64,000 nucleotides of DNA, taken from contig NZ_SULI01000011.1 of the NCBI RefSeq assembly GCF_005518135.1, forward strand, positions 1-64,000. The letters run 5' to 3'. This DNA comes from Shimia litoralis. Its GTDB lineage: Bacteria; Pseudomonadota; Alphaproteobacteria; Rhodobacterales; Rhodobacteraceae. Both the position numbers and the translations under genes were made by a program. Within the stretch, counting starts at the first letter, position 1; every line of letters begins with the position of its first letter. Below are positions 1 through 64,000 of the stretch, in pieces. The notes under the pieces are model-generated. The model worked only from the letters and a program-made list of their open reading frames with translations, had not been told where the DNA came from and searched no databases.

Positions 1-7
1 TACACAT

Positions 8-60
8 GGGTCATTTCTCAGTGACAATTCTGACCTCTACCGGGTCAGTTCTCAGTGACA
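8..60. mobile_element. Possible IS21-type insertion sequence end (remnant or right terminus)
   Basis: Two 19-bp direct repeats lie at 8-26 and 42-60. Both read GGGTCA(T/G)TTCTCAGTGACA and differ at one position. IS21-family elements typically carry such repeated terminal motifs and end in CA. On that model the element lies to the left of the window and stops at position 60. No transposase gene is visible, so it could be the end of an intact element or a leftover. Confidence 0.4.
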
Positions 61-265
61 TTCAACACTGACAACATTGGGGGCGTCTTGCATCAAGTTC
101 ATAGGATCGAGCCTTGCAGAATTGTGCATTAGCCCGGCAGTCCCTCATGGACTACCGAACCGATACAATATTATAACTTTGCAATCAATAGGTGCAATTT
201 GAGTTGTTGCGCCTTTCATGCGTTGAAACAAATTTACTGCAACGGAGTGGTTGAGCCAAGATAAT

Positions 266-550
266 ATGGCGCTTTTGAAACAAACATGGGCAGCACTGGC
301 TATTTTGAGTTGGGGTTCTGCCGCGATCGCGGGCAGTTGCCTGCCGCCTGTGCCGCCATGGATGCCCACCGATCCCGATGATGTCAGGGCATATGCTGAC
401 CTGTTGAGGCGTGACGCAGAGGCATACTTTGACGATGCCGAACAGTACTTCCGGTGCCAGGACCAAGAGCGACGTGAGGTTTTTGAGCAAGTGCGGGCAG
501 TCAGCGAAGACTATGCGCGCGTTTTGGAAGTTTTGAGGAGTGGTAGTTAG
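266..550 (+). CDS. Small exported protein of unknown function
   Basis: About 94 residues. Residues 1-23 form a typical signal peptide: a Lys-containing start, a hydrophobic stretch rich in Ala, Ile and Leu, and an AIAG cleavage region. The mature part begins with a Cys-Pro-Pro segment and continues as a mostly acidic helix rich in Asp, Glu, Arg and Tyr (about residues 45-90), with one more Cys. A GGAG motif sits at 244-247, so a TTG start at 251 (five residues longer) is possible. I chose the ATG at 266 because it gives the better signal peptide. The gene stands alone, divergent from the operon to its right. I recognise no family; a periplasmic location is the only inference. Confidence 0.5.
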   Translation: MALLKQTWAALAILSWGSAAIAGSCLPPVPPWMPTDPDDVRAYADLLRRDAEAYFDDAEQYFRCQDQERREVFEQVRAVSEDYARVLEVLRSGS

Positions 551-734
551 GAGTGGCTGCGTCGTCGCGAAAGCAGCCACTCACAATCATGGTGGCGAAG
601 GTCGCCAATGGGGGATTTTTGCCGTTCGTTTCTTGGGTTTTGAGGTCTGCTTTGCGCACTTTGCGGCCGATGCCAACGGCACTAAGGACACTCAGACTGT
701 TAATTTGTGCTCCAGATCACAAAGCGTCAACATT

Positions 735-1802
735 CTATTTTGCGCGCTGAAGCATGCCAAAGAGATCCCGCGGGTCGTCGGGGTCAGCGATGATGTCGAG
801 CTTTTCAAAATAGGGAATGTCGCGGAGCTGGTCGCGGACGTAGCGCAGTGCACTGAAGTCCTCGATGGCAAAGCCTACACCGTCAAAGAGCGTGATCTGG
901 CGGTCATTTGTCCGTCCGGGCGTGGTGCCTGTAATGACCTGCCACATCTCGGTGACAGGAAAGTCATCAGGCATTTGCTGAATTTCGCCTTCGATCCGGG
1001 TCTGGGGCGGATACTCCACAAAGACGTCAGAACGGGCCAAGATGTCCTTGTGCAACTCCGTTTTGCCGGGGCAATCACCGCCAATGGCGTTAATGTGGAC
1101 ACCGGCCCCGACCATGTTGTCCGACAGAATTGTGGCATACTGTTTATCGGCTGTGCATGTAGTAATGATCTGAGCACCTTCGATGGCTTCTTCCGGTGTC
1201 GCGCAAGCGACCAGCTTGAACCCTTGGCTTGACAGGTTGCGAACGGCTTTGTCGGTCGCTGCGCTGTCAATATCGTAAAGCCGAAGCGTGCTCACACCAT
1301 TGACCGCCCACATCGCCATGGCCTGAAACTCGGATTGCGCGCCATTGCCGATCATCGCCATTGTCGTGGCTCCCTTTGGTGCCAGATGGCTTGCCACCAT
1401 CGCGCTTGTCGCAGCCGTCCGCAGAGCTGTAAGCAAGGTCATCTCAGTCAGAAGTTCGGGATAGCCCGTATCAACACGCGCAAGCAGGCCGAAGGCCGTT
1501 ACAGTTTGCAGGCCCTCCCTCATGTTCTTGGGGTGGCCATTCACGTATTTGAAGCCGTAATCCTCACCGTCGGATGTCGGCATCAGTTCGATGACGCCCT
1601 CCTCGGAATGGCTGGCGACGCGCGGGGTCTTGTCGAATTGCTCCCATCGTTTGAAGTCATCTTCAATATAGCGCGACAGGTCTTTCAGCATGGTCTCTAC
1701 GCCAATGCTGTGGACCAGTTTCATCATGTTCTCCACGCTGACAAAGCGAATGAAGGCGAGATCGGATGGGGCGGGAGCCGTTGTTGTGGAAGGTGCGGAC
1801 AT
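735..1802 (-). CDS. ocd: Ornithine cyclodeaminase
   Basis: A 355-residue protein of the ornithine cyclodeaminase / mu-crystallin family, which converts L-ornithine to L-proline and ammonia using bound NAD+. The Rossmann segment with a GNGAQSEFQ motif lies near residue 150, and the early part carries the KYVNGHPKN segment that family members use near the substrate site. Length fits the longer OCD subgroup found in opine and arginine operons. It is the last gene of the minus-strand operon, starting 8 bases after the arginase stop. That makes it the final step of arginine to ornithine to proline. Family membership is clear; the substrate is inferred from the arginase next door. Confidence 0.9.
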   Translation of the reverse strand: MSAPSTTTAPAPSDLAFIRFVSVENMMKLVHSIGVETMLKDLSRYIEDDFKRWEQFDKTPRVASHSEEGVIELMPTSDGEDYGFKYVNGHPKNMREGLQTVTAFGLLARVDTGYPELLTEMTLLTALRTAATSAMVASHLAPKGATTMAMIGNGAQSEFQAMAMWAVNGVSTLRLYDIDSAATDKAVRNLSSQGFKLVACATPEEAIEGAQIITTCTADKQYATILSDNMVGAGVHINAIGGDCPGKTELHKDILARSDVFVEYPPQTRIEGEIQQMPDDFPVTEMWQVITGTTPGRTNDRQITLFDGVGFAIEDFSALRYVRDQLRDIPYFEKLDIIADPDDPRDLFGMLQRAK

Positions 1803-1810
1803 TCAGGGCC

Positions 1811-2737
1811 TCAAGTATAGCTATGGGTGGGGCGGTCGAATACGCGCCTGCCAAACAGGGATGCGGTTAGATCGACCATCAGGCTTGCGGTCTTGCCGCG
1901 ATCATCGAGAAAAGGATTAAGCTCGACGAGATCGAGTGATGTCACCAGATCACTGTCGTGGAGGATTTCCATCACAAGATGAGCCTCGCGGAAGGTCGCG
2001 CCGCCGGGAACAGTCGTGCCAACGGCTGGTGCTATAGACGGTTCCAAGAAATCTACGTCGAGCGAAACATGCAGTAGTCCGTTCGCGGCAGCGACCTTTT
2101 CGAGAAATTCGCGCAAGGGTGCTGCGATTCCCCGCTCATCGATGTAGCGCATGTCGATGGCTGTCATGCCAGATTGCTGAATGAACTCACGTTCTGGCTT
2201 GTCGACCGAACGTAGACCGATAAAACAGACGTTTTCGGTCGGAACAGGTGCGGGAACAGGCGGAAAGCCTTCAAAACCATCCTGCCCGGTTAGATAGGCA
2301 ATCGGTGTGCCATGCAGGTTGCCAGACGTCGTAGTCTGGGGCGTGTTGATGTCGGGATGAGCATCAAGCCACAGCACAAAAAGAGGTCTGCCTCGTTCAG
2401 CCGCATGCGCCGCAACACCTGCGACAGTCCCGAGTGACAACGCGTGATCGCCCCCCATGAACACGGGAAACCCTTGTTTCATGGCCGTCTTTGACGCCTT
2501 AGCCAGTTTTTCTGTCCATGAGATGCATTCGGTCAAAGCGTGAACCTCACCTTTCGGTGCGTCTTCAACCCAAACCGGTCCATCAACATTGCCCCGATCT
2601 TCGACCTGCCACCCAAGCGAAGACAATTCCTCAGCAATCCCAGCGGTGCGATAGGCATCGGGTCCCATGACGCAGCCCCGACGGCGTTTTCCGCAATCCA
2701 TGCCAGCACCAATCAGGATGCACTTTCCTACACTCAT
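1811..2737 (-). CDS. rocF: Arginase
   Basis: A 308-residue ureohydrolase, close to the usual 300-310 for arginase. The manganese-binding motifs are present in order: GGDH at about 95-98, DAHPD at 125-129, and DVDF at 227-230 preceded by Ser-Leu. It hydrolyses L-arginine to L-ornithine and urea in the cytoplasm. The start ATG is preceded by AAGGAG and overlaps the stop codon of the RidA-like gene by 4 bases, implying translational coupling. Agmatinase or formimidoglutamase are alternatives within the superfamily, but the ornithine cyclodeaminase immediately downstream argues for arginase. Confidence 0.92.
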   Translation of the reverse strand: MSVGKCILIGAGMDCGKRRRGCVMGPDAYRTAGIAEELSSLGWQVEDRGNVDGPVWVEDAPKGEVHALTECISWTEKLAKASKTAMKQGFPVFMGGDHALSLGTVAGVAAHAAERGRPLFVLWLDAHPDINTPQTTTSGNLHGTPIAYLTGQDGFEGFPPVPAPVPTENVCFIGLRSVDKPEREFIQQSGMTAIDMRYIDERGIAAPLREFLEKVAAANGLLHVSLDVDFLEPSIAPAVGTTVPGGATFREAHLVMEILHDSDLVTSLDLVELNPFLDDRGKTASLMVDLTASLFGRRVFDRPTHSYT

Positions 2738-3090
2738 CGCGATGCTCCTTCATCTACGGCTGCGGTCACGATCACCTCGACCAATAGATCTGATCCTGCC
2801 AAACGCGCTTCACCGCAGGCGCGCGCGGGTGCGTAGTTTTCTGGCACCCAAGCGTCCCAGACCTCGTTCATCGCATCGAAGTCATTCATATGCGCAAGCC
2901 AGACGATGGCTTGCAAGATGTGTTTCTTGGAAGACCCCGCCTCTTTCAACAAGGCGTCGACACGTGACAGGCAATCGCGGGTTTGTTCGGCAACATCCGC
3001 CCCGCTGCCCACCTGACCACACAAATAGACGGTGCCGTTGTGGGTGACGATCTTGCTCATGCGAGCGTTCGTGTGCTTTCGTTCGATCAT
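2734..3090 (-). CDS. RidA family protein (enamine/imine deaminase-like)
   Basis: A 118-residue YjgF/YER057c/UK114 (RidA) protein of the subgroup that begins with an Ile-Glu-Arg, Thr, Ala-Arg-Met pattern and continues YLCGQV. Arg near the C-terminal third (ARACGEARLA) fits the residue that binds the substrate carboxylate. RidA proteins hydrolyse reactive enamines and imines released by flavin or PLP enzymes. Here the obvious sources are the imine from the upstream dehydrogenase or from ornithine cyclodeaminase; this assignment is inference. It sits between the permease and arginase genes, overlapping arginase by 4 bases. Confidence 0.8.
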   Translation of the reverse strand: MIERKHTNARMSKIVTHNGTVYLCGQVGSGADVAEQTRDCLSRVDALLKEAGSSKKHILQAIVWLAHMNDFDAMNEVWDAWVPENYAPARACGEARLAGSDLLVEVIVTAAVDEGASR

Positions 3091-3104
3091 TGCGTTCTCA
3101 TCTT

Positions 3105-3866
3105 TCAGCGTGTCGGTTCGAGTGTGGCATCTGCAGGGGCATCTGTGCGCCGGTCAGCAAGGTGGCGCAGATAGCGGCGTTCCAGCCAACGGAAGACCCA
3201 TGTGATCACTAGGACGATCAGGAAATACAGCAGAGCCGCCGTGATGAAGCCTTCATAGGCAAGGTAGTAGCGTCCATTCAGCCAACGACCGACACCGAGG
3301 ATGTCTTGCAACGTGATGGTGCTGGCCACAACCGAGCCGTGCAGCATGAAGATCACCTCGTTCGAATAGGCTGGGATCGCCCGGCGGAATGCGGACGGCA
3401 GGATGATCCGCCGCATGCGAGACCCATAAGAATGCCCGGTTGCGATGGCCGCCTCGACTTCGCCCTTGGGCGTGTCGATGATCGCACCGCGCAGCAGTTC
3501 TGTCGTGTAGGCGGCCGTGTTAAGGGTGAAGGCGATAAAGGCACACCACCAGGCAGACGACAGGATTGGATCCCAGAGCCAGCTTTCGCGTACGGCCTCA
3601 AACTGACCCAGCCCGTAGTAAATCAGGAAGGTCTGCACCAAAAGTGGCGTGCCGCGGAACACATAGGTGTATGTCCAGACCATCGGGTTGAATATCGGAT
3701 GCCGTGATGCCCGGGCAATCGCCATCGGGATCGCGAGCACGCCGCCGCAAAGGAGCGCAAGAAATGTCAGGTTCAGAGTGACCCAAACGCCCCACAGAAA
3801 GCGGTCAAAGTTCTGAGCGACCAAACTGATGTCGAGTGGGATGAAGTCGAGAATGGCTTCCATCAC
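3105..3866 (-). CDS. Amino acid ABC transporter permease (HisM/OccM-type)
   Basis: A 253-residue inner-membrane permease of the polar amino acid uptake (HAAT) family, with about five hydrophobic segments. The cytoplasmic EAA loop is visible around residues 140-160 (GEVEAAIATGHSYGSRMRRIILP), which contacts the ATPase. It overlaps the first permease gene by only 4 bases or so after correction of that gene's frame end, as expected for a heterodimeric HisQ/HisM-type channel. The operon context with arginase and a dehydrogenase suggests import of arginine or an arginine-containing opine. Confidence 0.9.
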   Translation of the reverse strand: MMEAILDFIPLDISLVAQNFDRFLWGVWVTLNLTFLALLCGGVLAIPMAIARASRHPIFNPMVWTYTYVFRGTPLLVQTFLIYYGLGQFEAVRESWLWDPILSSAWWCAFIAFTLNTAAYTTELLRGAIIDTPKGEVEAAIATGHSYGSRMRRIILPSAFRRAIPAYSNEVIFMLHGSVVASTITLQDILGVGRWLNGRYYLAYEGFITAALLYFLIVLVITWVFRWLERRYLRHLADRRTDAPADATLEPTR

Positions 3867-4555
3867 ATCGCCCTCACGACACCGCGGCTGTATCTACGCT
3901 CCAGCGCGCGCAGCGCGAGGTCAGATACCGCTGTTAGAACCAGATAAATCACAAAGGCGGCGGCCATGAAGGTAAACAATTTTCCCGTGGATCGTCCCGC
4001 GGTGAAAGCATTGTAGACAAGGTCTTGCAGACCGATGACAGAGACCAGCGCAGTGGTCTTCAGTTGTACCAGCCAGTTGTTCGTGAAGCCCGGCAGCGCG
4101 TAGCGCACCATTTGTGGCCAAATGACATGGCGAAAAATTAGCGATTTTGGCATGCCGCAGCTGATCCCGGCCTCGATCTGCCCACGCGGGATTGCCATGA
4201 TGGCTCCGCGGAATGTTTCGGTAAAATAGGCGCCGAAAATAACGCCGATGGTCATAAAGCCGGAAACGAATTGGTTGACGTCCACATAGCCCCAAAGACC
4301 CGTGGAATATCCGATCGCATTTACCGTTACTTGCCCGCCAAAGAAGACCAAAAGGATCAAGACGAGGTCCGGCACTCCCCGCACTACAGAGGTGTAGACG
4401 CCTGCCAATCGTTGCGCCAAGCGCGACGATGACAGTTTGGCCCAAGCCCCGAGAAGACCAAGAGCCAGAGAGACAACCAAGGACGCCAATGCCAGTTGGA
4501 TCGTCACAATGGTGCCGTCAACCAGCTGAGATCGATATTCGAAAATGAGGTCCAT
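3863..4555 (-). CDS. Amino acid ABC transporter permease (HisQ/OccQ-type)
   Basis: A 230-residue permease, partner of the next gene. The EAA loop (GQIEAGISCGMPKSLIFRHVIWP) is near residues 130-150, with transmembrane stretches near 10-35, 55-75, 90-110, 170-190 and 200-220. I set the start at 4555 because GGAG lies six bases upstream of that ATG; a longer reading frame of ten more residues lacks such a site. It forms the inner-membrane channel together with the downstream permease, powered by the ATPase at 5414-6184. Confidence 0.9.
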   Translation of the reverse strand: MDLIFEYRSQLVDGTIVTIQLALASLVVSLALGLLGAWAKLSSSRLAQRLAGVYTSVVRGVPDLVLILLVFFGGQVTVNAIGYSTGLWGYVDVNQFVSGFMTIGVIFGAYFTETFRGAIMAIPRGQIEAGISCGMPKSLIFRHVIWPQMVRYALPGFTNNWLVQLKTTALVSVIGLQDLVYNAFTAGRSTGKLFTFMAAAFVIYLVLTAVSDLALRALERRYSRGVVRAM

Positions 4556-4574
4556 GGTGATCTCCGTTTGAATT

Positions 4575-4601
4575 CGCGGGGCCAAGCCGATTGGCCCCGC
4601 G
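4575..4601 (-). promoter_or_regulatory. Strong intercistronic stem-loop after the binding-protein gene
   Basis: A perfect 11-bp inverted repeat (CGCGGGGCCAA and its complement) with a 5-base loop sits 13 bases after the stop codon of the substrate-binding protein and 19 bases before the permease start. There is no T-run, so it is not a standard terminator. Such hairpins after binding-protein genes often protect the upstream mRNA and give the binding protein in excess over the membrane parts; that role is inferred here. Confidence 0.6.
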
Positions 4602-4614
4602 AGTGATCGCAGCC

Positions 4615-5391
4615 TTACTCAGGACGACCGCCGTAAATGTCGAAAGGGAAATACTTATCGTTGATCTGCGCGTAGGTACCGTTCTCGCGCAGTGCAAGGA
4701 TCGCTGCGCTGATCGCATCGCGCAACTCTTCTTCGCCCTGACGAACCGCAACCCCAACACCTTCGCCATAGCACTCCAGATCGGTTTGATCGCCACCAGC
4801 AAAGCCGAATTTCGCACCCTCATCAGTGGACAGGAAGCTCTTTTCCGCCAGCAGGCTGTCTGCCAGCTGTGCGTCGATACGGCCAATGGCCAGATCGCGG
4901 AAGACTTCTTCCTGAGTTGCATACAGAACGATTTCCGCATCCGGGAAGAATTTCTCGGCGTAGCACTGGTGGGTTGTACCACGCTGAAGCCCCAAGCGCT
5001 TACCCGCGAGACTCTCGGCAGTCCCTTCGATGGCGGAATCATTGCCAGCAACAACGCGCGCGGGCGTCTGGTAGTACTTCTGGGAGAAGTCGATCTGGGT
5101 CTTGCGCTCTTCGGTGATCGACATCGATGCGACAATAGCGTCGAATTTGCGTGCTTTAAGCGCAGGGATCATGCCGTCCCAGTCCTGCTCGACCAGAACA
5201 CATTCACGCTGAAGCTCTGCACAAAGCGCGTTGGCCATTTCGATGTCAAAGCCGACAAGCGTGCCGTCCGCTTCCTTTGACGAAAACGGAGGGTATGCCC
5301 CCTCAACGCCTACACGCAGCGGGTCTGCTGCCAATGCGGGTCCGGCGACTGCAAATGCCGCAACTGCGGCGAGGATAGTATTTCTGATCAT
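4615..5391 (-). CDS. Periplasmic amino acid/opine-binding protein of ABC importer
   Basis: A 258-residue solute-binding protein of family 3 (HisJ, ArgT, OccT and NocT relatives). A signal peptide of about 21 residues ends in ALA-A. The mature start DPLRVGVEGAYPPFS and later segments VGFDIEMANAL, DWDGMIPALKARKFDAI and MSITEERK are the standard landmarks of the two-lobed fold and ligand site. A good AAGGAGG precedes the ATG. It delivers a cationic amino acid or opine to the two permeases. The exact ligand cannot be read from the sequence. Confidence 0.9.
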   Translation of the reverse strand: MIRNTILAAVAAFAVAGPALAADPLRVGVEGAYPPFSSKEADGTLVGFDIEMANALCAELQRECVLVEQDWDGMIPALKARKFDAIVASMSITEERKTQIDFSQKYYQTPARVVAGNDSAIEGTAESLAGKRLGLQRGTTHQCYAEKFFPDAEIVLYATQEEVFRDLAIGRIDAQLADSLLAEKSFLSTDEGAKFGFAGGDQTDLECYGEGVGVAVRQGEEELRDAISAAILALRENGTYAQINDKYFPFDIYGGRPE

Positions 5392-5413
5392 GATGGTTCC
5401 TCCTTGGATTGGA

Positions 5414-6184
5414 TCAGTTCATTCGGGACAAAAAGGCCCGGAATTGCTCGGTTTCTGGATTGGTAAAGAGTTCAGACGGCGCGCCTTCTTCGCAGACCTC
5501 GCCCTGGTGCAGGAACACGGTCTTGGATGAAACATCGCGCGCAAAACCCATTTCGTGGGTAACGACAAGCATTGTGCGGCCCTCGTCTGCCAGATCCCGC
5601 ATGACGCTGAGAACTTCGCCCACAAGCTCAGGATCAAGCGCCGAAGTTGGCTCATCAAACAGCATCACATCCGGGTCCATCGCCAAAGCGCGGGCAATGG
5701 CGACGCGCTGCTGTTGGCCGCCGGACAAATGCGCAGGGTAATAGTCGGCGCGGTCCGAAAGCCCGACCTTGGCAAGCAATGCTTGCGCCTTTTCGCGCGC
5801 CTCTGCTTTTGGGGTTTTCTGAACGAAAACCGGGCCCTCCAACACGTTCTCCAGCACCGTCATGTGGGACCACAAATTAAACCCTTGGAACACCATCGCG
5901 AGGCGGGATCGCATGCGCTCAACCTGTCTGATGTCCTCGGGAACCGTTTCGCCATGCCGGTTCTGTTTCATGCGCATCTTCTCACCGGCGAGGTAAACAT
6001 CGCCGGAATTGGGTGTCTCAAGCAGGTTGATGCAACGCAAAAACGTGCTTTTGCCGGAGCCAGAAGCCCCGAGGATTGCAATCACATCGCCCTTTTGCGC
6101 TTCCATCGAGACGCCCTTGATGACGTGATGTGCGCCAAAACTCTTGTGCAAGTCATCAACTTTGAGTGCTGGGTGATCAGCCAT
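5414..6184 (-). CDS. Amino acid ABC transporter ATP-binding protein (HisP/OccP-type)
   Basis: A 256-residue ATPase. Walker A is GASGSGKST at 39-47, the Q-loop is VFQGFNLW, the signature is LSGGQQQR, Walker B is MLFDEPTSALD, and the switch His follows in VVTHEMGF. It powers the two permeases downstream. The start is the second of two in-frame ATGs (6184): AGGAGG lies 7 bases before it and only 1 base before the first. The gene starts 2 bases after the stop of the dehydrogenase alpha subunit, so transport and oxidation are co-expressed. Confidence 0.93.
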   Translation of the reverse strand: MADHPALKVDDLHKSFGAHHVIKGVSMEAQKGDVIAILGASGSGKSTFLRCINLLETPNSGDVYLAGEKMRMKQNRHGETVPEDIRQVERMRSRLAMVFQGFNLWSHMTVLENVLEGPVFVQKTPKAEAREKAQALLAKVGLSDRADYYPAHLSGGQQQRVAIARALAMDPDVMLFDEPTSALDPELVGEVLSVMRDLADEGRTMLVVTHEMGFARDVSSKTVFLHQGEVCEEGAPSELFTNPETEQFRAFLSRMN

Positions 6185-6186
6185 GA

Positions 6187-7560
6187 TCATGCCTCCTGAG
6201 ACGGTGCGAGCGCGGCCAATTCGCCGAGCTTCACAGGTTTGATGGGTGTGCGTGCGCGTGGTACTGTTGCCTCTGCGCCGCAGGATATGAGGATGCCGCG
6301 AACGGTCAGGTCGCACATGCGCCCTTGGCAGGGTCCCATGCCGGCGCGTGTCGCGGTCTTGACTTGTCGTGGACCCTGGGCGCCGCTGCGGTGGGCAGTG
6401 CGGATGGCCTCGGCGGAAATTTCCTCGCAACGGCAGACAATCGTGTCACCCACTGGGTCGGAAAGTTCTGGGATCGGTGCGTATGCAGCATCGAGAAAAG
6501 GGCGGATCGCCATAGCCTGCCGCAAGTCAGCAAGCGGTCCCGCCGCGCGTTGGTTGCGCTTGTCTTCGCTTAGCCGATCAAGCCGGTGCAGAATGTTTAA
6601 AGCCGCAAGCTCACCCGCAGCTTTCGCTGCATCTGCACCGCCGATCCCAGCACCGTCACCCGCGATGTGCAACCCAGGAACGTCGGTGCCGCCCCATTGA
6701 TCAGTGACCGGCTGATACGCCTTTTGCACATCGTTCCACACATGTTTAACACCGCTTGCGCGGCTCATGTGGGTGGAAGGAACTACGCCTTGATGCATGA
6801 GTACTAGCGGCGTGACCAGAGTACGTGTTCGGGCAGCGGAATTGAATGAGAGGGATAAATCGCCTGTCGCAGTTTGCGTCGCGACAAATCCCGACGCGCC
6901 TGTAAATCGCGGTACGCCAGCGCGTTTGATCTTGCGGATCATTCCGAGGCCTTTGATCAGCGTGGGTGCTGCCAACAGCGCACGCGGCAAATGGCGGGAA
7001 GCGCCTATCAAGCTGCGCATGGATTGTGTTTCAACCAGCGCTTTCGGCGGCGCACCCGCGTCAATCATTTGCGCGGCGATCAGATATAGCAGTGGCCCCG
7101 ACCCTGCCAAAACAGCGTCGCGCGGGAGCAGGCCTGCGTTTTTCATCAGCACCTGAGCGGCACCCGCTGACATGACACCAGGCAATGTCCATCCGGGGAA
7201 TGGGGTCGGGCGCTCCTGCGCGCCGCCCGCCAGAAGAACATGCGGGGCCGTTGAGACCCGACTGACCCCGTCTTGAGACCAGACAACGCGCGATCCCGGC
7301 TCCAGCCGCCAGACCGAGGCGCCAAATTCCTGCCGGACATTTGCCACGTCGAGCCCATCAACAAGGGCGCGTCCTGCCAAGTATTCTTTGCCCAAGTAGG
7401 CTTTGCGACCCGCGTTCAATGCAAAATCGCGATAGATTTGCCCGCCTGCGCGCGGCTGTTCATCCAGAAGCAACACGCGCAAACCACCGCGCGCTGCGGA
7501 CGACGCTGCAGCCATGCCCGCCGGTCCTGCGCCGATTATGATGAGATCCGCGTCACTCAT
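6187..7560 (-). CDS. Opine-oxidase-type dehydrogenase, large FAD subunit (OoxA/NoxA/HcnB-like)
   Basis: A 457-residue flavoprotein. An N-terminal FAD-binding Rossmann motif (IIIGAGPAGM, about residues 6-15) and a second nucleotide-binding segment (VLAGSGPLLYLIAAQ) are visible. The C-terminal part carries a BFD-like [2Fe-2S] motif, C-x-C-x32-C-x4-C (VCRCEE then PCQGRMC). This layout is shared by octopine/nopaline oxidase A, hydrogen cyanide synthase B and the D-hydroxyproline dehydrogenase alpha subunit. With its two partner genes it would oxidise an N-substituted amino acid, passing electrons inward to the membrane chain. Arginase and ornithine cyclodeaminase in the same operon favour an arginine-derived opine over proline or glycine. 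The ATG at 7560 overlaps the ferredoxin-like gene by 8 bases; a GTG three codons upstream is the alternative start. Confidence 0.85.
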   Translation of the reverse strand: MSDADLIIIGAGPAGMAAASSAARGGLRVLLLDEQPRAGGQIYRDFALNAGRKAYLGKEYLAGRALVDGLDVANVRQEFGASVWRLEPGSRVVWSQDGVSRVSTAPHVLLAGGAQERPTPFPGWTLPGVMSAGAAQVLMKNAGLLPRDAVLAGSGPLLYLIAAQMIDAGAPPKALVETQSMRSLIGASRHLPRALLAAPTLIKGLGMIRKIKRAGVPRFTGASGFVATQTATGDLSLSFNSAARTRTLVTPLVLMHQGVVPSTHMSRASGVKHVWNDVQKAYQPVTDQWGGTDVPGLHIAGDGAGIGGADAAKAAGELAALNILHRLDRLSEDKRNQRAAGPLADLRQAMAIRPFLDAAYAPIPELSDPVGDTIVCRCEEISAEAIRTAHRSGAQGPRQVKTATRAGMGPCQGRMCDLTVRGILISCGAEATVPRARTPIKPVKLGELAALAPSQEA

Positions 7561-7870
7561 CTGTATCACCGTTCAGCCTGCGCAATCCGTTTTGGCGGCG
7601 GACCACCATACCATCCTCTGCAACTGTCATGCAGCCCTGCACGTTCGCTTTGCCATCGATCTCCAACAGGCATTCGAAACACACACCCATCATGCAATAG
7701 GCCGCACGTGGCGTTTCATGGGCCGTGGTCCGAAACGCTTTGCCCGAATGGGCAAGCACCGCAGCGGCAACAGTATCTCCGGGCAGCGCCTCGATGGGCG
7801 CGCCATCCAGCGTCATGGTGATGCACTCCTCTGCCTCAGGCCGCGGGAGAAAGCGTGAATCGATCTTCAT
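7553..7870 (-). CDS. Opine-oxidase-type dehydrogenase, small [2Fe-2S] subunit (HcnA-like)
   Basis: About 105 residues, a ferredoxin-like small subunit. Four Cys form C-x4-C-x2-C-x12-C (YCMMGVCFEC then QGC), the plant-type [2Fe-2S] pattern. The GDTVAAAVLAHSGKAFR segment before it is typical of the small subunits of hydrogen cyanide synthase and opine or hydroxyproline dehydrogenases. It should shuttle electrons between the two flavin subunits encoded on either side. Its start overlaps the end of the beta-subunit gene by about 35 bases, and its end overlaps the alpha-subunit gene by 8. Confidence 0.87.
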   Translation of the reverse strand: MKIDSRFLPRPEAEECITMTLDGAPIEALPGDTVAAAVLAHSGKAFRTTAHETPRAAYCMMGVCFECLLEIDGKANVQGCMTVAEDGMVVRRQNGLRRLNGDTDE

Positions 7871-8957
7871 CGAAAGCCCCCAGATTTGGTGCATCAGTGG
7901 TGTCGTCGATCCATTGGGCCAGGGCGCCGCCGTGGAACGGGGCGAGCGTCACGCCGCTGTGGCAGGTCACTAGATACGCGCCGGGAAGCGTGGACGAGCG
8001 GGCATAGACCGGATGGCCGTCTGGCGACATCACACGCAGCGCGCCCCAGGCCCTGACAACACGCAGGTCGTGTAGCGTAGGCAGGACGGTCACCGCGTGT
8101 TGCGCAAGGCCCGCCATGACATCCAGAGTTTCGCTATCATCATAGCCCGCATCGGCTTTGGTTCCGCCGATTTGAAGGCCGCCTTCATCCGTTTGGCGGA
8201 TCGTGCTCGACAGGAATGGCAAACGCTCGGACAGTTTTTCTGTGATCAGCAATTCGCCCCGCTGGGGCCTGACCCGTGTCTGAAACCCAAGTCTCTCTGC
8301 GAGGGTCGCCGCCCCCAGCCCTGCTGCCAGCACCACGCGATCGGCTCCGTGATGTGCGCCTGAACGCAGCGAGAAGTCGAAACCCGAACTCCCACCGGAA
8401 ACATCCGTCACGTGCGCATCGTTCACGATCTCGCCGCCCAAAGCGGCAACTGCTTGTTTCAACGCTTTCAGCAGCCTCAGGGGATTCACATGGCCATCGA
8501 GCGCAGAGAATGTAGCACCCACCACACCGGCCCCAATCTGAGGGTGCGACCGACGCAGATCATCGCCCTGAATGGTTTCAAAACTGAAGTGATTGCCAAG
8601 AAACTGCTGCTGCTGTTTCAGGTCGGCGGCAAAGTCTCGGAACTCTGCCTCTTCGGTAAAGAACTCATACCCACCAGATTGATCCAATGAGAGATTAACG
8701 CCGGAGAGGTCTTCGATGAGGGATGCAAACTCAGGCCAGCCAGAAACGGCTTCGCTGGTCAGATGTGCATAGGGTGCGTAGCTCGCGCCTTTGCCTTGCA
8801 GCCAAACGAGGCCGAAATTGCCTTGTGACGCGCGAGGATCACCGTCCGCCCCGTCAAGGACAGTAACGCGATTCCCCGCCCGCAATAGCCCGATAGCCAC
8901 AGACAGACCGACAACGCCGCCACCGATAACTGTGATGTCAGATGTCTTCGTTGACAT
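7836..8957 (-). CDS. Opine-oxidase-type dehydrogenase, catalytic FAD subunit (OoxB/NoxB/HcnC-like, DAO family)
   Basis: A 373-residue D-amino acid oxidase-fold flavoprotein. The dinucleotide-binding motif VIGGGVVGLS is at about residues 10-19. DGHVNPLRLLKALKQA in the middle and the C-terminal CHSGVTLAPFHGG segment are landmarks of glycine/sarcosine/opine oxidases. This subunit should oxidise the secondary-amine C-N bond of the substrate. It is the first gene of the ten-gene operon and is divergent from the LysR regulator, 93 bases away. A D-amino acid or hydroxyproline substrate is possible, but neither explains the arginase and cyclodeaminase downstream. Confidence 0.85.
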   Translation of the reverse strand: MSTKTSDITVIGGGVVGLSVAIGLLRAGNRVTVLDGADGDPRASQGNFGLVWLQGKGASYAPYAHLTSEAVSGWPEFASLIEDLSGVNLSLDQSGGYEFFTEEAEFRDFAADLKQQQQFLGNHFSFETIQGDDLRRSHPQIGAGVVGATFSALDGHVNPLRLLKALKQAVAALGGEIVNDAHVTDVSGGSSGFDFSLRSGAHHGADRVVLAAGLGAATLAERLGFQTRVRPQRGELLITEKLSERLPFLSSTIRQTDEGGLQIGGTKADAGYDDSETLDVMAGLAQHAVTVLPTLHDLRVVRAWGALRVMSPDGHPVYARSSTLPGAYLVTCHSGVTLAPFHGGALAQWIDDTTDAPNLGAFDEDRFTLSPAA

Positions 8958-9023
8958 GCGAATCCCCCTTGATGAGTTGATCGCATTTCTATTTTCATAC
9001 GAAAAATTCTCATTTTTGCATTA

Positions 9024-9039
9024 ATCATACATTTATGAT
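9024..9039. promoter_or_regulatory. Candidate LysR-type operator between operon and regulator
   Basis: The 93-base gap between the divergent genes is AT-rich and contains an inverted repeat ATCAT-N6-ATGAT, about 12 bases before the regulator start. A TCATAC hexamer occurs twice in the gap, at 8995-9000 and 9025-9030. The dyad resembles LysR-type boxes (inverted repeats around an AT-rich core). The assignment is by position and symmetry only. Confidence 0.45.
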
Positions 9040-9050
9040 ATGTATCCACC

Positions 9051-9959
9051 ATGTTGACCAACCTCACACATCGCCAGCTAGAAGCGTTCCGCGCCGTCAT
9101 TGAAACGGGCAAGGTGACCGCAGCAGCGACCGTCATGAACACCACACAGCCGTCTGTCAGCAGAATGATTTCAGATCTGGAACACGTTGTGGGGTTTGCG
9201 CTGTTCGAACGACGCGGCCGCCAGTTGGTACCGACATCCGAGGCCTTGGCTCTTTACGAAGAGGTGGAGAGATCATTCGTCGGTCTGGCCGAGATTGCGC
9301 GCGTTGCGGAAGATATCCGGGACTTCCGAACCGGCAGCTTGTTGATCGCGGGTATGCCTGCTTTGGCATTGAAATTCCTACCCGACGTCATTGCTTCCTT
9401 TATCAGAGACGAGCCTGGCGTCTCAGTGTCGCTTCGAACAAGAAGTTCTCAAGCGGTTCTCCGACACGTCAGTTCTCAACAATTCGACCTTGGGTTCGCA
9501 GCAATTGAAGCGGAACATCCGGCAGTGACACGCAGGCCCATATTCACTGCGTCGATGAGAGCTGTTTTGCCAATTGGGCACCCTCTTGCTGAGAAGGCCT
9601 ATTTGGAGCCGAGCGACTTTCATGAACAGCCATTTGTCGCTCTGGGATCTGAGATTTCGACAAGATCCGAAACTGACGTGTTTATGGCGGCTGGCAATGC
9701 GAGACCTCGTGTCGTCGCAGAGGCTCAGCTATCTGCATCCATCTGTGAGCTTGTGGCGGGTGGTGCAGGACTTTCAATCGTCGAGCCCGTCACAGCCGCT
9801 AATTTCGCCGTTGCGAAAAAAGTTGTCGCAAAGCCGCTTCATCCCGAACAGCCTTTTCAATACGATCTGTTGCTGCCAGCGCTTCGAGAACCCACACGCC
9901 TCGCAACACGATTTCTGGAACTGGTCGATGCACAATTCGCGCGACTGCTAGATGGTTAA
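9051..9959 (+). CDS. LysR family regulator, OccR/NocR-like
   Basis: A 302-residue LysR-type regulator. The winged helix-turn-helix is at residues 5-65 (RQLEAFRAVIETGKVTAAA, then QPSVSRMISDLE and FERRGRQLVPTSEA), followed by an effector-binding domain. The pattern, including LVPTSEA followed by an EVERSFVGL segment, is close to what I recall of OccR and NocR, the opine-responsive regulators of Ti plasmids. It is divergently transcribed from the catabolic operon, the usual arrangement for a LysR activator of its neighbour. It probably senses the imported substrate. No clear Shine-Dalgarno precedes the ATG. Confidence 0.87.
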   Translation: MLTNLTHRQLEAFRAVIETGKVTAAATVMNTTQPSVSRMISDLEHVVGFALFERRGRQLVPTSEALALYEEVERSFVGLAEIARVAEDIRDFRTGSLLIAGMPALALKFLPDVIASFIRDEPGVSVSLRTRSSQAVLRHVSSQQFDLGFAAIEAEHPAVTRRPIFTASMRAVLPIGHPLAEKAYLEPSDFHEQPFVALGSEISTRSETDVFMAAGNARPRVVAEAQLSASICELVAGGAGLSIVEPVTAANFAVAKKVVAKPLHPEQPFQYDLLLPALREPTRLATRFLELVDAQFARLLDG

Positions 9960-10206
9960 CCTTTTGCTGCATAGGCTCAATCCGATCGCTTCGAGATCAA
10001 GAAAGCACGCTTATCTGCAGTATGTGTCAAGATTCGCAGGCTTGCACACTCAAAAAATGGCCGCAACGTAAGGTGGCGCTGCAATGTTTGTGCGTCGCGT
10101 GAACGTCTCGTTTCGATCAATTCGGTTGCTGTTAAAGTCAGCTTGTCGCGCTTCGCTGTTGTTCGGGCACGATGCAGCATTTGTCAATATGGGCTCATTC
10201 CGGCCC

Positions 10207-10407
10207 TTAGCCGCGATTTGCACCAAGGTCCGGTTCTGCATTTTGCTCTGGGCAGATTGTCGATCGAAGCAGGCCGTCTTCGTGCAGCGCTGCCTGCGTG
10301 TCGCCGTTATCCCACAGATAAAGTAGGCCGATTTCGTCGCCTGTTTTGATGCACGTTATACGGCCGATGGCTTCGGCGGTTGTGCGACCACTCTCAAATT
10401 CGGGCAA
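10207..10407 (-). CDS. Short hypothetical protein after the XRE regulator
   Basis: A possible 66-residue protein with a TTG start two bases after the stop of the XRE gene. The middle segment (GRITCIKTGDEIGLLYLWDNGD) looks like a small beta-rich domain; the tail is low in pattern. The two genes would be translated together. I recognise no family. If it is not real, the stretch 9960-10409 holds no gene that I can support. Start and reality are both uncertain. Confidence 0.35.
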   Translation of the reverse strand: MPEFESGRTTAEAIGRITCIKTGDEIGLLYLWDNGDTQAALHEDGLLRSTICPEQNAEPDLGANRG

Positions 10408-10409
10408 AA

Positions 10410-10622
10410 CTAGCCCCTCTCGTTAAACAATTCCTTGGGAGTGACCTCGAGAGCATACGCGATCCGCTCTAGAACATCGATCGATGCTGAGAATTTCGCG
10501 AGCTCGATCTCGCTGATATAGCTGCGATCCAGGTCAGCAGCTAAAGCTAATTGTTCTTGGCTCAATCCTCTGGAATTTCTTAGATTCCGGATATTTAACC
10601 CTACTTGTTCCCTCAATTTCAT
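10410..10622 (-). CDS. XRE/Cro-type helix-turn-helix regulator, small
   Basis: A 70-residue single-domain HTH protein. The recognition region (LSQEQLALAADLDRSYISEIE) fills residues 19-40, followed by the conserved helix ending EVTPKELF. It resembles the many stand-alone XRE repressors on integrated elements and restriction or mobile loci. It is divergent from the exported protein at 10781. A perfect palindrome between the two genes (10659-10670) is a natural operator for autoregulation. No restriction-modification partner is visible in the window. Confidence 0.82.
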   Translation of the reverse strand: MKLREQVGLNIRNLRNSRGLSQEQLALAADLDRSYISEIELAKFSASIDVLERIAYALEVTPKELFNERG

Positions 10623-10658
10623 GACCTGTATTCGGCCAGATCACAAGAATTGCTCTAC

Positions 10659-10670
10659 GGAATATATTCC
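10659..10670. promoter_or_regulatory. Perfect 12-bp palindrome, candidate XRE operator
   Basis: GGAATATATTCC lies 37 bases upstream of the XRE start and 111 bases before the divergent exported-protein gene. Small XRE repressors bind such short perfect palindromes next to their own promoter. The functional link is inferred. Confidence 0.45.
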
Positions 10671-10780
10671 ACAAAGCGCGCGCGAGTGGATCTATTCGCT
10701 TGCTCGCATATGGTGTGCGGGGCGAAGTTGGGCAACAACCATCAATATTATAGTAGTGAAATCGAAAGGCGCTTATTGAT

Positions 10781-11422
10781 ATGTGGCTCAAATCCATCCG
10801 ATATTTGCTTGGCGGGGTCGCCATAAGTGTCGTTTCCAGTTTGGCTCCGCAGGCAGCAAAAGCCTACCAAGTTGATTGCGCCATTCTGCTTTGCCTGGCT
10901 GGCGGGTGGCCAGCTTCAGCAGAATGTGCCCATGCTCGTGCGGTTTTCATTAGGCGGATTACGCCTTGGCCGATCGAGCCGCCGTTGCAGATCTGGCGGT
11001 GTCCGATGGGGGTTGCAGAGCGAGGTCCGTTGCAAAGCACGGCACCACGAGTTTGGGACGCAAGCACTCTAACGGGAGAGAACCTTGGTCAATTCATTTT
11101 AGCGCAGGTGGTCGAAGGCGGTGCCGATATCGACATCAGTGGCTTGGAATTCGACTTCGTACGCTCGATCCGCGTTTGGGATGTGCGGCACTACAGCCAT
11201 CGAGAACGCGGTCGCGACGACGATTGCTCTGAGAGTTACAACATGCGCCTCGGGACCTACGGCACGCAGGGCGAATTCGGCTGGCAACGCACCACGCCAG
11301 CGGCTGCCCCGCAATGGGTTCTGCCGTCGCGGCGCTGTTCGTCATCAAATTGGCGGCGCGGGGTCGGCGTTGAATGGGAGGACCACGAAGGCAATCACGG
11401 GTATGAGTGGGTGGCCTACTAA
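10781..11422 (+). CDS. Exported island-type protein of unknown function
   Basis: A 213-residue protein with an N-terminal signal peptide (hydrophobic stretch at residues 10-27, ending AAKA-Y). The mature part starts with a Cys-rich block containing CAILLCLAGGWP and a conserved-looking ITPWPIEPPLQIWRCP segment. I have seen this pattern in uncharacterised exported proteins of rhizobial and rhodobacterial integrative elements; that recollection was not checked. The acidic C-terminus ends EWEDHEGNHGYEWV. It lies between an XRE regulator and a ribbon-helix-helix gene, inside the tRNA-Cys-linked element. Function unknown. Confidence 0.65.
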   Translation: MWLKSIRYLLGGVAISVVSSLAPQAAKAYQVDCAILLCLAGGWPASAECAHARAVFIRRITPWPIEPPLQIWRCPMGVAERGPLQSTAPRVWDASTLTGENLGQFILAQVVEGGADIDISGLEFDFVRSIRVWDVRHYSHRERGRDDDCSESYNMRLGTYGTQGEFGWQRTTPAAAPQWVLPSRRCSSSNWRRGVGVEWEDHEGNHGYEWVAY

Positions 11423-11424
11423 TG

Positions 11425-11739
11425 CTATGCCCCGATATCCTTCATGCGTTCTGAAATATCGCCCGCAATACGCTCGTATAGGGCGGCTTGCTTATCTCTG
11501 GGTGAGCCCGGTTTCGGGCTTCTCCGTCGGATTCGTTTGGCGAGCCAGAATAGCATTCGGGCTGCGGGGTCGCTGATGTTTTCCGGGACTGGTGTGGGGT
11601 AGTTTTCTTCAAGGAGGGCAACGACCTCAGCGTTCATGCTACGGTGGTTGTTCTCGGCTGCCAGCCGTATCCGGTCACGAAGGCCATCCGGCAATCGCAC
11701 GATGAACTTGTCCTGATTTTGAGCACTTTGTTCTGACAT
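11425..11739 (-). CDS. Arc-type ribbon-helix-helix DNA-binding protein
   Basis: About 104 residues. Residues 8-45 match the Arc/MetJ ribbon-helix-helix pattern: a beta strand (DKFIVRLPDGL) followed by helix A (RDRIRLAAENNHRS) and MNAEVVALLEE. A basic C-terminal tail of unknown role follows. I chose the internal ATG at 11739 because the extra 17 residues of the longer frame run through the operator-like repeats. It is divergent from a second ribbon-helix-helix gene at 11824. Likely an autoregulated repressor of the mobile element. Confidence 0.75.
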   Translation of the reverse strand: MSEQSAQNQDKFIVRLPDGLRDRIRLAAENNHRSMNAEVVALLEENYPTPVPENISDPAARMLFWLAKRIRRRSPKPGSPRDKQAALYERIAGDISERMKDIGA

Positions 11740-11789
11740 AGTGGCACTGTGCCATAAAATTCGATTGACGCAATAGTGGCTAAGTGCCA
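11740..11789. promoter_or_regulatory. Twin operator-like repeats between divergent ribbon-helix-helix genes
   Basis: AGTGGC-N3-GTGCCA occurs twice, at 11740-11754 and 11775-11789, 35 bases apart (about 3.3 helical turns). Only the central three bases differ. The first copy contains the perfect dyad TGGCAC-T-GTGCCA and the second sits in the dyad TAGTGGC-N5-GCCACTA. They lie directly in front of the minus-strand gene start at 11739 and 35 bases before the plus-strand start at 11824. The layout suits cooperative binding by one or both proteins. Confidence 0.6.
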
Positions 11790-11823
11790 CTAATGGGGTG
11801 TGTTTTCAACCTGGAGGCGTTTC

Positions 11824-12018
11824 ATGAATAGTCGTAAACCAATGCAGCTTCGACTTCCGCAAGAGCTCAAGGAGTGGATCAAGGCGGAGTCCGATCGCAA
11901 TGGAAACTCCCAAAACTCAGAAGTGATCCGCGCCATTCGCGCAGCGAAGGACAGACGTTCTGCACCTAGTGCATTTGGGAAAATCATTATGGATCAGGGT
12001 GATAATGCGCGTTGTTAA
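11824..12018 (+). CDS. Small Arc-type ribbon-helix-helix protein
   Basis: A 64-residue protein whose first 45 residues are a ribbon-helix-helix domain (PMQLRLPQELKEWIKAESDRNG, then SEVIRAIR). The start is set by GGAGG six bases upstream of the ATG at 11824. It is transcribed toward the integrase and leads a run of three plus-strand genes (this one, a 63-residue gene, the integrase). Role: probably a regulator of integration or excision functions. Confidence 0.75.
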   Translation: MNSRKPMQLRLPQELKEWIKAESDRNGNSQNSEVIRAIRAAKDRRSAPSAFGKIIMDQGDNARC

Positions 12019-12042
12019 CAAGGTGAGAGAGGTGCCAATACG

Positions 12043-12234
12043 ATGACCAAAGCAAGTGTACAGACAAAGGCGAAACAGGCAGCCTCGGCCTTCATCCGCG
12101 AGGCGCGGGAGGCAGGTTGGCAACGCGCGAAATTCGAGATCAAGCCCGATGGCAGCGTCATCGTCGATGCCAACATGGTCGCGCCAGAGGCAGCCGACGA
12201 CTTTCTCAATAGTGACTTGAGAATGGGCGAATGA
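12043..12234 (+). CDS. Small protein coupled to the integrase, possible recombination directionality factor
   Basis: A 63-residue basic-then-acidic protein, rich in Ala, with a segment AGWQRAKFEIKPDGSVIVDANM predicted to form a beta hairpin. Its last four bases overlap the integrase start (ATGA), so the two are translated together. Its position immediately before an integrase is typical of excisionase-like or accessory genes, but no winged-helix motif is evident. I do not recognise a family. Confidence 0.6.
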   Translation: MTKASVQTKAKQAASAFIREAREAGWQRAKFEIKPDGSVIVDANMVAPEAADDFLNSDLRMGE

Positions 12235-13262
12235 CCCGAAAGAGCCTGCCAAAATACGTCTATAATGACAGGGGTTACCTCCGATTCATCCGGCGTTCAC
12301 GCGGTATCTCGGTCATGATGCACGAGGAAGCGGGCACGCCGGAATTTTGGGATCACTACAATCGCCTGCTGAAGGGAAAACCAGCGCCTGCGCCGGTGAA
12401 GCGCAATTTTGAGGCGTTGATTCTTAGCTACTACGAGAGCGACGCCTACAAGAAGCTGAAGCCCCGGACGAGATCCGATTATCGGCGGTACATCAGCCAC
12501 ATTCGCGAGATCTGGGCCGAGAAGGACCCGGCCAGGATCGAAACCCATCACATATATGAGCTTCACCGCGCCAATGCGGATCATTGGCGGCAAGCCAACT
12601 ATCTCGTGCAAGTCATGGTCGTCTTGATGAATCACGCGCGATTGATTGGCTTTATCAAGAAAGAGCACGGCAATCCGGCAAAGGGCATCCCGCTCTTCAA
12701 GCAGCAGAGCGACGGTTGGGAACCTTGGCCAGATGATGTTCGTGACGAGTTCGAAGCACTGGCTTCAAATCGAGCGCGGCTGGTCTACGAGCTTTGCGTT
12801 GGAACAGGCCAGCGCATCGGCGATGTCGTGAAGATGAAGTGGGGGCACTTTTCCGATGAAGGTTTCGATTTCACGCAGGGCAAAACCGACAAGCCGTTGT
12901 GGATCCCGCTTACCGACCGCCTGAAAGCCCACCTCGACGGGCTCGCACGAATGGACGGCACCGTTGTGACCGACGCCAAGGGTCGGCCAGTGAGCTACCG
13001 GATTGTTGCGGAGGAAATGCGCACCATCAAAAAGAAGATGAAGCACGAGAAGGCGAGCTACTACAAAACGCATGGGCTCAGGAAAAATGCGACGATCGAG
13101 CTTTATTTGGCCGGATGTGATGACGAGATGGTCAAAGCCGTCACCGGTCACTCAGGCGTTGAAATGCTGAAAAAGTACGGCGGCCCAATCCGGCAAAGAG
13201 AGCTCGCGAAGCGCGCGCAAGAGGCAAGAAATCAAATGGAACGAAGCAAGACCGAAACGTGA
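12231..13262 (+). CDS. Tyrosine-recombinase integrase of the tRNA-Cys-linked element
   Basis: A 343-residue phage-type integrase. An N-terminal SAM-like core-binding region (about 58-150) precedes the catalytic domain (about 165-320). Active-site residues are visible: Arg195 in GTGQRIGD, His281-x-x-Arg284 in HGLRKN, His307 in TGHSG, and Tyr316 in KKYGG. The spacing is standard, so it should be active. It ends 69 bases from the 3' end of tRNA-Cys, the usual att site for this class, which marks the DNA to its left as an integrated element. Confidence 0.93.
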   Translation: MTRKSLPKYVYNDRGYLRFIRRSRGISVMMHEEAGTPEFWDHYNRLLKGKPAPAPVKRNFEALILSYYESDAYKKLKPRTRSDYRRYISHIREIWAEKDPARIETHHIYELHRANADHWRQANYLVQVMVVLMNHARLIGFIKKEHGNPAKGIPLFKQQSDGWEPWPDDVRDEFEALASNRARLVYELCVGTGQRIGDVVKMKWGHFSDEGFDFTQGKTDKPLWIPLTDRLKAHLDGLARMDGTVVTDAKGRPVSYRIVAEEMRTIKKKMKHEKASYYKTHGLRKNATIELYLAGCDDEMVKAVTGHSGVEMLKKYGGPIRQRELAKRAQEARNQMERSKTET

Positions 13263-13330
13263 AAGTTTCAACGGTTGTTTCAAAAATGGCAGTGAAGGAG
13301 AGGAAGAATGACGCAAGTCATTGATTTTAT

Positions 13331-13404
13331 TGGAGGCGAGTACCGGAATCGAACCGGTGTACACGGATTTGCAATCCGCTGCATAACCACTCTACCAACT
13401 CGCC
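13331..13404 (-). tRNA. tRNA-Cys (GCA)
   Basis: Read on the minus strand the sequence folds as a complete cloverleaf beginning GGCGAGT and ending ACTCGCC-T-CCA, with CCA encoded. The anticodon is GCA and the T-loop is GGTTCGATTCC. Its 3' end faces the integrase gene, which makes it the probable attachment site of the element at its left. Confidence 0.95.
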
Positions 13405-13543
13405 GCCGTGTGGTCCGGGGGAGATAGCTGATCTGTTGCGGGGCTGCAAGGGCTCTGTGACATGAAATTATGTGTATCACATTGCCGACGCTTGGTATCT
13501 GTGGCAATAGAAGCTAACCCGAGTCTGAACGAACGAGTTTAGT

Positions 13544-14197
13544 ATGACCGATTACACTGCCCTGCGCACTACGATGGTTGACACACAGGTCCGCCCTTCT
13601 GATGTCACCAAATACCCTGTTATTGATGCGATGCTGTCTGTGCCGCGCGAAGCCTTTGTACCACGTGATAAACGTGAAGCTGCATATATTGGCGAAAACG
13701 TGGATCTGGGGGGGCAGCGTGTTATCCTCGAGCCGCGCACCTTGGCCAAGATGCTAGATGCAGTTGATATTCAGCAAGATGAGCTGGTTTTGGATATCGG
13801 GTCTGGCCTTGGATATTCTTCTGCAGTCATTGCGCGTATGGCAGAGGCAGTGGTTGCGCTGGAAGATGACGAAGAGCGCGTGGCTGAGGCGCAGACCATT
13901 CTGGCGGAGCAGGGTGCAGACAATGTGATTTTGCATCAGGGCCTCCTAAGCGAAGGGGCAGCAGATCATGGTCCTTACGATGTTATGACGCTTCAAGGCG
14001 CGGTCGAGCGCGTCCCAGAAACGCTCTTGGCGCAACTCAAGGATGGCGGACGTATCGTTGGGGTCTTCATGGAGGGCGCTCTCGGGGTTGTTCGGGTTGG
14101 CTATATGATTGATGGGACCGTGAATTGGCGGTTTTCGTTCAATGCCAGCGCACCTGTATTGCCTGGCTTTGAAAAGCACCACGCATTTACATTGTAA
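13544..14197 (+). CDS. Protein-L-isoaspartate O-methyltransferase family protein
   Basis: A 217-residue SAM-dependent methyltransferase. The SAM-binding motif I (VLDIGSGLGYSSAVI) is near residues 82-96, with the acidic end of strand 2 at ALEDDEE. The N-terminal MVDTQVRPSDV and FVP segments are typical of the Pcm-like protein that precedes tolC in many Alphaproteobacteria. Pcm repairs isoaspartyl residues, but this subgroup is divergent and its substrate is unproven. It lies 44 bases upstream of tolC and starts the core region right of tRNA-Cys. Confidence 0.85.
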   Translation: MTDYTALRTTMVDTQVRPSDVTKYPVIDAMLSVPREAFVPRDKREAAYIGENVDLGGQRVILEPRTLAKMLDAVDIQQDELVLDIGSGLGYSSAVIARMAEAVVALEDDEERVAEAQTILAEQGADNVILHQGLLSEGAADHGPYDVMTLQGAVERVPETLLAQLKDGGRIVGVFMEGALGVVRVGYMIDGTVNWRFSFNASAPVLPGFEKHHAFTL

Positions 14198-14241
14198 ACG
14201 TGTAGGGCCTGCCCAACAAAATACTGATTTGAGAGACATAC

Positions 14242-15660
14242 ATGGCCAAGCGCATATTTCGAACTCTAAGAGCAGGATTTTTCGCGGCGGCCTGCGCTGC
14301 GCTGATGCCTGTGTCGGCTTCGGCTGAAACACTTGCGGACGCGATGGCCTCTGCGTACGAGCACAACGGTTTGCTTGACCAAAACCAAGCATTGCTGCGT
14401 GCCGCCGACGAAGATGCGGCTGCAACATATGCCTTGCTGCGTCCGATTATCAATTGGTACGGCAATGTCACGTATACTAACTCGAGCGCGATCACAGCGT
14501 CGTCGGCAGGTCTTCGTGCACATAGCGCAACCAATGTGGCCGAAATGGGCCTGTCTTTAGAGCTACTGCTGTATGATAATGGTGCGACAAAGCTTGCGGT
14601 TGAAGCCTCGCGCGAAACTGTTCTGGCAACACGTCAGGCATTGATCTCTGTTGAGCAACAAGTCCTGTTTGATGCCGTGCAGTCGTTTTTGCATGTGGTG
14701 CGCGATGCACGCATCGTAGAATTACGTCAAAATAACCTGCGTTTGGTGGCGCGCGAACTGCAAGCGGCTCAAGATCGGTTTGAAGTTGGCGAAGTAACCC
14801 GCACGGATGTTGCCCTCGCCGAGGCAAGTTTGGCCGGCGGACGTGCCGACTTGGCAGTGTCTCAGGGCCAGTTGATGCAATCGCAAGAGTATTTTGCATC
14901 GGTGACAGGACATCAGCCTGGGGCGTTGGTCGCCCCGACATCTGCACCTAAAATGCCAAAGTCAGGTGACGAGGTGAAAGCCGTCGCCGTACGTGCGCAT
15001 CCCGATATGATTCGTGCAAAGCATGAAATCACAGTGGCTGAATTGAATGTTGCGCGTACACGGGCCTCTCTTGGCCCCACGGTAAAGCTCAAGGGGGCTT
15101 ACGGGGTTCAGGAAACCTTTAGTGAAACCTATGAGAGCCAAGTTGGGTCACTAGGATTTAACGTGACCGCCCCGATTTACCAAGGTGGGCGCTTGTCGGC
15201 CTTGCTCCGTAAATCTATGGCGCAGCGCGATGCCACCCGTGCCGCATTGCATGTAACGCGCCATAACGTTCGCCGTTCCGCAGGGAACGCTTGGGCACAA
15301 CTGTCCGCTGCCGGTGCTCAATTGGCTGCCAGTGGTCGTCAGGTCGAAGCATCTCGCGTGGCCTTTGAAGGTGTGCGCGAAGAGGCAAAGCTTGGGTCGC
15401 GGACAACTTTGGACGTGTTGACTGCCGAGCAAGATCTGCTGGATGCCGAATCAAACCGCATTACGGCCCGTGCCGCACAGTACATTGCCGCGTATGGCGT
15501 GCTGGCATCCATGGGGCAGCTGACAGCCGAGCAACTCAATCTGCGTGTCGAACTTTACGATCCAGAAGCCTATTATAATATGGTGAAAGATGCGCCGACA
15601 CTCACGTCCAAGCGCGGTAAGAAGCTGGATCAAGTTCTTCGAGCTATCGGTAAAGAGTAA
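14242..15660 (+). CDS. tolC: TolC family outer membrane protein
   Basis: A 472-residue outer-membrane efflux protein. The signal peptide ends ASA-E at about residue 28. Two repeats of long amphipathic, Ala/Gln/Glu-rich helices follow (about 65-235 and 255-440), as expected for the trimeric alpha-barrel tunnel. The motif ARTRASLGPTVKLKG marks the second repeat and a GSRTTLDVLTAEQDLLDAE segment near 385-405 is the typical signature. It forms the outer-membrane channel for type I secretion or RND efflux. Inner-membrane partners are not in the window. Confidence 0.92.
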   Translation: MAKRIFRTLRAGFFAAACAALMPVSASAETLADAMASAYEHNGLLDQNQALLRAADEDAAATYALLRPIINWYGNVTYTNSSAITASSAGLRAHSATNVAEMGLSLELLLYDNGATKLAVEASRETVLATRQALISVEQQVLFDAVQSFLHVVRDARIVELRQNNLRLVARELQAAQDRFEVGEVTRTDVALAEASLAGGRADLAVSQGQLMQSQEYFASVTGHQPGALVAPTSAPKMPKSGDEVKAVAVRAHPDMIRAKHEITVAELNVARTRASLGPTVKLKGAYGVQETFSETYESQVGSLGFNVTAPIYQGGRLSALLRKSMAQRDATRAALHVTRHNVRRSAGNAWAQLSAAGAQLAASGRQVEASRVAFEGVREEAKLGSRTTLDVLTAEQDLLDAESNRITARAAQYIAAYGVLASMGQLTAEQLNLRVELYDPEAYYNMVKDAPTLTSKRGKKLDQVLRAIGKE

Positions 15661-15733
15661 CAATTCTCTCTATCTGTTGTGATAATTTTTGGCAGGGGGT
15701 ACACTTCTGCTGAGGCAAGAGTGGTGCATAGAG

Positions 15734-16699
15734 ATGACTGACGCTGTGACAAATGTGGAAATAGAGGACGTTCTGTCCTCGATTCGTCGATTGGTTTCGG
15801 AGAATGGTCGTCATCCCGCAGCAAGCTCAAAGCCAGTGTTGTCCGAGGTTGAAACCGCTCAGGTTCCCTCTGACCCAACGCCTGAGATAGAGTGCGAGGA
15901 TCGTCTGGTTTTGACACCTGCGCTGCGTGTCGAAGGCGAAGAATCCCCTGATGTGTCTGCCGATCCCGAGAGTGCATCTCAGGCAGATTCGATTATGCAA
16001 CATTGGGCTTCTGACACAGATACACCGGAGCATGCGCCTGTTTCGCTTGGCGATGAGGATCTGGGGCTCGAGACTGTTGCTCAGTTGGGTGATTCTGATT
16101 TGGCGCGGGATAATTTGGACGAGATCGCAGCACAGGCTGCTTGGAGCGATGACGCAGAGGAAACGGCTGCTGAGGCCCCACGGCCCTCATTGTCAGAAGT
16201 GTCGAGCGAGAGTGGCGCACCCCTAGCCGCCGATCTTGAGGACGTACCTCACGAGATCGATTCGCGTATTCTGCGCTGGAGCGCCGTGGCACATGACGAG
16301 GACACTGTCCTTGAACCGGATTCTCCTGGTGACAGCGATTACGCAGGTACGGATGTTGAGCCTCTGGCATGGCAAGATACATCCGGGGCGACATCCTTTG
16401 GTGGCAGATCATCTGACGAGACCGCACCCGAGGCGGATTTGGCGTCGCTCGCAGGTCGAATTGAAGTTGAAGCACAAGAATTTGTTGCCGAAACGATTGA
16501 GTCGTCAATTGTCCCGGACACAGAGACGATTGCGGATGACGATGAGACCTATATTGACGAGGCTATGCTGCGTGAGTTGGTGAGTGACATCGTGCGTCAA
16601 GAACTTCAGGGCGCTTTGGGCGAACGGATCACACGGAACGTGCGCAAACTGGTACGTCGCGAAATTCACCGCGCCTTGGCCGCGCACGAATTGGATTGA
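15734..16699 (+). CDS. PopZ-like acidic polar protein (DUF2497-type)
   Basis: A 321-residue, strongly acidic protein of low complexity with short conserved ends. The N-terminus has IEDVLSSIRRLVSE, and the last 50 residues form a charged helical block (LRELVSDIVRQEL, then RKLVRREIHRAL). This end-conserved, acidic-middle plan matches PopZ/DUF2497 polar organisers of Alphaproteobacteria, which scaffold the chromosome origin and pole proteins. The C-terminal block lacks the usual Trp-Leu-Asp motif, so it may be a divergent or functionally distinct relative. The ATG at 15734 has the family-like N-terminus right after it. Confidence 0.6.
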   Translation: MTDAVTNVEIEDVLSSIRRLVSENGRHPAASSKPVLSEVETAQVPSDPTPEIECEDRLVLTPALRVEGEESPDVSADPESASQADSIMQHWASDTDTPEHAPVSLGDEDLGLETVAQLGDSDLARDNLDEIAAQAAWSDDAEETAAEAPRPSLSEVSSESGAPLAADLEDVPHEIDSRILRWSAVAHDEDTVLEPDSPGDSDYAGTDVEPLAWQDTSGATSFGGRSSDETAPEADLASLAGRIEVEAQEFVAETIESSIVPDTETIADDDETYIDEAMLRELVSDIVRQELQGALGERITRNVRKLVRREIHRALAAHELD

Positions 16700-17563
16700 T
16701 CACGCTGCCTTAGGTCTGGCTGTCATTAGGGTATACAGCCCACTGGCGACGACTATCAAAGCTCCTGCAAGCGTTAGTATATCTGGGGTCTCACCAAAGA
16801 TCAGCGTTGCCAACACCAGCGCAAATACAAGGCGGGTGTATCGGAAGGGTGTCACGACAGACACGTCCCCGAGACGCATGGCAGAGGTCAGCGCATAATA
16901 GGCGCCTATACCAAAAAAAATTGCTCCGCCAAGCCATCCCCATTGATCCAGAGAAGGCCAGCGCGCGTGCCCTTCCCATAGCAGCAGCATCAAGCCAGTA
17001 GGGATCATTACAAAGAACCCGTAGATCCCGAGCTGCATATGCGACAGCGTCGCAGGCGCGCCGCGTGTCGCCAAGTCGCGCCCAGCAAAGCCCAACATTC
17101 CGATCACGGCCAAAAGGCTGGCGGGTTCAAACAGACTTGGGGCAGGGCGCAGGATGAGCAATACCCCAAGCAGACCGATGAAAATCGCCACCCACCGGCG
17201 CGCACCGACGCGTTCGCGAAAAAAGAGTGCCGCACCTAGGGTCACAACGAGGGGTGTGGCCTGAAGGATTGCCGAGGTGCTTGAGAGCGCTGTGAAGGCA
17301 AGGGACAGTGTAAAGAACAGTCGACCAATGACCTCGGAGAGAGCGCGCAAACCTACGACTGGAGTGATGATCTCGGGGACGATGGCCCGTTCGCCCCGTT
17401 GCCAGGTTAAGCACAGAAAACCCAGCATCCCGCCAGCACCGAAAATCATCAGGATTTCGCCCACAGGCAGGTCTCGTGCGGCGAGTTTGATCATGGTGTC
17501 TTCGATGGCGAAACCAGCCATCGCGGCCATCATCCAAAGGCTGCCGCGCAGATTTTCCTGCAT
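16700..17563 (-). CDS. DMT superfamily transporter (EamA-type)
   Basis: A 287-residue integral membrane protein with about ten hydrophobic segments in two EamA repeats (about 8-135 and 145-280). GRxFF-like and TALSSTSAILQATPL segments are typical of drug/metabolite exporters of the RhaT/YdcZ group. Substrate unknown. Its stop codon coincides with the stop of the PopZ-like gene on the other strand (convergent, no spacer). The ATG at 17563 is chosen over upstream TTG codons. Confidence 0.85.
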   Translation of the reverse strand: MQENLRGSLWMMAAMAGFAIEDTMIKLAARDLPVGEILMIFGAGGMLGFLCLTWQRGERAIVPEIITPVVGLRALSEVIGRLFFTLSLAFTALSSTSAILQATPLVVTLGAALFFRERVGARRWVAIFIGLLGVLLILRPAPSLFEPASLLAVIGMLGFAGRDLATRGAPATLSHMQLGIYGFFVMIPTGLMLLLWEGHARWPSLDQWGWLGGAIFFGIGAYYALTSAMRLGDVSVVTPFRYTRLVFALVLATLIFGETPDILTLAGALIVVASGLYTLMTARPKAA

Positions 17564-17593
17564 GATGAAACCCGATTGTCTTACGCCCAAAAG

Positions 17594-17619
17594 AAAAGGC
17601 GCGCCTCAGAGGGCGCGCC
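17594..17619 (-). terminator. Rho-independent terminator after the DUF6280-type gene
   Basis: An 8-bp inverted repeat GGCGCGCC with a 6-base spacer is followed on the minus strand by TTTTCTT. It lies 23 bases beyond the stop at 17643. Confidence 0.75.
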
Positions 17620-17642
17620 GTATTTCCTGAAGTCGACCCTGA

Positions 17643-17963
17643 TCAGGCCGCTTCGGCCTGTTGCGCTGCGTTGCGACGTTCGCTTTCTTCACGGGACAGG
17701 GCCACGGATGTTCGGACACCCTTGCCCACAAAGTCCATAAGACCGGCAACAACACGTTCGTTTGGGTCAATGCCCGCACAGCTTAGTACTTCGCGGCCGT
17801 CGCGCGAGCGCGCCCAGCGTGCGATTTGTTCAGGGCCATTACCATACTTTTTGTCATCAGCAATGGCATCGTCCAGAGCAGCCAACACAACAGCAGCAAA
17901 AAGCTTGCGTGCGCGGTTTCCCTGTTCGTTATTGAAGGCCGTACCATCAACGAAATCTCTCAT
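17643..17963 (-). CDS. Conserved small protein, DUF6280-type
   Basis: A 106-residue soluble protein, start [11 protein letters not shown], with a helical middle ([24 protein letters not shown]) and the phrase [18 protein letters not shown]. The pattern is common and well conserved in Rhodobacterales. It is divergent from efp, with a 216-base spacer holding both promoters. No catalytic motif is evident and no function is known to me. Confidence 0.7.
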
Positions 17964-18179
17964 CTCGTCGTCCTTGTATTATTGCTCTTGTGTTTTCGGC
18001 GTGCCGCTTCTTATGACCGAGTTCTATCGATTCGGGTAGCCTGTATTCGCATGCCTTGTATGCAAATTGCGCATACCTCCGCTGATGCCTGTACGAGATG
18101 GGCTACCTTGCCACCTGTCAACGGGCCAGATATAGGTACGGTGAACACGTTATCAACCTTTACGTCACGGTTTTGTCAT

Positions 18180-18743
18180 ATGTCTAAGATCAATGGAAAC
18201 GAAATTCGCCCCGGCAATGTGCTGGAGCATAACGGTGGTCTTTGGGCCGCTGTTAAAGTGGATCACGTCAAACCCGGTAAGGGCGGTGCCTTTGCTCAGG
18301 TCGAGATGCGCAACCTGCGCAACGGGTCCAAATTGAATGAACGCTTTCGCAGCGCCGACAAGGTCGAACGCGTGCGCCTTGAGCAAAAAGATCAACAGTT
18401 TCTCTATGAAGATGACGGCATGCTGGTCTTTATGGATACCGAAACTTATGAGCAAATTCAGTTGCCTGCGGAACTTTTGGGCGATCGCCGCCCGTTCTTG
18501 CAGGATGGCATGACAATCGTGGTCGAGTTCCACGAGAGTGAGGCCCTGAACGCCACTGTGCCGCAAAAGGTGACCTGCCAGATCGTAGAGACCGAGCCGG
18601 TCGTCAAAGGTCAAACAGCCGCAAATTCGTTCAAACCAGCGGTTCTTGATAATGGCGTCAAGATCATGGTGCCCCCTTTTGTGGGTGTTGATGAAATGAT
18701 CGTCGTGAACACAGATGCGATGGAATACTCAGAACGGGCATAA
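18180..18743 (+). CDS. efp: Elongation factor P
   Basis: A 187-residue EF-P, the standard length, with an N-terminal KOW-like domain and two OB domains. Lys34 lies at the tip of the loop VKPGKGG, where modification (often lysylation) occurs. It relieves ribosome stalling at polyproline stretches. I set the start at the ATG at 18180; the reading frame continues upstream but that part has no family similarity. No Shine-Dalgarno is evident, suggesting a leaderless or weak-SD start. Confidence 0.96.
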
Positions 18744-18765
18744 GCGTTTTATTGAGATGCTATTT

Positions 18766-18794
18766 GGGGCTGCCTGTCGGGCGGCCCCTTTTTT
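18766..18794 (+). terminator. Rho-independent terminator of efp
   Basis: A GC-rich stem (GGGGC-TGCC and GGC-GGCCCC) with a short loop is followed by six T residues, 23 bases after the efp stop. Confidence 0.85.
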
Positions 18795-18919
18795 GTGAGG
18801 AATGTAACCTCACGTCAATTTATCAAATTGGACGTTGGGGACATCATTTTTATGCGATTTTTACGACCAAAAACGCGGTGAATCTGAAATTGTGCACCCG
18901 TCCGCTTTGATTTCTGGTG

Positions 18920-19660
18920 CTAGGCTTCCCAAGAAACTGCCGCATCGCCTGCCACCATACCGGTTCCGGCACGATCAAACCGCAGATAGGCGATCGCTTG
19001 GCCATTGGCTTGGGTAAACAAAACGCCACAGTCTTTGCCATCACGGGATATTTTGGTTCCTATGGGGGCTTGCCCGTCAAGCGTGACTTTTGCCAAGCCT
19101 TTGCGCAATTCTGTTTTGTGTTTCATGCGCGCGGTGACCTCTTGGCCCACATAACAGCCCTTGCGGAAATCTACACCGTTCAGGCGCTCAAATCCGGCCT
19201 CGAGAATATAGGTATCAGGCCCCAGTTCAATTCCGGTTTCCGGGATGCAATGCGCGACCCGAATGGCGTCCCAATCTGTCATGTCGGAGGCCTGCGGTGT
19301 CTCGAGGTAGGCGCGCCAGCCCAACTGTGAGTGACGCGGGTCGTCAAAGGCACCTTCCGGTGCTGCCCCAATCCCGCGATGCACATGAAGATCGGTGCGA
19401 TCAATGGTGACGTCTGCCCGCAACTTGTACATCGACAGCCGCGTCAACAGTCCATCAGCCAGCTCTGAGGCGACATCAAGAAAAATCGTCCCATTGCGTT
19501 GCATCAAAAAGAAATCAACAAGGTATTTACCCTGTGGGGTCAAGATGGCCGCATAGACAAGCCCCTTGGACAGGCCCGCAAGATCATTGGTCACCAACCC
19601 TTGAAGGAAATGTTCGGTGTCCGGTCCGGTTAAGGCAAATACATCGCGCGCGTAGGTCAT
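18920..19660 (-). CDS. ygfZ: Folate-binding protein of the YgfZ/CAF17 family
   Basis: A 246-residue protein related to the T-protein of glycine cleavage. The family motif KGCYVGQE is near residues 166-173, with an upstream FLQGLVTND segment. YgfZ proteins bind tetrahydrofolate and help assemble or repair certain Fe-S enzymes such as MiaB. It is divergent from a glycosyltransferase gene 69 bases away. Length is shorter than E. coli YgfZ but normal for Alphaproteobacteria. Confidence 0.88.
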   Translation of the reverse strand: MTYARDVFALTGPDTEHFLQGLVTNDLAGLSKGLVYAAILTPQGKYLVDFFLMQRNGTIFLDVASELADGLLTRLSMYKLRADVTIDRTDLHVHRGIGAAPEGAFDDPRHSQLGWRAYLETPQASDMTDWDAIRVAHCIPETGIELGPDTYILEAGFERLNGVDFRKGCYVGQEVTARMKHKTELRKGLAKVTLDGQAPIGTKISRDGKDCGVLFTQANGQAIAYLRFDRAGTGMVAGDAAVSWEA

Positions 19661-19729
19661 GGGGTGTCCTGTTCTATGTCCTTTCGTTCATATAGACAGA
19701 AATTGCCTATGCAACAGGGGGGGGCAGAT

Positions 19730-20407
19730 ATGCGCGCACCAGTTTCGGTTATAATACCAACCTTGAACGCAGAAAAACACCTGCCGGGTTGCTTGCTGTC
19801 CTTGTTCGAAGGGATGGAGGCTGGCGTCATTCGTGATGTCATCGTTGTTGATGGCGGGTCGGTGGATCAAACATGTCGTATCGCCCAAGAGGCTGGCGCG
19901 ACTGTCGTTGACACCGCGCCCTCTCGGGGGGGACAGATCGCAACAGGGCAGGCACATGCACACGGAGATTGGGTGATGGTTTTGCATGCCGATACGCAGC
20001 TTTCGGAGGGTTGGAGCGCGGTTGCGGCAGAGCATCTATCAACGCCCAAGGCCGGGTATTTTCGTCTATCTTTTGAGCAGGGCGGCATGATGGGGCGATG
20101 GGTCGCCGGATGGGCCAACTGGCGCGCACGCGCATTTGATCTGCCCTATGGGGATCAAGGAATGCTGCTGCCACGATCGCTTCTGGAGAATGTGGGGGGC
20201 TATCCAGACATGCCCTTGATGGAAGATGTCGCCTTGGCACAATTGCTAAAAGGGAAACTCATCGCGCTTGATGCGGTTGCCGTAACAAGCCCTGAAAAAT
20301 ACCAAAGCCAAGGCTGGCTCCGGCGTAGTGGAAAAAACCTTTGGACGCTTGCCAGATATTTTTTTGGCGTATCGCCGCAATCTCTGGCGCAATCATACCG
20401 CCGTTAG
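19730..20407 (+). CDS. Glycosyltransferase family 2 protein (TIGR04283-type)
   Basis: A 225-residue GT-A protein: VSVIIPTLNAEKHL at the start, VVDGGSVDQT, then the acidic motif HADTQL. The later YGDQGMLLPRSLLENVGGYPDMPLMEDVAL segment is the typical TIGR04283 signature. It has no membrane segments and is probably cytoplasmic or membrane-associated. Substrate unknown. The ATG at 19730 follows a G-rich stretch about 5 bases upstream; upstream in-frame ATGs precede no family-like sequence. Confidence 0.83.
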   Translation: MRAPVSVIIPTLNAEKHLPGCLLSLFEGMEAGVIRDVIVVDGGSVDQTCRIAQEAGATVVDTAPSRGGQIATGQAHAHGDWVMVLHADTQLSEGWSAVAAEHLSTPKAGYFRLSFEQGGMMGRWVAGWANWRARAFDLPYGDQGMLLPRSLLENVGGYPDMPLMEDVALAQLLKGKLIALDAVAVTSPEKYQSQGWLRRSGKNLWTLARYFFGVSPQSLAQSYRR

Positions 20408-20416
20408 GCGCCGGCC

Positions 20417-22291
20417 TTAAATCTGTGGCAAGCGCGCAATCAGGCGACCCCAAAATGACTTTTTTGGTTTTTGAATGCCGGTGTCGGTGTTTACCACCGC
20501 TTGTTGCAACGCCTTTTCTTCTGCGGTCAGACCGTCAGTGTTGAACTGAAGGCGATACAGATCGGCATACAGCCCGCCACGATCCAAGAGTTCTTGATGG
20601 CGCCCGTGATCCACAACCTGTCCTTTGTCCATCACAACAATTTTGTCTGCTTCACGGACCGTGGACAGGCGATGCGCAATCACAAGCGTTGTGCGCCCCT
20701 TAGAGAGCTGGTCGAGCGCTTTCTGGACCACCGTCTCGGACTGAGCATCTAGGGCGCTGGTGGCTTCATCCAGCAGCAGAATGGGTGTGTTCCGTAACAG
20801 AGCGCGCGCAATCACGACGCGCTGACGTTGACCGCCTGACAAATTTGATCCGCGTGGCCCCACGGGCGTGTCTAACCCTTCGGGTAGTTTCTTGAGGAAA
20901 TCCGTTACATGTGCCGCATCCAGCGCTTTTTGAAGGTCTTTTTCGGATACGTTTTCTTTGCCGAGTGTGATGTTTTCGCGCAGGGTTTCATCAAAGAGCA
21001 ACGCATCCTGCGACACGACAGAAAACATGTCGCGGAGCGCTTCCAAGGACATGTCTGAGTTTTTGACGCCCCCGATTTCGATTTTCCCTGACTGAGGATC
21101 AACCAAACGGGTGAGCACATTAAAGATTGTAGATTTCCCAGCACCGGATGCGCCGACAATGGCGGTGGTTTTGCCGGATTCGGCCAGCATATTGGTTTTT
21201 TGTAGAACTTTGGCGTCGCCATACGACAGGGTTACATCCGTCAAGCGAACGTCGGGCACGCCTTTGGGCGCAGGCTTGGGCGATGCCGGAGATTTAAGTG
21301 TAGGTTCTGTTTCGATGATTTCTTTGATGCGCTCGATTCCAGAGGCCGCAACCTGCCAAAGGCCGCTCATGTTGCCCAAGCGGCGCAGAGGCTCGAATGA
21401 AATGGCAATTGCCGAAAAGAAGCTCATGAATTGGCCAACGGATTTTTCGCCATCAATGATTTCCCCACCGCCGTAAATCATGACTGCCAGAAATCCAAGG
21501 CCAGCCATCACATCAACCATGGCGGTGATGGCTGCCGAGCCAAGCACAACACGCGTTTCAGTGCCCACCAACTTGTTGGTGATATTGCGAAAACGCGAGG
21601 ACTGATAGTCTTCCAACCGGTTCAGTTTCACAGGGATGATGCCATGGAACACTTCGTCAAGACGCGTGGACAGAGATGCACCATAATCGCGGGCTTCGCG
21701 CGCGCGCCGGCGTACAAAGCGCTGGGCGACCAAGGACGGTAAGATCAGAACAGGTGTGCCGATCAATGCAACAAGCGTCCAGCGCCAGTCGACGTTGATT
21801 GCAACGGCTAGCAACGCGACAAGTGAAACAGCGTCGCGTCCTGCGCCGGTGATAATGGCCGACCAGACGGCGTTGATGGACTGTACGTCGGTTTGCACGC
21901 GCTGGATCAGATATCCGGGGGGATGTGTCTGGTGAAAGGCGTTATCCTGGACCATCAGCCGGTCCAGCATCGTTGTGCGCACGTCAGCCGCTGTGTTCTG
22001 GGCGATGTGGGTCATGGTGACCTTTTGAACCAAACCGGATATCCCGCGCAGCGTAAAAATGCCCAACATCGTAAATCCAACGGTCCAAAGCGCTGCTTGC
22101 GAGCCAGCGGAAAAGACATCATCAAACATGGGCTGCATCATATAGCTGACAGCCCCAAGCATTGATCCTTCGATGGTCATGAAAAACATCGCGATGATCA
22201 ATAGGCCCGAATACTTCTTAAGAAAGTTGGACCAAAGCCATTTGAGAAGGCCGCGTTGCTGATCTTTGCTGAGGTTGTTGCTCTCGCTCAC
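20417..22291 (-). CDS. ABC exporter, fused permease-ATPase (MsbA-like)
   Basis: A 624-residue half-transporter. Six transmembrane helices (about 25-320) precede the ATPase (about 345-590). Walker A is GASGAGKST, the signature is LSGGQRQR, Walker B is ILLLDEATSALD, and the H-loop is VIAHRLSTV. It should work as a homodimer exporting a lipid, lipid-linked sugar or drug. A 30-residue C-terminal tail (LTAEEKALQQAV...) is extra. It ends 9 bases from the convergent glycosyltransferase gene. MsbA-type lipid flipping is a reasonable guess, not proven. Confidence 0.9.
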   Translation of the reverse strand: MSESNNLSKDQQRGLLKWLWSNFLKKYSGLLIIAMFFMTIEGSMLGAVSYMMQPMFDDVFSAGSQAALWTVGFTMLGIFTLRGISGLVQKVTMTHIAQNTAADVRTTMLDRLMVQDNAFHQTHPPGYLIQRVQTDVQSINAVWSAIITGAGRDAVSLVALLAVAINVDWRWTLVALIGTPVLILPSLVAQRFVRRRAREARDYGASLSTRLDEVFHGIIPVKLNRLEDYQSSRFRNITNKLVGTETRVVLGSAAITAMVDVMAGLGFLAVMIYGGGEIIDGEKSVGQFMSFFSAIAISFEPLRRLGNMSGLWQVAASGIERIKEIIETEPTLKSPASPKPAPKGVPDVRLTDVTLSYGDAKVLQKTNMLAESGKTTAIVGASGAGKSTIFNVLTRLVDPQSGKIEIGGVKNSDMSLEALRDMFSVVSQDALLFDETLRENITLGKENVSEKDLQKALDAAHVTDFLKKLPEGLDTPVGPRGSNLSGGQRQRVVIARALLRNTPILLLDEATSALDAQSETVVQKALDQLSKGRTTLVIAHRLSTVREADKIVVMDKGQVVDHGRHQELLDRGGLYADLYRLQFNTDGLTAEEKALQQAVVNTDTGIQKPKKSFWGRLIARLPQI

Positions 22292-22499
22292 GTCAAAGGC
22301 ACCTTGTTTTCAAACCTGTTTTCAGGCTGTTGAGGTATTTGTGTGCGGGATGCAATAGGCTGCGCCGCGTTAGGTTCCCAGTCTGTGACACTATGCGGGT
22401 AGGCGCAAGTGTGTCCAGCGGGCGACATAACTTTGTCTGAGAACAGAAAAATACGACCAAAAGAGATGACGGCATATCAATAGATGCATTCAGACTACG

Positions 22500-22673
22500 C
22501 TAATTGTGGCGAGCCAAACGCGTGATCAGCGCGTTGAGCCCAACGGCACAGACCAACACCGCAAACCAGCCCCAGACGGCCCAGAGCACGCCAAAGATCC
22601 AAATTAAGTTTACCAATGCCATCACAAGGCAGGTGTTGGTGTAATTTTCTACGCTTTGCATCGGGCGGGCCAT
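22500..22673 (-). CDS. Small two-helix membrane protein
   Basis: A 57-residue protein with hydrophobic stretches at residues 16-32 and 34-50 separated by a Trp/Gly turn, so a small helical hairpin in the inner membrane. AAAGGAG lies 5 bases upstream of the ATG at 22673 and decides the start. It begins 75 bases after the stop of the aminotransferase gene on the same strand and may be co-transcribed with it. Function unknown. Confidence 0.6.
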   Translation of the reverse strand: MARPMQSVENYTNTCLVMALVNLIWIFGVLWAVWGWFAVLVCAVGLNALITRLARHN

Positions 22674-22748
22674 CACGGCTCCTTTCATGCCTCACATTAA
22701 TGCGAAACATGTCGTGCGTCATCTTACAGTGTCGTGAGCCGACAGTCC

Positions 22749-23852
22749 CTAGTCGAGCGCCGCCAACACTTGTGGCAATGCATCAGCGAATTTGGTCATC
22801 TCTTCTGCGGGACCACAGCTTACCCGGATGCACCTGTTTTGCGGGGCTACAAATGGCATCCTGACAAAAATGCCGCGCGCCACAAGGCCGTCGAGAATGC
22901 TCTTGGCATAGGGCCCGTCACGGCCGCGATCAATGGCGACAAAATTGGTGGCGCTGGGCAACGCGGTCAGGCCATTGTCTTGGGCTATTTTTGCAATAGC
23001 GTCGCGTGACAGGGCGACCTTGTGACAGGTGTCAGCGAGCCAGGCCTGATCGCTCAAAGCAGCCAATGCCGCGCCTTGGGCGCTTCGGTTCATGCCAAAG
23101 TGGTTGCGAATTTTGTCAAAGCTGGTGATCAAATCGCGTGCGCCCATCGCGTATCCAACCCGTGCACCGGCCATGCCATACGCCTTGGAAAATGTACGCA
23201 TCCGGATCACACGCGGATCTTCGATGTCATATTCCGCCTGCGTGCCTTCGGGGGCCAGTTCAACGTATGCTTCGTCCAGCACCAAAAGGCACCCGTCGGG
23301 AATCGCATCCAACGCGGCAACAATGTCCGCGCCGCGATGGTGACTGCCCATCGGATTGTCAGGGTTGGCAAGATACACCAATTTTGCATCCACCTCGGCC
23401 GCTTTGGCGAGCAGGGCGCCGATGTCTTCATGGTCTTGAGCATAGGGAACCTTGTGAAGCACACCACCAAAACCCGCGACGTGATAATTGAACGTCGGAT
23501 ACGCCCCGTCAGAGGTCACAACGGCATCGCCGTCTTCGACGATCAAGCGCGCCAGATACCCCAGTAATCCATCGATACCTTCGCCGACGACAATGTTCGC
23601 AGGGTCTACGTCGTGAAACGCGGCAAGCGCGTGCCGCAAGTCATGGCTTTCGGGGTCGCCGTACATCCATATATCGGGATCAGCCGAGGTTAAGGCCGCA
23701 ATCGCCTTGGGCGAGGGGCCAAAGATGTTTTCATTTGCGCCAAGGCGGGCCTTGAACGGATGCCCCATGGCACGTTCCTGCGTTTCCGGACCAACAAATG
23801 GTACAGTCGAGGGCAAACTCTGGGCGAGGCGGGTATAGCGAGGACCTGTCAT
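22749..23852 (-). CDS. hisC: PLP-dependent aminotransferase, histidinol-phosphate aminotransferase-like
   Basis: A 367-residue class I/II (fold type I) aminotransferase. The PLP lysine is in TFSKAYGMAGARVGYA, the cofactor Asp region is NPDNPMG then LDEAYVELAPEG, and the C-terminal Arg lies in IRVSCG. This is the HisC pattern, which makes L-histidinol phosphate from imidazole acetol phosphate, though Alphaproteobacteria often carry HisC paralogs acting on aromatic or other amino acids. No other his genes are next to it. The ATG at 23852 is preferred because the family's ARLGANEN segment falls at the usual distance. Confidence 0.8.
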   Translation of the reverse strand: MTGPRYTRLAQSLPSTVPFVGPETQERAMGHPFKARLGANENIFGPSPKAIAALTSADPDIWMYGDPESHDLRHALAAFHDVDPANIVVGEGIDGLLGYLARLIVEDGDAVVTSDGAYPTFNYHVAGFGGVLHKVPYAQDHEDIGALLAKAAEVDAKLVYLANPDNPMGSHHRGADIVAALDAIPDGCLLVLDEAYVELAPEGTQAEYDIEDPRVIRMRTFSKAYGMAGARVGYAMGARDLITSFDKIRNHFGMNRSAQGAALAALSDQAWLADTCHKVALSRDAIAKIAQDNGLTALPSATNFVAIDRGRDGPYAKSILDGLVARGIFVRMPFVAPQNRCIRVSCGPAEEMTKFADALPQVLAALD

Positions 23853-23975
23853 ACGCGCGAAATTGGCCCAACCGCGCGGCAACGGCAAGGGGATTGTGCC
23901 CTAACGTTATGCTGGTGTTTGAAACACCTTCGGGTGAAAGTATCGGCAACAGAACAAATTGACAGGATGAATGAG

Positions 23976-24776
23976 ATGGCACGTGTCTCCGTAAAAATAG
24001 AAAATCACATTGCGCAAGTGACCTTAACGCGTGCTGACAAAATGAATGCGCTCGATAGCGACATGATCGACGCTATCATCGAGGCTGGCGAATCTCTGAT
24101 CGACAATGCGGATGTACGTGCAGTGGTGCTGTCGGGGGAGGGTGGCGCATTCTGTGCAGGCTTGGATGTGATGTCGTTCGCGGCGATGGCTGCACAGGAC
24201 CCAGAAGAGATTGCGATGCCGCGCACGCATGGTAACGCTAATCGGTTTCAGCAGGTTGCCATGGTATGGCGCAAAATTCCTGTGCCAGTGATTGCGGCGT
24301 TGCACGGGGTGGTGTTTGGCGGCGGCTTCCAGATTTCGCTGGGTGCAGATATTCGTATTGCCGCGCCGGGCACAAAGATGTCGATTATGGAAATGAAGTG
24401 GGGATTGATCCCCGACATGGGCGGCATGGTTCTGTTACCCCATTTGACCAGAAGCGATGTCATCCGAAAATTGACATATACCGCAACCCCGATTTTGGCA
24501 GAGCAGGCCGAGACATGGGGTCTGGTCACCGAATTGGCCGACGATCCTCTGGCGGCTGCGATGGATTTGGCAGAACAGATTTCACACAAAAGCCCCTCGG
24601 CCATAAGAACAGCCAAACAGCTTATTTCTTATGCCGAAGAGAATATTGCCGATCCTGATGCCGTTCTGCTTGAAGAAAGCCGCGTGCAAGTGGCGTTGAT
24701 CGGTAAGCCGCACCAAATGGAAGTGATTGCCGCCAATCTTCAAAAACGTCTGCCCGTGTTCAAGACAGCGACCTGA
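23976..24776 (+). CDS. Crotonase-fold enoyl-CoA hydratase/isomerase
   Basis: A 266-residue crotonase family protein. The oxyanion-hole segments GAFCAGLDV and HGVVFGGGFQISLGADIRIA are present, followed by MEMKWGLIPDMGG, where the catalytic acid of hydratases normally lies. It acts on a CoA thioester (hydration, isomerisation or hydrolysis). An in-frame ATG nine bases upstream is also possible. It is divergent from the aminotransferase gene and convergent with valS. Exact reaction unknown. Confidence 0.85.
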   Translation: MARVSVKIENHIAQVTLTRADKMNALDSDMIDAIIEAGESLIDNADVRAVVLSGEGGAFCAGLDVMSFAAMAAQDPEEIAMPRTHGNANRFQQVAMVWRKIPVPVIAALHGVVFGGGFQISLGADIRIAAPGTKMSIMEMKWGLIPDMGGMVLLPHLTRSDVIRKLTYTATPILAEQAETWGLVTELADDPLAAAMDLAEQISHKSPSAIRTAKQLISYAEENIADPDAVLLEESRVQVALIGKPHQMEVIAANLQKRLPVFKTAT

Positions 24777-24799
24777 TATTCGGGGCTTGCACTGAGATC

Positions 24800-24828
24800 A
24801 AAAAAGGGCGCTGCGAGGCGCCCTTTTT
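24800..24828. terminator. Bidirectional rho-independent terminator between crotonase gene and valS
   Basis: GGGCGC-N6-GCGCCC is flanked by A6 on the left and T5 on the right, so it can stop transcription from both convergent genes. Confidence 0.85.
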
Positions 24829-24849
24829 CGTGGTTTTGTTTTGATCGGA

Positions 24850-27800
24850 TCAATCAATTTCCTCAAGGCGCGCCAGCGCAGTCTTAAGCTTGGCCTCTTC
24901 TTCTTCGCGTTGGGCAAGGTTTTCGCGGGTTTCTTCCACAACCTCGTCAGGGGCCGAAGCCACAAATTTGGGGTTGTTCAAGCGACCACGCAAACCACCA
25001 AGTTCTTTGGCAAGCTTTCCAAGAGATTTCTCAAGGCGGGCTTTTTCTTCATCAATGTCAATGATTTCTGCCAGTGGCAGACCAAAGCTGCCGCCTTCGA
25101 CGGCGACGGTGATTGACCCTTTGGGGAAGGCATCAACCTTGGTCAGGCTATCGATACGCGCCATGCGCATGATCAATGCCTGATTTCTGTCCCACGCGGC
25201 GGTGCCTGCAGCGTCAATTTCACTGACCAACATCGGGATTTTCAAGCCCGCAGGAACGTGCATTTGCGCACGCGCGGACCGGACGTTGTCGATCACCGAA
25301 ATCACCCAGTTCATTTCGCGATCAGCCTCGGGGTCGACAAAGTCAGACGCCTGATAGGTTGGCCAATCTGCATGCACGAGCATCTTTTGACGTTCGCCCA
25401 AAGTGCCCCAGAGCTCTTCGGTGATGAATGGCATGATCGGATGCAGCAAGATCAGGCATTGGTCGATCACCCAGTTCATGGTCGCCTTGGTTTCTGCGAT
25501 CACGGCGTCGTCTTGCGAGTTGAACAGAGGCTTGGAAAACTCGACGTACCAGTCACAGACCTTGCCCCAAACAAACGCATAAAGCGCCTGTGCGGCGTCA
25601 TTAAAGCGATACGCATCCAGCGCGGCGTCAACGTCTTCGCGCACTTTTGCGGTTTCACCGATGATCCATTGGTTGGCTGTCTGCGTGGCCTTGGATGTGT
25701 TTGAGGGCTGAATGGCGGTAACGTCGGCCTCGAAAACGCCGTTCATTTCGGCAAATCGGCAGGCATTCCAGAGCTTTGTGCCAAAGTTGCGATATCCGGC
25801 AATACGCTGCATGTCGAGTTTCAGAACACCGCCCAAAGACGCCATAGAGGCATTGGTAAAGCGCAACGCGTCCGCGCCGTATTCATCAATGATGTCCAGC
25901 GGATCAACGACGTTGCCTGTCGATTTGGACATCTTCTTGCCCTTGGCGTCGCGCACAAGACCATGCAGATACACCGTGTCGAACGGAATTTGATCCACGA
26001 CAGCCAGCTGCATCATCATCATGCGGGCCACCCAGAAGAACAGAATGTCCTGGCCAGTCACCAATGTAGAGGTCGGGAAGTATTTCCCCAAGGCTTCGGT
26101 GTCTTCGGGCCAACCCAATGTCCCAATTGGCCAAAGACCGGATGAGAACCATGTGTCCAGCACGTCAGGGTCGCGCCACACAGGATAGACCAAGACGGTT
26201 GGGTCTTGGGTGACCTCATACTGGGCAAGCCCTGCGGCAAAGGTCTGGATGGCTTCTGCGCGGTTTTCGACTTCGACCACGGTGGCGTGGTTCAAAGGTG
26301 TCGGCAATCCGGCCTCGACGTCTGCAAATTGTGCTTTCACATCGTCAAAGGTGGCTGCGCAATGATGGGTTTCTTCGCCCAGCAACAACTGTTGATCGGC
26401 CAACAAACGGCCCATTTCCACAAGATCAAGCGCGCCATCACCTTCGTCGTCGTACACGCCGTCTGCCTTTAGGTTCAGGCCATACCAAACCGGAATTTGA
26501 TGCCCCCACCAGAGCTGACGAGAAATGCACCAAGGTTCGATGTTTTCCAGCCAGTGGTAATAGGTCTTTTCACCGGACTCAGGCAGGATCTTTACGTCGC
26601 CATCGCGGACAGCATCCAGTGCTGGGCCAACAATGCGATCCGCGTCGACAAACCACTGGTCGGTCAGCAGCGGTTCAATGACCACTTTGGAGCGATCGCC
26701 AAAGGGCTGCATGATAGGTTTGTTTTCGACGTATGGGATGGTTTGGGCAATAGAACGTTCATCTTTGATGTTGCCGTCTTCGTCGCGCTCTGGATCCGCA
26801 GAGAAATGCGGGTTTGCAACCATGACCGCAAGGCCCTCGGCCGAAATGTCGGCGACCACACGTTTGCGCGCCTCAAAGCGGTCAAGGCCGCGGTACTCTT
26901 CGGGGACAAGGTTCATCGCGGCAATGGACGCCTCGGTGAACGTGGCCTCGCCATTGGCAATGCGCTGGGCTTCGGCGGCTTCTTCGGCATATGGTTTGCC
27001 GTCGGCGCGCATATTGGCCTTGGTGTCCATCAGATTGTACATCGGAATGCCGCCACGCTTGGCGACCTGATAGTCGTTGAAATCATGCGCACCGGTGATT
27101 TTCACCGCGCCAGAGCCAAAGTCTTTGTCGGGGTATTCATCTGTGATGATCGGGATCAGGCGGCGATGTTCTTTGGGACCAACCGGAATTTCACAGAGCT
27201 TGCCCACAATCGGGGCATAGCGTTCGTCCGACGGGTGAACGGCCACGGCGCCATCGCCCAACATGGTTTCAGGGCGTGTGGTTGCGATCGAGATGTAATC
27301 GCGGGTTTCACGCAGGGTTTCATTGCCGTCTTCGTCCTTCTCGACGTATTCATAGGTGGCACCGCCCGCGAGAGGGTATTTGAAGTGCCACATGTGGCCC
27401 GCAACCTCGATGTTCTCGACCTCGAGATCGGAAATCGCGGTTTCAAAATGAGGGTCCCAGTTCACAAGGCGCTTGCCGCGATAGATCATGCCTTTGTCGT
27501 ACATTTCGACAAATACCTTGATCACGGCATCATGAAAGTTGGCCGAGTTTTCGTGGCCTACGCGCGTGTCACCATGGGCGCCCGCCATCGTAAAGGCGGT
27601 GCGATCCCAATCGCAGGACGCGCCGAGACGCTTGAGCTGGTTGACGATGGTGCCGCCGGAGTGTTCTTTCCAGTCCCACACTTTTTCCAGAAACTTTTCA
27701 CGACCAAGTTCGGCGCGTGACGGTTGTTGGGTTTCGGCCAATTGACGCTCTACAACCATCTGTGTGGCGATTCCGGCATGGTCTGTGCCCGGCTGCCACA

Positions 27801-28029
27801 GGGTGTCGAACCCTTGCATACGTTTCCACCGGATCAAGATGTCCTGAAGCGTATTGTTGAACGCGTGCCCCATATGCAAAACGCCCGTGACATTGGGGGG
27901 CGGGATCATGATGCAATAGGTTTCGCTGCGTGACGCGTTCGCGCCGGCTGTGAAGCAACCTGCTTTTTCCCATGCCTCGTAGAGGCGGCTTTCGGCTTGG
28001 GTCGCGTCGAATGTTTTTTCCATCGCCAT
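24850..28029 (-). CDS. valS: Valyl-tRNA synthetase
   Basis: A 1059-residue class I synthetase. The HIGH motif is HMGH at about 52-55 (preceded by PPPNVTGVL), and KMSKS appears as [13 protein letters not shown]. The editing (CP1) domain lies between, the anticodon-binding domain follows, and a coiled-coil C-terminus ([19 protein letters not shown]) ends the protein, as in ValRS. It is longer than E. coli ValRS (951), matching the extended form of Rhodobacterales. The ATG at 28029 has AGGAC upstream; an earlier ATG at 28050 is possible. Confidence 0.96.
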
Positions 28030-28193
28030 CGGTGTTGGTCCTGCATGCATTGGGGTTTCAGGATCAATTACCGAAAGCAGGGGCAAAGGGAAAGGGGCGT
28101 GACCAAATAGAGCGCCTGTGGCGCGCTGTTTTCATATGACCCCAAGGGCCTTATGCCCATTGCGCCGCAGCCGTCATGATGTTTTGGGGCCTG

Positions 28194-28631
28194 TCAGGTG
28201 CGCATGCGATCGAGCTTTGTGCTGAGGTGTATCAAGCTTTCAGAGCTTCTCACGCCTTTTGTTTCGCCAATCCGATCCAATGTTTCATCCAACTCGGTGG
28301 TGCTGTTGGCTGCGATTTGTACAATCAAATCGACACGCCCTGATGACGTGTGAACCGTTTCAACGGCCGGCAGCGTCTTGAGGCGCTGCAACACCGAAGG
28401 TCCCGTGCGTAATTCAATGGATACCAATGCGGTGGCGCGAATTCGAGGGCGGGCCACATCGCCAAGGCGCAAGGTATATCCGGAAATGGCCCCGCTGGTT
28501 TCCAGCCGGTCGATGCGGGCCTGAACCGTTGTCCGCGCAAGGCCGAGCTTGCGCGCTAGCAATGCCACGGGTGCGCGGGCGTTTTCGGCCAAAAGACCCA
28601 AGAGGGCGTGATCTGTTTCGTCTAATTGCAC
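28194..28631 (-). CDS. Lrp/AsnC family transcriptional regulator
   Basis: About 145 residues from a GTG that yields the family start QLDETDHALLGLLAENARAP. The HTH (VALLARKLGLARTTVQARIDRLE) precedes a RAM ligand-binding domain (TALVSIEL...VDLIVQIAA). It is divergent from the decarboxylase gene with a 109-base gap, so it probably controls that gene in response to an amino acid. A longer start at an ATG (28685) would add 18 residues that do not match the family. Confidence 0.8.
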   Translation of the reverse strand: MQLDETDHALLGLLAENARAPVALLARKLGLARTTVQARIDRLETSGAISGYTLRLGDVARPRIRATALVSIELRTGPSVLQRLKTLPAVETVHTSSGRVDLIVQIAANSTTELDETLDRIGETKGVRSSESLIHLSTKLDRMRT

Positions 28632-28740
28632 CAGGTGTCCGTCATATCGCCGAAAATTTGCATCAATATATCCGATATGACGCATGAAATCGACAGAAAA
28701 GTGGCACATCCTAAAGGGGAACAGGATTTGAGGTTTCCAT

Positions 28741-29895
28741 ATGCAGTATCAACCAGCTCTTTGGCCGTCCCCCCAATGGTATCTGAAAAAGTTTCAGCCA
28801 GATGCGCCCGTTTTGTATTTCGCACCCGATGTGTTGCAGGCGACCGCCAAGCGATTTCTCAAGGGATTTGACGGGTTTGTCACCTATGCGGTGAAAGCCA
28901 ATGATGATGCGGCTGTTCTGGACAATCTGATTTCTGCGGGCATCCAAGGGTTCGATGTGGCGTCGCCTGCCGAAATTCTTAAGGTACGTGCGGCAAAGCA
29001 AGATGCGGTTTTGCATTATCATAACCCCGTGCGTTCGGTGGATGAAATTGCCATGGCCGTAGGGCATGGTATTTCGAGCTGGTCGGTGGATTGCAGTAGA
29101 GAATTGGAGAAATTGGCAGATGTCCCGCGTCGGGACACGGAAATTTCGGTCAGGTTGCGGTTGCCGGTATCCGGCGCAGCCTATGATTTTGGGGCCAAAT
29201 TTGGCGCGGACCCAGATCAGGCTGTGTTGCTGTTGCGTCAAGCGCGTGACATGGGCTTTGCAACGTCGATGACCTTTCATCCAGGCACCCAATGTGCAGA
29301 TCCGCAGGCATGGGCTGTGTATATTGTCGAAGCCGCGGATGTGGCGCGGCGGGCTGGCGTCACATTGGAGCGGTTGAATGTCGGTGGCGGGTTCGCTGCG
29401 CATCGTTCTGGGCAAGCGCCTGACCTAGAAGCGATTTTTGATCGAATTTCCGCCGAAACCGCGCGTGCATTCGGGGATGCGGCACCAAAACTGGTATGTG
29501 AGCCAGGGCGCGCGATGGTGGCCGAGGCGTTTACTTTGGGCCTTAGGGTCAAGGCAGTGCGTGGTGATGGATCAATCTTTCTGAACGATGGGGCCTATGG
29601 TGCGCTGACTGAATTGCGCGATATTGGTTTGCCCGATCGTGTGAGCGTGGTGCGCGTCGATGGCAGAGCCGCATCAGGTGCCATGACATCGCGTGTGGTG
29701 TTTGGGCCAACCTGTGACAGCCTTGATCGGTTGCCAGACCCGATGCCCTTGCCGACCGATATCGCCGAAGGTGACTATTTGTTGATCCGCGCGATGGGGG
29801 CGTACACGGCGTCGATTTCCACGCAATTCAATGGCTATGGCGCGCAAGACGTCGTCACAGTTGCCGCCCCATGGGAGCAGGTCACAGGCATATGA
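28741..29895 (+). CDS. Type III PLP-dependent decarboxylase, ornithine/lysine decarboxylase-like
   Basis: A 384-residue alanine-racemase-fold decarboxylase. The PLP lysine is Lys52 in YAVKAN, the phosphate loop is NVGGGF, EPGR follows, and the C-terminal cysteine lies in FGPTCDSLD. This is the eukaryotic-type ornithine decarboxylase set. The product would be putrescine, with CO2 released. Lysine or other diamino acids are also possible. GAGG sits 8 bases before the ATG. The Lrp gene next door is a likely regulator. Confidence 0.87.
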   Translation: MQYQPALWPSPQWYLKKFQPDAPVLYFAPDVLQATAKRFLKGFDGFVTYAVKANDDAAVLDNLISAGIQGFDVASPAEILKVRAAKQDAVLHYHNPVRSVDEIAMAVGHGISSWSVDCSRELEKLADVPRRDTEISVRLRLPVSGAAYDFGAKFGADPDQAVLLLRQARDMGFATSMTFHPGTQCADPQAWAVYIVEAADVARRAGVTLERLNVGGGFAAHRSGQAPDLEAIFDRISAETARAFGDAAPKLVCEPGRAMVAEAFTLGLRVKAVRGDGSIFLNDGAYGALTELRDIGLPDRVSVVRVDGRAASGAMTSRVVFGPTCDSLDRLPDPMPLPTDIAEGDYLLIRAMGAYTASISTQFNGYGAQDVVTVAAPWEQVTGI

Positions 29896-29970
29896 TGCTC
29901 ATGACCTAGTGAGCATACGCAGCTTGATCTGCCCCTGATATATCGGCCGCCAAGCGGCGCCCAAGTGATG

Positions 29971-30004
29971 AAAGCCCCCATGCCCGCTTGCGCATGGGGG
30001 CTTT
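29971..30004 (+). terminator. Hairpin terminator after the decarboxylase gene
   Basis: A 13-bp stem (AAAGCCCCCATGC and its complement) with an 8-base loop ends in CTTT. It lies 76 bases past the stop. The T-run is short, so termination may be partial. The rest of 29896-30170 shows nothing else I can support. Confidence 0.6.
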
Positions 30005-30170
30005 ACCAACCGTTCACGGCAAAGTTTGTAGACTTGGGGGTGATTGAGGCGAAGTGTCATCCTATGTGATCATCATGTCGCCTTTCGGCTCATAATAGAT
30101 ATCTGTCATGGTGTATCGTGTGCGGGTGGAACGGGCCATTTATGGAATGACATCAAGTTCGGGATTGTGA

Positions 30171-31232
30171 ATGGGACTCTCAAAGGTTGGCAAAACGATT
30201 TGGGGCTGGCTTGGCAAGCCTTTCCAATCCAGTCACACACAGACGCGTGGCCGCGGCCCCCAAACACATGTGATCATTCTTGATGGAACATTATCGACGC
30301 TAGAGCCGGGGTATGAAACCAACGCGGGGCGCACGTATCGGCTGTTGCAGGAAATGAACGGGCAATTGACGTTGTATTACGAGGCAGGTGTCCAATGGCC
30401 TGATTGGCGTTCAACGATTGATGTGCTGATGGGGCGAGGGCTGAACCAGCAAATTCGGCGGGCATACGGGTTTTTGGCGTCACGGTATCGGCCGGGGGAT
30501 AAAATTTTCCTCATGGGATACTCGCGGGGGGCATTTGCTGTGCGGTCACTTGCGGGAATAATCGACCAAGTTGGGCTGTTAGAGGCGGCTCATGCTACGG
30601 AACGTAACGTGCGCCAAGCATATCGTCTGTATGAATGCAGCCCGAACGGGGATGCCGCGGATGCCTTTTCCGAGGCGTATTGCCACCGCCGCGTCGAAAT
30701 TGAAATGGTGGGGGTTTGGGACACGGTTAAGGCGCTGGGCTTGCGGTTGCCCTTTTTCTGGCGGCTTACCGAAGATCGGCATGCGTTTCACAATCACCAC
30801 CTTGGTGAAACGATCAAACACGGTTTTCATGCGTTGGCCCTTGATGAGACACGTGAAGTGTTTGAACCCGTGCTCTGGACATGCCCAAACGGCTGGGATG
30901 GAAAGGCCGAGCAGGTTTGGTTTCGTGGATCTCATGGGGACATAGGTGGTCAGCTTGGCACCTTTGAAGACGCACGCCCGTTGGCCAACATTCCTTTGGT
31001 CTGGATGCTGGAAAACGCCGAAGATTGCGGCGTCCCGCTTCCGGATGGCTGGCGCGCCCGCTTTCCCACGAATCCCGATGCGCCATCCGTTGGCACATGG
31101 CAAAGCTGGGGCAAGATGTTCTGGTTTCGCAAGCCAAGACATGTTGGCGCCGATCGGTCTGAAAGCATCCACCACAGCGCGCAGCCCTACGTTCAGAATG
31201 GACAAATCAAAGCAATGCGTATCGCCGACTAA
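30171..31232 (+). CDS. DUF2235 alpha/beta hydrolase (T6SS Tle1-like fold)
   Basis: A 353-residue protein with the DUF2235 marks: ILDGT near residues 36-40, the nucleophile elbow GYSRGAF with Ser118, and SHGDIGG near 262. This domain occurs in Tle1-type phospholipase effectors of type VI secretion and in stand-alone hydrolases. No T6SS genes, immunity gene or secretion signal are next to it, so a house-keeping or stress hydrolase is as likely. No hydrophobic signal is visible. It is convergent with the flavoprotein gene and the two frames overlap by 4 bases at the stops. Confidence 0.8.
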   Translation: MGLSKVGKTIWGWLGKPFQSSHTQTRGRGPQTHVIILDGTLSTLEPGYETNAGRTYRLLQEMNGQLTLYYEAGVQWPDWRSTIDVLMGRGLNQQIRRAYGFLASRYRPGDKIFLMGYSRGAFAVRSLAGIIDQVGLLEAAHATERNVRQAYRLYECSPNGDAADAFSEAYCHRRVEIEMVGVWDTVKALGLRLPFFWRLTEDRHAFHNHHLGETIKHGFHALALDETREVFEPVLWTCPNGWDGKAEQVWFRGSHGDIGGQLGTFEDARPLANIPLVWMLENAEDCGVPLPDGWRARFPTNPDAPSVGTWQSWGKMFWFRKPRHVGADRSESIHHSAQPYVQNGQIKAMRIAD

Positions 31233-33208
31233 AGACTAAGACCCGTTTTACGCCCTTCATAGATCGCCGCAGCGGCATTGCGTGGGGCCAATGCGTCTCC
31301 GATGATCTGCACGCTAAAGCGCTCTTGGTGCAGGTCATTCGCCATCGCGTCAACAGACCTGCGGCCTGTCGCCAGCACCAGAGACTCTGCATCAAGAAAG
31401 GTGGTTTCGGCAGTGAGCAACGATTGAATGCTGGCGGTCGACCCCGACCAGTTTGTAATGGCCGTCTCGGTGATAAATCTGACGCCTAGCTGCGCCAGAC
31501 GGGTCCGCACCGGAACATCCGACGCTGACCTGTGTAACCCCTGCGCCACAAAAGGGGCAGGGGTTACAAGTGTCACCTGATGCCCGTCTTCGGCCAGTTT
31601 CCACGCCGTTCCGATGCCCCGCCAATGTCCAGCTTCGTCCAGCACGATGACGTTTGACCCCAATCGCGCGGCACGGCCCATTACGTCCTCGACCGACCAT
31701 ACATGTCCGGCGTTTATGCCGGGTAAATGCGAAATATGCGGCAAAGCTTTTTGGAATCCGGTTTCATCGGGCAAAGCGCCTGTGGCTAGGATCACCTGAT
31801 CCACGGTGATATCTGCGAGGTCCTGCGCATCAAGATACGTGTTGCGCTTGACCTTCACCCCCAGTTTCTCAAGCTGATTCTCATACCACCCAATCAAATC
31901 CAAAATCTGGGCGCGCCTTGGTTGCGCACCTGCCAGCCTGAATTGCCCGCCCAAGTCCGGCCCGGCTTCTGCCAGTGTGACGCGATGACCGCGCTCTGCC
32001 GCAACGCGCGCGGCTTCGAGGCCTGCCGGGCCACCTCCGATCACCAAAACAGATTGCGGGTTCGATGCCTGTGAAAAACGGTCACCGCCCCAAATATCTT
32101 CGTGCCCCACCGATGGGTTGATCAGGCATGAAATCCAGTAATCACGCCCGCGCCGTCCCCAACATTGTTCGTTACACGAGAGGCATCCGCGAATGTCGTC
32201 GACGCGATTTTGCTGCGCCTTGGCCACAAGGTGGGGATCGGCGATTTGCCCGCGTACGATCGACACGAGATCAGCATCGGCCGCCCCCAAAACGGTATTA
32301 GCGTTCTCGGGGGTGCGGATGTGGCTTTCTGCGGTGACCACAGCATGGGTGACCACAGATTTCAGACGGGACGCCAGATCGACCCCCAACTTTTCGGGGT
32401 ATTGAAACGACGGCATGAGTTTGTGAAAATCAAAGTAACTGCCAGTTCCGCAGGTCACATAGTCCATCAATTTCTGGGCGTCGTGATATGCCACAATTTC
32501 CGTTGTGGCTTCGCGGGACAATGCGGCTTGGACGTCGGGCTCGTCGTTCACCGACAACCCGATGATAAAATCATCTCCGCAAGCCAAGCGAATGCGCCCC
32601 AAAATTTCGCGTGACAAACGAGTTCTGTTTTCAAGGCTGCCGCCCCAGTCATCGGTGCGTTGATTTGAAAACGGGGTCCAGAATTGGTCAAGTAGACAGT
32701 GATAGGCCGCCCATATTTCCACACCGTCGAACCCGGCTTGCTGGCACCGTTTGGCGGCTTGCACAAAGCTGTCGATGGTGGTCTCTATTTCTTCGGGTGT
32801 CATGGCGTGGCTGCCATCACAATCATGATAGCTCGGGCCGCCAGAGGGTGACCAGTTGGCGTGCCAGCTATTGTCCCAATCGCCGTGTGCTCCCACGTGA
32901 TACAGTTGTTGGATCATAACGGCGCCTTCGTCCTGACAGGCACGCACGACAGGTCGAAAGTGCTCGATCACCGCATCGGAAGAATGGCGAAAGTTGCCAC
33001 GTGTCAGCACCGCAGAGGGATGCACGGGCATCGGTTCGACGACAATCATCGCCGCCCCGCCAAGTGCCCGTTCGCGGTAGTACGCCAAGTGCTTTTCGGT
33101 GGGGAAACCGTCCTTGGCCATATTCGTGGTATGCGCACCAAACACAATACGGTTGCGTAGGGTTTTATGCCTGAGCGTCAGAGGTTGAAAAATGTGGCGA
33201 TAGCTCAT
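31229..33208 (-). CDS. NADH:flavin oxidoreductase / amine dehydrogenase-like iron-sulfur flavoprotein
   Basis: A 659-residue protein in three parts. An FMN-binding TIM barrel (about 1-340, old yellow enzyme type, with RNRIVFGAHTTN and IWAAYHCLLDQFWTP) is followed by a [4Fe-4S] cysteine cluster (CLSCNEQCWG then SCLINP) and then FAD and NAD(P)-binding domains (VLVIGGGPAGLEAARVAAERG). This matches the trimethylamine dehydrogenase / 2,4-dienoyl-CoA reductase layout. It is a distant relative of the demethylase at 33981-36026 and lies last in the same operon, overlapping the ProC-like gene by 4 bases. Likely an oxidative demethylase of an N-methyl compound; substrate unknown. Confidence 0.82.
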   Translation of the reverse strand: MSYRHIFQPLTLRHKTLRNRIVFGAHTTNMAKDGFPTEKHLAYYRERALGGAAMIVVEPMPVHPSAVLTRGNFRHSSDAVIEHFRPVVRACQDEGAVMIQQLYHVGAHGDWDNSWHANWSPSGGPSYHDCDGSHAMTPEEIETTIDSFVQAAKRCQQAGFDGVEIWAAYHCLLDQFWTPFSNQRTDDWGGSLENRTRLSREILGRIRLACGDDFIIGLSVNDEPDVQAALSREATTEIVAYHDAQKLMDYVTCGTGSYFDFHKLMPSFQYPEKLGVDLASRLKSVVTHAVVTAESHIRTPENANTVLGAADADLVSIVRGQIADPHLVAKAQQNRVDDIRGCLSCNEQCWGRRGRDYWISCLINPSVGHEDIWGGDRFSQASNPQSVLVIGGGPAGLEAARVAAERGHRVTLAEAGPDLGGQFRLAGAQPRRAQILDLIGWYENQLEKLGVKVKRNTYLDAQDLADITVDQVILATGALPDETGFQKALPHISHLPGINAGHVWSVEDVMGRAARLGSNVIVLDEAGHWRGIGTAWKLAEDGHQVTLVTPAPFVAQGLHRSASDVPVRTRLAQLGVRFITETAITNWSGSTASIQSLLTAETTFLDAESLVLATGRRSVDAMANDLHQERFSVQIIGDALAPRNAAAAIYEGRKTGLSL

Positions 33209-33981
33209 TCTGGTGTCTCCTGGGATCGGGAGGAAAGTAGATCAAGCCCTTGAGCGAGGGCATCATATGTTCCGTGTTGTGCCATGTGGTCTCGCAACCG
33301 GGCATTAAATCCGCCTGGTGTATCCAGATCAGCAATCAAAGATGCCACAACATCCGGCGTGTCCAAAGGGTCGGCAAGCAAACTGCCCCCGATCAATAGC
33401 CGCAGGAATTTTTCTGCTTTCTGGTGATCGTTGGTCTGGTCTCCGGTTTGGGTGCCAAGCCACGCGGCGCCTTGCGCCAGCATCTTAAGGACGGGCGACA
33501 ACAGGGCTTGGGCGGACAGATAGCTGTTCATCTCTGCCATCGTAGACATTGCCAAAACGCTGTTGGTGGCCCCAAAGAGCTGCTGCACCACATCCGAGGC
33601 GGGATAGCACAAAATCGGTGACTGTCCCTGTGCAATGAATGGAAAGGGGATCATCAACGCCTCGGCGGTTGCAGGCGCGACCAAAGCGGCAATTTCTGGC
33701 AATGTGGGGCCAGCCATAAGAGAGATCACAACGTGATCCTGCCGAAATTCCAGATCCGGCAGGACCCGCCGGGCAACCACATCCGTTGTGCCCAAGAACA
33801 CCACGTCGACCGCATCAAGCACGTCTTGATTTGCGGCGACCGTGACCGAGGCATAGGCCGCGGCAAGTGCCTGTGCATTCTCGGCATTCCTGTCAGACAC
33901 AACGATCTGGTGGTCATCGTTTGCGATGCCGCGGATCACTGCCGATGCAATGGTGCCTGTGCCGATCACACCGATCCGCAT
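33205..33981 (-). CDS. ProC-like NAD(P)-binding reductase
   Basis: A 258-residue protein of the pyrroline-5-carboxylate reductase family, starting MRIGVIGTGTIASAVIRG (Rossmann) and with a LMAGPTLPEI segment as in ProC. The C-terminal dimerisation part is less conserved than in housekeeping ProC, so the substrate may differ. It is sandwiched between two flavoprotein genes, overlapping one by 4 bases and the other by 1. A role in proline or pyrroline handling of the betaine pathway is inferred. Confidence 0.7.
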   Translation of the reverse strand: MRIGVIGTGTIASAVIRGIANDDHQIVVSDRNAENAQALAAAYASVTVAANQDVLDAVDVVFLGTTDVVARRVLPDLEFRQDHVVISLMAGPTLPEIAALVAPATAEALMIPFPFIAQGQSPILCYPASDVVQQLFGATNSVLAMSTMAEMNSYLSAQALLSPVLKMLAQGAAWLGTQTGDQTNDHQKAEKFLRLLIGGSLLADPLDTPDVVASLIADLDTPGGFNARLRDHMAQHGTYDALAQGLDLLSSRSQETPE

Positions 33982-36026
33982 CAGATATCCTTGACCAATC
34001 TAAGCGCGTCATAAATGGCGGCATGCGTATTGCGTGCGCTGACCGCATCCCCGATCCGAAAGAGTTGGAACGTGCCATCTGGATTGCGCGACAGGGTTTG
34101 TGGGCGGCCCTCTATCAAGGCATCATGATCCACCGCGCCGCCATTTGTGCTTTGATCCTTAAGATCAAAATACACGTCGTCCAGCGGCAGCGTCCCATAG
34201 TTCACAACCACTTGGTCATATGTTTTTTCGGATGTGAAATCGCTATAGTCCGTGCCAATCGTCGCACAGAGTTGGTTGCCATCTTTGGCGACGCCCAGCA
34301 AGCGGCGCGTCACGGTAAACGTCACATCTTTTTCCTGTAGTGATCGCATATACGGCACAAGGTTCATGGCCATAATGTCGGGCGCAAACATCCTGTCGGG
34401 AGTCATAATCTCGACTTTGGCGCCCGCATTTGCGGCGACTTCTGCAGCCTGTAATCCGGGGTGGTCGCCGCTTTCGTCATAGATCAACACATTGCTGCCC
34501 GGCTTGACGTCGCCAGAAATAAGATCCCAGCTGGTGACGACAAGGTCTTGCTCGACGCCGCTTTCGAACAACTCTGTATTGGGGAGACCGCCGGTCGCGA
34601 TGATGACGACATCCGGTTTCAAGGCCGTGATGTCTTGTGCTTCTGCCCATGTGTTAAATCGAAACTCGACGTCTCTGGCGGCGCATTGCGACATCCGCCA
34701 GTCGATAATGCTGATCATTTCGCGGCGTCGGTCTGATTGTGCGGTAAGCCGGACTTGGCCACCGGGGTCTGCCGCCGCTTCAAAGACGATGACATCGTGG
34801 CCACGTTCCGCAGCGACACGCGCAGCCTCAAGCCCTGCTGGGCCTGCTCCGACAATGACGACCTTTTTCTTGGCGCCAGCCACAGGAATGGTGTGTGGCA
34901 TCGTCAATTCACGCCCGGTTGCGGCGTTGTGCATACACAGGGCATCGCCGGCTTGATAAATCCGGTCCAGACAATAGGTGGCGCCAACACATGGGCGGAT
35001 ATCGTCCTCGCGACCTTCGATAATCTTTTGGACAATATGCGGGTCGGCCATGTGCGCGCGTGTCATGCCGACCATATCCAGCAACCCCGAGGCCACTGCA
35101 TGGCGTGCTGTCGCGACATCCGGGATTTTCGCGGCGTGGAACGTTGGCAAACCGGTGGCCTTTTTCACCTCGCCGGCGAAATCCAGATGCGGTGCATTTT
35201 TCATACCCTGAACAGGGATCACATCGGTCATGGCGGGGTCTGTGTGGATACGCCCACGGATCACGTTTAGGAAATCCACCTGTCCAGTGTCGGCAAGCCG
35301 TCTGGATATCTCAAGGCCCTCTTGGGCGGAAATGCCGCCCGATTGTGCCTCGTCTGCGGTGTACCGCAGTCCGACAATAAAGTCCTGACCGACCCGATTG
35401 CGGACCGCGTCCAGCACGTCCATCGGGAATTTCATCCGGCTTTCCAACGTTTGACCGCCATACGGCCCGTCAAGGTCATTGGTCAGAGGGGACCAGAACT
35501 GATCCAGCAAGTGCCCATAGACCTGAAGCTCGATGCCGTCCATGCCGCCAGCTTTCATACGTTCAGCCGCATCCGCAAAATCGGTGATGATGCGCTCGAT
35601 GTCCCAGTCCTCCGCCAGCTTGGGAAATGCGCGGTGGGCGGGTTCGCGATGCTTGGACGATGACACCGACGGCAGCCAGTTTCCTTTGTTCCACGTGGTG
35701 CGCCGCCCCAAATGGGTCAATTGGATCATCACCGCAGACCCATGTTCGTGACAGGCGTCGGTCAGCGTCTTGATCCACGGAACCACCTCGTCCTTATAGG
35801 CCAGCACATTGTTGAACACCGGAGGGGAATCTTTACTGACCGCGGCAGATCCTGCTGTCATCGTCAGCGCGACGCCCGCTTTGGCACGTTCTGCATGATA
35901 GGCGACATAGCGTTCTTTTGGCATGCCGTCTTCGGGATAGGCCGGTTCGTGGCTGGTGGTCATGATCCGGTTGCGCAGGGTCAGATGCTTGAGGTGATAC
36001 GGCTGTAATAGGGGGTCTGTGCTCAT
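33981..36026 (-). CDS. N-methylproline demethylase-like flavoprotein (StcD/HpbJ type)
   Basis: A 681-residue FMN, [4Fe-4S] and FAD/NAD-binding protein. The barrel start (LLQPYHLKHLTLRNRIM) and SHEPAYPEDGMPKERY follow the pattern I recall for StcD of stachydrine catabolism. The Cys cluster is in CVGATYCLDRI then ALCMHN, and the Rossmann motif VIVGAGPAGLEAARVAAERG follows. It should demethylate N-methylproline to proline, releasing formaldehyde. The ATG at 36026 follows TTGAGAGAACAG and overlaps the 3' end of the methyltransferase gene. Substrate is inferred from family resemblance and the neighbouring ProC-like gene. Confidence 0.82.
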   Translation of the reverse strand: MSTDPLLQPYHLKHLTLRNRIMTTSHEPAYPEDGMPKERYVAYHAERAKAGVALTMTAGSAAVSKDSPPVFNNVLAYKDEVVPWIKTLTDACHEHGSAVMIQLTHLGRRTTWNKGNWLPSVSSSKHREPAHRAFPKLAEDWDIERIITDFADAAERMKAGGMDGIELQVYGHLLDQFWSPLTNDLDGPYGGQTLESRMKFPMDVLDAVRNRVGQDFIVGLRYTADEAQSGGISAQEGLEISRRLADTGQVDFLNVIRGRIHTDPAMTDVIPVQGMKNAPHLDFAGEVKKATGLPTFHAAKIPDVATARHAVASGLLDMVGMTRAHMADPHIVQKIIEGREDDIRPCVGATYCLDRIYQAGDALCMHNAATGRELTMPHTIPVAGAKKKVVIVGAGPAGLEAARVAAERGHDVIVFEAAADPGGQVRLTAQSDRRREMISIIDWRMSQCAARDVEFRFNTWAEAQDITALKPDVVIIATGGLPNTELFESGVEQDLVVTSWDLISGDVKPGSNVLIYDESGDHPGLQAAEVAANAGAKVEIMTPDRMFAPDIMAMNLVPYMRSLQEKDVTFTVTRRLLGVAKDGNQLCATIGTDYSDFTSEKTYDQVVVNYGTLPLDDVYFDLKDQSTNGGAVDHDALIEGRPQTLSRNPDGTFQLFRIGDAVSARNTHAAIYDALRLVKDI

Positions 36027-36037
36027 GTTCTGTTCTC

Positions 36038-37615
36038 TCAATACCATGCGTCTTGCATTGATGCTTTTTTGCGGTCGATAAAGTCGCGCAGAGCGTCATC
36101 TGTGCCTGCGTCCATGGCGGGGGCCTCGTATTGCGCCAGTGTATCTTTCCAGCGTGTGTTGGCACGGGTTGCCATGTCAACGCCGCCTTGCTCGTCCCAT
36201 GTTTCAAACGGCTGATCGTCGTTCAACGCGCTATCGTAATATGCAGTTTTGTAATGGCGCAAGGTATGCGCCGTGCCGAACAGATGTTCGCCTGGTCCTT
36301 TTTCGGCAAGGGCATCGATGCCCAGCGTTTCATCAGACACCTCTAGCCCTTTCAAATAGGCATGCAGCGCCCCACATAAATCACTGTCGAGCATGAATTT
36401 TTCATATGACATCGACAGGAGACCGTCCAAAAATCCGGCGGAGTGGAGAACAAAGTTGGCGCCGCATTGCACAGCCGACATCATCGACATCATGGCCTGC
36501 TGCATGGCCTGCGCATCCGGCAATTTGGATGTGCTAAAGTTTCCCGCACACCGCAAAGGAAGCTGCAATCGGCGCGCAAGCTGCCCCATCACCAGAGACC
36601 CAAGCGCTGGTTCTGACGTGCCAAATGTGGGCGAGCCAGAGCGCAGCGACATGGAGCTTAGGAAACTGCCCAATACGGTGGGCGCACCGGGGCGTACCAG
36701 TTGTGTCAGGGCACAAGATACCATGGATTCGGCCAGACATTGGGCGACAGCCCCCGCCATGGTAAGCGGCGCGACGGCACCTCCCAACAGAAATGGCAAG
36801 TGAATAGAGGCCTGACCTGCCGCCGCATAGGCACGAATGCCCTGCGTGGTGACGCCGTCCATGACCAACGGGGATGTGGTGTTAAAGTTCCCCATGATGA
36901 CACAGTTGTCATTCACGAAATCCGAACCGAAAAGAATGCGGCACATCTCAATGGAATCTTCGGCGCGTTCTGGGGCAGTGATGGATCCCAAAAACGCACG
37001 ATCTGAATACCGCATGTGGGCATACACCATATCAAGATGGCGCTTGTTCACGGCAATGTCGGTGGGCTCGCAGATTGTGCCACCCGAGTGGTGCAGCCAG
37101 GGCGAGCTTTGCCCGAGTTTCACAAAGTTTTCAAAGTCTTGGATCGTGCCATATCGGCGGCCTTTGTCCAGATCCATGACAAACGGCGATCCATACGCAG
37201 GCGCAAACACCATCGCATCGCCGCCAATATCCACGCTGTTGGCGGGGTTGCGGGCGTGCTGGGTAAATCGGGCCGGTGCAGTTTGAAGCAAGCTGCGGAT
37301 AAGTCCGGGTTCGAACTTGAGGTTCCACGCCTCTGCCGAAATCTCTGTCACGGTAGCTCCCGCGGCCTTGAACAGCCGCACGGCCTCGGGGTCTTCGCGA
37401 AACTCGATCCCGATCTCGGCAAGAATGCGGTCCGCAGCGTCTTCGATTTTTTGCAGGCTCTCATCACTGAGCAGGTCATACGTCGGAACCCCGCGTGTGA
37501 TGAACGGGACTTCCAAATGCGGGTTTTGACCGGGAGCACCGCTTCGCGGTTCAGCGCCTTTTGCGCGACGGGACCGGCGGGATGTGCGGGCTGGGGCTGT
37601 AATTTGGTCTGTCAT
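36038..37615 (-). CDS. MttB superfamily betaine methyltransferase (non-pyrrolysine)
   Basis: A 525-residue member of the trimethylamine methyltransferase superfamily, here without in-frame amber codon, as in glycine betaine and proline betaine methyltransferases (MtgB, MtpB). A basic N-terminal tail (about 1-30) precedes VPTYDLLSDESLQKIEDAADRILAEIG, the usual start of the TIM barrel. It would move a methyl group from a quaternary amine to a corrinoid protein. No corrinoid-binding partner gene is in the window. It is the first gene of the operon controlled by the divergent TetR regulator. Confidence 0.83.
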   Translation of the reverse strand: MTDQITAPARTSRRSRRAKGAEPRSGAPGQNPHLEVPFITRGVPTYDLLSDESLQKIEDAADRILAEIGIEFREDPEAVRLFKAAGATVTEISAEAWNLKFEPGLIRSLLQTAPARFTQHARNPANSVDIGGDAMVFAPAYGSPFVMDLDKGRRYGTIQDFENFVKLGQSSPWLHHSGGTICEPTDIAVNKRHLDMVYAHMRYSDRAFLGSITAPERAEDSIEMCRILFGSDFVNDNCVIMGNFNTTSPLVMDGVTTQGIRAYAAAGQASIHLPFLLGGAVAPLTMAGAVAQCLAESMVSCALTQLVRPGAPTVLGSFLSSMSLRSGSPTFGTSEPALGSLVMGQLARRLQLPLRCAGNFSTSKLPDAQAMQQAMMSMMSAVQCGANFVLHSAGFLDGLLSMSYEKFMLDSDLCGALHAYLKGLEVSDETLGIDALAEKGPGEHLFGTAHTLRHYKTAYYDSALNDDQPFETWDEQGGVDMATRANTRWKDTLAQYEAPAMDAGTDDALRDFIDRKKASMQDAWY

Positions 37616-37645
37616 ATCAGGCTCCGAGCAGAAGATTTGCCAAGT

Positions 37646-37682
37646 TTGACACTCATGTTGTATTAATCGACATATGTGTCAA
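37646..37682. promoter_or_regulatory. Dyad operator for the divergent TetR-type regulator
   Basis: An imperfect inverted repeat spans both promoters: TTGACAC (37646-37652) and GTGTCAA (37676-37682) as outer arms, ATGT and ACAT as inner arms, all symmetric about 37664. It lies midway between the starts at 37615 and 37724, the expected place for a TetR operator. Confidence 0.6.
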
Positions 37683-37723
37683 GATACTTGTGATACCCAC
37701 CCCGGTGCAGTAAAGACCCCATC

Positions 37724-38395
37724 ATGGATGTAGAGAATTCTCCCAAACACACCGTTGCAGAAGCCGCGTGGCTGGATGCGGCATATAAGTTGTTGACGAC
37801 ACAGGGTGTTGAGGCCGTCAAAGTGATGCCTTTGGCGCGGATGTTGGGGGTTTCACGCACCAGCTTTTACTGGCATTTCAAAAGCCGAGAAGCACTGCTT
37901 GAGGAAATGATCCGCCGCTGGGAAGAGCAGAATACCGGAAATCTGGTGGCTCGGACCGAGGCTTATGCCGAATCAATTTGCGAAGCGATGTTCAACCTTT
38001 TTGACTGTTGGTTGGACAGTGGCCTGTTTGATGCGCGCCTTGATCTCGCCGTGCGCAATTGGGCACGCAATGACGACGCGTTGCAGCTTCGGCTTGACGA
38101 GGCAGACAAATGTCGCAGTGGTGCCATCGCTGACATGTTCAAACGGTTTGGCTACTCGGATGTCCAGGCTGAGGTGCGCAGCATGAGCATCATCTATACG
38201 CAAATCGGTTATATTTCGATGCAAGTCACAGAAGATTGGCACGAGCGCATTGGACGTATGCCCGACTATATCAAAGTCTTTACCGGGAAATATCCGTCAG
38301 ACTCTGAAATCCGACGGTTTTGGGCACGCCACGATGCGGATGCGCCCAATGTGGGTCCAGCCGAGACCGCTGAATCTGCTGGTCCAATCGCCTAG
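37724..38395 (+). CDS. TetR family transcriptional regulator
   Basis: A 223-residue regulator. The HTH is at about residues 12-58 (AAYKLLTTQGVEAVKV then ARMLGVSRTSFYWHFKSREAL), followed by an all-helical ligand domain. It is divergent from the MttB-type gene and probably represses the betaine cluster and itself via the dyad at 37646-37682. The likely inducer is the cluster substrate. Confidence 0.87.
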   Translation: MDVENSPKHTVAEAAWLDAAYKLLTTQGVEAVKVMPLARMLGVSRTSFYWHFKSREALLEEMIRRWEEQNTGNLVARTEAYAESICEAMFNLFDCWLDSGLFDARLDLAVRNWARNDDALQLRLDEADKCRSGAIADMFKRFGYSDVQAEVRSMSIIYTQIGYISMQVTEDWHERIGRMPDYIKVFTGKYPSDSEIRRFWARHDADAPNVGPAETAESAGPIA

Positions 38396-38424
38396 TCACA
38401 CCGCACCATCGTCGTGAAAATCAA

Positions 38425-39099
38425 TCAGGCGTCGTGCCAATCGACAATTTCGGAAAGTGGGGCGCGTTCCGTGCGGAACTGATTGGCCGGATGTACGTCG
38501 TCGCGATACCCGAATGAAATTGCGGCCAAGACCAGCCGATCCTCGGGAATCTGAAAATGCGCTTTGACGGTATCGGCATAGAACGCGATGGCGGCCTGTG
38601 GGATGGTTGCCACACCTTGCGCCTGCGCACTTAGGCAAAAGGCGGTGATATAACCGCCACAATCCAAGGCACCATATGGCCCGAGCTCGGCTGCGGTGGT
38701 GATGAGTGCGACGTGCGGCGCACCGAAAAATGCATAATTTTCACGCATTTGCGTCACGCGACCCTGTTTGTCGCCACGTCCGATACCGACGGCTTGGTAC
38801 AGTTGTAATCCACAGGTTTGACGCCGCTGTTTGCGCGGCCCCGAATACCCATCAGGAAAGGCAAAGTCCGGATTTGGAGCGCTGGTATCAAACGCATTCA
38901 GCATCGCGCTGCGGAACGCATCAGTGCCTGCGCCGGATGTAACCGTGACCTGCCAAGGTTGGGCGTTGCACCACGACGGCACGCGTCCTGCATCCGTTAA
39001 AATGGTTTCGATGGTGGTGCGGTCCACTGCGTCGGGCAGGAACCCGCGGCAAGAATGACGATCGGTCAGCAAATCTTGAAGAGCACTATGGGGGGTCAT
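38425..39099 (-). CDS. Nitroreductase family protein
   Basis: A 224-residue FMN-dependent nitroreductase. RHSCRGFLPD near the start and PSWCNAQPWQ near residue 43 are the FMN-binding marks; the C-terminal segment LAAISFGYRDD is also typical. It reduces nitro compounds, quinones or similar acceptors with NAD(P)H. It is convergent with the TetR gene with 29 bases between the stops and is probably not part of the betaine operon. Substrate unknown. Confidence 0.87.
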   Translation of the reverse strand: MTPHSALQDLLTDRHSCRGFLPDAVDRTTIETILTDAGRVPSWCNAQPWQVTVTSGAGTDAFRSAMLNAFDTSAPNPDFAFPDGYSGPRKQRRQTCGLQLYQAVGIGRGDKQGRVTQMRENYAFFGAPHVALITTAAELGPYGALDCGGYITAFCLSAQAQGVATIPQAAIAFYADTVKAHFQIPEDRLVLAAISFGYRDDVHPANQFRTERAPLSEIVDWHDA

Positions 39100-39108
39100 G
39101 AATTATTC

Positions 39109-40224
39109 TTATTGTGATTGGGAAATGAAGTATCCGATGATGCCAGCGGCCACCGCGCCGAACAAGACCGCAAAGGTGATTTTCCAGATAGACCAAGGTC
39201 TTTCGCCTTGTACGCGCCCGGTTTGGCCGTTCACTACAAAACGATAGGTCTTGCCGCGATATTTGTACGCCGCAAGCCAGACAGGCAGCAGGATGTGCTT
39301 GAATGTGATCTCGTTAACTTGAGTGGCTATTTTGTGAATTTGCTGGCGATCCCCGCCAATATCAAACCGGACGTCACGCTCGATAATGCGGTCCATATGG
39401 GCGCGGGCCTCGTCATAGCCATCTTCCAACGGAATGGTATAGGCTTCGGCGCGAAATCCGGCCAGATACTCGGGGCTATAGGGTTGGAGGTCGCCAAGAT
39501 TCCATGGCTGAAGCGCATCGGTATATGATTTTGGCAGCGCCCGAGAGGCCAGAATCAACACGTCATCGAAAAATCGTGCGACCCGTCCAGCGGCCGGTGA
39601 CCAGCGAATTTTTTGAACTTGGCGCTGTTGCGGTTTCCCATCCACCATCACCGTTTGGCTGACGTAATACACGGTGCCGCGTTGACCACTGTATTGGGAT
39701 TTGGTTTGGGCATCATACGTCCAAAACGGTACGTAAATCCCATGCATCTTGCGCCCCTTGCGCGCATAATCCCGAAGGCCATTCGGCGCGAACCAAAGCC
39801 GCCCAAGCCAGTCGTTCATTGCATCGTGTGCTTGGCGTTCAACAAGGGCAAACGGCAAAACCGCCCGTGGTTTGATGTGGCGGTGTGTGCCAGTGTCAGC
39901 CACTACAGGTGTCGCGCAAAACGGGCATTCAGCGGCATGTGTTGCAGGGTCAAATTCGACTTGTGCCGCACAGTTTGGGCAGGTTGAGACGCGTGTTTCT
40001 TCGATCTCGCCTGAGGGAAGTTGATTTTCAAGCGCGCTTTGAAAATCAAGCTCTTTGATCACGGGTTGGTGGGTTTCTTGCATTGCGGATGTGTGGCCAC
40101 AATGATCACACACCAAAGTTCCTGCCGTGGGATCAAATCGATAGTCTGCACCACACTGGGCGCACGGAAACCGATGAAGCTCCTTTGGGGCAGGTGGCGG
40201 CGTGGGGCTCTGTGACATCGACAT
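39109..40224 (-). CDS. TFIIB-type zinc-ribbon membrane protein (YdjG-like)
   Basis: A 371-residue protein with two CxxC zinc ribbons: C-x2-C then C-x2-C near 20-45, and C-x2-C then C-x2-C near 80-105. A long middle domain follows (HGIYVPFWTYDAQTKSQYSGQRG, then ITFKHILLPVWLAAYKYRGKTYRF), and a C-terminal transmembrane helix covers about 345-366. Bacillus YdjG, from the PspA-linked ydjFGHI operon, has a similar zinc-ribbon plan. The gene lies next to an SPFH-protein gene, as ydjG does with ydjI. Role: probably membrane-stress related. Confidence 0.75.
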   Translation of the reverse strand: MSMSQSPTPPPAPKELHRFPCAQCGADYRFDPTAGTLVCDHCGHTSAMQETHQPVIKELDFQSALENQLPSGEIEETRVSTCPNCAAQVEFDPATHAAECPFCATPVVADTGTHRHIKPRAVLPFALVERQAHDAMNDWLGRLWFAPNGLRDYARKGRKMHGIYVPFWTYDAQTKSQYSGQRGTVYYVSQTVMVDGKPQQRQVQKIRWSPAAGRVARFFDDVLILASRALPKSYTDALQPWNLGDLQPYSPEYLAGFRAEAYTIPLEDGYDEARAHMDRIIERDVRFDIGGDRQQIHKIATQVNEITFKHILLPVWLAAYKYRGKTYRFVVNGQTGRVQGERPWSIWKITFAVLFGAVAAGIIGYFISQSQ

Positions 40225-40312
40225 GGGCCTTGCGATAGAGGGTCTTGTAAAAGCCTCCGGAGGTCGGCCTATCCTGATCGCAGATAAACCGGAAACCCCA
40301 AAGGCTTAAGAG

Positions 40313-41443
40313 TTAGGCTCCGGGTGGCGGTGGAGGAAGAATGGTGAACAGTTGTGCAAGTTCTTGCACGTCTTCGGCTCGTTTCCATCCGTCCTGACCT
40401 GCGGTCCAAACATACGTGTCGCGCGTGATCTCGCCGCCTGTCGCCATGCGGCCAAGCGCAGCTTTGGAAAACGGGCCGCTGGTGACCCCATCTTGGGCGG
40501 TATGCCACACATGTTCCACGGGCGGGGGAGGTGGCGGGGCAGGGTGCGTGGCCGCAGGTGCCACAGATTGAGCAGGGCGCGCGCCCCACGGACCTTGGGC
40601 CATCTGCTGGGCCATGGCCATCCCCATTCCCATGCCAAGCCCTGCGCCCATACCCCCGCCACCATTTGGGTTTTGGGCTGCGGCAGTCATGGCCTCGGCG
40701 GCTGAATATTGGGTGAAACGCCCCAAATCGCCTGCGATGCCCATGGACGTGCGCTTGTCCATGGCCTCTTCGACGGCGGGTGGCAGCGAGATGTTTTCGA
40801 TATATAGCTCTGGCATCGTCAGGCCGTATTCGGCCAAAGTCCCTGAGATTTCTGCCGCAACCAACTTGCCCAAGTCGCCAGTGTTGGCGGCCATATCAAG
40901 CACCGGGATGCCCGAAGACGCCACAACGCGCGAAAATTCTTGCACAATGATGTTGCGGATCTGGAACGAAATTTCGTCCATGGTGAACTCACCATCTGTG
41001 CCGACGATTTCGGTGAGGAACCGCGCAGGGTCTGTGACACGGATCGAATAGGTGCCAAACGCCCGCAGTCGCACGGGACCAAATTCCGGATCACGACAGA
41101 TGATTGGGTTTTTCGTACCCCATTTAAGATCGTTAAACCGCGTCGTGTTGACGAAGTATATTTCGGATTTGAAGGGGGATTTGAACCCGTGATCCCAATG
41201 GTTCAGCGTTGTCAGAACCGGCATGTTGTTGGTCTCGAGCATATAAAGCCCGGGGGTAAACACATCTGCCAATTGACCTTCGTGGATAAAGACCGCGGAT
41301 TGACCTTCGCGTACCGTCAGTTTGGCGCCGTATTTGATTTCGTGGCCTTCACGCTCGAAACGCCAGACCATAGTGTCCCTTGTGTCATCAACCCAATGGA
41401 TAACATCAATGAATTCACCAGTCAGAAAATCGAAGATACCCAT
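40313..41443 (-). CDS. SPFH-domain protein with C-terminal GYF_2 domain (YdjI-like)
   Basis: A 376-residue protein. The N-terminal 240 residues form an SPFH / virion-core-like domain (EGQSAVFIHEGQLADVFTPGLYMLETNN). A Gly/Met-rich linker (about 255-285) and a Pro-rich linker precede a GYF_2 (DUF4339) domain at about 315-365 (WHTAQDGVTSGPFSKAAL). YdjI of Bacillus belongs to this family and is tied to PspA recruitment at membranes. GGAG lies 9 bases before the ATG. It is in tandem with the zinc-ribbon gene downstream and may be translated with it. Confidence 0.8.
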   Translation of the reverse strand: MGIFDFLTGEFIDVIHWVDDTRDTMVWRFEREGHEIKYGAKLTVREGQSAVFIHEGQLADVFTPGLYMLETNNMPVLTTLNHWDHGFKSPFKSEIYFVNTTRFNDLKWGTKNPIICRDPEFGPVRLRAFGTYSIRVTDPARFLTEIVGTDGEFTMDEISFQIRNIIVQEFSRVVASSGIPVLDMAANTGDLGKLVAAEISGTLAEYGLTMPELYIENISLPPAVEEAMDKRTSMGIAGDLGRFTQYSAAEAMTAAAQNPNGGGGMGAGLGMGMGMAMAQQMAQGPWGARPAQSVAPAATHPAPPPPPPVEHVWHTAQDGVTSGPFSKAALGRMATGGEITRDTYVWTAGQDGWKRAEDVQELAQLFTILPPPPPGA

Positions 41444-41464
41444 GAAACAGGTCTCCTTTCGGGG

Positions 41465-42388
41465 TCAGTATAAACGTCCAGCCTTTTCACGGGCCATTAT
41501 TTGAAAAATTGGCCGCGCCTGTTCCAGCGGCATACCAATCGACAGGCGAGGATCATACAGCATCGCCAACAGCGCCTCGTCGTGTGTGGTCAAAAGCGCA
41601 AATTCGTCGTCATCGTTAAATATGGATGGGCGCGCATCGGGGCTATCGTTGGCAAGGCCTAACCCCTGCGCAATTTCTTCGTGATAGCAGGATTTACGCA
41701 GTAAATCAGGATGTTCGGCACGTATCAGGGCGATGGCGCTTGTGACTTTGTTTTCGTTTTTATCATCCGAGAAGGCCACAACAAGGCAATGAATGCTGCG
41801 TGGCACATTGCGGAAAAGATTGAGCGTTGATGTGCTGGCACCTGGAATGATCTGTTTGACCTGTGCAGACAGCGCCGCCTGATCATCCAACCCCATGACC
41901 AATACATGGAAATTGGCACGCGATTGGCTGGCTGTGATTGGATGGCCGGTGACAGACGCCAAGCGCCCGAGATATCCGTTGACCAAAGCACGGTCTGCAG
42001 TTTGCACCGTGTCGGGGACCGAGGGGCCAAAACGCATGCTCACACGAATAGGCGCCGTCCAGCGGCGTAACTGGCCCGCGCGCCCACTTGAGCGCCGCAA
42101 GCCGCCACCGCGCGCATATTCGTCGTAAAAGGCAATACGTTCAAAGTTTTTGGCAAGCATGTCCGCCGTATACGGCGTGTCAGGCCCGCCACCATCCGTG
42201 CGCAGCAACCCGCGCGCCAACAAATCGGCTTGGACGTGCGCATAATGGCGTCTCAGGTTTTCACTATCTTGTGACGGTGCGGTTGGCGCCGGACGCACGG
42301 TCGCCTGCGGAGTCTTGCCCGGAGACAAGCCATCGCAGGCAGCCAAAGCCGCCAGCGCGCAAGTCAGGGCAAGAGTTCTGAACGGCAT
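41465..42388 (-). CDS. DUF2927 lipoprotein
   Basis: About 307 residues. A signal peptide with a lipobox (ALAAC) places Cys at about residue 18, so a lipoprotein anchored in the envelope. The rest matches DUF2927, with a VSMRFGPSVP segment and a protease-like HEE motif (CYHEEIAQGLGL), often seen in these putative metalloprotease-like proteins. A TTG codon just before the ATG is the only longer start. It lies 21 bases after the SPFH gene start on the same strand direction and 6 bases before the TelA-type gene's end, hence one operon. Confidence 0.78.
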   Translation of the reverse strand: MPFRTLALTCALAALAACDGLSPGKTPQATVRPAPTAPSQDSENLRRHYAHVQADLLARGLLRTDGGGPDTPYTADMLAKNFERIAFYDEYARGGGLRRSSGRAGQLRRWTAPIRVSMRFGPSVPDTVQTADRALVNGYLGRLASVTGHPITASQSRANFHVLVMGLDDQAALSAQVKQIIPGASTSTLNLFRNVPRSIHCLVVAFSDDKNENKVTSAIALIRAEHPDLLRKSCYHEEIAQGLGLANDSPDARPSIFNDDDEFALLTTHDEALLAMLYDPRLSIGMPLEQARPIFQIMAREKAGRLY

Positions 42389-42397
42389 CAAGAAAGA

Positions 42398-43597
42398 TCA
42401 GGCTCCGGGTACAGAGGTCGAGGTTGTGTCCCCAAGACCTGTTGTCTTGGCTTTGGCAGACGCCAGCGTGTCGCGCAACTCGTTTTCCATCACTTTGAGG
42501 TCTTCTTCGGCGGCTGCGCGCTTGGCCTTGCCTTCGTCTGCGATCTGAAGGCTTTCCTGAATTGTGCCTATCAAATCTGCATTGGCTTGTTTCACGGCTT
42601 CGATGTCGAAGACACCGCGCTCCATTTCTTCGCGGATCAGCTTGTTGGACTGACGCAGGTTGCTTGCATTGGACGTCAGAAGTTCATTGGTCAAATCATT
42701 GGCTTCGCGCACTGCGGCGGCGGCTTCTGCGGACCGTTGAATGGTGACGGCTTGGGCCAGTTGTGTTTCCCAAAGCGGCACTGTGTTGACCAGTGTCGAG
42801 TTGATTTTGGTCACCAGAGATTTGTCATTTTCCTGTACCAAACGAATGGACGGCAACGATTGCATCGTGACCTGTCGTGTCAGCTTAAGATCATGTACGC
42901 GGCGCTCAAGGTCATCGCGGGCAGCGCGTAGATCGCGCAGTTCTTGTGCCACCATGACTTGATCGGTCTCGTTGGCAGCTTGAACGGCGGCTTCTTTTTC
43001 GGGGATATCCGTGCTGTCCAGCTCGGCAATTTTGGCTTCACCCGCCGCAATATAAAGAGCCAGCTCGTCGTAAAAGTTGAGCGTGCGATCATACAGCATA
43101 TCCAGCGACTTGATATCTTTGAGCAGCGTATGTTCGTGCGTCAACAGATTGTCTGTAATCTTGTCAATCTGTCCTTGAACCTCTTCAAAGCGGGCGGTGA
43201 ATTTAGCAAATGGGGCCGCCCGTCCGATCAGTTTTTCCCAGAACGAACGTTCGCGTCGCACATCGAGTTCGTTCACAGAAAAACCGCGGATCGTGGTCAC
43301 AATGCTGCGCAAGCTATCTCCTGCAGGGCCCACGTCTTTGTTCCGGACATCGGCCAGCATCGCCTGACTGATTTCCTGAAGCTCGGCTTGGGCGCCTGAT
43401 CCAAAGGCCACGATTGACGTGGTGTTGGTCATGTCCAGTTCAGCCATGCGTTTTGTGATTTCTTCACTTAACGGCGCATCGGCGTCTTGCAATGACACAA
43501 CGGCCCCTGCGTCGGTTGGCTCGGGCAGCACAACCGCCGTGATCTCATCGACCTGAGCAAGGGTGGCTTGGGCTTTTTGACGTACAGTGTCAGACAT
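42398..43597 (-). CDS. TelA family toxic anion resistance protein
   Basis: A 399-residue, almost entirely helical protein of the TelA / YceH (toxic anion resistance) family, with coiled coils at about 140-190, 200-245 and 275-385. The motifs SFWEKLIGR and NTVPLWETQLAQA are typical. It lacks membrane segments. It lies next to the XpaC-like gene, the classic xpaC-telA (xpaC-yceH) pairing. Members are linked to tellurite and envelope stress resistance; the exact action is unknown. Confidence 0.88.
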   Translation of the reverse strand: MSDTVRQKAQATLAQVDEITAVVLPEPTDAGAVVSLQDADAPLSEEITKRMAELDMTNTTSIVAFGSGAQAELQEISQAMLADVRNKDVGPAGDSLRSIVTTIRGFSVNELDVRRERSFWEKLIGRAAPFAKFTARFEEVQGQIDKITDNLLTHEHTLLKDIKSLDMLYDRTLNFYDELALYIAAGEAKIAELDSTDIPEKEAAVQAANETDQVMVAQELRDLRAARDDLERRVHDLKLTRQVTMQSLPSIRLVQENDKSLVTKINSTLVNTVPLWETQLAQAVTIQRSAEAAAAVREANDLTNELLTSNASNLRQSNKLIREEMERGVFDIEAVKQANADLIGTIQESLQIADEGKAKRAAAEEDLKVMENELRDTLASAKAKTTGLGDTTSTSVPGA

Positions 43598-43614
43598 TGA
43601 ATTTACCTCTTGGG

Positions 43615-44508
43615 CTAGTGTGCGTCACTGCGGACGCCCTCGCGCTGCAGTCGTTCACGCAGCACTTCGATTTCGATTGTCAGGTCGCTCTTGTCATCCA
43701 GCAACAGTTTTTGCGTTCGCGCGGCAAAGTTCTGTTCCAGATCATTGAGCAGCGCTTCATAGTCTGTTCTGGCTTGGGCGTCGCGATTACGTGCATAAAT
43801 GTCCGAAAACTTGATCGTCGCATCACGTGCGCCCATCAAATAGACACTCAAATACTTTCTAGCGGCGGTCAAATCTCTGGGATCGTCTTCAATGGTTCGA
43901 AACAGCTGGCGTACGGTGGTTTGAAAATGCGCCACCCGCGTTTCGAGCGCGCGATCACCTGACCGCATGATGGCATCGCTCATGGCGGCCAAATGGGTTT
44001 CGGCCTCGTCGACGGCGCGTGCAACGCGATCATTCTGGAACTGGTCGACGCCTTCGAGGCCCTTGTCCGAAAGCGGATCAAGCCCAAACGCGAAGCCGTG
44101 CAGAGCCGACCCGATCACACCGTAAATTGCTGCCTCTGGAACTCCCGCACCAGACGCCCATCCCGCAAGCGCCAAGCCGATGCCCGTTAAGAACGATCCG
44201 GCAATTTTGCGCGGAAAAACAGGGCGACGTGCCACTTTGCGTGCGTCATAGGCTTCTTGTGCCAAAAGGCCTTCTCTGGTGAGCCATGCGGCACATATCA
44301 GTATCGCCAGAGCGCCAAGATTTAGGCCAAGCGCCACTGGACCGTTGCCAAATGCCTGCCAAATAAGGGGCAGAGGCGCGATAAACAGCATATTGATGCG
44401 CCCGCCCACGCGGCTGCGCTTGGCGTTTTGAAACGTGCCTGATGGTTGAAGCGGCTCCGAACTTGCGTGGCTGTCGGGGCTGAATTTTCCGCCAAATTTC
44501 TGCGCCAT
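43615..44508 (-). CDS. XpaC-like 5-bromo-4-chloroindolyl phosphate hydrolysis family membrane protein
   Basis: A 297-residue protein with membrane segments in the first half (about 38-80 and 105-145) and a helical C-terminal half ending DKSDLTIEIEVLRERL. The name comes from the Bacillus xpaC phenotype and does not prove a hydrolase. The ATG at 44508 follows GGGGG and overlaps the stop of the 27-residue peptide gene (TAATG). Partner of the TelA gene downstream. Probable inner-membrane anchor for TelA; this is inference from gene pairing. Confidence 0.75.
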   Translation of the reverse strand: MAQKFGGKFSPDSHASSEPLQPSGTFQNAKRSRVGGRINMLFIAPLPLIWQAFGNGPVALGLNLGALAILICAAWLTREGLLAQEAYDARKVARRPVFPRKIAGSFLTGIGLALAGWASGAGVPEAAIYGVIGSALHGFAFGLDPLSDKGLEGVDQFQNDRVARAVDEAETHLAAMSDAIMRSGDRALETRVAHFQTTVRQLFRTIEDDPRDLTAARKYLSVYLMGARDATIKFSDIYARNRDAQARTDYEALLNDLEQNFAARTQKLLLDDKSDLTIEIEVLRERLQREGVRSDAH

Positions 44509-44591
44509 TACACGCCCCCTGCAATGGAGACATAAAAGATCAATATCACAAGCAATACAAATGCCAGTTTTTGTAACCCAGTGCCGGACAT
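44508..44591 (-). CDS. 27-residue single-pass membrane peptide ahead of the XpaC-like gene
   Basis: A short frame begins ATG at 44591 with MSGTGLQKL and continues as an unbroken hydrophobic stretch (AFVLLVILIFYVSIAGGV). The stop TAA overlaps the XpaC-like ATG as TAATG, so the two would be translationally coupled. A GGGGG stretch lies 11 bases before the start. Its size, single predicted helix and tight coupling suggest a membrane micropeptide that assists the XpaC/TelA complex. No homolog search was possible. Confidence 0.55.
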   Translation of the reverse strand: MSGTGLQKLAFVLLVILIFYVSIAGGV

Positions 44592-44713
44592 CGTGTCCAA
44601 TTCCCCCGCTAAGCCTGCCCAAAACTTAGGTAGTTTCGCGCGCGGATACTAGGGGGAACATATTGTGCGATAACTCATGCCTGAGGGCGCGATATTTTGC
44701 GCATCGCAAGTTA

Positions 44714-44745
44714 GGCCCACCTTGCGGGTCACGTCATGGTGGGCC
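44714..44745 (-). terminator. Possible terminator after rluB-type gene
   Basis: An 8-bp inverted repeat GGCCCACC...GGTGGGCC with a 16-base loop lies 8 bases past the stop at 44754. There is no T-run, so the call is weak. Confidence 0.35.
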
Positions 44746-44753
44746 GCATGGTT

Positions 44754-45536
44754 TTAGCGTGTGCGGGTACGCTTTGGTTTTGGGCGGGCTTCTGGTGCTT
44801 TGCCGCCATCAAGACCAAGCTGGTCGCGCATGACGCGTCGGCGAATTTCTTCGACTTCGCCAGATTTGAGTTGACCAAGTTGAAAAGGTCCGTAAGAGAC
44901 GCGGATCAAGCGGTTCACAGCCAAACCGACGGTTTCCATAGCCCGGCGAATTTCACGATTTTTACCTTCGCGAAGTCCAATAGTGATCCACGCGTTGGCG
45001 CCTTGCTGACGGTCAAGAGAGACCTCCATGGGCTGAAAGCGCTCGCCTTCAATTGTGATCCCCTTGCGCAAGGGGGCCAATGTATCCTCGGTCGGGCGAC
45101 CGTTCACGCGCACGCGGTATTTGCGCAGCCATCCCGTTGAGGGCAGTTCGAGCTTGCGTTTGATGTCTCCGTCGTTGGTAAGCAACAACAGGCCTTCGGA
45201 ATTCAGGTCAAGGCGTCCGACAGACATGACTCGCGGCATGTCCTCGGGCAGAGCGTCAAAAATCGTCTCGCGGCCTTTTTCGTCTTTGTGGGACGTCACA
45301 AGACCTGTTGGCTTGTTGTACAGCCACAAGCGTTCCGGCTCGGCTTCCTTGATGGGCTTGCCATCGACGGTGATCCGATCTTTGTCCGTCACATTCAGTG
45401 CAGGGCTGGCAAGTGTCTTGCCATTGACGCTGACGCGCCCTGCTTGGATCATGCGTTCGGCTTCGCGACGGCTGGCAACGCCGGCTCGTGCAAGAACTTT
45501 GGCGATGCGGTCGCCTTCTGGTGTTTGCTGAGTCAT
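44754..45536 (-). CDS. rluB: Pseudouridine synthase, RluB/RluE family
   Basis: A 260-residue protein. An N-terminal S4 RNA-binding domain (RIAKVLARAGVASRREAERMI) precedes the synthase domain with the catalytic Asp in GRLDLNSEGLLLLTND near residue 109. A basic tail ends the protein. It makes pseudouridine in 23S rRNA (RluB position 2605 in E. coli) or a related site. It is divergent from tadA, a common arrangement. Confidence 0.88.
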   Translation of the reverse strand: MTQQTPEGDRIAKVLARAGVASRREAERMIQAGRVSVNGKTLASPALNVTDKDRITVDGKPIKEAEPERLWLYNKPTGLVTSHKDEKGRETIFDALPEDMPRVMSVGRLDLNSEGLLLLTNDGDIKRKLELPSTGWLRKYRVRVNGRPTEDTLAPLRKGITIEGERFQPMEVSLDRQQGANAWITIGLREGKNREIRRAMETVGLAVNRLIRVSYGPFQLGQLKSGEVEEIRRRVMRDQLGLDGGKAPEARPKPKRTRTR

Positions 45537-45598
45537 GCAGGGTTCCTAGCGCTTAATCAGGGATTGCGAAAGGGGCTTTGACGGTGCATCCCTTAGGG

Positions 45599-46051
45599 AT
45601 GGTATTTACGAGCTATATGGATTTGGCGCTGCAAGAAGCCCGCGCAGCACAGGCGCGGGGCGAAGTGCCTGTTGGCGCTGTGCTCGTGTCCCCAGACGGA
45701 CAGGTGGTGGCGCAGGCCGGAAACCGGACGCGAGAGCTTTGTGATCCGACGGCGCACGCAGAGATACTGGCGCTGCGTGCAGGGGGATTGATCCTTGGGT
45801 CCGAGCGATTGACCGGATTTGACCTGTACGTGACGCTGGAACCATGCCCGATGTGCGCCAGCGCCATATCACAGGCGCGGATCGCGCGGGTGTATTATGG
45901 TGCCGATGACCCAAAGTCCGGCGGCGTGGCGCATGGGCCGCGGGTTTTTGACCACCCTCAAAGCCATCACACTCCCGAAGTTTATGACGGGATCGGGGCT
46001 TTGGAAGCCGAAAACCTGTTACGTGCCTTTTTTGCAGGCAAGCGGCGTTAG
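45599..46051 (+). CDS. tadA: tRNA adenosine(34) deaminase / nucleoside deaminase
   Basis: About 150 residues. The zinc site is complete: HAE at 53-55 and PCPMC with Cys83 and Cys86. TadA converts A34 of tRNA-Arg(ACG) to inosine. I chose the ATG at 45599 because the sequence after it (VFTSYMDLALQEAR) matches the family start; a TTG at 45578 or ATG at 45617 are alternatives. It is divergent from the rluB-type gene. Confidence 0.88.
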   Translation: MVFTSYMDLALQEARAAQARGEVPVGAVLVSPDGQVVAQAGNRTRELCDPTAHAEILALRAGGLILGSERLTGFDLYVTLEPCPMCASAISQARIARVYYGADDPKSGGVAHGPRVFDHPQSHHTPEVYDGIGALEAENLLRAFFAGKRR

Positions 46052-46131
46052 GGCGACGTACCTTGCCCGCCACCCACCTGCGCCCTAGCGCCGGCAAAAA
46101 GGGGGCTTGGGCGAGGGGGGCGGGCTTTGAC

Positions 46132-46824
46132 TTACAATTCGATTGGTTGCAGGATTTCCGGCTCGATTACGTCCACATCCGGTAGCCCCTCGGCAAGATC
46201 TTTGGCCGATTGTTCGAGGATCGGGAAGCTGCGGTAGTGATAGGGGATCACGGTTTTGAAATTGAAATAACGCTTGGCGGCATATGCGGCGGCTTTCATG
46301 TCCATGGTGAAATGGCCACCAGCGCTCAGAATACCGACGTCCGGACGATAGTAATCACCGATCCAGTCCATGTCCGCCATTATGTCCGTATCCCCGGAAA
46401 TATAGATCGTGCGGCCCTCGGCGCGCAGAATATATCCGCATTCGCTGCCAGCCGCTAACGGGCCTGTTTCACTGGCCATCGTCGAGGAATGGACCGCGTT
46501 GACCATGGTCAACTGCACGCCGCCCAAATCGACGGTGCCGCCCTTGTTGAAACCGACGGTGTCAACGTGTTCATGCGCGCCCCAATGGGACATTAGATCA
46601 TACTGACCCACGATCGGGATCGACAGCTTGCGCGCCAGCGGCAGCATATCGGCGACGTGGTCGATATGGGCATGCGTCAGGATCAGGTGTGTCGCGCCGC
46701 GCACAGCTTCGTCCTGTTTGTCCAGCGGCAAAACAGGACTGTCCGTCAGCCATGGGTCAACCAGCAGAACCTGCCCTGACGTTTCAATGCGCAATGATCC
46801 GTGCCCAAGCCAGATGATTTTCAT
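46132..46824 (-). CDS. UPF0173 metal-dependent hydrolase (metallo-beta-lactamase fold)
   Basis: A 230-residue protein. Metal ligands are in THAHIDH (His51, His53, Asp55, His56), followed by a later VHSS and a GDTDIMADMD motif. It has the UPF0173 pattern; function unknown. GGAG six bases upstream sets the ATG at 46824. A longer frame to 47280 is read through the intergenic spacer and is not used. The 237 bases between this gene and gatC hold the divergent promoters and nothing else I can support. Confidence 0.87.
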   Translation of the reverse strand: MKIIWLGHGSLRIETSGQVLLVDPWLTDSPVLPLDKQDEAVRGATHLILTHAHIDHVADMLPLARKLSIPIVGQYDLMSHWGAHEHVDTVGFNKGGTVDLGGVQLTMVNAVHSSTMASETGPLAAGSECGYILRAEGRTIYISGDTDIMADMDWIGDYYRPDVGILSAGGHFTMDMKAAAYAAKRYFNFKTVIPYHYRSFPILEQSAKDLAEGLPDVDVIEPEILQPIEL

Positions 46825-47061
46825 GTCATTCTCCCTGTTGGTTTTGCGGCACGTTAACACGGCTTCGTCATTTGGAAAGGCCCGTCTTGCGATCGTGCCT
46901 GCTGGGGCAAAGCCCGGGACTGGCCAACGCCGTGGGGCTGATTTGCGATCCTCAAAATGGGGCAGGGGGGTCCAGTTTGGGGCCTTCGGTCGGGCTGAGT
47001 GCTTGCACCGCCCTTTGCGGGGCGCTAAAGGCTTGGGCCAAGTTGCAACCGGAGTATTGGC

Positions 47062-47349
47062 ATGTCGATTGACAAGGACACCGCCGCGCGCGTGGCAAAG
47101 CTCGCGCGGATCAAGGTCGAAGAGGACGCGCTGCCCGCGCTGGCGCAGGAATTCAACACCATCCTCGGCTTTATCGAACAGTTGAACGAAGTCGATGTCG
47201 AAGGGATTGAACCGATGACGTCGGTCACACCGCAGCGCCTGAAGCGGCGCGTCGATGAAGTGACGGACGGCAATCAGCAAGACAAGGTGCTCAAGAACGC
47301 GCCTGATGCGCGCGAAGGCTTTTTTGCGGTTCCGAAGGTAGTAGAATAA
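47062..47349 (+). CDS. gatC: Aspartyl/glutamyl-tRNA amidotransferase subunit C
   Basis: A 95-residue GatC, with the family start [28 protein letters not shown] and the EPMTSVTP motif. It stabilises the GatAB core that makes Gln-tRNA or Asn-tRNA. GGAG precedes the GatC start by 7 bases. Its stop overlaps the GatA start (TAATG). Confidence 0.93.
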
Positions 47350-48836
47350 TGACTGATCTCAATACACTAGGTCTTGCTGAGGCCCGTGATAAACTACGCG
47401 CAAAAGAAATCACCTCTGTGGATTTGACACAGGCTTGTCTGGACGCCGCAGAGGCATCCGGGGCCTTGAATGCGTTTGTCCACCACACACCAGACATTGC
47501 TTTGGCGCAAGCGAAAGCAGCGGATGCGCGTTTGGCGACAGGCGACGCGCATGACATGTGCGGGTTGCCATTGGGCATCAAAGATCTTTTCTGTACAAAA
47601 GGTGTTGCGAGCCAAGCAGGCTCAGCGATCCTTGAAGGGTTTAAGCCCGAATACGAATCTACCATTACGCAAAACTTGTTCGACGCTGGCGCAGTGATGC
47701 TCGGCAAGTTGAACATGGATGAATTTGCGATGGGGTCTTCGAACGAAACCTCAGTTTACGGAAATGCGGTCAGCCCGTGGCGCCGTGGCAACGACGATAC
47801 TGCTTTGACACCCGGCGGGTCGTCTGGCGGGTCTGCGGCAGCCGTGGCAGCCGATCTATGTCTGGCGGCGACCGGAACGGATACCGGGGGTTCGATCCGA
47901 CAGCCCGCAGCCTTTACCGGAACTGTGGGAATTAAGCCGACGTATGGTCGGTGCTCGCGTTGGGGCGTCGTTGCGTTTGCGTCTTCTTTGGACCAAGCGG
48001 GTCCGATGACAAAGTCCGTGCGGGACGCGGCGATCATGCTCGAGGCGATGGCAGGTCATGATGCCAAAGACAGCACAAGTGCCGAATTGGCTGTGCCAAA
48101 TTTCGAAGCTATGCTCACCGGAGACATTCGCGGGAAAAAGATCGGTATTCCAAAAGAATATCACATGGACGGCATGCCCGAAGACATCGAAGCCCTGTGG
48201 GCGCAAGGCCGCGAGATGCTCAAGGCTGCAGGTGCTGAGATCGTCGATATCAGCTTGCCACATACAAAATACGCGTTGCCCGCGTATTATGTGATTGCGC
48301 CGGCCGAAGCGTCTTCGAACCTCGCGCGTTATGACGGTGTGCGCTATGGTCATCGCGCCAATCTGGCGGCAGGGGACGGCATCACCGAGATGTACGAAAA
48401 GACCCGCGCCGAAGGCTTTGGTCACGAGGTCCAGCGCCGCGTGATGGTGGGCACATATGTATTGTCTGCTGGTTTCTATGACGCGTATTATAACCGCGCT
48501 CGGCGTGTGCGCGCGCTGATCAAGCGTGACTTTGAACAGGTTTTTGCCGCGGGCATTGATGCCATCCTGACACCGGCGACGCCATCGGCGGCCTTTGGTC
48601 TGGGCGAGATGGACAACGAAGATCCGGTGAAAATGTATCTGAACGACGTATTCACCGTCACCGTAAACCTTGCTGGATTGCCTGGTATTTCGGTTCCAAC
48701 AGGTGTGGACCACCAAGGTTTGCCGTTGGGGCTTCAGTTGATTGGCCGTCCATGGGAAGAGGGCGATTTGCTCAATACTGCCTATGCGCTTGAGACAGCT
48801 GCCGGTTTTGTAGCCAAGCCCGGAAAATGGTGGTAA
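47349..48836 (+). CDS. gatA: Aspartyl/glutamyl-tRNA amidotransferase subunit A
   Basis: A 495-residue amidase-signature protein. The Ser-cisSer-Lys triad is Lys78 (GIKDLF), Ser158 (PGGSSGGS) and Ser182 ([10 protein letters not shown]). It releases ammonia from glutamine for amidation of mischarged Glu-tRNA-Gln or Asp-tRNA-Asn. GatB is not nearby; in this group it commonly lies elsewhere. Translation is coupled to gatC. Confidence 0.95.
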
Positions 48837-48870
48837 ACCTGTTCAAAACAACATTGAGCAGGCACACGAC

Positions 48871-49683
48871 ATGCGAGCTATATTGACAGGCTGCGCCATT
48901 TTGGCGCTGGCCGCATGCCAACCCAAAATTCCCGATAGCGCCGCAGGCGTTGGGTTTGACAATGCGGTGTTGTCACCGCCCCCCCCCGCACCGGTGCAGA
49001 CCGTTGCGGCGGTTCCACCGCCGACGGCTGTGTCTGAAGAGGCGATGCTTAAACCGGTTCCAACCATTGCGGCGTCAAAACCCAAACCACAAAGCGTGCG
49101 AGTCACCTCGGCACCCGTGCAGACACCTCAAGCCAAACCACCCGCGACAGCCAGCGCTGTTACGGCTGCGCGTGCGAGCGCGGCTGAACCAGCGTCACCG
49201 AGCCGCGCAACACCAAGTAGCCCGCAAAAGACACCTGACGGCGTTGTGCATGCAAGCCCGTCCAATCCTGCACCAGGAACAAGCAGCAATGCGGGCATTT
49301 CGGATGAAAATGATTTTGCCGCTGTCGGGTCTCGGCGCTCGATAGAAGACGATGCTGCGCGCAAGGCACAGAATTCGGCCAACTATCAACTTATTCAACC
49401 GACAGCCGTGCCTGCCAGAACGAACTCTGGTCCGAATATCGTTGCGTTTGCACTGTCGACAACGCATGCGGTGGGCACGCAAGCGTATGGTCGCATTGGC
49501 CTCACCAGTAAATCCCGCCATGCCAAGGCATGTGCGAAATATCCATCAAGCAACGAAGCCCAAAGCGCATTCTTGGCCAAAGGTGGCCCAAAGAATGATC
49601 GGTTGGGCTTGGACCCTGACGGCGATGGCTATGCGTGTGGTTGGAATCCTGCCCCATTTCGCAAGGCTGCGCGGGGCGGTTGA
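48871..49683 (+). CDS. Lipoprotein with C-terminal Excalibur-like calcium-binding domain
   Basis: A 270-residue protein. The lipobox ALAAC puts the modified Cys at about residue 16. A long Pro/Ala/Thr-rich linker follows (about 30-150), then a C-terminal domain at about 220-265 with paired Cys and the acidic loop DPDGDGYACGW (Excalibur type). Likely anchored to the outer membrane with the C-terminal domain in the periplasm. Its stop overlaps or abuts the amidase gene, so the two probably act together at the cell wall. Confidence 0.8.
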   Translation: MRAILTGCAILALAACQPKIPDSAAGVGFDNAVLSPPPPAPVQTVAAVPPPTAVSEEAMLKPVPTIAASKPKPQSVRVTSAPVQTPQAKPPATASAVTAARASAAEPASPSRATPSSPQKTPDGVVHASPSNPAPGTSSNAGISDENDFAAVGSRRSIEDDAARKAQNSANYQLIQPTAVPARTNSGPNIVAFALSTTHAVGTQAYGRIGLTSKSRHAKACAKYPSSNEAQSAFLAKGGPKNDRLGLDPDGDGYACGWNPAPFRKAARGG

Positions 49684-49697
49684 GCGCTGTGAGCGAG

Positions 49698-50351
49698 ATG
49701 CTGTATGCCCCGTGCCAGAGTTATGGGCCCAGACGTGCAGTGGGAGCGCCAGAAATCATCGTGCTGCACTATACGGCGATGCACAGCGCCCAAGCCGCGC
49801 TGGATCGGTTGTGTGACCCTGACATCGAGGTGTCCGCGCATTACCTGATCGCAGAAGACGGATGCGTCTGGAGCATGGTGCCCGAAGACATGCGGGCGTG
49901 GCATGCGGGTGCTGGCCAGTGGCGCAACATTCAGGATGTGAATTCACATTCCATCGGCATCGAGCTGGCCAACTGTGGAGATCACCCGTTCAGCGAACCA
50001 CAGATGTATGCGCTGGAAACGTTGATGCAGGATGTCATGGCGCGATGGGGAATCGCCCCCATAGATGTCATTGGACATTCAGATATGGCACCGGATCGAA
50101 AGATTGATCCGGGCCCGCGTTTCGACTGGCGCAGATTGGCCCGCCAAGGGCTGTCCATTTGGCCAGATGGGGTGCTGGGTCCAGAGATCGATGTCGCGCA
50201 ATTTTGTGCCGCCTTACATCGCTTTGGATACCCCGAGTGCCCTTTTGAGACCCTGCTTAACGCGATGCGCCTCAGGTTTCGGCCTTGGGGGCGCGGCCCG
50301 CTAGCATCGGAAGATATGGCGATCGCCACGGCATTGGCGCGGCTGAGGTAA
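49698..50351 (+). CDS. N-acetylmuramoyl-L-alanine amidase (AmiD-like)
   Basis: About 217 residues of the amidase_2 (AmpD/AmiD) family. Zinc ligands are His in IVLHYTAM and His in VIGHSDMAPDRKIDPG, with Asp in the latter. It cleaves the bond between muramic acid and the peptide stem. I use the first ATG; a GTG at 49689 or a TTG at 49680 that overlaps the lipoprotein stop are equally possible starts. No signal peptide is evident, so it may act on cytoplasmic muropeptides as AmpD does. Confidence 0.85.
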   Translation: MLYAPCQSYGPRRAVGAPEIIVLHYTAMHSAQAALDRLCDPDIEVSAHYLIAEDGCVWSMVPEDMRAWHAGAGQWRNIQDVNSHSIGIELANCGDHPFSEPQMYALETLMQDVMARWGIAPIDVIGHSDMAPDRKIDPGPRFDWRRLARQGLSIWPDGVLGPEIDVAQFCAALHRFGYPECPFETLLNAMRLRFRPWGRGPLASEDMAIATALARLR

Positions 50352-50410
50352 GATGCCGGGCACTGTATCTCACGAGTTGACCATTCCTGTGTGACCTCCT
50401 ATTTGGTCAG

Positions 50411-50820
50411 GGCGCAGAGGGCTGGATGGCCGCGGGGCCTTAGGGTCGCGAGGAAAGTCCGGACTCCACAAGGCAATGGTGCCGGGTAACGCCCGGCTGG
50501 GGCAACCCAAGGGAAAGCGCCACAGAGAACAGACCGCTTTGGTGTGTCGCTTGCGGCAGACCAGAGTAAGGGTGAAACGGTGGAGTAAGAGACCACCGCG
50601 GGACTGGTAACAGGACCGGCAAGGCAAGCCCCACCAGGAGCAATGCCGAATAGGAACCTCGCGCGGGATTGATCGGTTCGCCGATATCGCCGCAGGGACG
50701 CTTTGGCCCAGAGGTTCGGGTTGGCAGCTAGAGAGAATCTGGTAACAGATTCTCAAGATGAATGGTCATCCAGAGGAGGGTTCCTCCTTGGACAAAATCC
50801 GGCTTATAGGCCCTCTGCGC
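50411..50820 (+). ncRNA. rnpB: RNase P RNA (bacterial type A)
   Basis: A 410-base RNA with the family marks: GAGGAAAGTCCGG in the P4 strand near the 5' end, the later GAACAGACCGC region, and 5'-3' pairing of GGCGCAGAGGG with CCCTCTGCGC. The GGTTCC region near 50780 also fits. It is the catalytic RNA that trims tRNA 5' ends. It lies between the amidase gene and rpmG. Confidence 0.96.
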
Positions 50821-50941
50821 AAAAAATCAGGGTCGAAAATGCACGGATCGACATAAACCTGTGATGAATGCTGGGTTTCTTGCCAACAAGCTGTTGACTC
50901 GGGCGCAGGCATCCGTAAAAGGCACCTTCATGAGATTTTCA

Positions 50942-50958
50942 CGAGGCGTTGTGCCTCG
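50942..50958 (+). promoter_or_regulatory. Short hairpin in the rpmG leader
   Basis: CGAGGC-GTTGT-GCCTCG forms a 6-bp hairpin just before the AGGAG site of rpmG. It may affect translation, but the call rests on position alone. Confidence 0.3.
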
Positions 50959-50973
50959 CGCAGGAGAAGAAAA

Positions 50974-51141
50974 ATGGCGAAGCCTACCACAATCAAGATC
51001 CGCCTGAACTCGACCGCGGGCACGGGCCATTTCTATGTGACCAAAAAGAACGCGCGAACCATGACCGAAAAGATGGTCGTACGTAAGTACGATCCGGTGG
51101 TGCGCAAGCATGTCGAGTACAAAGAAGGCAAGATCAAGTAA
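50974..51141 (+). CDS. rpmG: 50S ribosomal protein L33
   Basis: A 55-residue L33: [18 protein letters not shown] start and the C-terminus [20 protein letters not shown], as in Alphaproteobacteria. It has no CxxC zinc pair, so it is the zinc-independent form. AGGAG lies 7 bases before the ATG. A strong terminator follows. Confidence 0.95.
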
Positions 51142-51163
51142 GATCACTTTCTTAGACACATGC

Positions 51164-51194
51164 AAAAGCCGTACCAACTCTGGTGCGGCTTTTT
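51164..51194 (+). terminator. Rho-independent terminator after rpmG
   Basis: An AAAAGCCG...CGGCTTTTT inverted repeat with a second inner pairing (ACCA/TGGT) and a T-run, 22 bases after the rpmG stop. Confidence 0.85.
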
Positions 51195-51253
51195 GCTTTT
51201 GACGCTTTCGGCTGCACCTGAATTTCCAAATTCGAAATTCCAGGAAGCCGATT

Positions 51254-51769
51254 ATGCCCCCCCTATCTTTCTCTATTCGCGCCGCTGGTGCGTCCGACAG
51301 AGTGCCCGTAACGCGGTTACTGCGCCGCTCTTACCCTCAGCTCTTGTGTCACGATTATGCACCTACAACGCTGCGCGCTGCCTTGCCGCTTATTACGTCG
51401 GCGCAGCCATCGTTGTTGGGGTGTGGGACATATTTTCTGGCCGAGGATGACGAGACAGGCGTGGTGATCGGCGCAGGGGGCTGGACAGACTTTAGCCCCG
51501 CAAGAGGCATCTCAGCCGTCGGAGATGGCCATATGCGCCATTTGGCGACGGATCCTGACCATTTGCGCCGCGGTGTGGCACGCGCCCTGACACAGCATGC
51601 CTTGGCTTCGGCCTACAGGTTTGGAATGCAGCGCATGCATTGCATGAGTACCCTGAGCGCGCAGGCATTTTATGCTTCGATGGGATTTGAAGCCTATGGA
51701 GAGATAGAGCTGACGCTGGCGCCGGGAGTGTATTTCCCGGCGGTGCAGATGATCCGGGATGTCTGTTGA
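51254..51769 (+). CDS. GNAT family acetyltransferase
   Basis: A 171-residue N-acetyltransferase. The acetyl-CoA loop is in HLATDPDHLRRGVARALTQHA and the C-terminal FYASMGFEAYGEIE is typical. AGGAAG precedes the ATG. Substrate unknown. It stands alone between rpmG and a convergent Bax inhibitor-1-type gene. Confidence 0.84.
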   Translation: MPPLSFSIRAAGASDRVPVTRLLRRSYPQLLCHDYAPTTLRAALPLITSAQPSLLGCGTYFLAEDDETGVVIGAGGWTDFSPARGISAVGDGHMRHLATDPDHLRRGVARALTQHALASAYRFGMQRMHCMSTLSAQAFYASMGFEAYGEIELTLAPGVYFPAVQMIRDVC

Positions 51770-51798
51770 AGGCGCTTTTGACTGTGCTAAAACAAAAC

Positions 51799-51822
51799 GG
51801 GCCGGTCACATATGACCGGCCC
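51799..51822 (-). terminator. Terminator after the Bax inhibitor-1 family gene
   Basis: A perfect 10-bp inverted repeat (GGGCCGGTCA and its complement) with a 4-base loop is followed on the minus strand by GTTTTGTTTTA. Confidence 0.8.
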
Positions 51823-51854
51823 GATGTTCGTATCTGATTATCCGAACTGGTTGC

Positions 51855-52592
51855 TTATTCGCGGTTGCCCAGCAGTTGAAGCAAGAACATGAACATGTTG
51901 ATAAAGTCCAAGTACAGGTTCAGCGCGCCCATGATGGCGGCCTTGCCCAGCCACTCTTGATCGCCGGAATGCGCCATTTGCAGATAAGTTGTTTTGATTT
52001 TCTGCGTGTCATAGGCGGTCAGGCCAGCAAAGATCAAAACGCCGAGCACAGAGATTGCGAAGTGGATTGCAGGCGAGCCAAGGAAAATGTTGATGATCGA
52101 GGCCACCAAAATGCCGATCACGCCCATGATCAGGAATGATCCCCAACCCGATATGTCTTTCTTGGTGGTGTAACCATAGAGGGACAGACCAGCAAACGCG
52201 ATCGAGGTGACGAGGAAGACTTGAGCGATCGAAAATCCGGTGAAGGCCACGAAAATCCAAGAAAGTGACAGGCCCATGACGGCGGCGAACACATAGAAGA
52301 ACAATTGTGCGCCCGCAGCGGACAGTTTGTTAATCGCGGCCCCAAAGGCAAAAACCATGCCCAAAGGCGCAAACATGATGATCCAGCCCAAGATATTCGG
52401 CTTGAGCGTCATAGGATCACGGAACATACCAAGAAGTTCGGGTGTAGAGCCAACGGCCCATGCCACCGCAAAGGTCAGCAACATGCCAACGGACATGGTG
52501 CTGTACACTTTGTTCATGTGGGCGCGAAGTCCCGCGTCAATCTGGGCAGCGCGCGAACCTGCGGTACCCTGGATTGTGTCAAATTCAGCCAT
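51855..52592 (-). CDS. Bax inhibitor-1 / YccA family membrane protein
   Basis: A 245-residue protein with seven hydrophobic segments (from about 35 to 240) and the family segments SLYGYTTKKDISGWG and a C-terminal NLYLDFINMFMFLLQLLG. Members modulate FtsH protease or act as pH-sensitive calcium leak channels. The ATG at 52592 follows GGAGG 5 bases upstream; the longer frame begins at TTG. Divergent neighbours are a DUF1127 protein and a LysR regulator. Confidence 0.9.
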   Translation of the reverse strand: MAEFDTIQGTAGSRAAQIDAGLRAHMNKVYSTMSVGMLLTFAVAWAVGSTPELLGMFRDPMTLKPNILGWIIMFAPLGMVFAFGAAINKLSAAGAQLFFYVFAAVMGLSLSWIFVAFTGFSIAQVFLVTSIAFAGLSLYGYTTKKDISGWGSFLIMGVIGILVASIINIFLGSPAIHFAISVLGVLIFAGLTAYDTQKIKTTYLQMAHSGDQEWLGKAAIMGALNLYLDFINMFMFLLQLLGNRE

Positions 52593-52703
52593 CAAAGCCT
52601 CCGATATTGAACGATTGAGCGGTCAAGCCGCCTTTGTGTCTAATATCGGTGAGCCTGCGCGTCATTTCAAGGAATTACAGCCAAATTTGACAGATTTTCC
52701 GAC

Positions 52704-52913
52704 TCAGCAGCGCCAAGTGGAAGGAACATCCCATGCAGGGCGCTTGGCTTCGAGAGCAGCATCTTGGCGGCTGAGGCCCATATCACGTAATGCAGCGTCA
52801 TCCAGACGGGCCAGCGCTTTGCGTTGGCGGCGCAGGGCGATCAGGTCACCAATGCGGAATGACTTGGCGGAAAAGAGACCGGCGCGGCGACCGAGGGCAG
52901 TTACAGAAGTCAT
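52704..52913 (-). CDS. DUF1127 small basic protein (YjiS-like)
   Basis: A 69-residue protein with the DUF1127 pattern: RRQRKALARLDDAALRDMGLSRQDAALEAKRP. These small Arg-rich proteins link to stress, phosphate or C1 metabolism and may bind RNA in Alphaproteobacteria. It is divergent from the LysR gene 127 bases away. Confidence 0.84.
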   Translation of the reverse strand: MTSVTALGRRAGLFSAKSFRIGDLIALRRQRKALARLDDAALRDMGLSRQDAALEAKRPAWDVPSTWRC

Positions 52914-53040
52914 AGTCTTGTCCTTTCTCGATTTGAGATGGTTTTGTGTGTTTGTATCAATTTGTTTGATGTATATGGCACTGTGTGATAAATTTTAAAA
53001 ACGAATGTTTATGAAGTGATGTATCAGGATATGTGATGAT

Positions 53041-53946
53041 ATGCGAAATCTTGACGTAACAACCCTGCGAAGCTTTGTGGCCGTGGCCGACCTTGGAGGG
53101 GTGACCAAGGCTGCTGGGTTCCTGCATTTGACACAGTCAGCGGTGTCGATGCAGTTGAAGCGACTTGAGGAACTGATCGGTGTCGACCTTTTGGACCGAT
53201 CTGGGCGTGGCATTGCTTTGTCGCCAGCTGGGGAACAGTTGCTTGGCTATGCGCGCCGGATGGTGTCCCTGAATGACGAGGTGATTCGTCGTTTGACGCA
53301 TGACGAGTTTGAAGGCGAGATCACTCTGGGTGTGCCGCACGACATTGTGTACCCCGTAATTCCACGTGCGATGCAGCAGTTTGCGGCGGCTTACCCGCGG
53401 ATTAAGGTGCATTTGATCGCGTCCTATACCCGAGGGCTGAAGCCGCAGTTTGAAAAGGGCGAGGCGGACCTTATTCTGACCACCGAACCTGAAACTGGGG
53501 CCGGAGCCGAAGAATTGTGCACTTTGCCATTGGCATGGATCGGTGCGCCCGGCGGGGCGACATGGCGCAGGCGGCCTTTTCGCATGGCTTCGGGCAAGAA
53601 TTGTTTGTTTAGGGTCGGGGCCATTCGGGCGTTGGATCAGGCGGGCATCGAATGGGAAATGGCCGTCGAGACAGAATCTGAACGCACTGTTGAAGCCACC
53701 GTCAGCGCAGATTTAGGGGTGATGGCCATGATCGAAGGCACAGAGCCACCGCATCTGGAGGTGATCGACCATGGTGGGGCCTTGCCAGACCTTGGTGTGC
53801 AGCACATCAACATGTACGGCGCCCAAGAAGCCAAGGGTGAGGTGATCACGTATTTGGCTGATTTGTTGAGAAAAGGGTTCCAACCCCTCCATGGGCGCCA
53901 AGAGACAACTTCGGCAACGCGTCGGTTGGTTGCCGTCGGTAAATAG
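53041..53946 (+). CDS. LysR family transcriptional regulator
   Basis: A 301-residue LysR-type regulator. The HTH is at about residues 5-62 (VADLGGVTKAAGFLHLTQSAVSMQLKRLEELIG) with LDRSGRGIALSPAGEQLL after it, then the effector domain. It is divergent from the small DUF1127 gene. Effector and targets are unknown; no metabolic gene stands next to it. Confidence 0.86.
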   Translation: MRNLDVTTLRSFVAVADLGGVTKAAGFLHLTQSAVSMQLKRLEELIGVDLLDRSGRGIALSPAGEQLLGYARRMVSLNDEVIRRLTHDEFEGEITLGVPHDIVYPVIPRAMQQFAAAYPRIKVHLIASYTRGLKPQFEKGEADLILTTEPETGAGAEELCTLPLAWIGAPGGATWRRRPFRMASGKNCLFRVGAIRALDQAGIEWEMAVETESERTVEATVSADLGVMAMIEGTEPPHLEVIDHGGALPDLGVQHINMYGAQEAKGEVITYLADLLRKGFQPLHGRQETTSATRRLVAVGK

Positions 53947-54012
53947 AAAGCGGTCAGATTGAGAATTCAACGAGGCACGTGATCTTGCCTCGTTGATGTT
54001 TCGCAGAGCGGC

Positions 54013-54975
54013 CTAGGGCATGGTGACAACGACTTTGCCAGTCGACTTGCGACTGCGCAGCAATTCCATCGCATCTGTGGTGTCTTCCAAGGGCACCACG
54101 TGGCTAATATGCGGAGTAATGCGCCCCGCAGCGTGCCATTCAAAGAGTGTGGTCAGGCTGTCTTTGATCACTTGTGGCTTGAAACCAAGATACCCCCCCC
54201 AATAGAGGCCCATCACGGTCAGGTTCTTAACCAGCAAATGGTTGGCGGGAACTTGGGGGATATCTCCGCTGGCAAAGCCGATCGGCAAGAGACGCGCTTC
54301 GGGATTACAGGCGCGAAAAGCGGCTTTGAATTGGTCTCCGCCAACAGGATCATACACCACATCAGCCCCACCAAGCGCTTTGACTTCGGCGCGAATGTCT
54401 TGGTGTGTGGCGTCAATCAGGTGGTCAGCGCCAGCCTTTTTGGCCACGGCAAGTTTGTCAGCGCCGCGCGCACACGCGATCACGGTTGCACCCATCAGCT
54501 TGCCGATTTCAACGGCGGTCAGTCCGACGCCGCCTGCTGCGCCAAGTACAAGCAAAGTTTCGCCCGGTTGTAGGCGCGCACGATAATCCAAGGCGACATG
54601 GCTGGTGCCATAGGCGATCAAGAAGGCAGCGGCGTCTTCAAACGACATTGACTCTGGGATGGGGACGGTACGTACAGCATCAAAACAGCCGAACTCGGCC
54701 AAACCGCCTTTGCCGCCAAACACGGCCACGCGTGTCCCAACTTCTGGGCCTGTCACGCCTTCTCCAAGCGCATCGACCACGCCTGCTACCTCCATGCCGC
54801 ACACAAACGGAAGGGCAGGGGTGTCTTGATAGGTGCCCTTTTGCATAAGGAGGTCCGCAAAATTCAATCCGCAGGCATGAATGCGCAGGCGAATCTCGCC
54901 GGGGCCGGGGGTGGGAACGGGAATGTCTGTAACTTTCCCGGGTGTTTCGTGTGATGTGATTTCAAATGCGCGCAT
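54013..54975 (-). CDS. Zinc-independent NADPH:quinone oxidoreductase (MDR superfamily)
   Basis: A 320-residue medium-chain oxidoreductase. The NADPH-binding LGAAGGVGLTAVEIGKLMGA segment is near residues 150-170 and the substrate domain has CGLNFADLLMQKGTYQ. No zinc-binding Cys cluster is present, as in QOR proteins. It reduces quinones or alkenals. GGAGG precedes the ATG at 54975 by 4 bases, which decides the start. The next 293 bases to 55268 hold only promoter-type sequence. Confidence 0.87.
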   Translation of the reverse strand: MRAFEITSHETPGKVTDIPVPTPGPGEIRLRIHACGLNFADLLMQKGTYQDTPALPFVCGMEVAGVVDALGEGVTGPEVGTRVAVFGGKGGLAEFGCFDAVRTVPIPESMSFEDAAAFLIAYGTSHVALDYRARLQPGETLLVLGAAGGVGLTAVEIGKLMGATVIACARGADKLAVAKKAGADHLIDATHQDIRAEVKALGGADVVYDPVGGDQFKAAFRACNPEARLLPIGFASGDIPQVPANHLLVKNLTVMGLYWGGYLGFKPQVIKDSLTTLFEWHAAGRITPHISHVVPLEDTTDAMELLRSRKSTGKVVVTMP

Positions 54976-55268
54976 AGGACCTCCAGAGTTCAGTGTCGGA
55001 TACATACTGTGTTCTTTGATGTCAAAAACAACGCCAATGACCCATCCAGTCGAGTTCCGCAACGTCACTAGGACAAGCTGAGATTGAGCGCGCTAAGGGG
55101 AGGTAGCGGTAGGCTTGTGTCAAAAACCTTGATCACGTGTCCAAAACTGCTAGTGTAAGGCTGTCGCTGTAGGGATGCGCGGCGACTTGGGAAAACTCTA
55201 TGAGCTGTTTTGTGGATGGCTCATGGGATATTGTTCGAACCAAAGTTAAATTTTTGAGGAGTCGTGTG

Positions 55269-55649
55269 ATGACGCACCCTGTCGATGTCCATGTGGGAAA
55301 ACGTATCCGCCAGCGCCGCTGGTTGACGGGTATGACCCAACAACAGTTGGCACAGCAAGTTGGCATCAAATTTCAACAGATTCAGAAATATGAAACCGGT
55401 GCAAACCGCGTGAGCGCGTCTCGTCTTTGGGATATCGCTGATGCGCTTGAAGTACCGGTCAGCTTTTTCTTCGAAGGAATCGAAGTTGACGAGGCCGAGG
55501 GTCAGTCTGCGGATACACCAAGTAAAGTGCCTGCAGATTTGATGGGCGATAAAGAGGCGCTGGATCTTGTGCGCTCTTATTACTCTATCCCAGAAAATCA
55601 GCGTCGCCGTTTGTTCGAGCTTGCTCGGGTTTTAAGTGACGTAGCTTGA
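55269..55649 (+). CDS. XRE family regulator, PraR/PhrR-like
   Basis: A 126-residue protein with an N-terminal HTH (RIRQRRWLTGMTQQQLAQQVGIKFQQIQKYETGANRVSASRL) and a short helical C-terminus. This matches the PraR / SinR-like regulators of Alphaproteobacteria. GAGGAG lies 8 bases before the ATG at 55269. It is followed by an inositol-monophosphatase-like gene 55 bases downstream. Confidence 0.84.
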   Translation: MTHPVDVHVGKRIRQRRWLTGMTQQQLAQQVGIKFQQIQKYETGANRVSASRLWDIADALEVPVSFFFEGIEVDEAEGQSADTPSKVPADLMGDKEALDLVRSYYSIPENQRRRLFELARVLSDVA

Positions 55650-55704
55650 GTTTTTCTTCCCCCTAGGCTAGCGCAATGATTGTAAAGGCAAAGGGATCGG
55701 GTGG

Positions 55705-56499
55705 ATGGACGCAAGTGAAAGAAACGCGCTGATCGAAGCGGCATTTGCGATGGCGGATGCCGCTCGTTTTGTGATCACTCCATATTTTCGCAAACCTGGA
55801 CTGTCTGCAGACAACAAGCTGCAAGACGGCTTTGATCCTGTGACCGAAGCGGATCGAGCTGCAGAACTTGCGATGCGCGATGTGCTTGCGAAAATGCGAC
55901 CTGACGACGGCATTTGGGGCGAAGAGTTCGGACAAAGCGCAGGTAAAAACGGGTTGACCTGGGTGCTTGATCCAATCGATGGCACAAGAGGATTTATCAG
56001 CGGCACACCGACGTGGGGGGTTCTGATTGCTGTCTCTGATGACACAGGCCCCATCTTTGGCATTGTCGATCAGCCCTATATTCAAGAGCGGTTTGTGGGG
56101 GGATTTGGGCATGCATATGTTCAAGGCCCATTTGGCCGCCAAGAGCTTGCCACACGTCAGACGACATCATTGTCCGATGCCATCTTGTTTACGACATTTC
56201 CTGAAGTGGGAAGCCCGGAAGAAGGCGCCGGATTTCGGGCGGTGTCTGACAAGGTCAAGCTGACCCGCTATGGGATGGATTGTTATGCCTATGCTTTGAT
56301 CGCTGCGGGGCAGGTTGATCTCGTGATCGAAGCGGGGTTGAATGCCTATGACATTCAAGGACCCATTGCAGTGATCGAGGCCGCAGGCGGTGTTGTCACC
56401 AACTGGCAGGGCGGTCCAGCCCATCAGGGCGGGCGGGTTCTTGCCGCCGCAAACGCACAAATTCATGCGATGGCGCTTGAGATTCTAAAAACTTATTGA
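55705..56499 (+). CDS. hisN: Inositol monophosphatase family phosphatase, HisN-like histidinol phosphatase
   Basis: A 264-residue Mg-dependent phosphatase. Metal ligands: Glu in WGEEFG near 74 and the motif WVLDPIDGTRGF with Asp89 and Asp92; a later DCYAYALIAAGQVDLVIE segment fits the family. HisN removes phosphate from histidinol phosphate in Alphaproteobacteria and Actinobacteria; inositol-1-phosphate or 3'-phosphoadenosine phosphate are alternatives. Confidence 0.83.
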   Translation: MDASERNALIEAAFAMADAARFVITPYFRKPGLSADNKLQDGFDPVTEADRAAELAMRDVLAKMRPDDGIWGEEFGQSAGKNGLTWVLDPIDGTRGFISGTPTWGVLIAVSDDTGPIFGIVDQPYIQERFVGGFGHAYVQGPFGRQELATRQTTSLSDAILFTTFPEVGSPEEGAGFRAVSDKVKLTRYGMDCYAYALIAAGQVDLVIEAGLNAYDIQGPIAVIEAAGGVVTNWQGGPAHQGGRVLAAANAQIHAMALEILKTY

Positions 56500-56616
56500 G
56501 TGGCCCGACGTGTCGCTGTAGCCTTTCCGCGCGTCGAGTCCTTTGCCCGTCTTCTGTCGGCGTCGTCACACTTCAGTTTCCGAAGCGGGCCATATGAAGT
56601 GTGAAAGGACTCCGAT

Positions 56617-57951
56617 ATGTCTGAAATTCTGATTCGAAATGCATCCACTGTTTTGACAATGGATGACACGCGGCGCGAACTCTCCCAAGTTGATATCCGT
56701 CTTCGAGACGGCGTGATTGCCGAAATCGGCAGTGATTTGGTCAGCGACGCAGAGGTCATCCAAGCCGCAGGGTGTGTGGTGACACCCGGTTTGGTGAATA
56801 CGCACCATCATCTGTATCAAAGCATGACACGCGCGGTTCCTGGCGGGCAGGATGCGTTGTTGTTTGGCTGGTTGCAGACGCTCTATCCGATCTGGAGCCG
56901 ATTTGGCCCTGAAGAAATGTTTGTATCAGCACAGGTTGGTTTGGCCGAGCTTGCGCTTTCGGGATGCACTTTGACCTCTGATCATTTGTATCTGTATCCC
57001 AATGGGGCACGATTGGATGATACGATCCACGCAGCAGCAGAGGTCGGGATGCGGTTTCATCCGACGCATGGCTCGATGAGTATTGGTGAGAGCGATGGGG
57101 GCTTGCCCCCAGATAGCCTTGTCGAAAATGAAGCTGATATCCTGAACGAGTCGATCCGCCTCATTGATCGGTTTCATGATGCGTCAGAGGGATCGATGGT
57201 CCGTGTCGGTGTTGCGCCATGTTCACCGTTTTCCGTCAGCCGCGACCTGATGCGCGATGCTGCGATTCTGGCGCGGGACAAAGGCGTGATGATGCATACT
57301 CATCTGGCTGAAAACGAAGAGGATATCTCTTATTCCCTTGAGAAATTCGGCTGTCGGCCCGGTCAGTATGCCCAAGATCTCGGGTGGGTTGGTGACGATG
57401 TCTGGCATGCGCATTGCGTCAAGCTGGATGGTCGGGAAATTGATCTTTTTGCCAAAAGCCGAACGGGTGTCGCGCATTGTCCTTGTTCAAACTGCCGATT
57501 GGGCAGCGGAATCGCACCTGTGCGCGCCATGCGTGATGCAGGCGTCAAGGTTGGGCTTGGTGTTGACGGGTCTGCCAGCAATGATACAGGCAACTTGGTA
57601 CTTGAGGCACGCCAATCCATGCTGCTGCAACGGGTTTCTCAGGGTGCGGACGCCATGAGTGCCCGCGAGGCACTGGAAATTGCGACTCGGGGTGGCGCAG
57701 AGGTTCTGGGGCGTGATGATTGCGGTCAAATCGCGGTTGGAAAACGGGCTGATATTGCGATCTGGGATGTGACGGGCATTGAAAGCGCCGGAAGCTGGGA
57801 CCCTGCGGCGCTGTTGCTGGCTGGGCCAACAAAGGTGCGTGATCTTTTCGTTGAAGGAAAACAGATTGTGCGCGATGGCCACGTGACGACGCTAGACGTG
57901 CCGAAAGTGATCGAGCGCCAAAACGCTCTGGCCCTCACACTGGCTGGGTAA
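56617..57951 (+). CDS. Amidohydrolase, 8-oxoguanine deaminase-like
   Basis: A 444-residue amidohydrolase. Metal ligands are the HxH of NTHHHLYQ (His63 and His65), a later His in MHTHLAENEED, another in HAHCVKL, and Asp in GVDGSASND. This set matches 8-oxoguanine deaminase, with guanine or S-adenosylhomocysteine-type deaminases as alternatives. AAAGGA lies about 8 bases upstream of the ATG. No purine operon surrounds it. Confidence 0.84.
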   Translation: MSEILIRNASTVLTMDDTRRELSQVDIRLRDGVIAEIGSDLVSDAEVIQAAGCVVTPGLVNTHHHLYQSMTRAVPGGQDALLFGWLQTLYPIWSRFGPEEMFVSAQVGLAELALSGCTLTSDHLYLYPNGARLDDTIHAAAEVGMRFHPTHGSMSIGESDGGLPPDSLVENEADILNESIRLIDRFHDASEGSMVRVGVAPCSPFSVSRDLMRDAAILARDKGVMMHTHLAENEEDISYSLEKFGCRPGQYAQDLGWVGDDVWHAHCVKLDGREIDLFAKSRTGVAHCPCSNCRLGSGIAPVRAMRDAGVKVGLGVDGSASNDTGNLVLEARQSMLLQRVSQGADAMSAREALEIATRGGAEVLGRDDCGQIAVGKRADIAIWDVTGIESAGSWDPAALLLAGPTKVRDLFVEGKQIVRDGHVTTLDVPKVIERQNALALTLAG

Positions 57952-57972
57952 TCAAGTGCCGCAAAATGCGAA

Positions 57973-57996
57973 AAGGCGCAGCCTAAGCTGCGCCTT
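57973..57996 (-). terminator. Terminator of first tRNA-Gly
   Basis: On the minus strand, 30 bases past the tRNA 3' end, AAGGCGCAGC-TTAG-GCTGCGCCTT forms a perfect stem and is followed by TTCGCATTTT. Confidence 0.85.
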
Positions 57997-58026
57997 GTTC
58001 ACCGTTCTCTCATTTCAGAGAGAAAT

Positions 58027-58101
58027 TGGAGCGGGCGAGGCGATTCGAACGCCCGACCCTAACCTTGGCAAGGTTATGCTCTACCCCTGAGCTACGCCCG
58101 C
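58027..58101 (-). tRNA. tRNA-Gly (GCC), copy 1
   Basis: Read on the minus strand, begins GCGGGCGTAGCTCAG and ends with the acceptor match CGCCCGC-T-CCA, CCA encoded. Anticodon GCC in CTTGCCAAG; T-loop TTCGAATCG. Same sequence as the copy at 58254-58328. Confidence 0.95.
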
Positions 58102-58199
58102 TTCCTTGGGTGAGCCGTGGAATACTCAAGGTCTTGGGTCACCGCAAGAGAAAAATTGCAATTTCTTTCAATGTCATCCGAAAGGCCTGAAAATGCGAA

Positions 58200-58223
58200 A
58201 AGGCGCAGCCTAAGCTGCGCCTT
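58200..58223 (-). terminator. Terminator of second tRNA-Gly
   Basis: Same hairpin as at 57973-57996, 30 bases past the 3' end of the second tRNA-Gly. Confidence 0.85.
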
Positions 58224-58253
58224 GTTCACTGTTCTCTCATTTCAGAGATAAAT

Positions 58254-58328
58254 TGGAGCGGGCGAGGCGATTCGAACGCCCGACCCTAACCTTGGCAAGG
58301 TTATGCTCTACCCCTGAGCTACGCCCGC
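58254..58328 (-). tRNA. tRNA-Gly (GCC), copy 2
   Basis: Identical in structure and anticodon to the copy at 58027-58101, with encoded CCA. Confidence 0.95.
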
Positions 58329-58447
58329 TTCCTTGGGTGAGCCGTGATCTAATTAGACTCGGGCGAAGCCGCAAGAGGAAAATGGACCAACAGCGAAAAA
58401 AATGTCATTTGAGCGACGGAACCCCTGATCTGCGGCGTATAGGATAT

Positions 58448-58825
58448 ATGAACATGAATTTTTCTCCCAAGTTGACGCGTCGCACCCTGATTATGGGGCT
58501 CTCGGCATTCCCCGTTGTAGCCTTTGCGCATGCTGGCCATGGCGCGGCGCGTGTATCCGCCGATGCCAAAGTTCTGTCGGCAAAACAGAGTTGGATGCGG
58601 CTTAAGATTACAATCTTGAACCTTGGGAGTACCCCAATTGTGTTGCACGGCCTGTCCGCGAGTGGCGCTTCGGCGACGCCGTTGCCCGCCCCTTTTGAGA
58701 TCGGGGGGTTTGACGGGGCGGATGTGGTGTTCGAGCTGACGTTCCAATCTCTGGTGCCGTCTGCATTTACCGCGCAACTTGATTTTGCAGAGCACGGCAG
58801 CGCACCGGTGCTGGTGGCGCATTAG
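58448..58825 (+). CDS. Small exported protein with Tat-like signal
   Basis: A 125-residue protein. The N-terminus holds TRRTLIMGLSAFPVVAFAHA, a twin-arginine-type signal with a hydrophobic core, followed by HAGHGAAR. The mature domain looks like a small beta-sandwich (KITILNLGSTPIVLHGL and a FELTFQSLVPSAF segment), somewhat like PCuAC copper chaperones but without an obvious Met/His metal motif pair. Start chosen at the ATG at 58448. A 58-residue gene follows 23 bases later. Confidence 0.6.
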   Translation: MNMNFSPKLTRRTLIMGLSAFPVVAFAHAGHGAARVSADAKVLSAKQSWMRLKITILNLGSTPIVLHGLSASGASATPLPAPFEIGGFDGADVVFELTFQSLVPSAFTAQLDFAEHGSAPVLVAH

Positions 58826-58848
58826 GATATAGAAAGACTGAGGATTAA

Positions 58849-59025
58849 ATGATCACATTAGAGAATATGCGTTTGGGGGCGCTGGCCGCCGTAATATTGA
58901 TTGGTTTTGCTGTCGAGGGGCGCTCGGATTCGGATCGTACGTCTACTGTTGATTACGGTGACGTGGTCGCGTCGAGCCTGCAAACTCCCTGTAGTCGGGC
59001 AGAACACCGCACGGGTGGCGCATAA
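58849..59025 (+). CDS. 58-residue membrane-anchored or exported small protein
   Basis: A frame from ATG at 58849 to TAA at 59025. AGGA lies 5 bases before the start. Residues 8-22 are hydrophobic (RLGALAAVILIGFAV), so a signal anchor or signal peptide; the rest is polar with one Cys. It probably forms a small operon with the 125-residue gene just upstream. No family recognised. Confidence 0.5.
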   Translation: MITLENMRLGALAAVILIGFAVEGRSDSDRTSTVDYGDVVASSLQTPCSRAEHRTGGA

Positions 59026-59082
59026 AACAGTTAGGCATTGAATGCGTGCAACGCGGTGATGTGCCTCGTCGCATCTGCATGA

Positions 59083-59101
59083 ACGGGCGGAATTCGCCCG
59101 T
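59083..59101 (+). terminator. Terminator after the small-protein pair
   Basis: ACGGGCG-GAATT-CGCCCGT forms a 7-bp stem with a 5-base loop and is followed by ATTGTT. Confidence 0.65.
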
Positions 59102-59195
59102 ATTGTTATGAACCCTATTCCAAAAGACATTTTGCATCTGTGGATCAGGTGGTTAGAAAGACCTAATTCAATTTACAAGCATCGAGGGCCATCGC

Positions 59196-60050
59196 GTGTC
59201 ACAGTGCATCGTGTCGCTTTCTTCTATTCCGCCGCGCTTCGACAGGATCGGCCCAACTCTGGACAGTTTACTGGCCCAAACCGTCACGCCGGATCGGATC
59301 ATTCTGTATATCGCGCGCACATATCGCCGGTTTCCCGAATATGACGGTCAGCTTCCCAAGGTTCCTGATGGCGTTGAAATTCGAGTGCTGGATCAAGACT
59401 ATGGTCCCGCGACCAAAGTGTTGCCGGCGGCCAAGGAGTTCGCCGGGACGGACACCGAGATATTCTTTGGGGATGATGATCAGATTTACCCGCCACATTT
59501 GATCGAACGGTTGCTGGCCAGTCGGGCCAAACACCCTCAGGCGTGCCTTGCGGTGTGTGGGGCGCAATTTCCGCCCGTGCCCGGAACCGTGCGCACATAC
59601 GAGGAACATCCAAGATGGTTGCGCAAATGGCGTGTGCTGGATGTGCCGTTTCAACTCCGGATGTTCGGAGTTTGGCTTGGGGCGCGTCTTACGGGGCGGC
59701 ATTTCATTGAACCGCCACGGCGCTCGACATTGCGCCCGGGGTACGCCGACGGGTTTCAGGGGTATCTGGGCGTGCTTGTGCGCCCCGAGTTTTTCCCTCA
59801 GGAAAGCTATGATATCCCGGAGTTTGCATTTCCAGTCGATGATGTCTGGCTTTCGGGGCAACTCACACGTGCAGGACATCCGACGTGGGTCGTTGGTGGG
59901 TGGGGCGAGCCAAATCTTGAATCACGGGTGACCGACTATGGATTTGACCAAAACGCCTTGTTCCTGAACCAGTTTGACGGCAAGGGGCGTGGTGAACTGG
60001 ATGCGGCCGTGGTGCGGTATTTCCGCGAGACTTATGGCATTTGGGGCTGA
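59196..60050 (+). CDS. Glycosyltransferase-like protein, tandem paralog 1
   Basis: A 284-residue protein from a GTG start. It begins SQCIVSLSSIPPRFDRIGPTLDSLL, and the acidic FFGDDDQIYPPHL motif near residue 90 is a DxD-type metal-sugar site. The later FPVDDVWLSGQL and C-terminal FRETYGIW are matched in the paralog. No signal or membrane segment. A cell-surface sugar transferase is the best guess; substrate unknown. Paralog 2 starts 5 bases after this stop. Confidence 0.75.
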   Translation: MSQCIVSLSSIPPRFDRIGPTLDSLLAQTVTPDRIILYIARTYRRFPEYDGQLPKVPDGVEIRVLDQDYGPATKVLPAAKEFAGTDTEIFFGDDDQIYPPHLIERLLASRAKHPQACLAVCGAQFPPVPGTVRTYEEHPRWLRKWRVLDVPFQLRMFGVWLGARLTGRHFIEPPRRSTLRPGYADGFQGYLGVLVRPEFFPQESYDIPEFAFPVDDVWLSGQLTRAGHPTWVVGGWGEPNLESRVTDYGFDQNALFLNQFDGKGRGELDAAVVRYFRETYGIWG

Positions 60051-60054
60051 CACA

Positions 60055-60891
60055 ATGCGCTACGTGATTACACTTTCGACCATTCCTTCGCGGTTTTCTT
60101 CGCTTGGTCCGACTTTGCGGCGATTGCTGCGCCAATCGGTGAAGCCGGAAAAGGTTATTCTGTATATCCCGTACGCGTATCGGCGGTTTCCTGACTGGGA
60201 CGGAGTTTTGCCGGATGTGCCCGAAGGCGTCGAGATTCACCGGACGGATGAAGACTATGGTCCGGCGACCAAAATTTTGCCCGCGATCAAAGAGTTTCGC
60301 GGACAGGATATAGACATTTTGTTTTGTGATGATGACATGGTGTATCGGCGCACATGGGCGGCCGGTTTCCTGCGCGAACGTCGCCACAAGCCGCATGCGT
60401 GTCTTGCGGTGTGCGGACACGATGTACTGGGGTCGCCATGGGACGACCGCGTGGACAAATCTTTGCGTCGACCAGTGCGGACGTGGCGCGTGACCGACCT
60501 TGAGAACTATGCGCGCATGGGGGTGTATTGGGTCAAAACGCGGGTCCTGAAACAGCCGACGACCCATATCGGTCGGCGTGTGCATATTTTTGGTGGATAC
60601 CGGGACATCTTTGAGGGCCACGCAGGTGTCATGGTACGCGCGTCGTTCTTTTCAGAGGATGCGTTCGAAATCCCCGACATTATGTGGAGTGTTGATGATT
60701 GCTGGTTGTCAGGGCAAGCCATGAAAAACGGACACCCTGTTTGGGTGGTTCCGCGTCAAATAGAACCTTCGTCCTTCGCGCTGTATAAAACGGATGCGCT
60801 GCACGAGGCGGTTTTGGATGGTGCCGACAGGGATCAGGCCGACCGCCATACCGAGGCCTATTTTCAGGAAACCTACGGTCTCTGGAAGTAA
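60055..60891 (+). CDS. Glycosyltransferase-like protein, tandem paralog 2
   Basis: A 278-residue protein paralogous to the gene before it: RYVITLSTIPSRFSSLGPTLRRLL start, GPATKILPAIKEF, an acidic LFCDDDMVY motif, WSVDDCWLSGQA and FQETYGLW at the end. Many positions match paralog 1, so this is an old tandem duplication. The ATG at 60055 begins the conserved part; a longer frame adds no family sequence. Confidence 0.75.
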   Translation: MRYVITLSTIPSRFSSLGPTLRRLLRQSVKPEKVILYIPYAYRRFPDWDGVLPDVPEGVEIHRTDEDYGPATKILPAIKEFRGQDIDILFCDDDMVYRRTWAAGFLRERRHKPHACLAVCGHDVLGSPWDDRVDKSLRRPVRTWRVTDLENYARMGVYWVKTRVLKQPTTHIGRRVHIFGGYRDIFEGHAGVMVRASFFSEDAFEIPDIMWSVDDCWLSGQAMKNGHPVWVVPRQIEPSSFALYKTDALHEAVLDGADRDQADRHTEAYFQETYGLWK

Positions 60892-60894
60892 GCA

Positions 60895-60921
60895 GCGGCG
60901 CAGATTTGTTGTCTGCGCCGC
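60895..60921. terminator. Terminator between the glycosyltransferase pair and pyc
   Basis: A 10-bp inverted repeat GCGGCGCAGA...TCTGCGCCGC with a 7-base loop lies between the convergent stops at 60891 and 60930, so it may serve both. Confidence 0.65.
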
Positions 60922-60929
60922 CGTATGTC

Positions 60930-63900
60930 TTATTCGAACTCGATCAACAGATCTTTTGCATCAATTTGACCGCCAGCCTGCGCATGCACTGCCTTGATCG
61001 TGGCGTCGCGTTCTGCGTGGATGCCTGTCTCCATTTTCATGGCTTCAATTGTCAGCAACATATCGCCTTCTTTGACCTGCTGGCCCTGTGTGACGGCGAC
61101 CGTTGCGACAACACCAGGCATCGGGGCCCCGATATGATCAGAGTTGCCCGCTTCTGCTTTGGGCCGCTGGATGGTCGTGGACTTTACCAACCGGTTTGGA
61201 ACGCGGATGACACGGGGTTGACCATTGAGTTCAAAGAACACTTTGACTTCGCCGTTTTCGTCGGTCTCGCCAAGTGCCTGAAGACGGATTTCCAAAGTTT
61301 TTCCGGGGTCGATTTCTGCCGTGATTTCTTCGCCAGGTTCCATCCCATAGAAAAATGTGCGCGTTGGAAGCGCCCGCACTGGCCCGTAAAGGCGATGCCG
61401 ACCCATGTAATCCAAAAAGACCTTGGGATACATCAGGTAACCGTTCAGGTCCTCGTCATCGACCTCATACCCCTCGAGCTCTTTGGAAAGCTCGGCGCGC
61501 GTGGCGTCAAGATCAACAGGGGCCAAGTGCTTGCCGGGGCGTTCTGTGTTGGGCGCTTCGCCCTTAAGAACCTTGTGGGTGATCCCCTCTGGAAAACCAC
61601 CATGAGGTTGCCCAAGGTTGCCGCGCATCATGTCGACCACCGAGTCCGGGAAAGACACATCGGTGTCGGGGTCTTCAACTTGGTCGCGGGTCAAACCTTG
61701 GCTGACCATCATCAAGGCCATGTCTCCAACGACCTTGGAGGACGGTGTGACTTTGACGATATCCCCAAACATTTGGTTCACATCGGCGTACGTTTGGGCC
61801 ACCTCTGACCATTTCTCCTCGAGCCCAAGACTACGGGCTTGGGCCTTGAGATTGGTAAACTGGCCACCGGGCATTTCATGCAGGTAGACTTCGGAAGCCG
61901 GAGACGCGAGGCCGGATTCGAACGCAGCGTATTGGGCGCGAACGCCTTCCCAATACTCGCTGATTTCACGGATTGCACCCACATCCAAACCAGTGTCGCG
62001 ATCTGTATGGCGCAGGGCTTCTACGATTGACCCCAAACATGGCTGGGACGTCCCCCCCGAGAACGCATCCATGGCGGCGTCGACGGCATCTACACCTGCC
62101 TCGGCGGCGGCAAGGATTGTCGCCCCTGCGATACCGGATGTATCATGCGTGTGGAAGTGGATCGGCAGCCCAACCTCTTCTTTAAGAGCCTTGATCAACA
62201 CCCGCGCAGACGCAGGCTTGAGCAGACCCGCCATATCCTTGAGACCAAGCACATGTGCTCCTGCGGCCTCTAGGTTCTTGGCCATATCGACATAATACTG
62301 CAGATCGTATTTCGTGCGGCTGCTATCAAGCAAATCTGCTGTATAGCAAATCGTGCCTTCGCAGATTTTGCCAGAGTCCACGACGGCGTCCATCGCAACG
62401 CGCATGTTTTCAACCCAGTTCAGGCTGTCAAACACCCGAAAGACGTCAACGCCTGTATCCGCAGCCTGACGCACGAATTCCTGAACGACATTGTCCGGAT
62501 AGTTGGTGTAACCCACCCCGTTCGACGCCCGAAGCAACATCTGTGTGAGCAGGTTTGGCATGGCGGCGCGCAAATCGCGCAAGCGTTTCCATGGGCATTC
62601 CTGCAAGAAACGATATGCCACGTCAAAGGTGGCACCGCCCCAGCATTCTACGCTGAACAGCTGTGGCAGGTTCGCAGCGTAGGCTGGCGCTGCCTGAATC
62701 ATATCAATCGACCGCATGCGCGTTGCCAATAGGCTTTGATGTCCGTCGCGCATTGTTGTGTCGGTCAACAACAGCTGGGGTTGCGCCTTCATCCAGTCGG
62801 CAACAGCCTGCGCACCTTTTTCCTCCAGCAAGTTGCGCGTGCCGTAAGCCGGTTGATCGCTCTTTGGTTTGGGCGCGCGCGGCGCTTTGAGATCCTGCGC
62901 TGGCTCTGGACGGTCTGTGGTTTCCGGATGTCCGTTTACGCTGATGTCGGCAATATAGGTCAACACTTTGGTGCCGCGGTCACGACGTTTTGCAAACTGG
63001 AACAGCGCAGGCGTTTCGTCGATGAATTTGGTGGTATATTGGTTCGTGAGAAACGTGGGATGTTTCAGCAGGTTTTCGACAAAGGCAATGTTGGTGCTGA
63101 CGCCACGAATACGGAATTCGCGCAGGGCGCGGTCCATCCGTGCGATGGCTTTTTCAGGTGTTTGTGCGTGCGCCGTGATTTTGGTCAACAAGCTGTCGTA
63201 ATACCGGGTAATCACCCCACCTGCATAGGCCGTGCCGCCATCCAGACGGATACCCATACCCGTTGCCGACCGATAGGCGGTGATACGGCCATAGTCGGGG
63301 ATAAAGTTGTTTTGCGGGTCTTCGGTGGTGATGCGGGTTTGCAGGGCATGCCCATTCAGGCGGATGTCATATTGGCTGGCTTTGCCGGTGGCTTCGGCAA
63401 TGGATTTGCCCTCGGCGATCAAAATTTGGGCCTGCACGATGTCGATCCCCGTGACTTCTTCGGTGACCGTGTGCTCGACTTGAACGCGTGGATTGACCTC
63501 GATGAAATAGAACTTGCCAGTCTCCATATCCATCAAGAATTCGACAGTTCCGGCGCACTCATAGTTGACGTGTGCGCAGATTTTGCGCCCCAGCTCGCAA
63601 ATTTCTTCGCGCTGGGCTTCTGACAAATATGGCGCAGGGGCGCGCTCGACGACTTTTTGGTTCCGGCGTTGGACCGAACAGTCGCGTTCGTAGAGGTGAT
63701 AGATATTACCGTGGCTGTCGCCAAGAATTTGAACTTCGACGTGGCGCGCACGGGTGATCATCTTTTCCAGATACCCTTCGCCGTTGCCAAAAGCGGCTTC
63801 GGCCTCGCGGCGACCTTCCAGTACCTTTTCCTCGACCTCGGCTTCAGAAAAGATCGGGCGCATGCCGCGTCCGCCACCGCCCCAACTGGCCTTGAGCATA

Positions 63901-64000
63901 AGCGGATACCCAACTTCGGCTGCTTCCGCTTTGATGGCGTCCATATCGGTGCCCAGAACCTCGGTTGCGGGGATGACGGGAACACCCGCTTGGACCGCGA
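60930..64000 (-). CDS. pyc: Pyruvate carboxylase, 5' end cut by window
   Basis: The frame is open to the window edge at 64000, so the first roughly 120 residues lie outside. What is visible is the biotin carboxylase ATP-grasp part (KASWGGGGRGMR onward), the carboxyltransferase domain (DTTMRDGHQSLLATRMRS), the linker domain, and the C-terminal biotin carrier domain with the biotinyl Lys in EAMKMET. The enzyme makes oxaloacetate from pyruvate, ATP and bicarbonate to refill the TCA cycle. An internal Met at 63944 is not the real start. Confidence 0.95.
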   Translation of the reverse strand, partial: AVQAGVPVIPATEVLGTDMDAIKAEAAEVGYPLMLKASWGGGGRGMRPIFSEAEVEEKVLEGRREAEAAFGNGEGYLEKMITRARHVEVQILGDSHGNIYHLYERDCSVQRRNQKVVERAPAPYLSEAQREEICELGRKICAHVNYECAGTVEFLMDMETGKFYFIEVNPRVQVEHTVTEEVTGIDIVQAQILIAEGKSIAEATGKASQYDIRLNGHALQTRITTEDPQNNFIPDYGRITAYRSATGMGIRLDGGTAYAGGVITRYYDSLLTKITAHAQTPEKAIARMDRALREFRIRGVSTNIAFVENLLKHPTFLTNQYTTKFIDETPALFQFAKRRDRGTKVLTYIADISVNGHPETTDRPEPAQDLKAPRAPKPKSDQPAYGTRNLLEEKGAQAVADWMKAQPQLLLTDTTMRDGHQSLLATRMRSIDMIQAAPAYAANLPQLFSVECWGGATFDVAYRFLQECPWKRLRDLRAAMPNLLTQMLLRASNGVGYTNYPDNVVQEFVRQAADTGVDVFRVFDSLNWVENMRVAMDAVVDSGKICEGTICYTADLLDSSRTKYDLQYYVDMAKNLEAAGAHVLGLKDMAGLLKPASARVLIKALKEEVGLPIHFHTHDTSGIAGATILAAAEAGVDAVDAAMDAFSGGTSQPCLGSIVEALRHTDRDTGLDVGAIREISEYWEGVRAQYAAFESGLASPASEVYLHEMPGGQFTNLKAQARSLGLEEKWSEVAQTYADVNQMFGDIVKVTPSSKVVGDMALMMVSQGLTRDQVEDPDTDVSFPDSVVDMMRGNLGQPHGGFPEGITHKVLKGEAPNTERPGKHLAPVDLDATRAELSKELEGYEVDDEDLNGYLMYPKVFLDYMGRHRLYGPVRALPTRTFFYGMEPGEEITAEIDPGKTLEIRLQALGETDENGEVKVFFELNGQPRVIRVPNRLVKSTTIQRPKAEAGNSDHIGAPMPGVVATVAVTQGQQVKEGDMLLTIEAMKMETGIHAERDATIKAVHAQAGGQIDAKDLLIEFE

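Follow-up and report, generated by a model that had tools for sequence, protein, structure and literature searches.

TelA and XpaC have long been labelled 'tellurite resistance' and 'phosphate hydrolysis' proteins; both families are widespread and we know of no mechanism for either. In Listeria the XpaC-TelA operon lmo1966-1967 belongs to the envelope-stress regulon of LiaSR, and mutation of telA (lmo1967) raises the sensitivity to nisin 4-fold (PMC12791056). In Bacillus the SPFH protein YdjI, together with YdjG/H, is needed for bringing PspA to the membrane (PMC8581546). So far each of these halves has been published separately only, XpaC-TelA in Listeria and the SPFH protein with its zinc-ribbon partner (ZnR) and PspA in Bacillus. 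Here we describe a locus of Shimia litoralis, a putative operon that by analogy combines two protein pairs, each tied elsewhere to the survival of membrane damage. A preliminary description of this DNA had taken the full set to be unreported as one system, and the full-text literature that we searched gave no description of it.

Layout of the locus and its proteins

The window, by which we mean the whole 64,000-nucleotide stretch of S. litoralis DNA that was analysed, contains seven closely spaced genes that all lie on the minus strand in the order membrane peptide, XpaC, TelA, DUF2927 lipoprotein, SPFH protein, ZnR and nitroreductase, with intergenic gaps of -1, 17, 6-9, 21, 88 and 9 nt. The first six, already named in the preliminary description, were all found again at the same positions. 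The nitroreductase-family gene (38425..39099), 9 nt after ZnR, was missing from that gene set; it is found near the locus in 11 relatives only and is therefore considered accessory. A search for RNA elements found none and a repeat search returned short, chance-like pairs only. A Sigma-70 promoter scan, which is uninformative for S. litoralis, gave no match.

The putative operon begins with a 27-residue single-span membrane peptide (MSGTGLQKLAFVLLVILIFYVSIAGGV; 44508..44591) whose gene overlaps the XpaC start in the sequence TAATG. Such a peptide gene lies immediately upstream of XpaC in Rhodobacteraceae, Gammaproteobacteria and Campylobacterota (47 of 68 loci, compared with none of 194 control starts of other genes and 19 of 1540 random positions), with a median pN of 0.33 against a pS of 0.67. 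The tiny peptide is a real conserved gene, and adds a newly noticed membrane peptide of 25-30 residues that gene callers could easily miss. The XpaC-like protein (297 residues, 43615..44508; PF10112, E=7e-25) consists of an N-terminal hydrophobic hairpin followed by a helical cytosolic domain. TelA (399 residues, 42398..43597; PF05816, E=1e-105) and the SPFH protein are devoid of the hydrophobic membrane segments that are present in the peptide, XpaC and ZnR.

The SPFH (Band_7_1) protein (40313..41443) matches PF13421, a family with B. subtilis among its positive controls, with E=1.4e-101, and carries a Gly/Met-rich segment, a proline stretch, a GYF_2 domain (E=1.1e-19) and a C-terminal PPPPPGA tail. 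A proline (PPP) tail occurs in 105 of 106 SPFH proteins with a GYF domain and in 0 of 11 without one, a combination that might be a rule of self-assembly in SPFH proteins. ZnR (371 residues, 39109..40224) has four CxxC motifs, at residues 21, 39, 82 and 100, and one C-terminal transmembrane helix. The parallel drawn earlier between this pair and YdjI/YdjG is borne out by these features. Searching by sequence for solved relatives, we found none for XpaC, TelA, ZnR or the DUF2927 protein, and for the SPFH protein one that covers the GYF domain only (a gliding protein, E 0.004).

The DUF2927 lipoprotein (41465..42391; PF11150, E=1.2e-59; lipobox LAAC) has alternative starts, TTG at 42391 or ATG at 42388. 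Its predicted model (pLDDT 86) suggests a fold for this family that is likely matrixin (matrix-metalloprotease)-like: all 50 of the VIA-align matches listed are matrix metalloproteases or karilysin, with Z of 9.7-10.5 over about 150 residues. The best Foldseek E-value was 0.026, and comparison with the M10 profile gave no significant match (hhalign probability 2.7%), with the active-site register in agreement. The protein thus resembles the matrix metalloproteases (M10) in predicted fold and in the register of the active-site helix, but it lacks their HExxHxxGxxH/D zinc motif. In place of HExxHxxGxxH it has EExxQxxGxxND, invariant across 26 sequences, and HExxHxxGxxH is absent from all 18 homologues that were taken from paralogous loci or from other families. 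An active metalloprotease is disfavoured since the zinc histidines are exchanged for invariant Glu, Gln and Asn.

Conservation of the unit and distribution of PspA

The preliminary description had proposed that the locus forms one system, a reading against which a lack of co-conservation would have spoken. The genes are in fact co-conserved: in 51 of 57 Rhodobacteraceae loci (one per genus), far beyond chance, XpaC, TelA, DUF2927, SPFH and ZnR are all collinear, and the locus is one conserved unit. This unit reaches further than was thought at the time, with its core also present in Gammaproteobacteria and Campylobacterota. XpaC-TelA-SPFH-ZnR without DUF2927 occurs with unchanged order and strand in Gammaproteobacteria, Geminicoccaceae and Campylobacterota; all of the Campylobacterota examples and most of those from Gammaproteobacteria are metagenome bins. 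Among testable named loci a PF10112 gene is followed directly by a PF05816 gene in 70 of 74, as it is in S. litoralis: 34/37 in Gammaproteobacteria, 22/23 in Rhodobacterales, 7/7 in other Alphaproteobacteria and 7/7 in Campylobacterota. SPFH and ZnR lie downstream in 12/15 Rhodobacterales, 5/6 other alphaproteobacterial and 4/5 Campylobacterota loci, and in Gammaproteobacteria the whole set is seen in only 16 of 30 testable loci. The unit peptide-XpaC-TelA-SPFH(GYF)-ZnR is present in at least two phyla with differing flanks. The four gene trees (XpaC, TelA, SPFH, ZnR) are congruent, with pairwise r of 0.84-0.88, and all four recover the Rhodobacterales and Campylobacterota splits. These data show that the unit has been passed on as a single entity in at least two phyla.

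The DUF2927 gene within the locus is a Rhodobacterales addition outside this wider core. We had considered the family as specific to the operon and rejected this, as it is spread more widely in the phylum and has a second copy in the genome.

No PspA/IM30 protein (PF04012) was found in the whole 3.57-Mb, 100%-complete S. litoralis genome, in a search whose controls were positive, nor in any of 80 named loci; the genome also contains no YdjH-like TPM protein (PF04536). The term 'PspA-less' used in the preliminary description therefore holds for the genome and the loci but is not absolute among carriers: about 12 Rhodobacteraceae with TelA have, at another place in the genome, a gene for a weakly PspA-like protein, so TelA does not simply stand in for PspA one for one.

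Proposed function and alternative readings

From the sequences and their genomic context we judge it about an even chance that these genes specify an envelope-stress scaffold that works without PspA on the inside of the cytoplasmic membrane. Its membrane anchor would consist of the peptide, XpaC and ZnR and would recruit the soluble SPFH oligomer, much as YdjG/YdjH recruit YdjI in Bacillus, and contacts between GYF domains and proline tails could cross-link the SPFH subunits. TelA, long and helical, might be what is delivered to the damaged membrane, the part played by PspA in Bacillus. Rhodobacterales would add, on the periplasmic side, a lipoprotein whose metalloprotease fold is altered, perhaps a sensor or binding subunit. 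Cells with the scaffold would then tolerate membrane-active peptides, wall antibiotics and tellurite. More tentatively, we suggest that this could be a distinct, as yet unnamed envelope-stress machine of Pseudomonadota and Campylobacterota, with an SPFH lattice anchored by peptide, XpaC and ZnR and zipped together by its GYF domains and proline tails, TelA as a helical effector where other systems have PspA, and the pseudo-matrixin lipoprotein in Rhodobacterales.

A first alternative is that the locus is mainly a tellurite or oxyanion resistance operon, in which TelA and its partners handle oxyanions, the nitroreductase reduces them and the SPFH protein is secondary. Besides the family name and the nitroreductase so close downstream, it can draw on Rhodobacter sphaeroides telA, which a review that names telA alone gives as a chromosomal tellurite-resistance determinant (PMC6955997), and on Lactococcus, where lower abundance of ORF53/TelA/TelB/TelC goes with tellurite sensitivity (PMC13109727). 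Since a Cereibacter genome contains the full five-gene set, the R. sphaeroides telA is probably the telA of this locus. We nevertheless regard this reading as unlikely: the nitroreductase is adjacent in so few relatives, the conserved core has no transporter or known reductase, the unit appears common in lineages that have no evident contact with tellurite, and in Listeria the effect of TelA on nisin (4-fold) exceeds that on tellurite (2-fold) (PMC12791056).

It is rather improbable that the two pairs adjoin for genomic reasons alone, with no joint function. Among less closely related Pseudomonadota there are cases of TelA without SPFH and of SPFH-ZnR without TelA or PspA; therefore the two halves can work apart. 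RluB and TadA also stay adjacent to the Rhodobacteraceae locus. Against this stand the unchanged order and strand of four genes and the peptide in two phyla, between flanks that differ, and the agreement of the gene trees.

TelA could also be a distant structural homologue of PspA/ESCRT-III, making the locus a true PspA system with a diverged PspA. The AlphaFold2 model of TelA, a soluble protein, folds residues 127-207 and 210-315 into a long helical hairpin of the general PspA shape, and SPFH and ZnR partners are common to the Bacillus pspA-ydjGHI operon. We think this very unlikely, as TelA matches the PF05816 profile but not that of PF04012, and its model has no significant fold match: every Foldseek match had E > 0.004, and VIA-align Z-scores, up to 11.4, stay below the level that is meaningful for long helices. 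The matches listed are a mixed set of proteins with long helices, namely alpha-pore toxins, BAR domains and axonemal coiled coils. They include no member of the PspA family, an absence that is in itself no proof. With helical matches this unspecific, an ESCRT-III/PspA fold for TelA is not supported. Finally, SPFH and zinc-ribbon proteins are known from some defence-related contexts, but an anti-phage module is hardly credible, given that PADLOC returned no convincing match (one weak zinc-ribbon match, E 0.003) and that the locus is near-universal, single-copy and collinear in Rhodobacteraceae, unlike patchy defence systems.

If the distinct envelope-stress machine suggested above is the correct reading, TelA and XpaC would gain a membrane-scaffold function. 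Their link to SPFH and ZnR across phyla without PspA leads to a testable idea, namely that an SPFH scaffold may have TelA as its client or effector, in the manner of PspA.

Comparison with described systems

The TelA family is common to this locus, the R. sphaeroides tellurite locus and kilA/telAB of RK2, the last of which is plasmid-borne and not known to have SPFH or ZnR genes. With the two-gene XpaC-TelA (YaaN) operon of Bacillus and Listeria the locus shares identical Pfam families and the direct succession of XpaC and TelA, to which it adds SPFH, ZnR and the membrane peptide. With pspA-ydjGHI of B. subtilis it has in common a soluble Band_7_1 SPFH protein, presumed to require membrane partners, adjoining a double-zinc-ribbon transmembrane protein that is YdjG-like by its features. 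It differs in that the S. litoralis genome is without PspA and YdjH/TPM and the locus has XpaC, TelA and the membrane peptide instead, and in that its SPFH protein ends in GYF_2 and a proline tail whereas that of Bacillus is described as having a zinc ribbon at its end (PMC11237479).

Gene order in Shimia and its family

The locus belongs to a 3.57-Mb, 84-contig, 100%-complete genome and forms a minus-strand row of seven predicted genes. In 5' to 3' order these encode a 27-aa membrane peptide (44591..44508), an XpaC-like protein (44508..43615), TelA (43597..42398), a DUF2927 lipoprotein with two possible starts (42391 or 42388..41465), an SPFH protein with a GYF_2 domain (41443..40313), ZnR, a double zinc-ribbon protein that has a TM helix at its C terminus (40224..39109), and a nitroreductase (39099..38425). 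The peptide and XpaC genes overlap (TAATG) and the remaining gaps span 6-21 nt, the exception being 88 nt 5' of ZnR. Re-reading the locus bore out the gene list and coordinates of the preliminary description, from which the nitroreductase was missing. The comparison of gene order that it had proposed showed that the genes are conserved as one unit: XpaC, TelA, DUF2927, SPFH and ZnR were complete, collinear and on a single strand in 51 of 57 Rhodobacteraceae loci (about 17 kb examined for each), and full-length TelA was found in 65 of 73 genomes of the family, sampled at one per genus. RluB and TadA are the usual upstream neighbours, and a nitroreductase is close to only 11 of the family loci.

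Several variants were seen at loci of other genomes. A cytochrome b561-like gene, assigned by eye, recurs between SPFH and ZnR in relatives (L031, L035, L036, L044, L045, L061, L079, L086). Two or three tandem DUF2927 copies follow TelA in L174, L181 and L185, lying 5' of SPFH in L174 and L181. L205 (Paracoccus caeni) retains TelA and DUF2927, XpaC and SPFH not being found in its flanks; partial operon loss in Paracoccus is possible.

The operon across phyla and the absence of PspA

In the phylum sample TelA is uncommon (above cut-off in 45 of 299 genomes), and a YdjI-type SPFH (strong match, E < 1e-70) occurs in about 35 of the 299. Distant loci frequently carried TelA without SPFH, and SPFH-ZnR pairs were seen with neither TelA nor PspA adjoining. 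An XpaC-TelA-(SPFH+GYF) row, confirmed by Pfam, is present in L091, from a 2.0-Mb Pseudomonadota genome; a contig scan with a TelA alignment headed by its protein yielded 80 named loci, whose genes were assigned by local profile models made from Rhodobacteraceae proteins. XpaC-TelA-SPFH-ZnR, with order and strand kept, was found in Granulosicoccaceae, Methylomonas, Thiothrix, Sedimenticola, Geminicoccaceae, Campylobacteraceae, Sulfurovum and Rhodobacterales, and XpaC-TelA-SPFH in Competibacteraceae and an Odyssella-like MAG, the latter locus cut by a contig end. Because the loci were picked by TelA similarity, their rates hold for one TelA clade and not for all TelA: at testable loci XpaC lay immediately 5' of TelA in 34/37 Gammaproteobacteria, 7/7 other Alphaproteobacteria, 7/7 Campylobacterota and 22/23 Rhodobacterales, and SPFH and ZnR lay downstream in 16/30, 5/6, 4/5 and 12/15, respectively. 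The Campylobacterota examples are all metagenome bins, as are most from Gammaproteobacteria. Four protein trees (40 loci) were concordant, with pairwise distance correlations of 0.84-0.88 and the Rhodobacterales and Campylobacterota splits recovered in each, as joint inheritance or joint transfer of the unit would predict. DUF2927 at the named loci was restricted to Rhodobacterales; the family also occurs outside this operon, and the source genome has a second copy (G000:C2:27240-27839).

Another SPFH/zinc-ribbon arrangement was seen at L115-L120, with differing SPFH C-termini and no GYF. L116 is flanked by apparent spermidine synthase, AdoMet decarboxylase and DUF350 genes, in which it resembles polyamine-linked operons reported near PspA.

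The preliminary description had found no PspA-like gene here, which held for the whole source genome (zero matches to PF04012, with 9 of 14 control genomes positive) and for all 80 named TelA loci; PF04536 (YdjH/TPM) likewise had zero matches in the source genome. Carriers of the TelA operon are however not strictly PspA-negative, since most of the 15 among 73 Rhodobacteraceae relatives with a PspA-like match (weak, about 60-90 bits where above cut-off) also have TelA. No TelA, XpaC, SPFH or ZnR homologue was found near four of these PspA-like genes. At two inspected loci (L216, L218) a small membrane protein (~92 aa), unrelated to the SPFH-TelA operon, follows the rare PspA-like gene.

Predicted features of the operon proteins

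The topology of the operon proteins is predicted. The AlphaFold2 model of DUF2927 was good (mean pLDDT 86, pTM 0.83), and the top 50 listed VIA-align matches were all matrix metalloproteases or karilysin (Z 9.7-10.5, about 150 residues, about 3 Angstrom; where a model lacks a clear match, the aligner gives 7-8 as the typical best Z by chance). The matrix metalloprotease family was also ranked first by Foldseek, though at E 0.026. The active-site motif EExxQxxGxxND is invariant in 26 sequences, and HExxHxxGxxH was found in none of 18 homologues taken from other families or from paralogous loci. Comparison with a bacterial M10 profile was not significant (probability 2.7%); its register nevertheless aligns E239 with the catalytic Glu, and Q242 and N248 with the second and third zinc His. 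On these fold matches and the replaced motif, DUF2927 probably has a matrixin fold but lacks the classical zinc site, whose His are replaced by invariant Glu/Gln/Asn, and the entire Pfam family may be pseudo-matrixins. The predicted TelA structure, at a mean pLDDT of only 72, is helical and contains a long hairpin formed by residues 127-207 and 210-315; its fold matches were unspecific and a sequence search gave no solved relative.

The operon SPFH proteins carry a C-terminal proline tail after GYF_2 (PPPPPGA, PPPLP and similar), with L159 the sole exception, and in most of them a further proline stretch precedes GYF_2. Among 117 proteins, with GYF called by sequence pattern, the tail occurred in 105/106 GYF-bearing and 0/11 GYF-less SPFH (the p-value of 1e-14 exaggerates the association because the sequences are related). 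GYF domains are proline-binding modules, and SPFH subunits could thus bind one another's tails and zip together.

A short hydrophobic ORF precedes XpaC in about 47 of 56 Rhodobacteraceae loci by a loose rule, and examples occur in Gammaproteobacteria (MPKPIQRVIGFFILLATVGMVSCQALFT; L138) and Campylobacterota (MQKIFGFLFILLSSGISVWYPLLKLF; L169). Under a stricter fixed rule (20-40 aa, Shine-Dalgarno-like motif, one TM, stop close to the next start) it was found before XpaC in 47/68 named loci, before TelA, DUF2927, SPFH or ZnR in 0/194 and at random positions in 19/1540. In 21 gap-free 27-aa versions median pN was 0.33 and median pS 0.67, with pN < pS in 96% of pairs; the ORF very probably represents a genuine coding gene.

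Comparison with known envelope-stress systems

The preliminary description knew of no report that treats the full set as one system, and our search of openly available full texts found none. Two PSP surveys describe SPFH-ZnR with PspA in Bacillota, one mentioning neither TelA nor XpaC (PMC11237479) and the other not TelA (PMC9239133). The large components all come from known families, and what appears new is the cross-phylum combination and the peptide.

In Listeria the XpaC-TelA operon lmo1966-1967 is a member of the LiaSR envelope-stress regulon and is upregulated on garvicin KS exposure, and mutation of telA raises sensitivity 4-fold for nisin and 2-fold for tellurite (PMC12791056); XpaC and TelA genes were both identified as nisin-resistance genes (PMC8865564). 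In Bacillus, delivery of PspA to the membrane requires YdjI plus YdjG and YdjH (PMC8581546). The joining of XpaC-TelA with SPFH-ZnR in one operon suggests, by analogy, that the SPFH scaffold would be recruited here with TelA taking a role in it and a stress phenotype as the outcome, the scaffold cooperating with TelA/XpaC instead of PspA.
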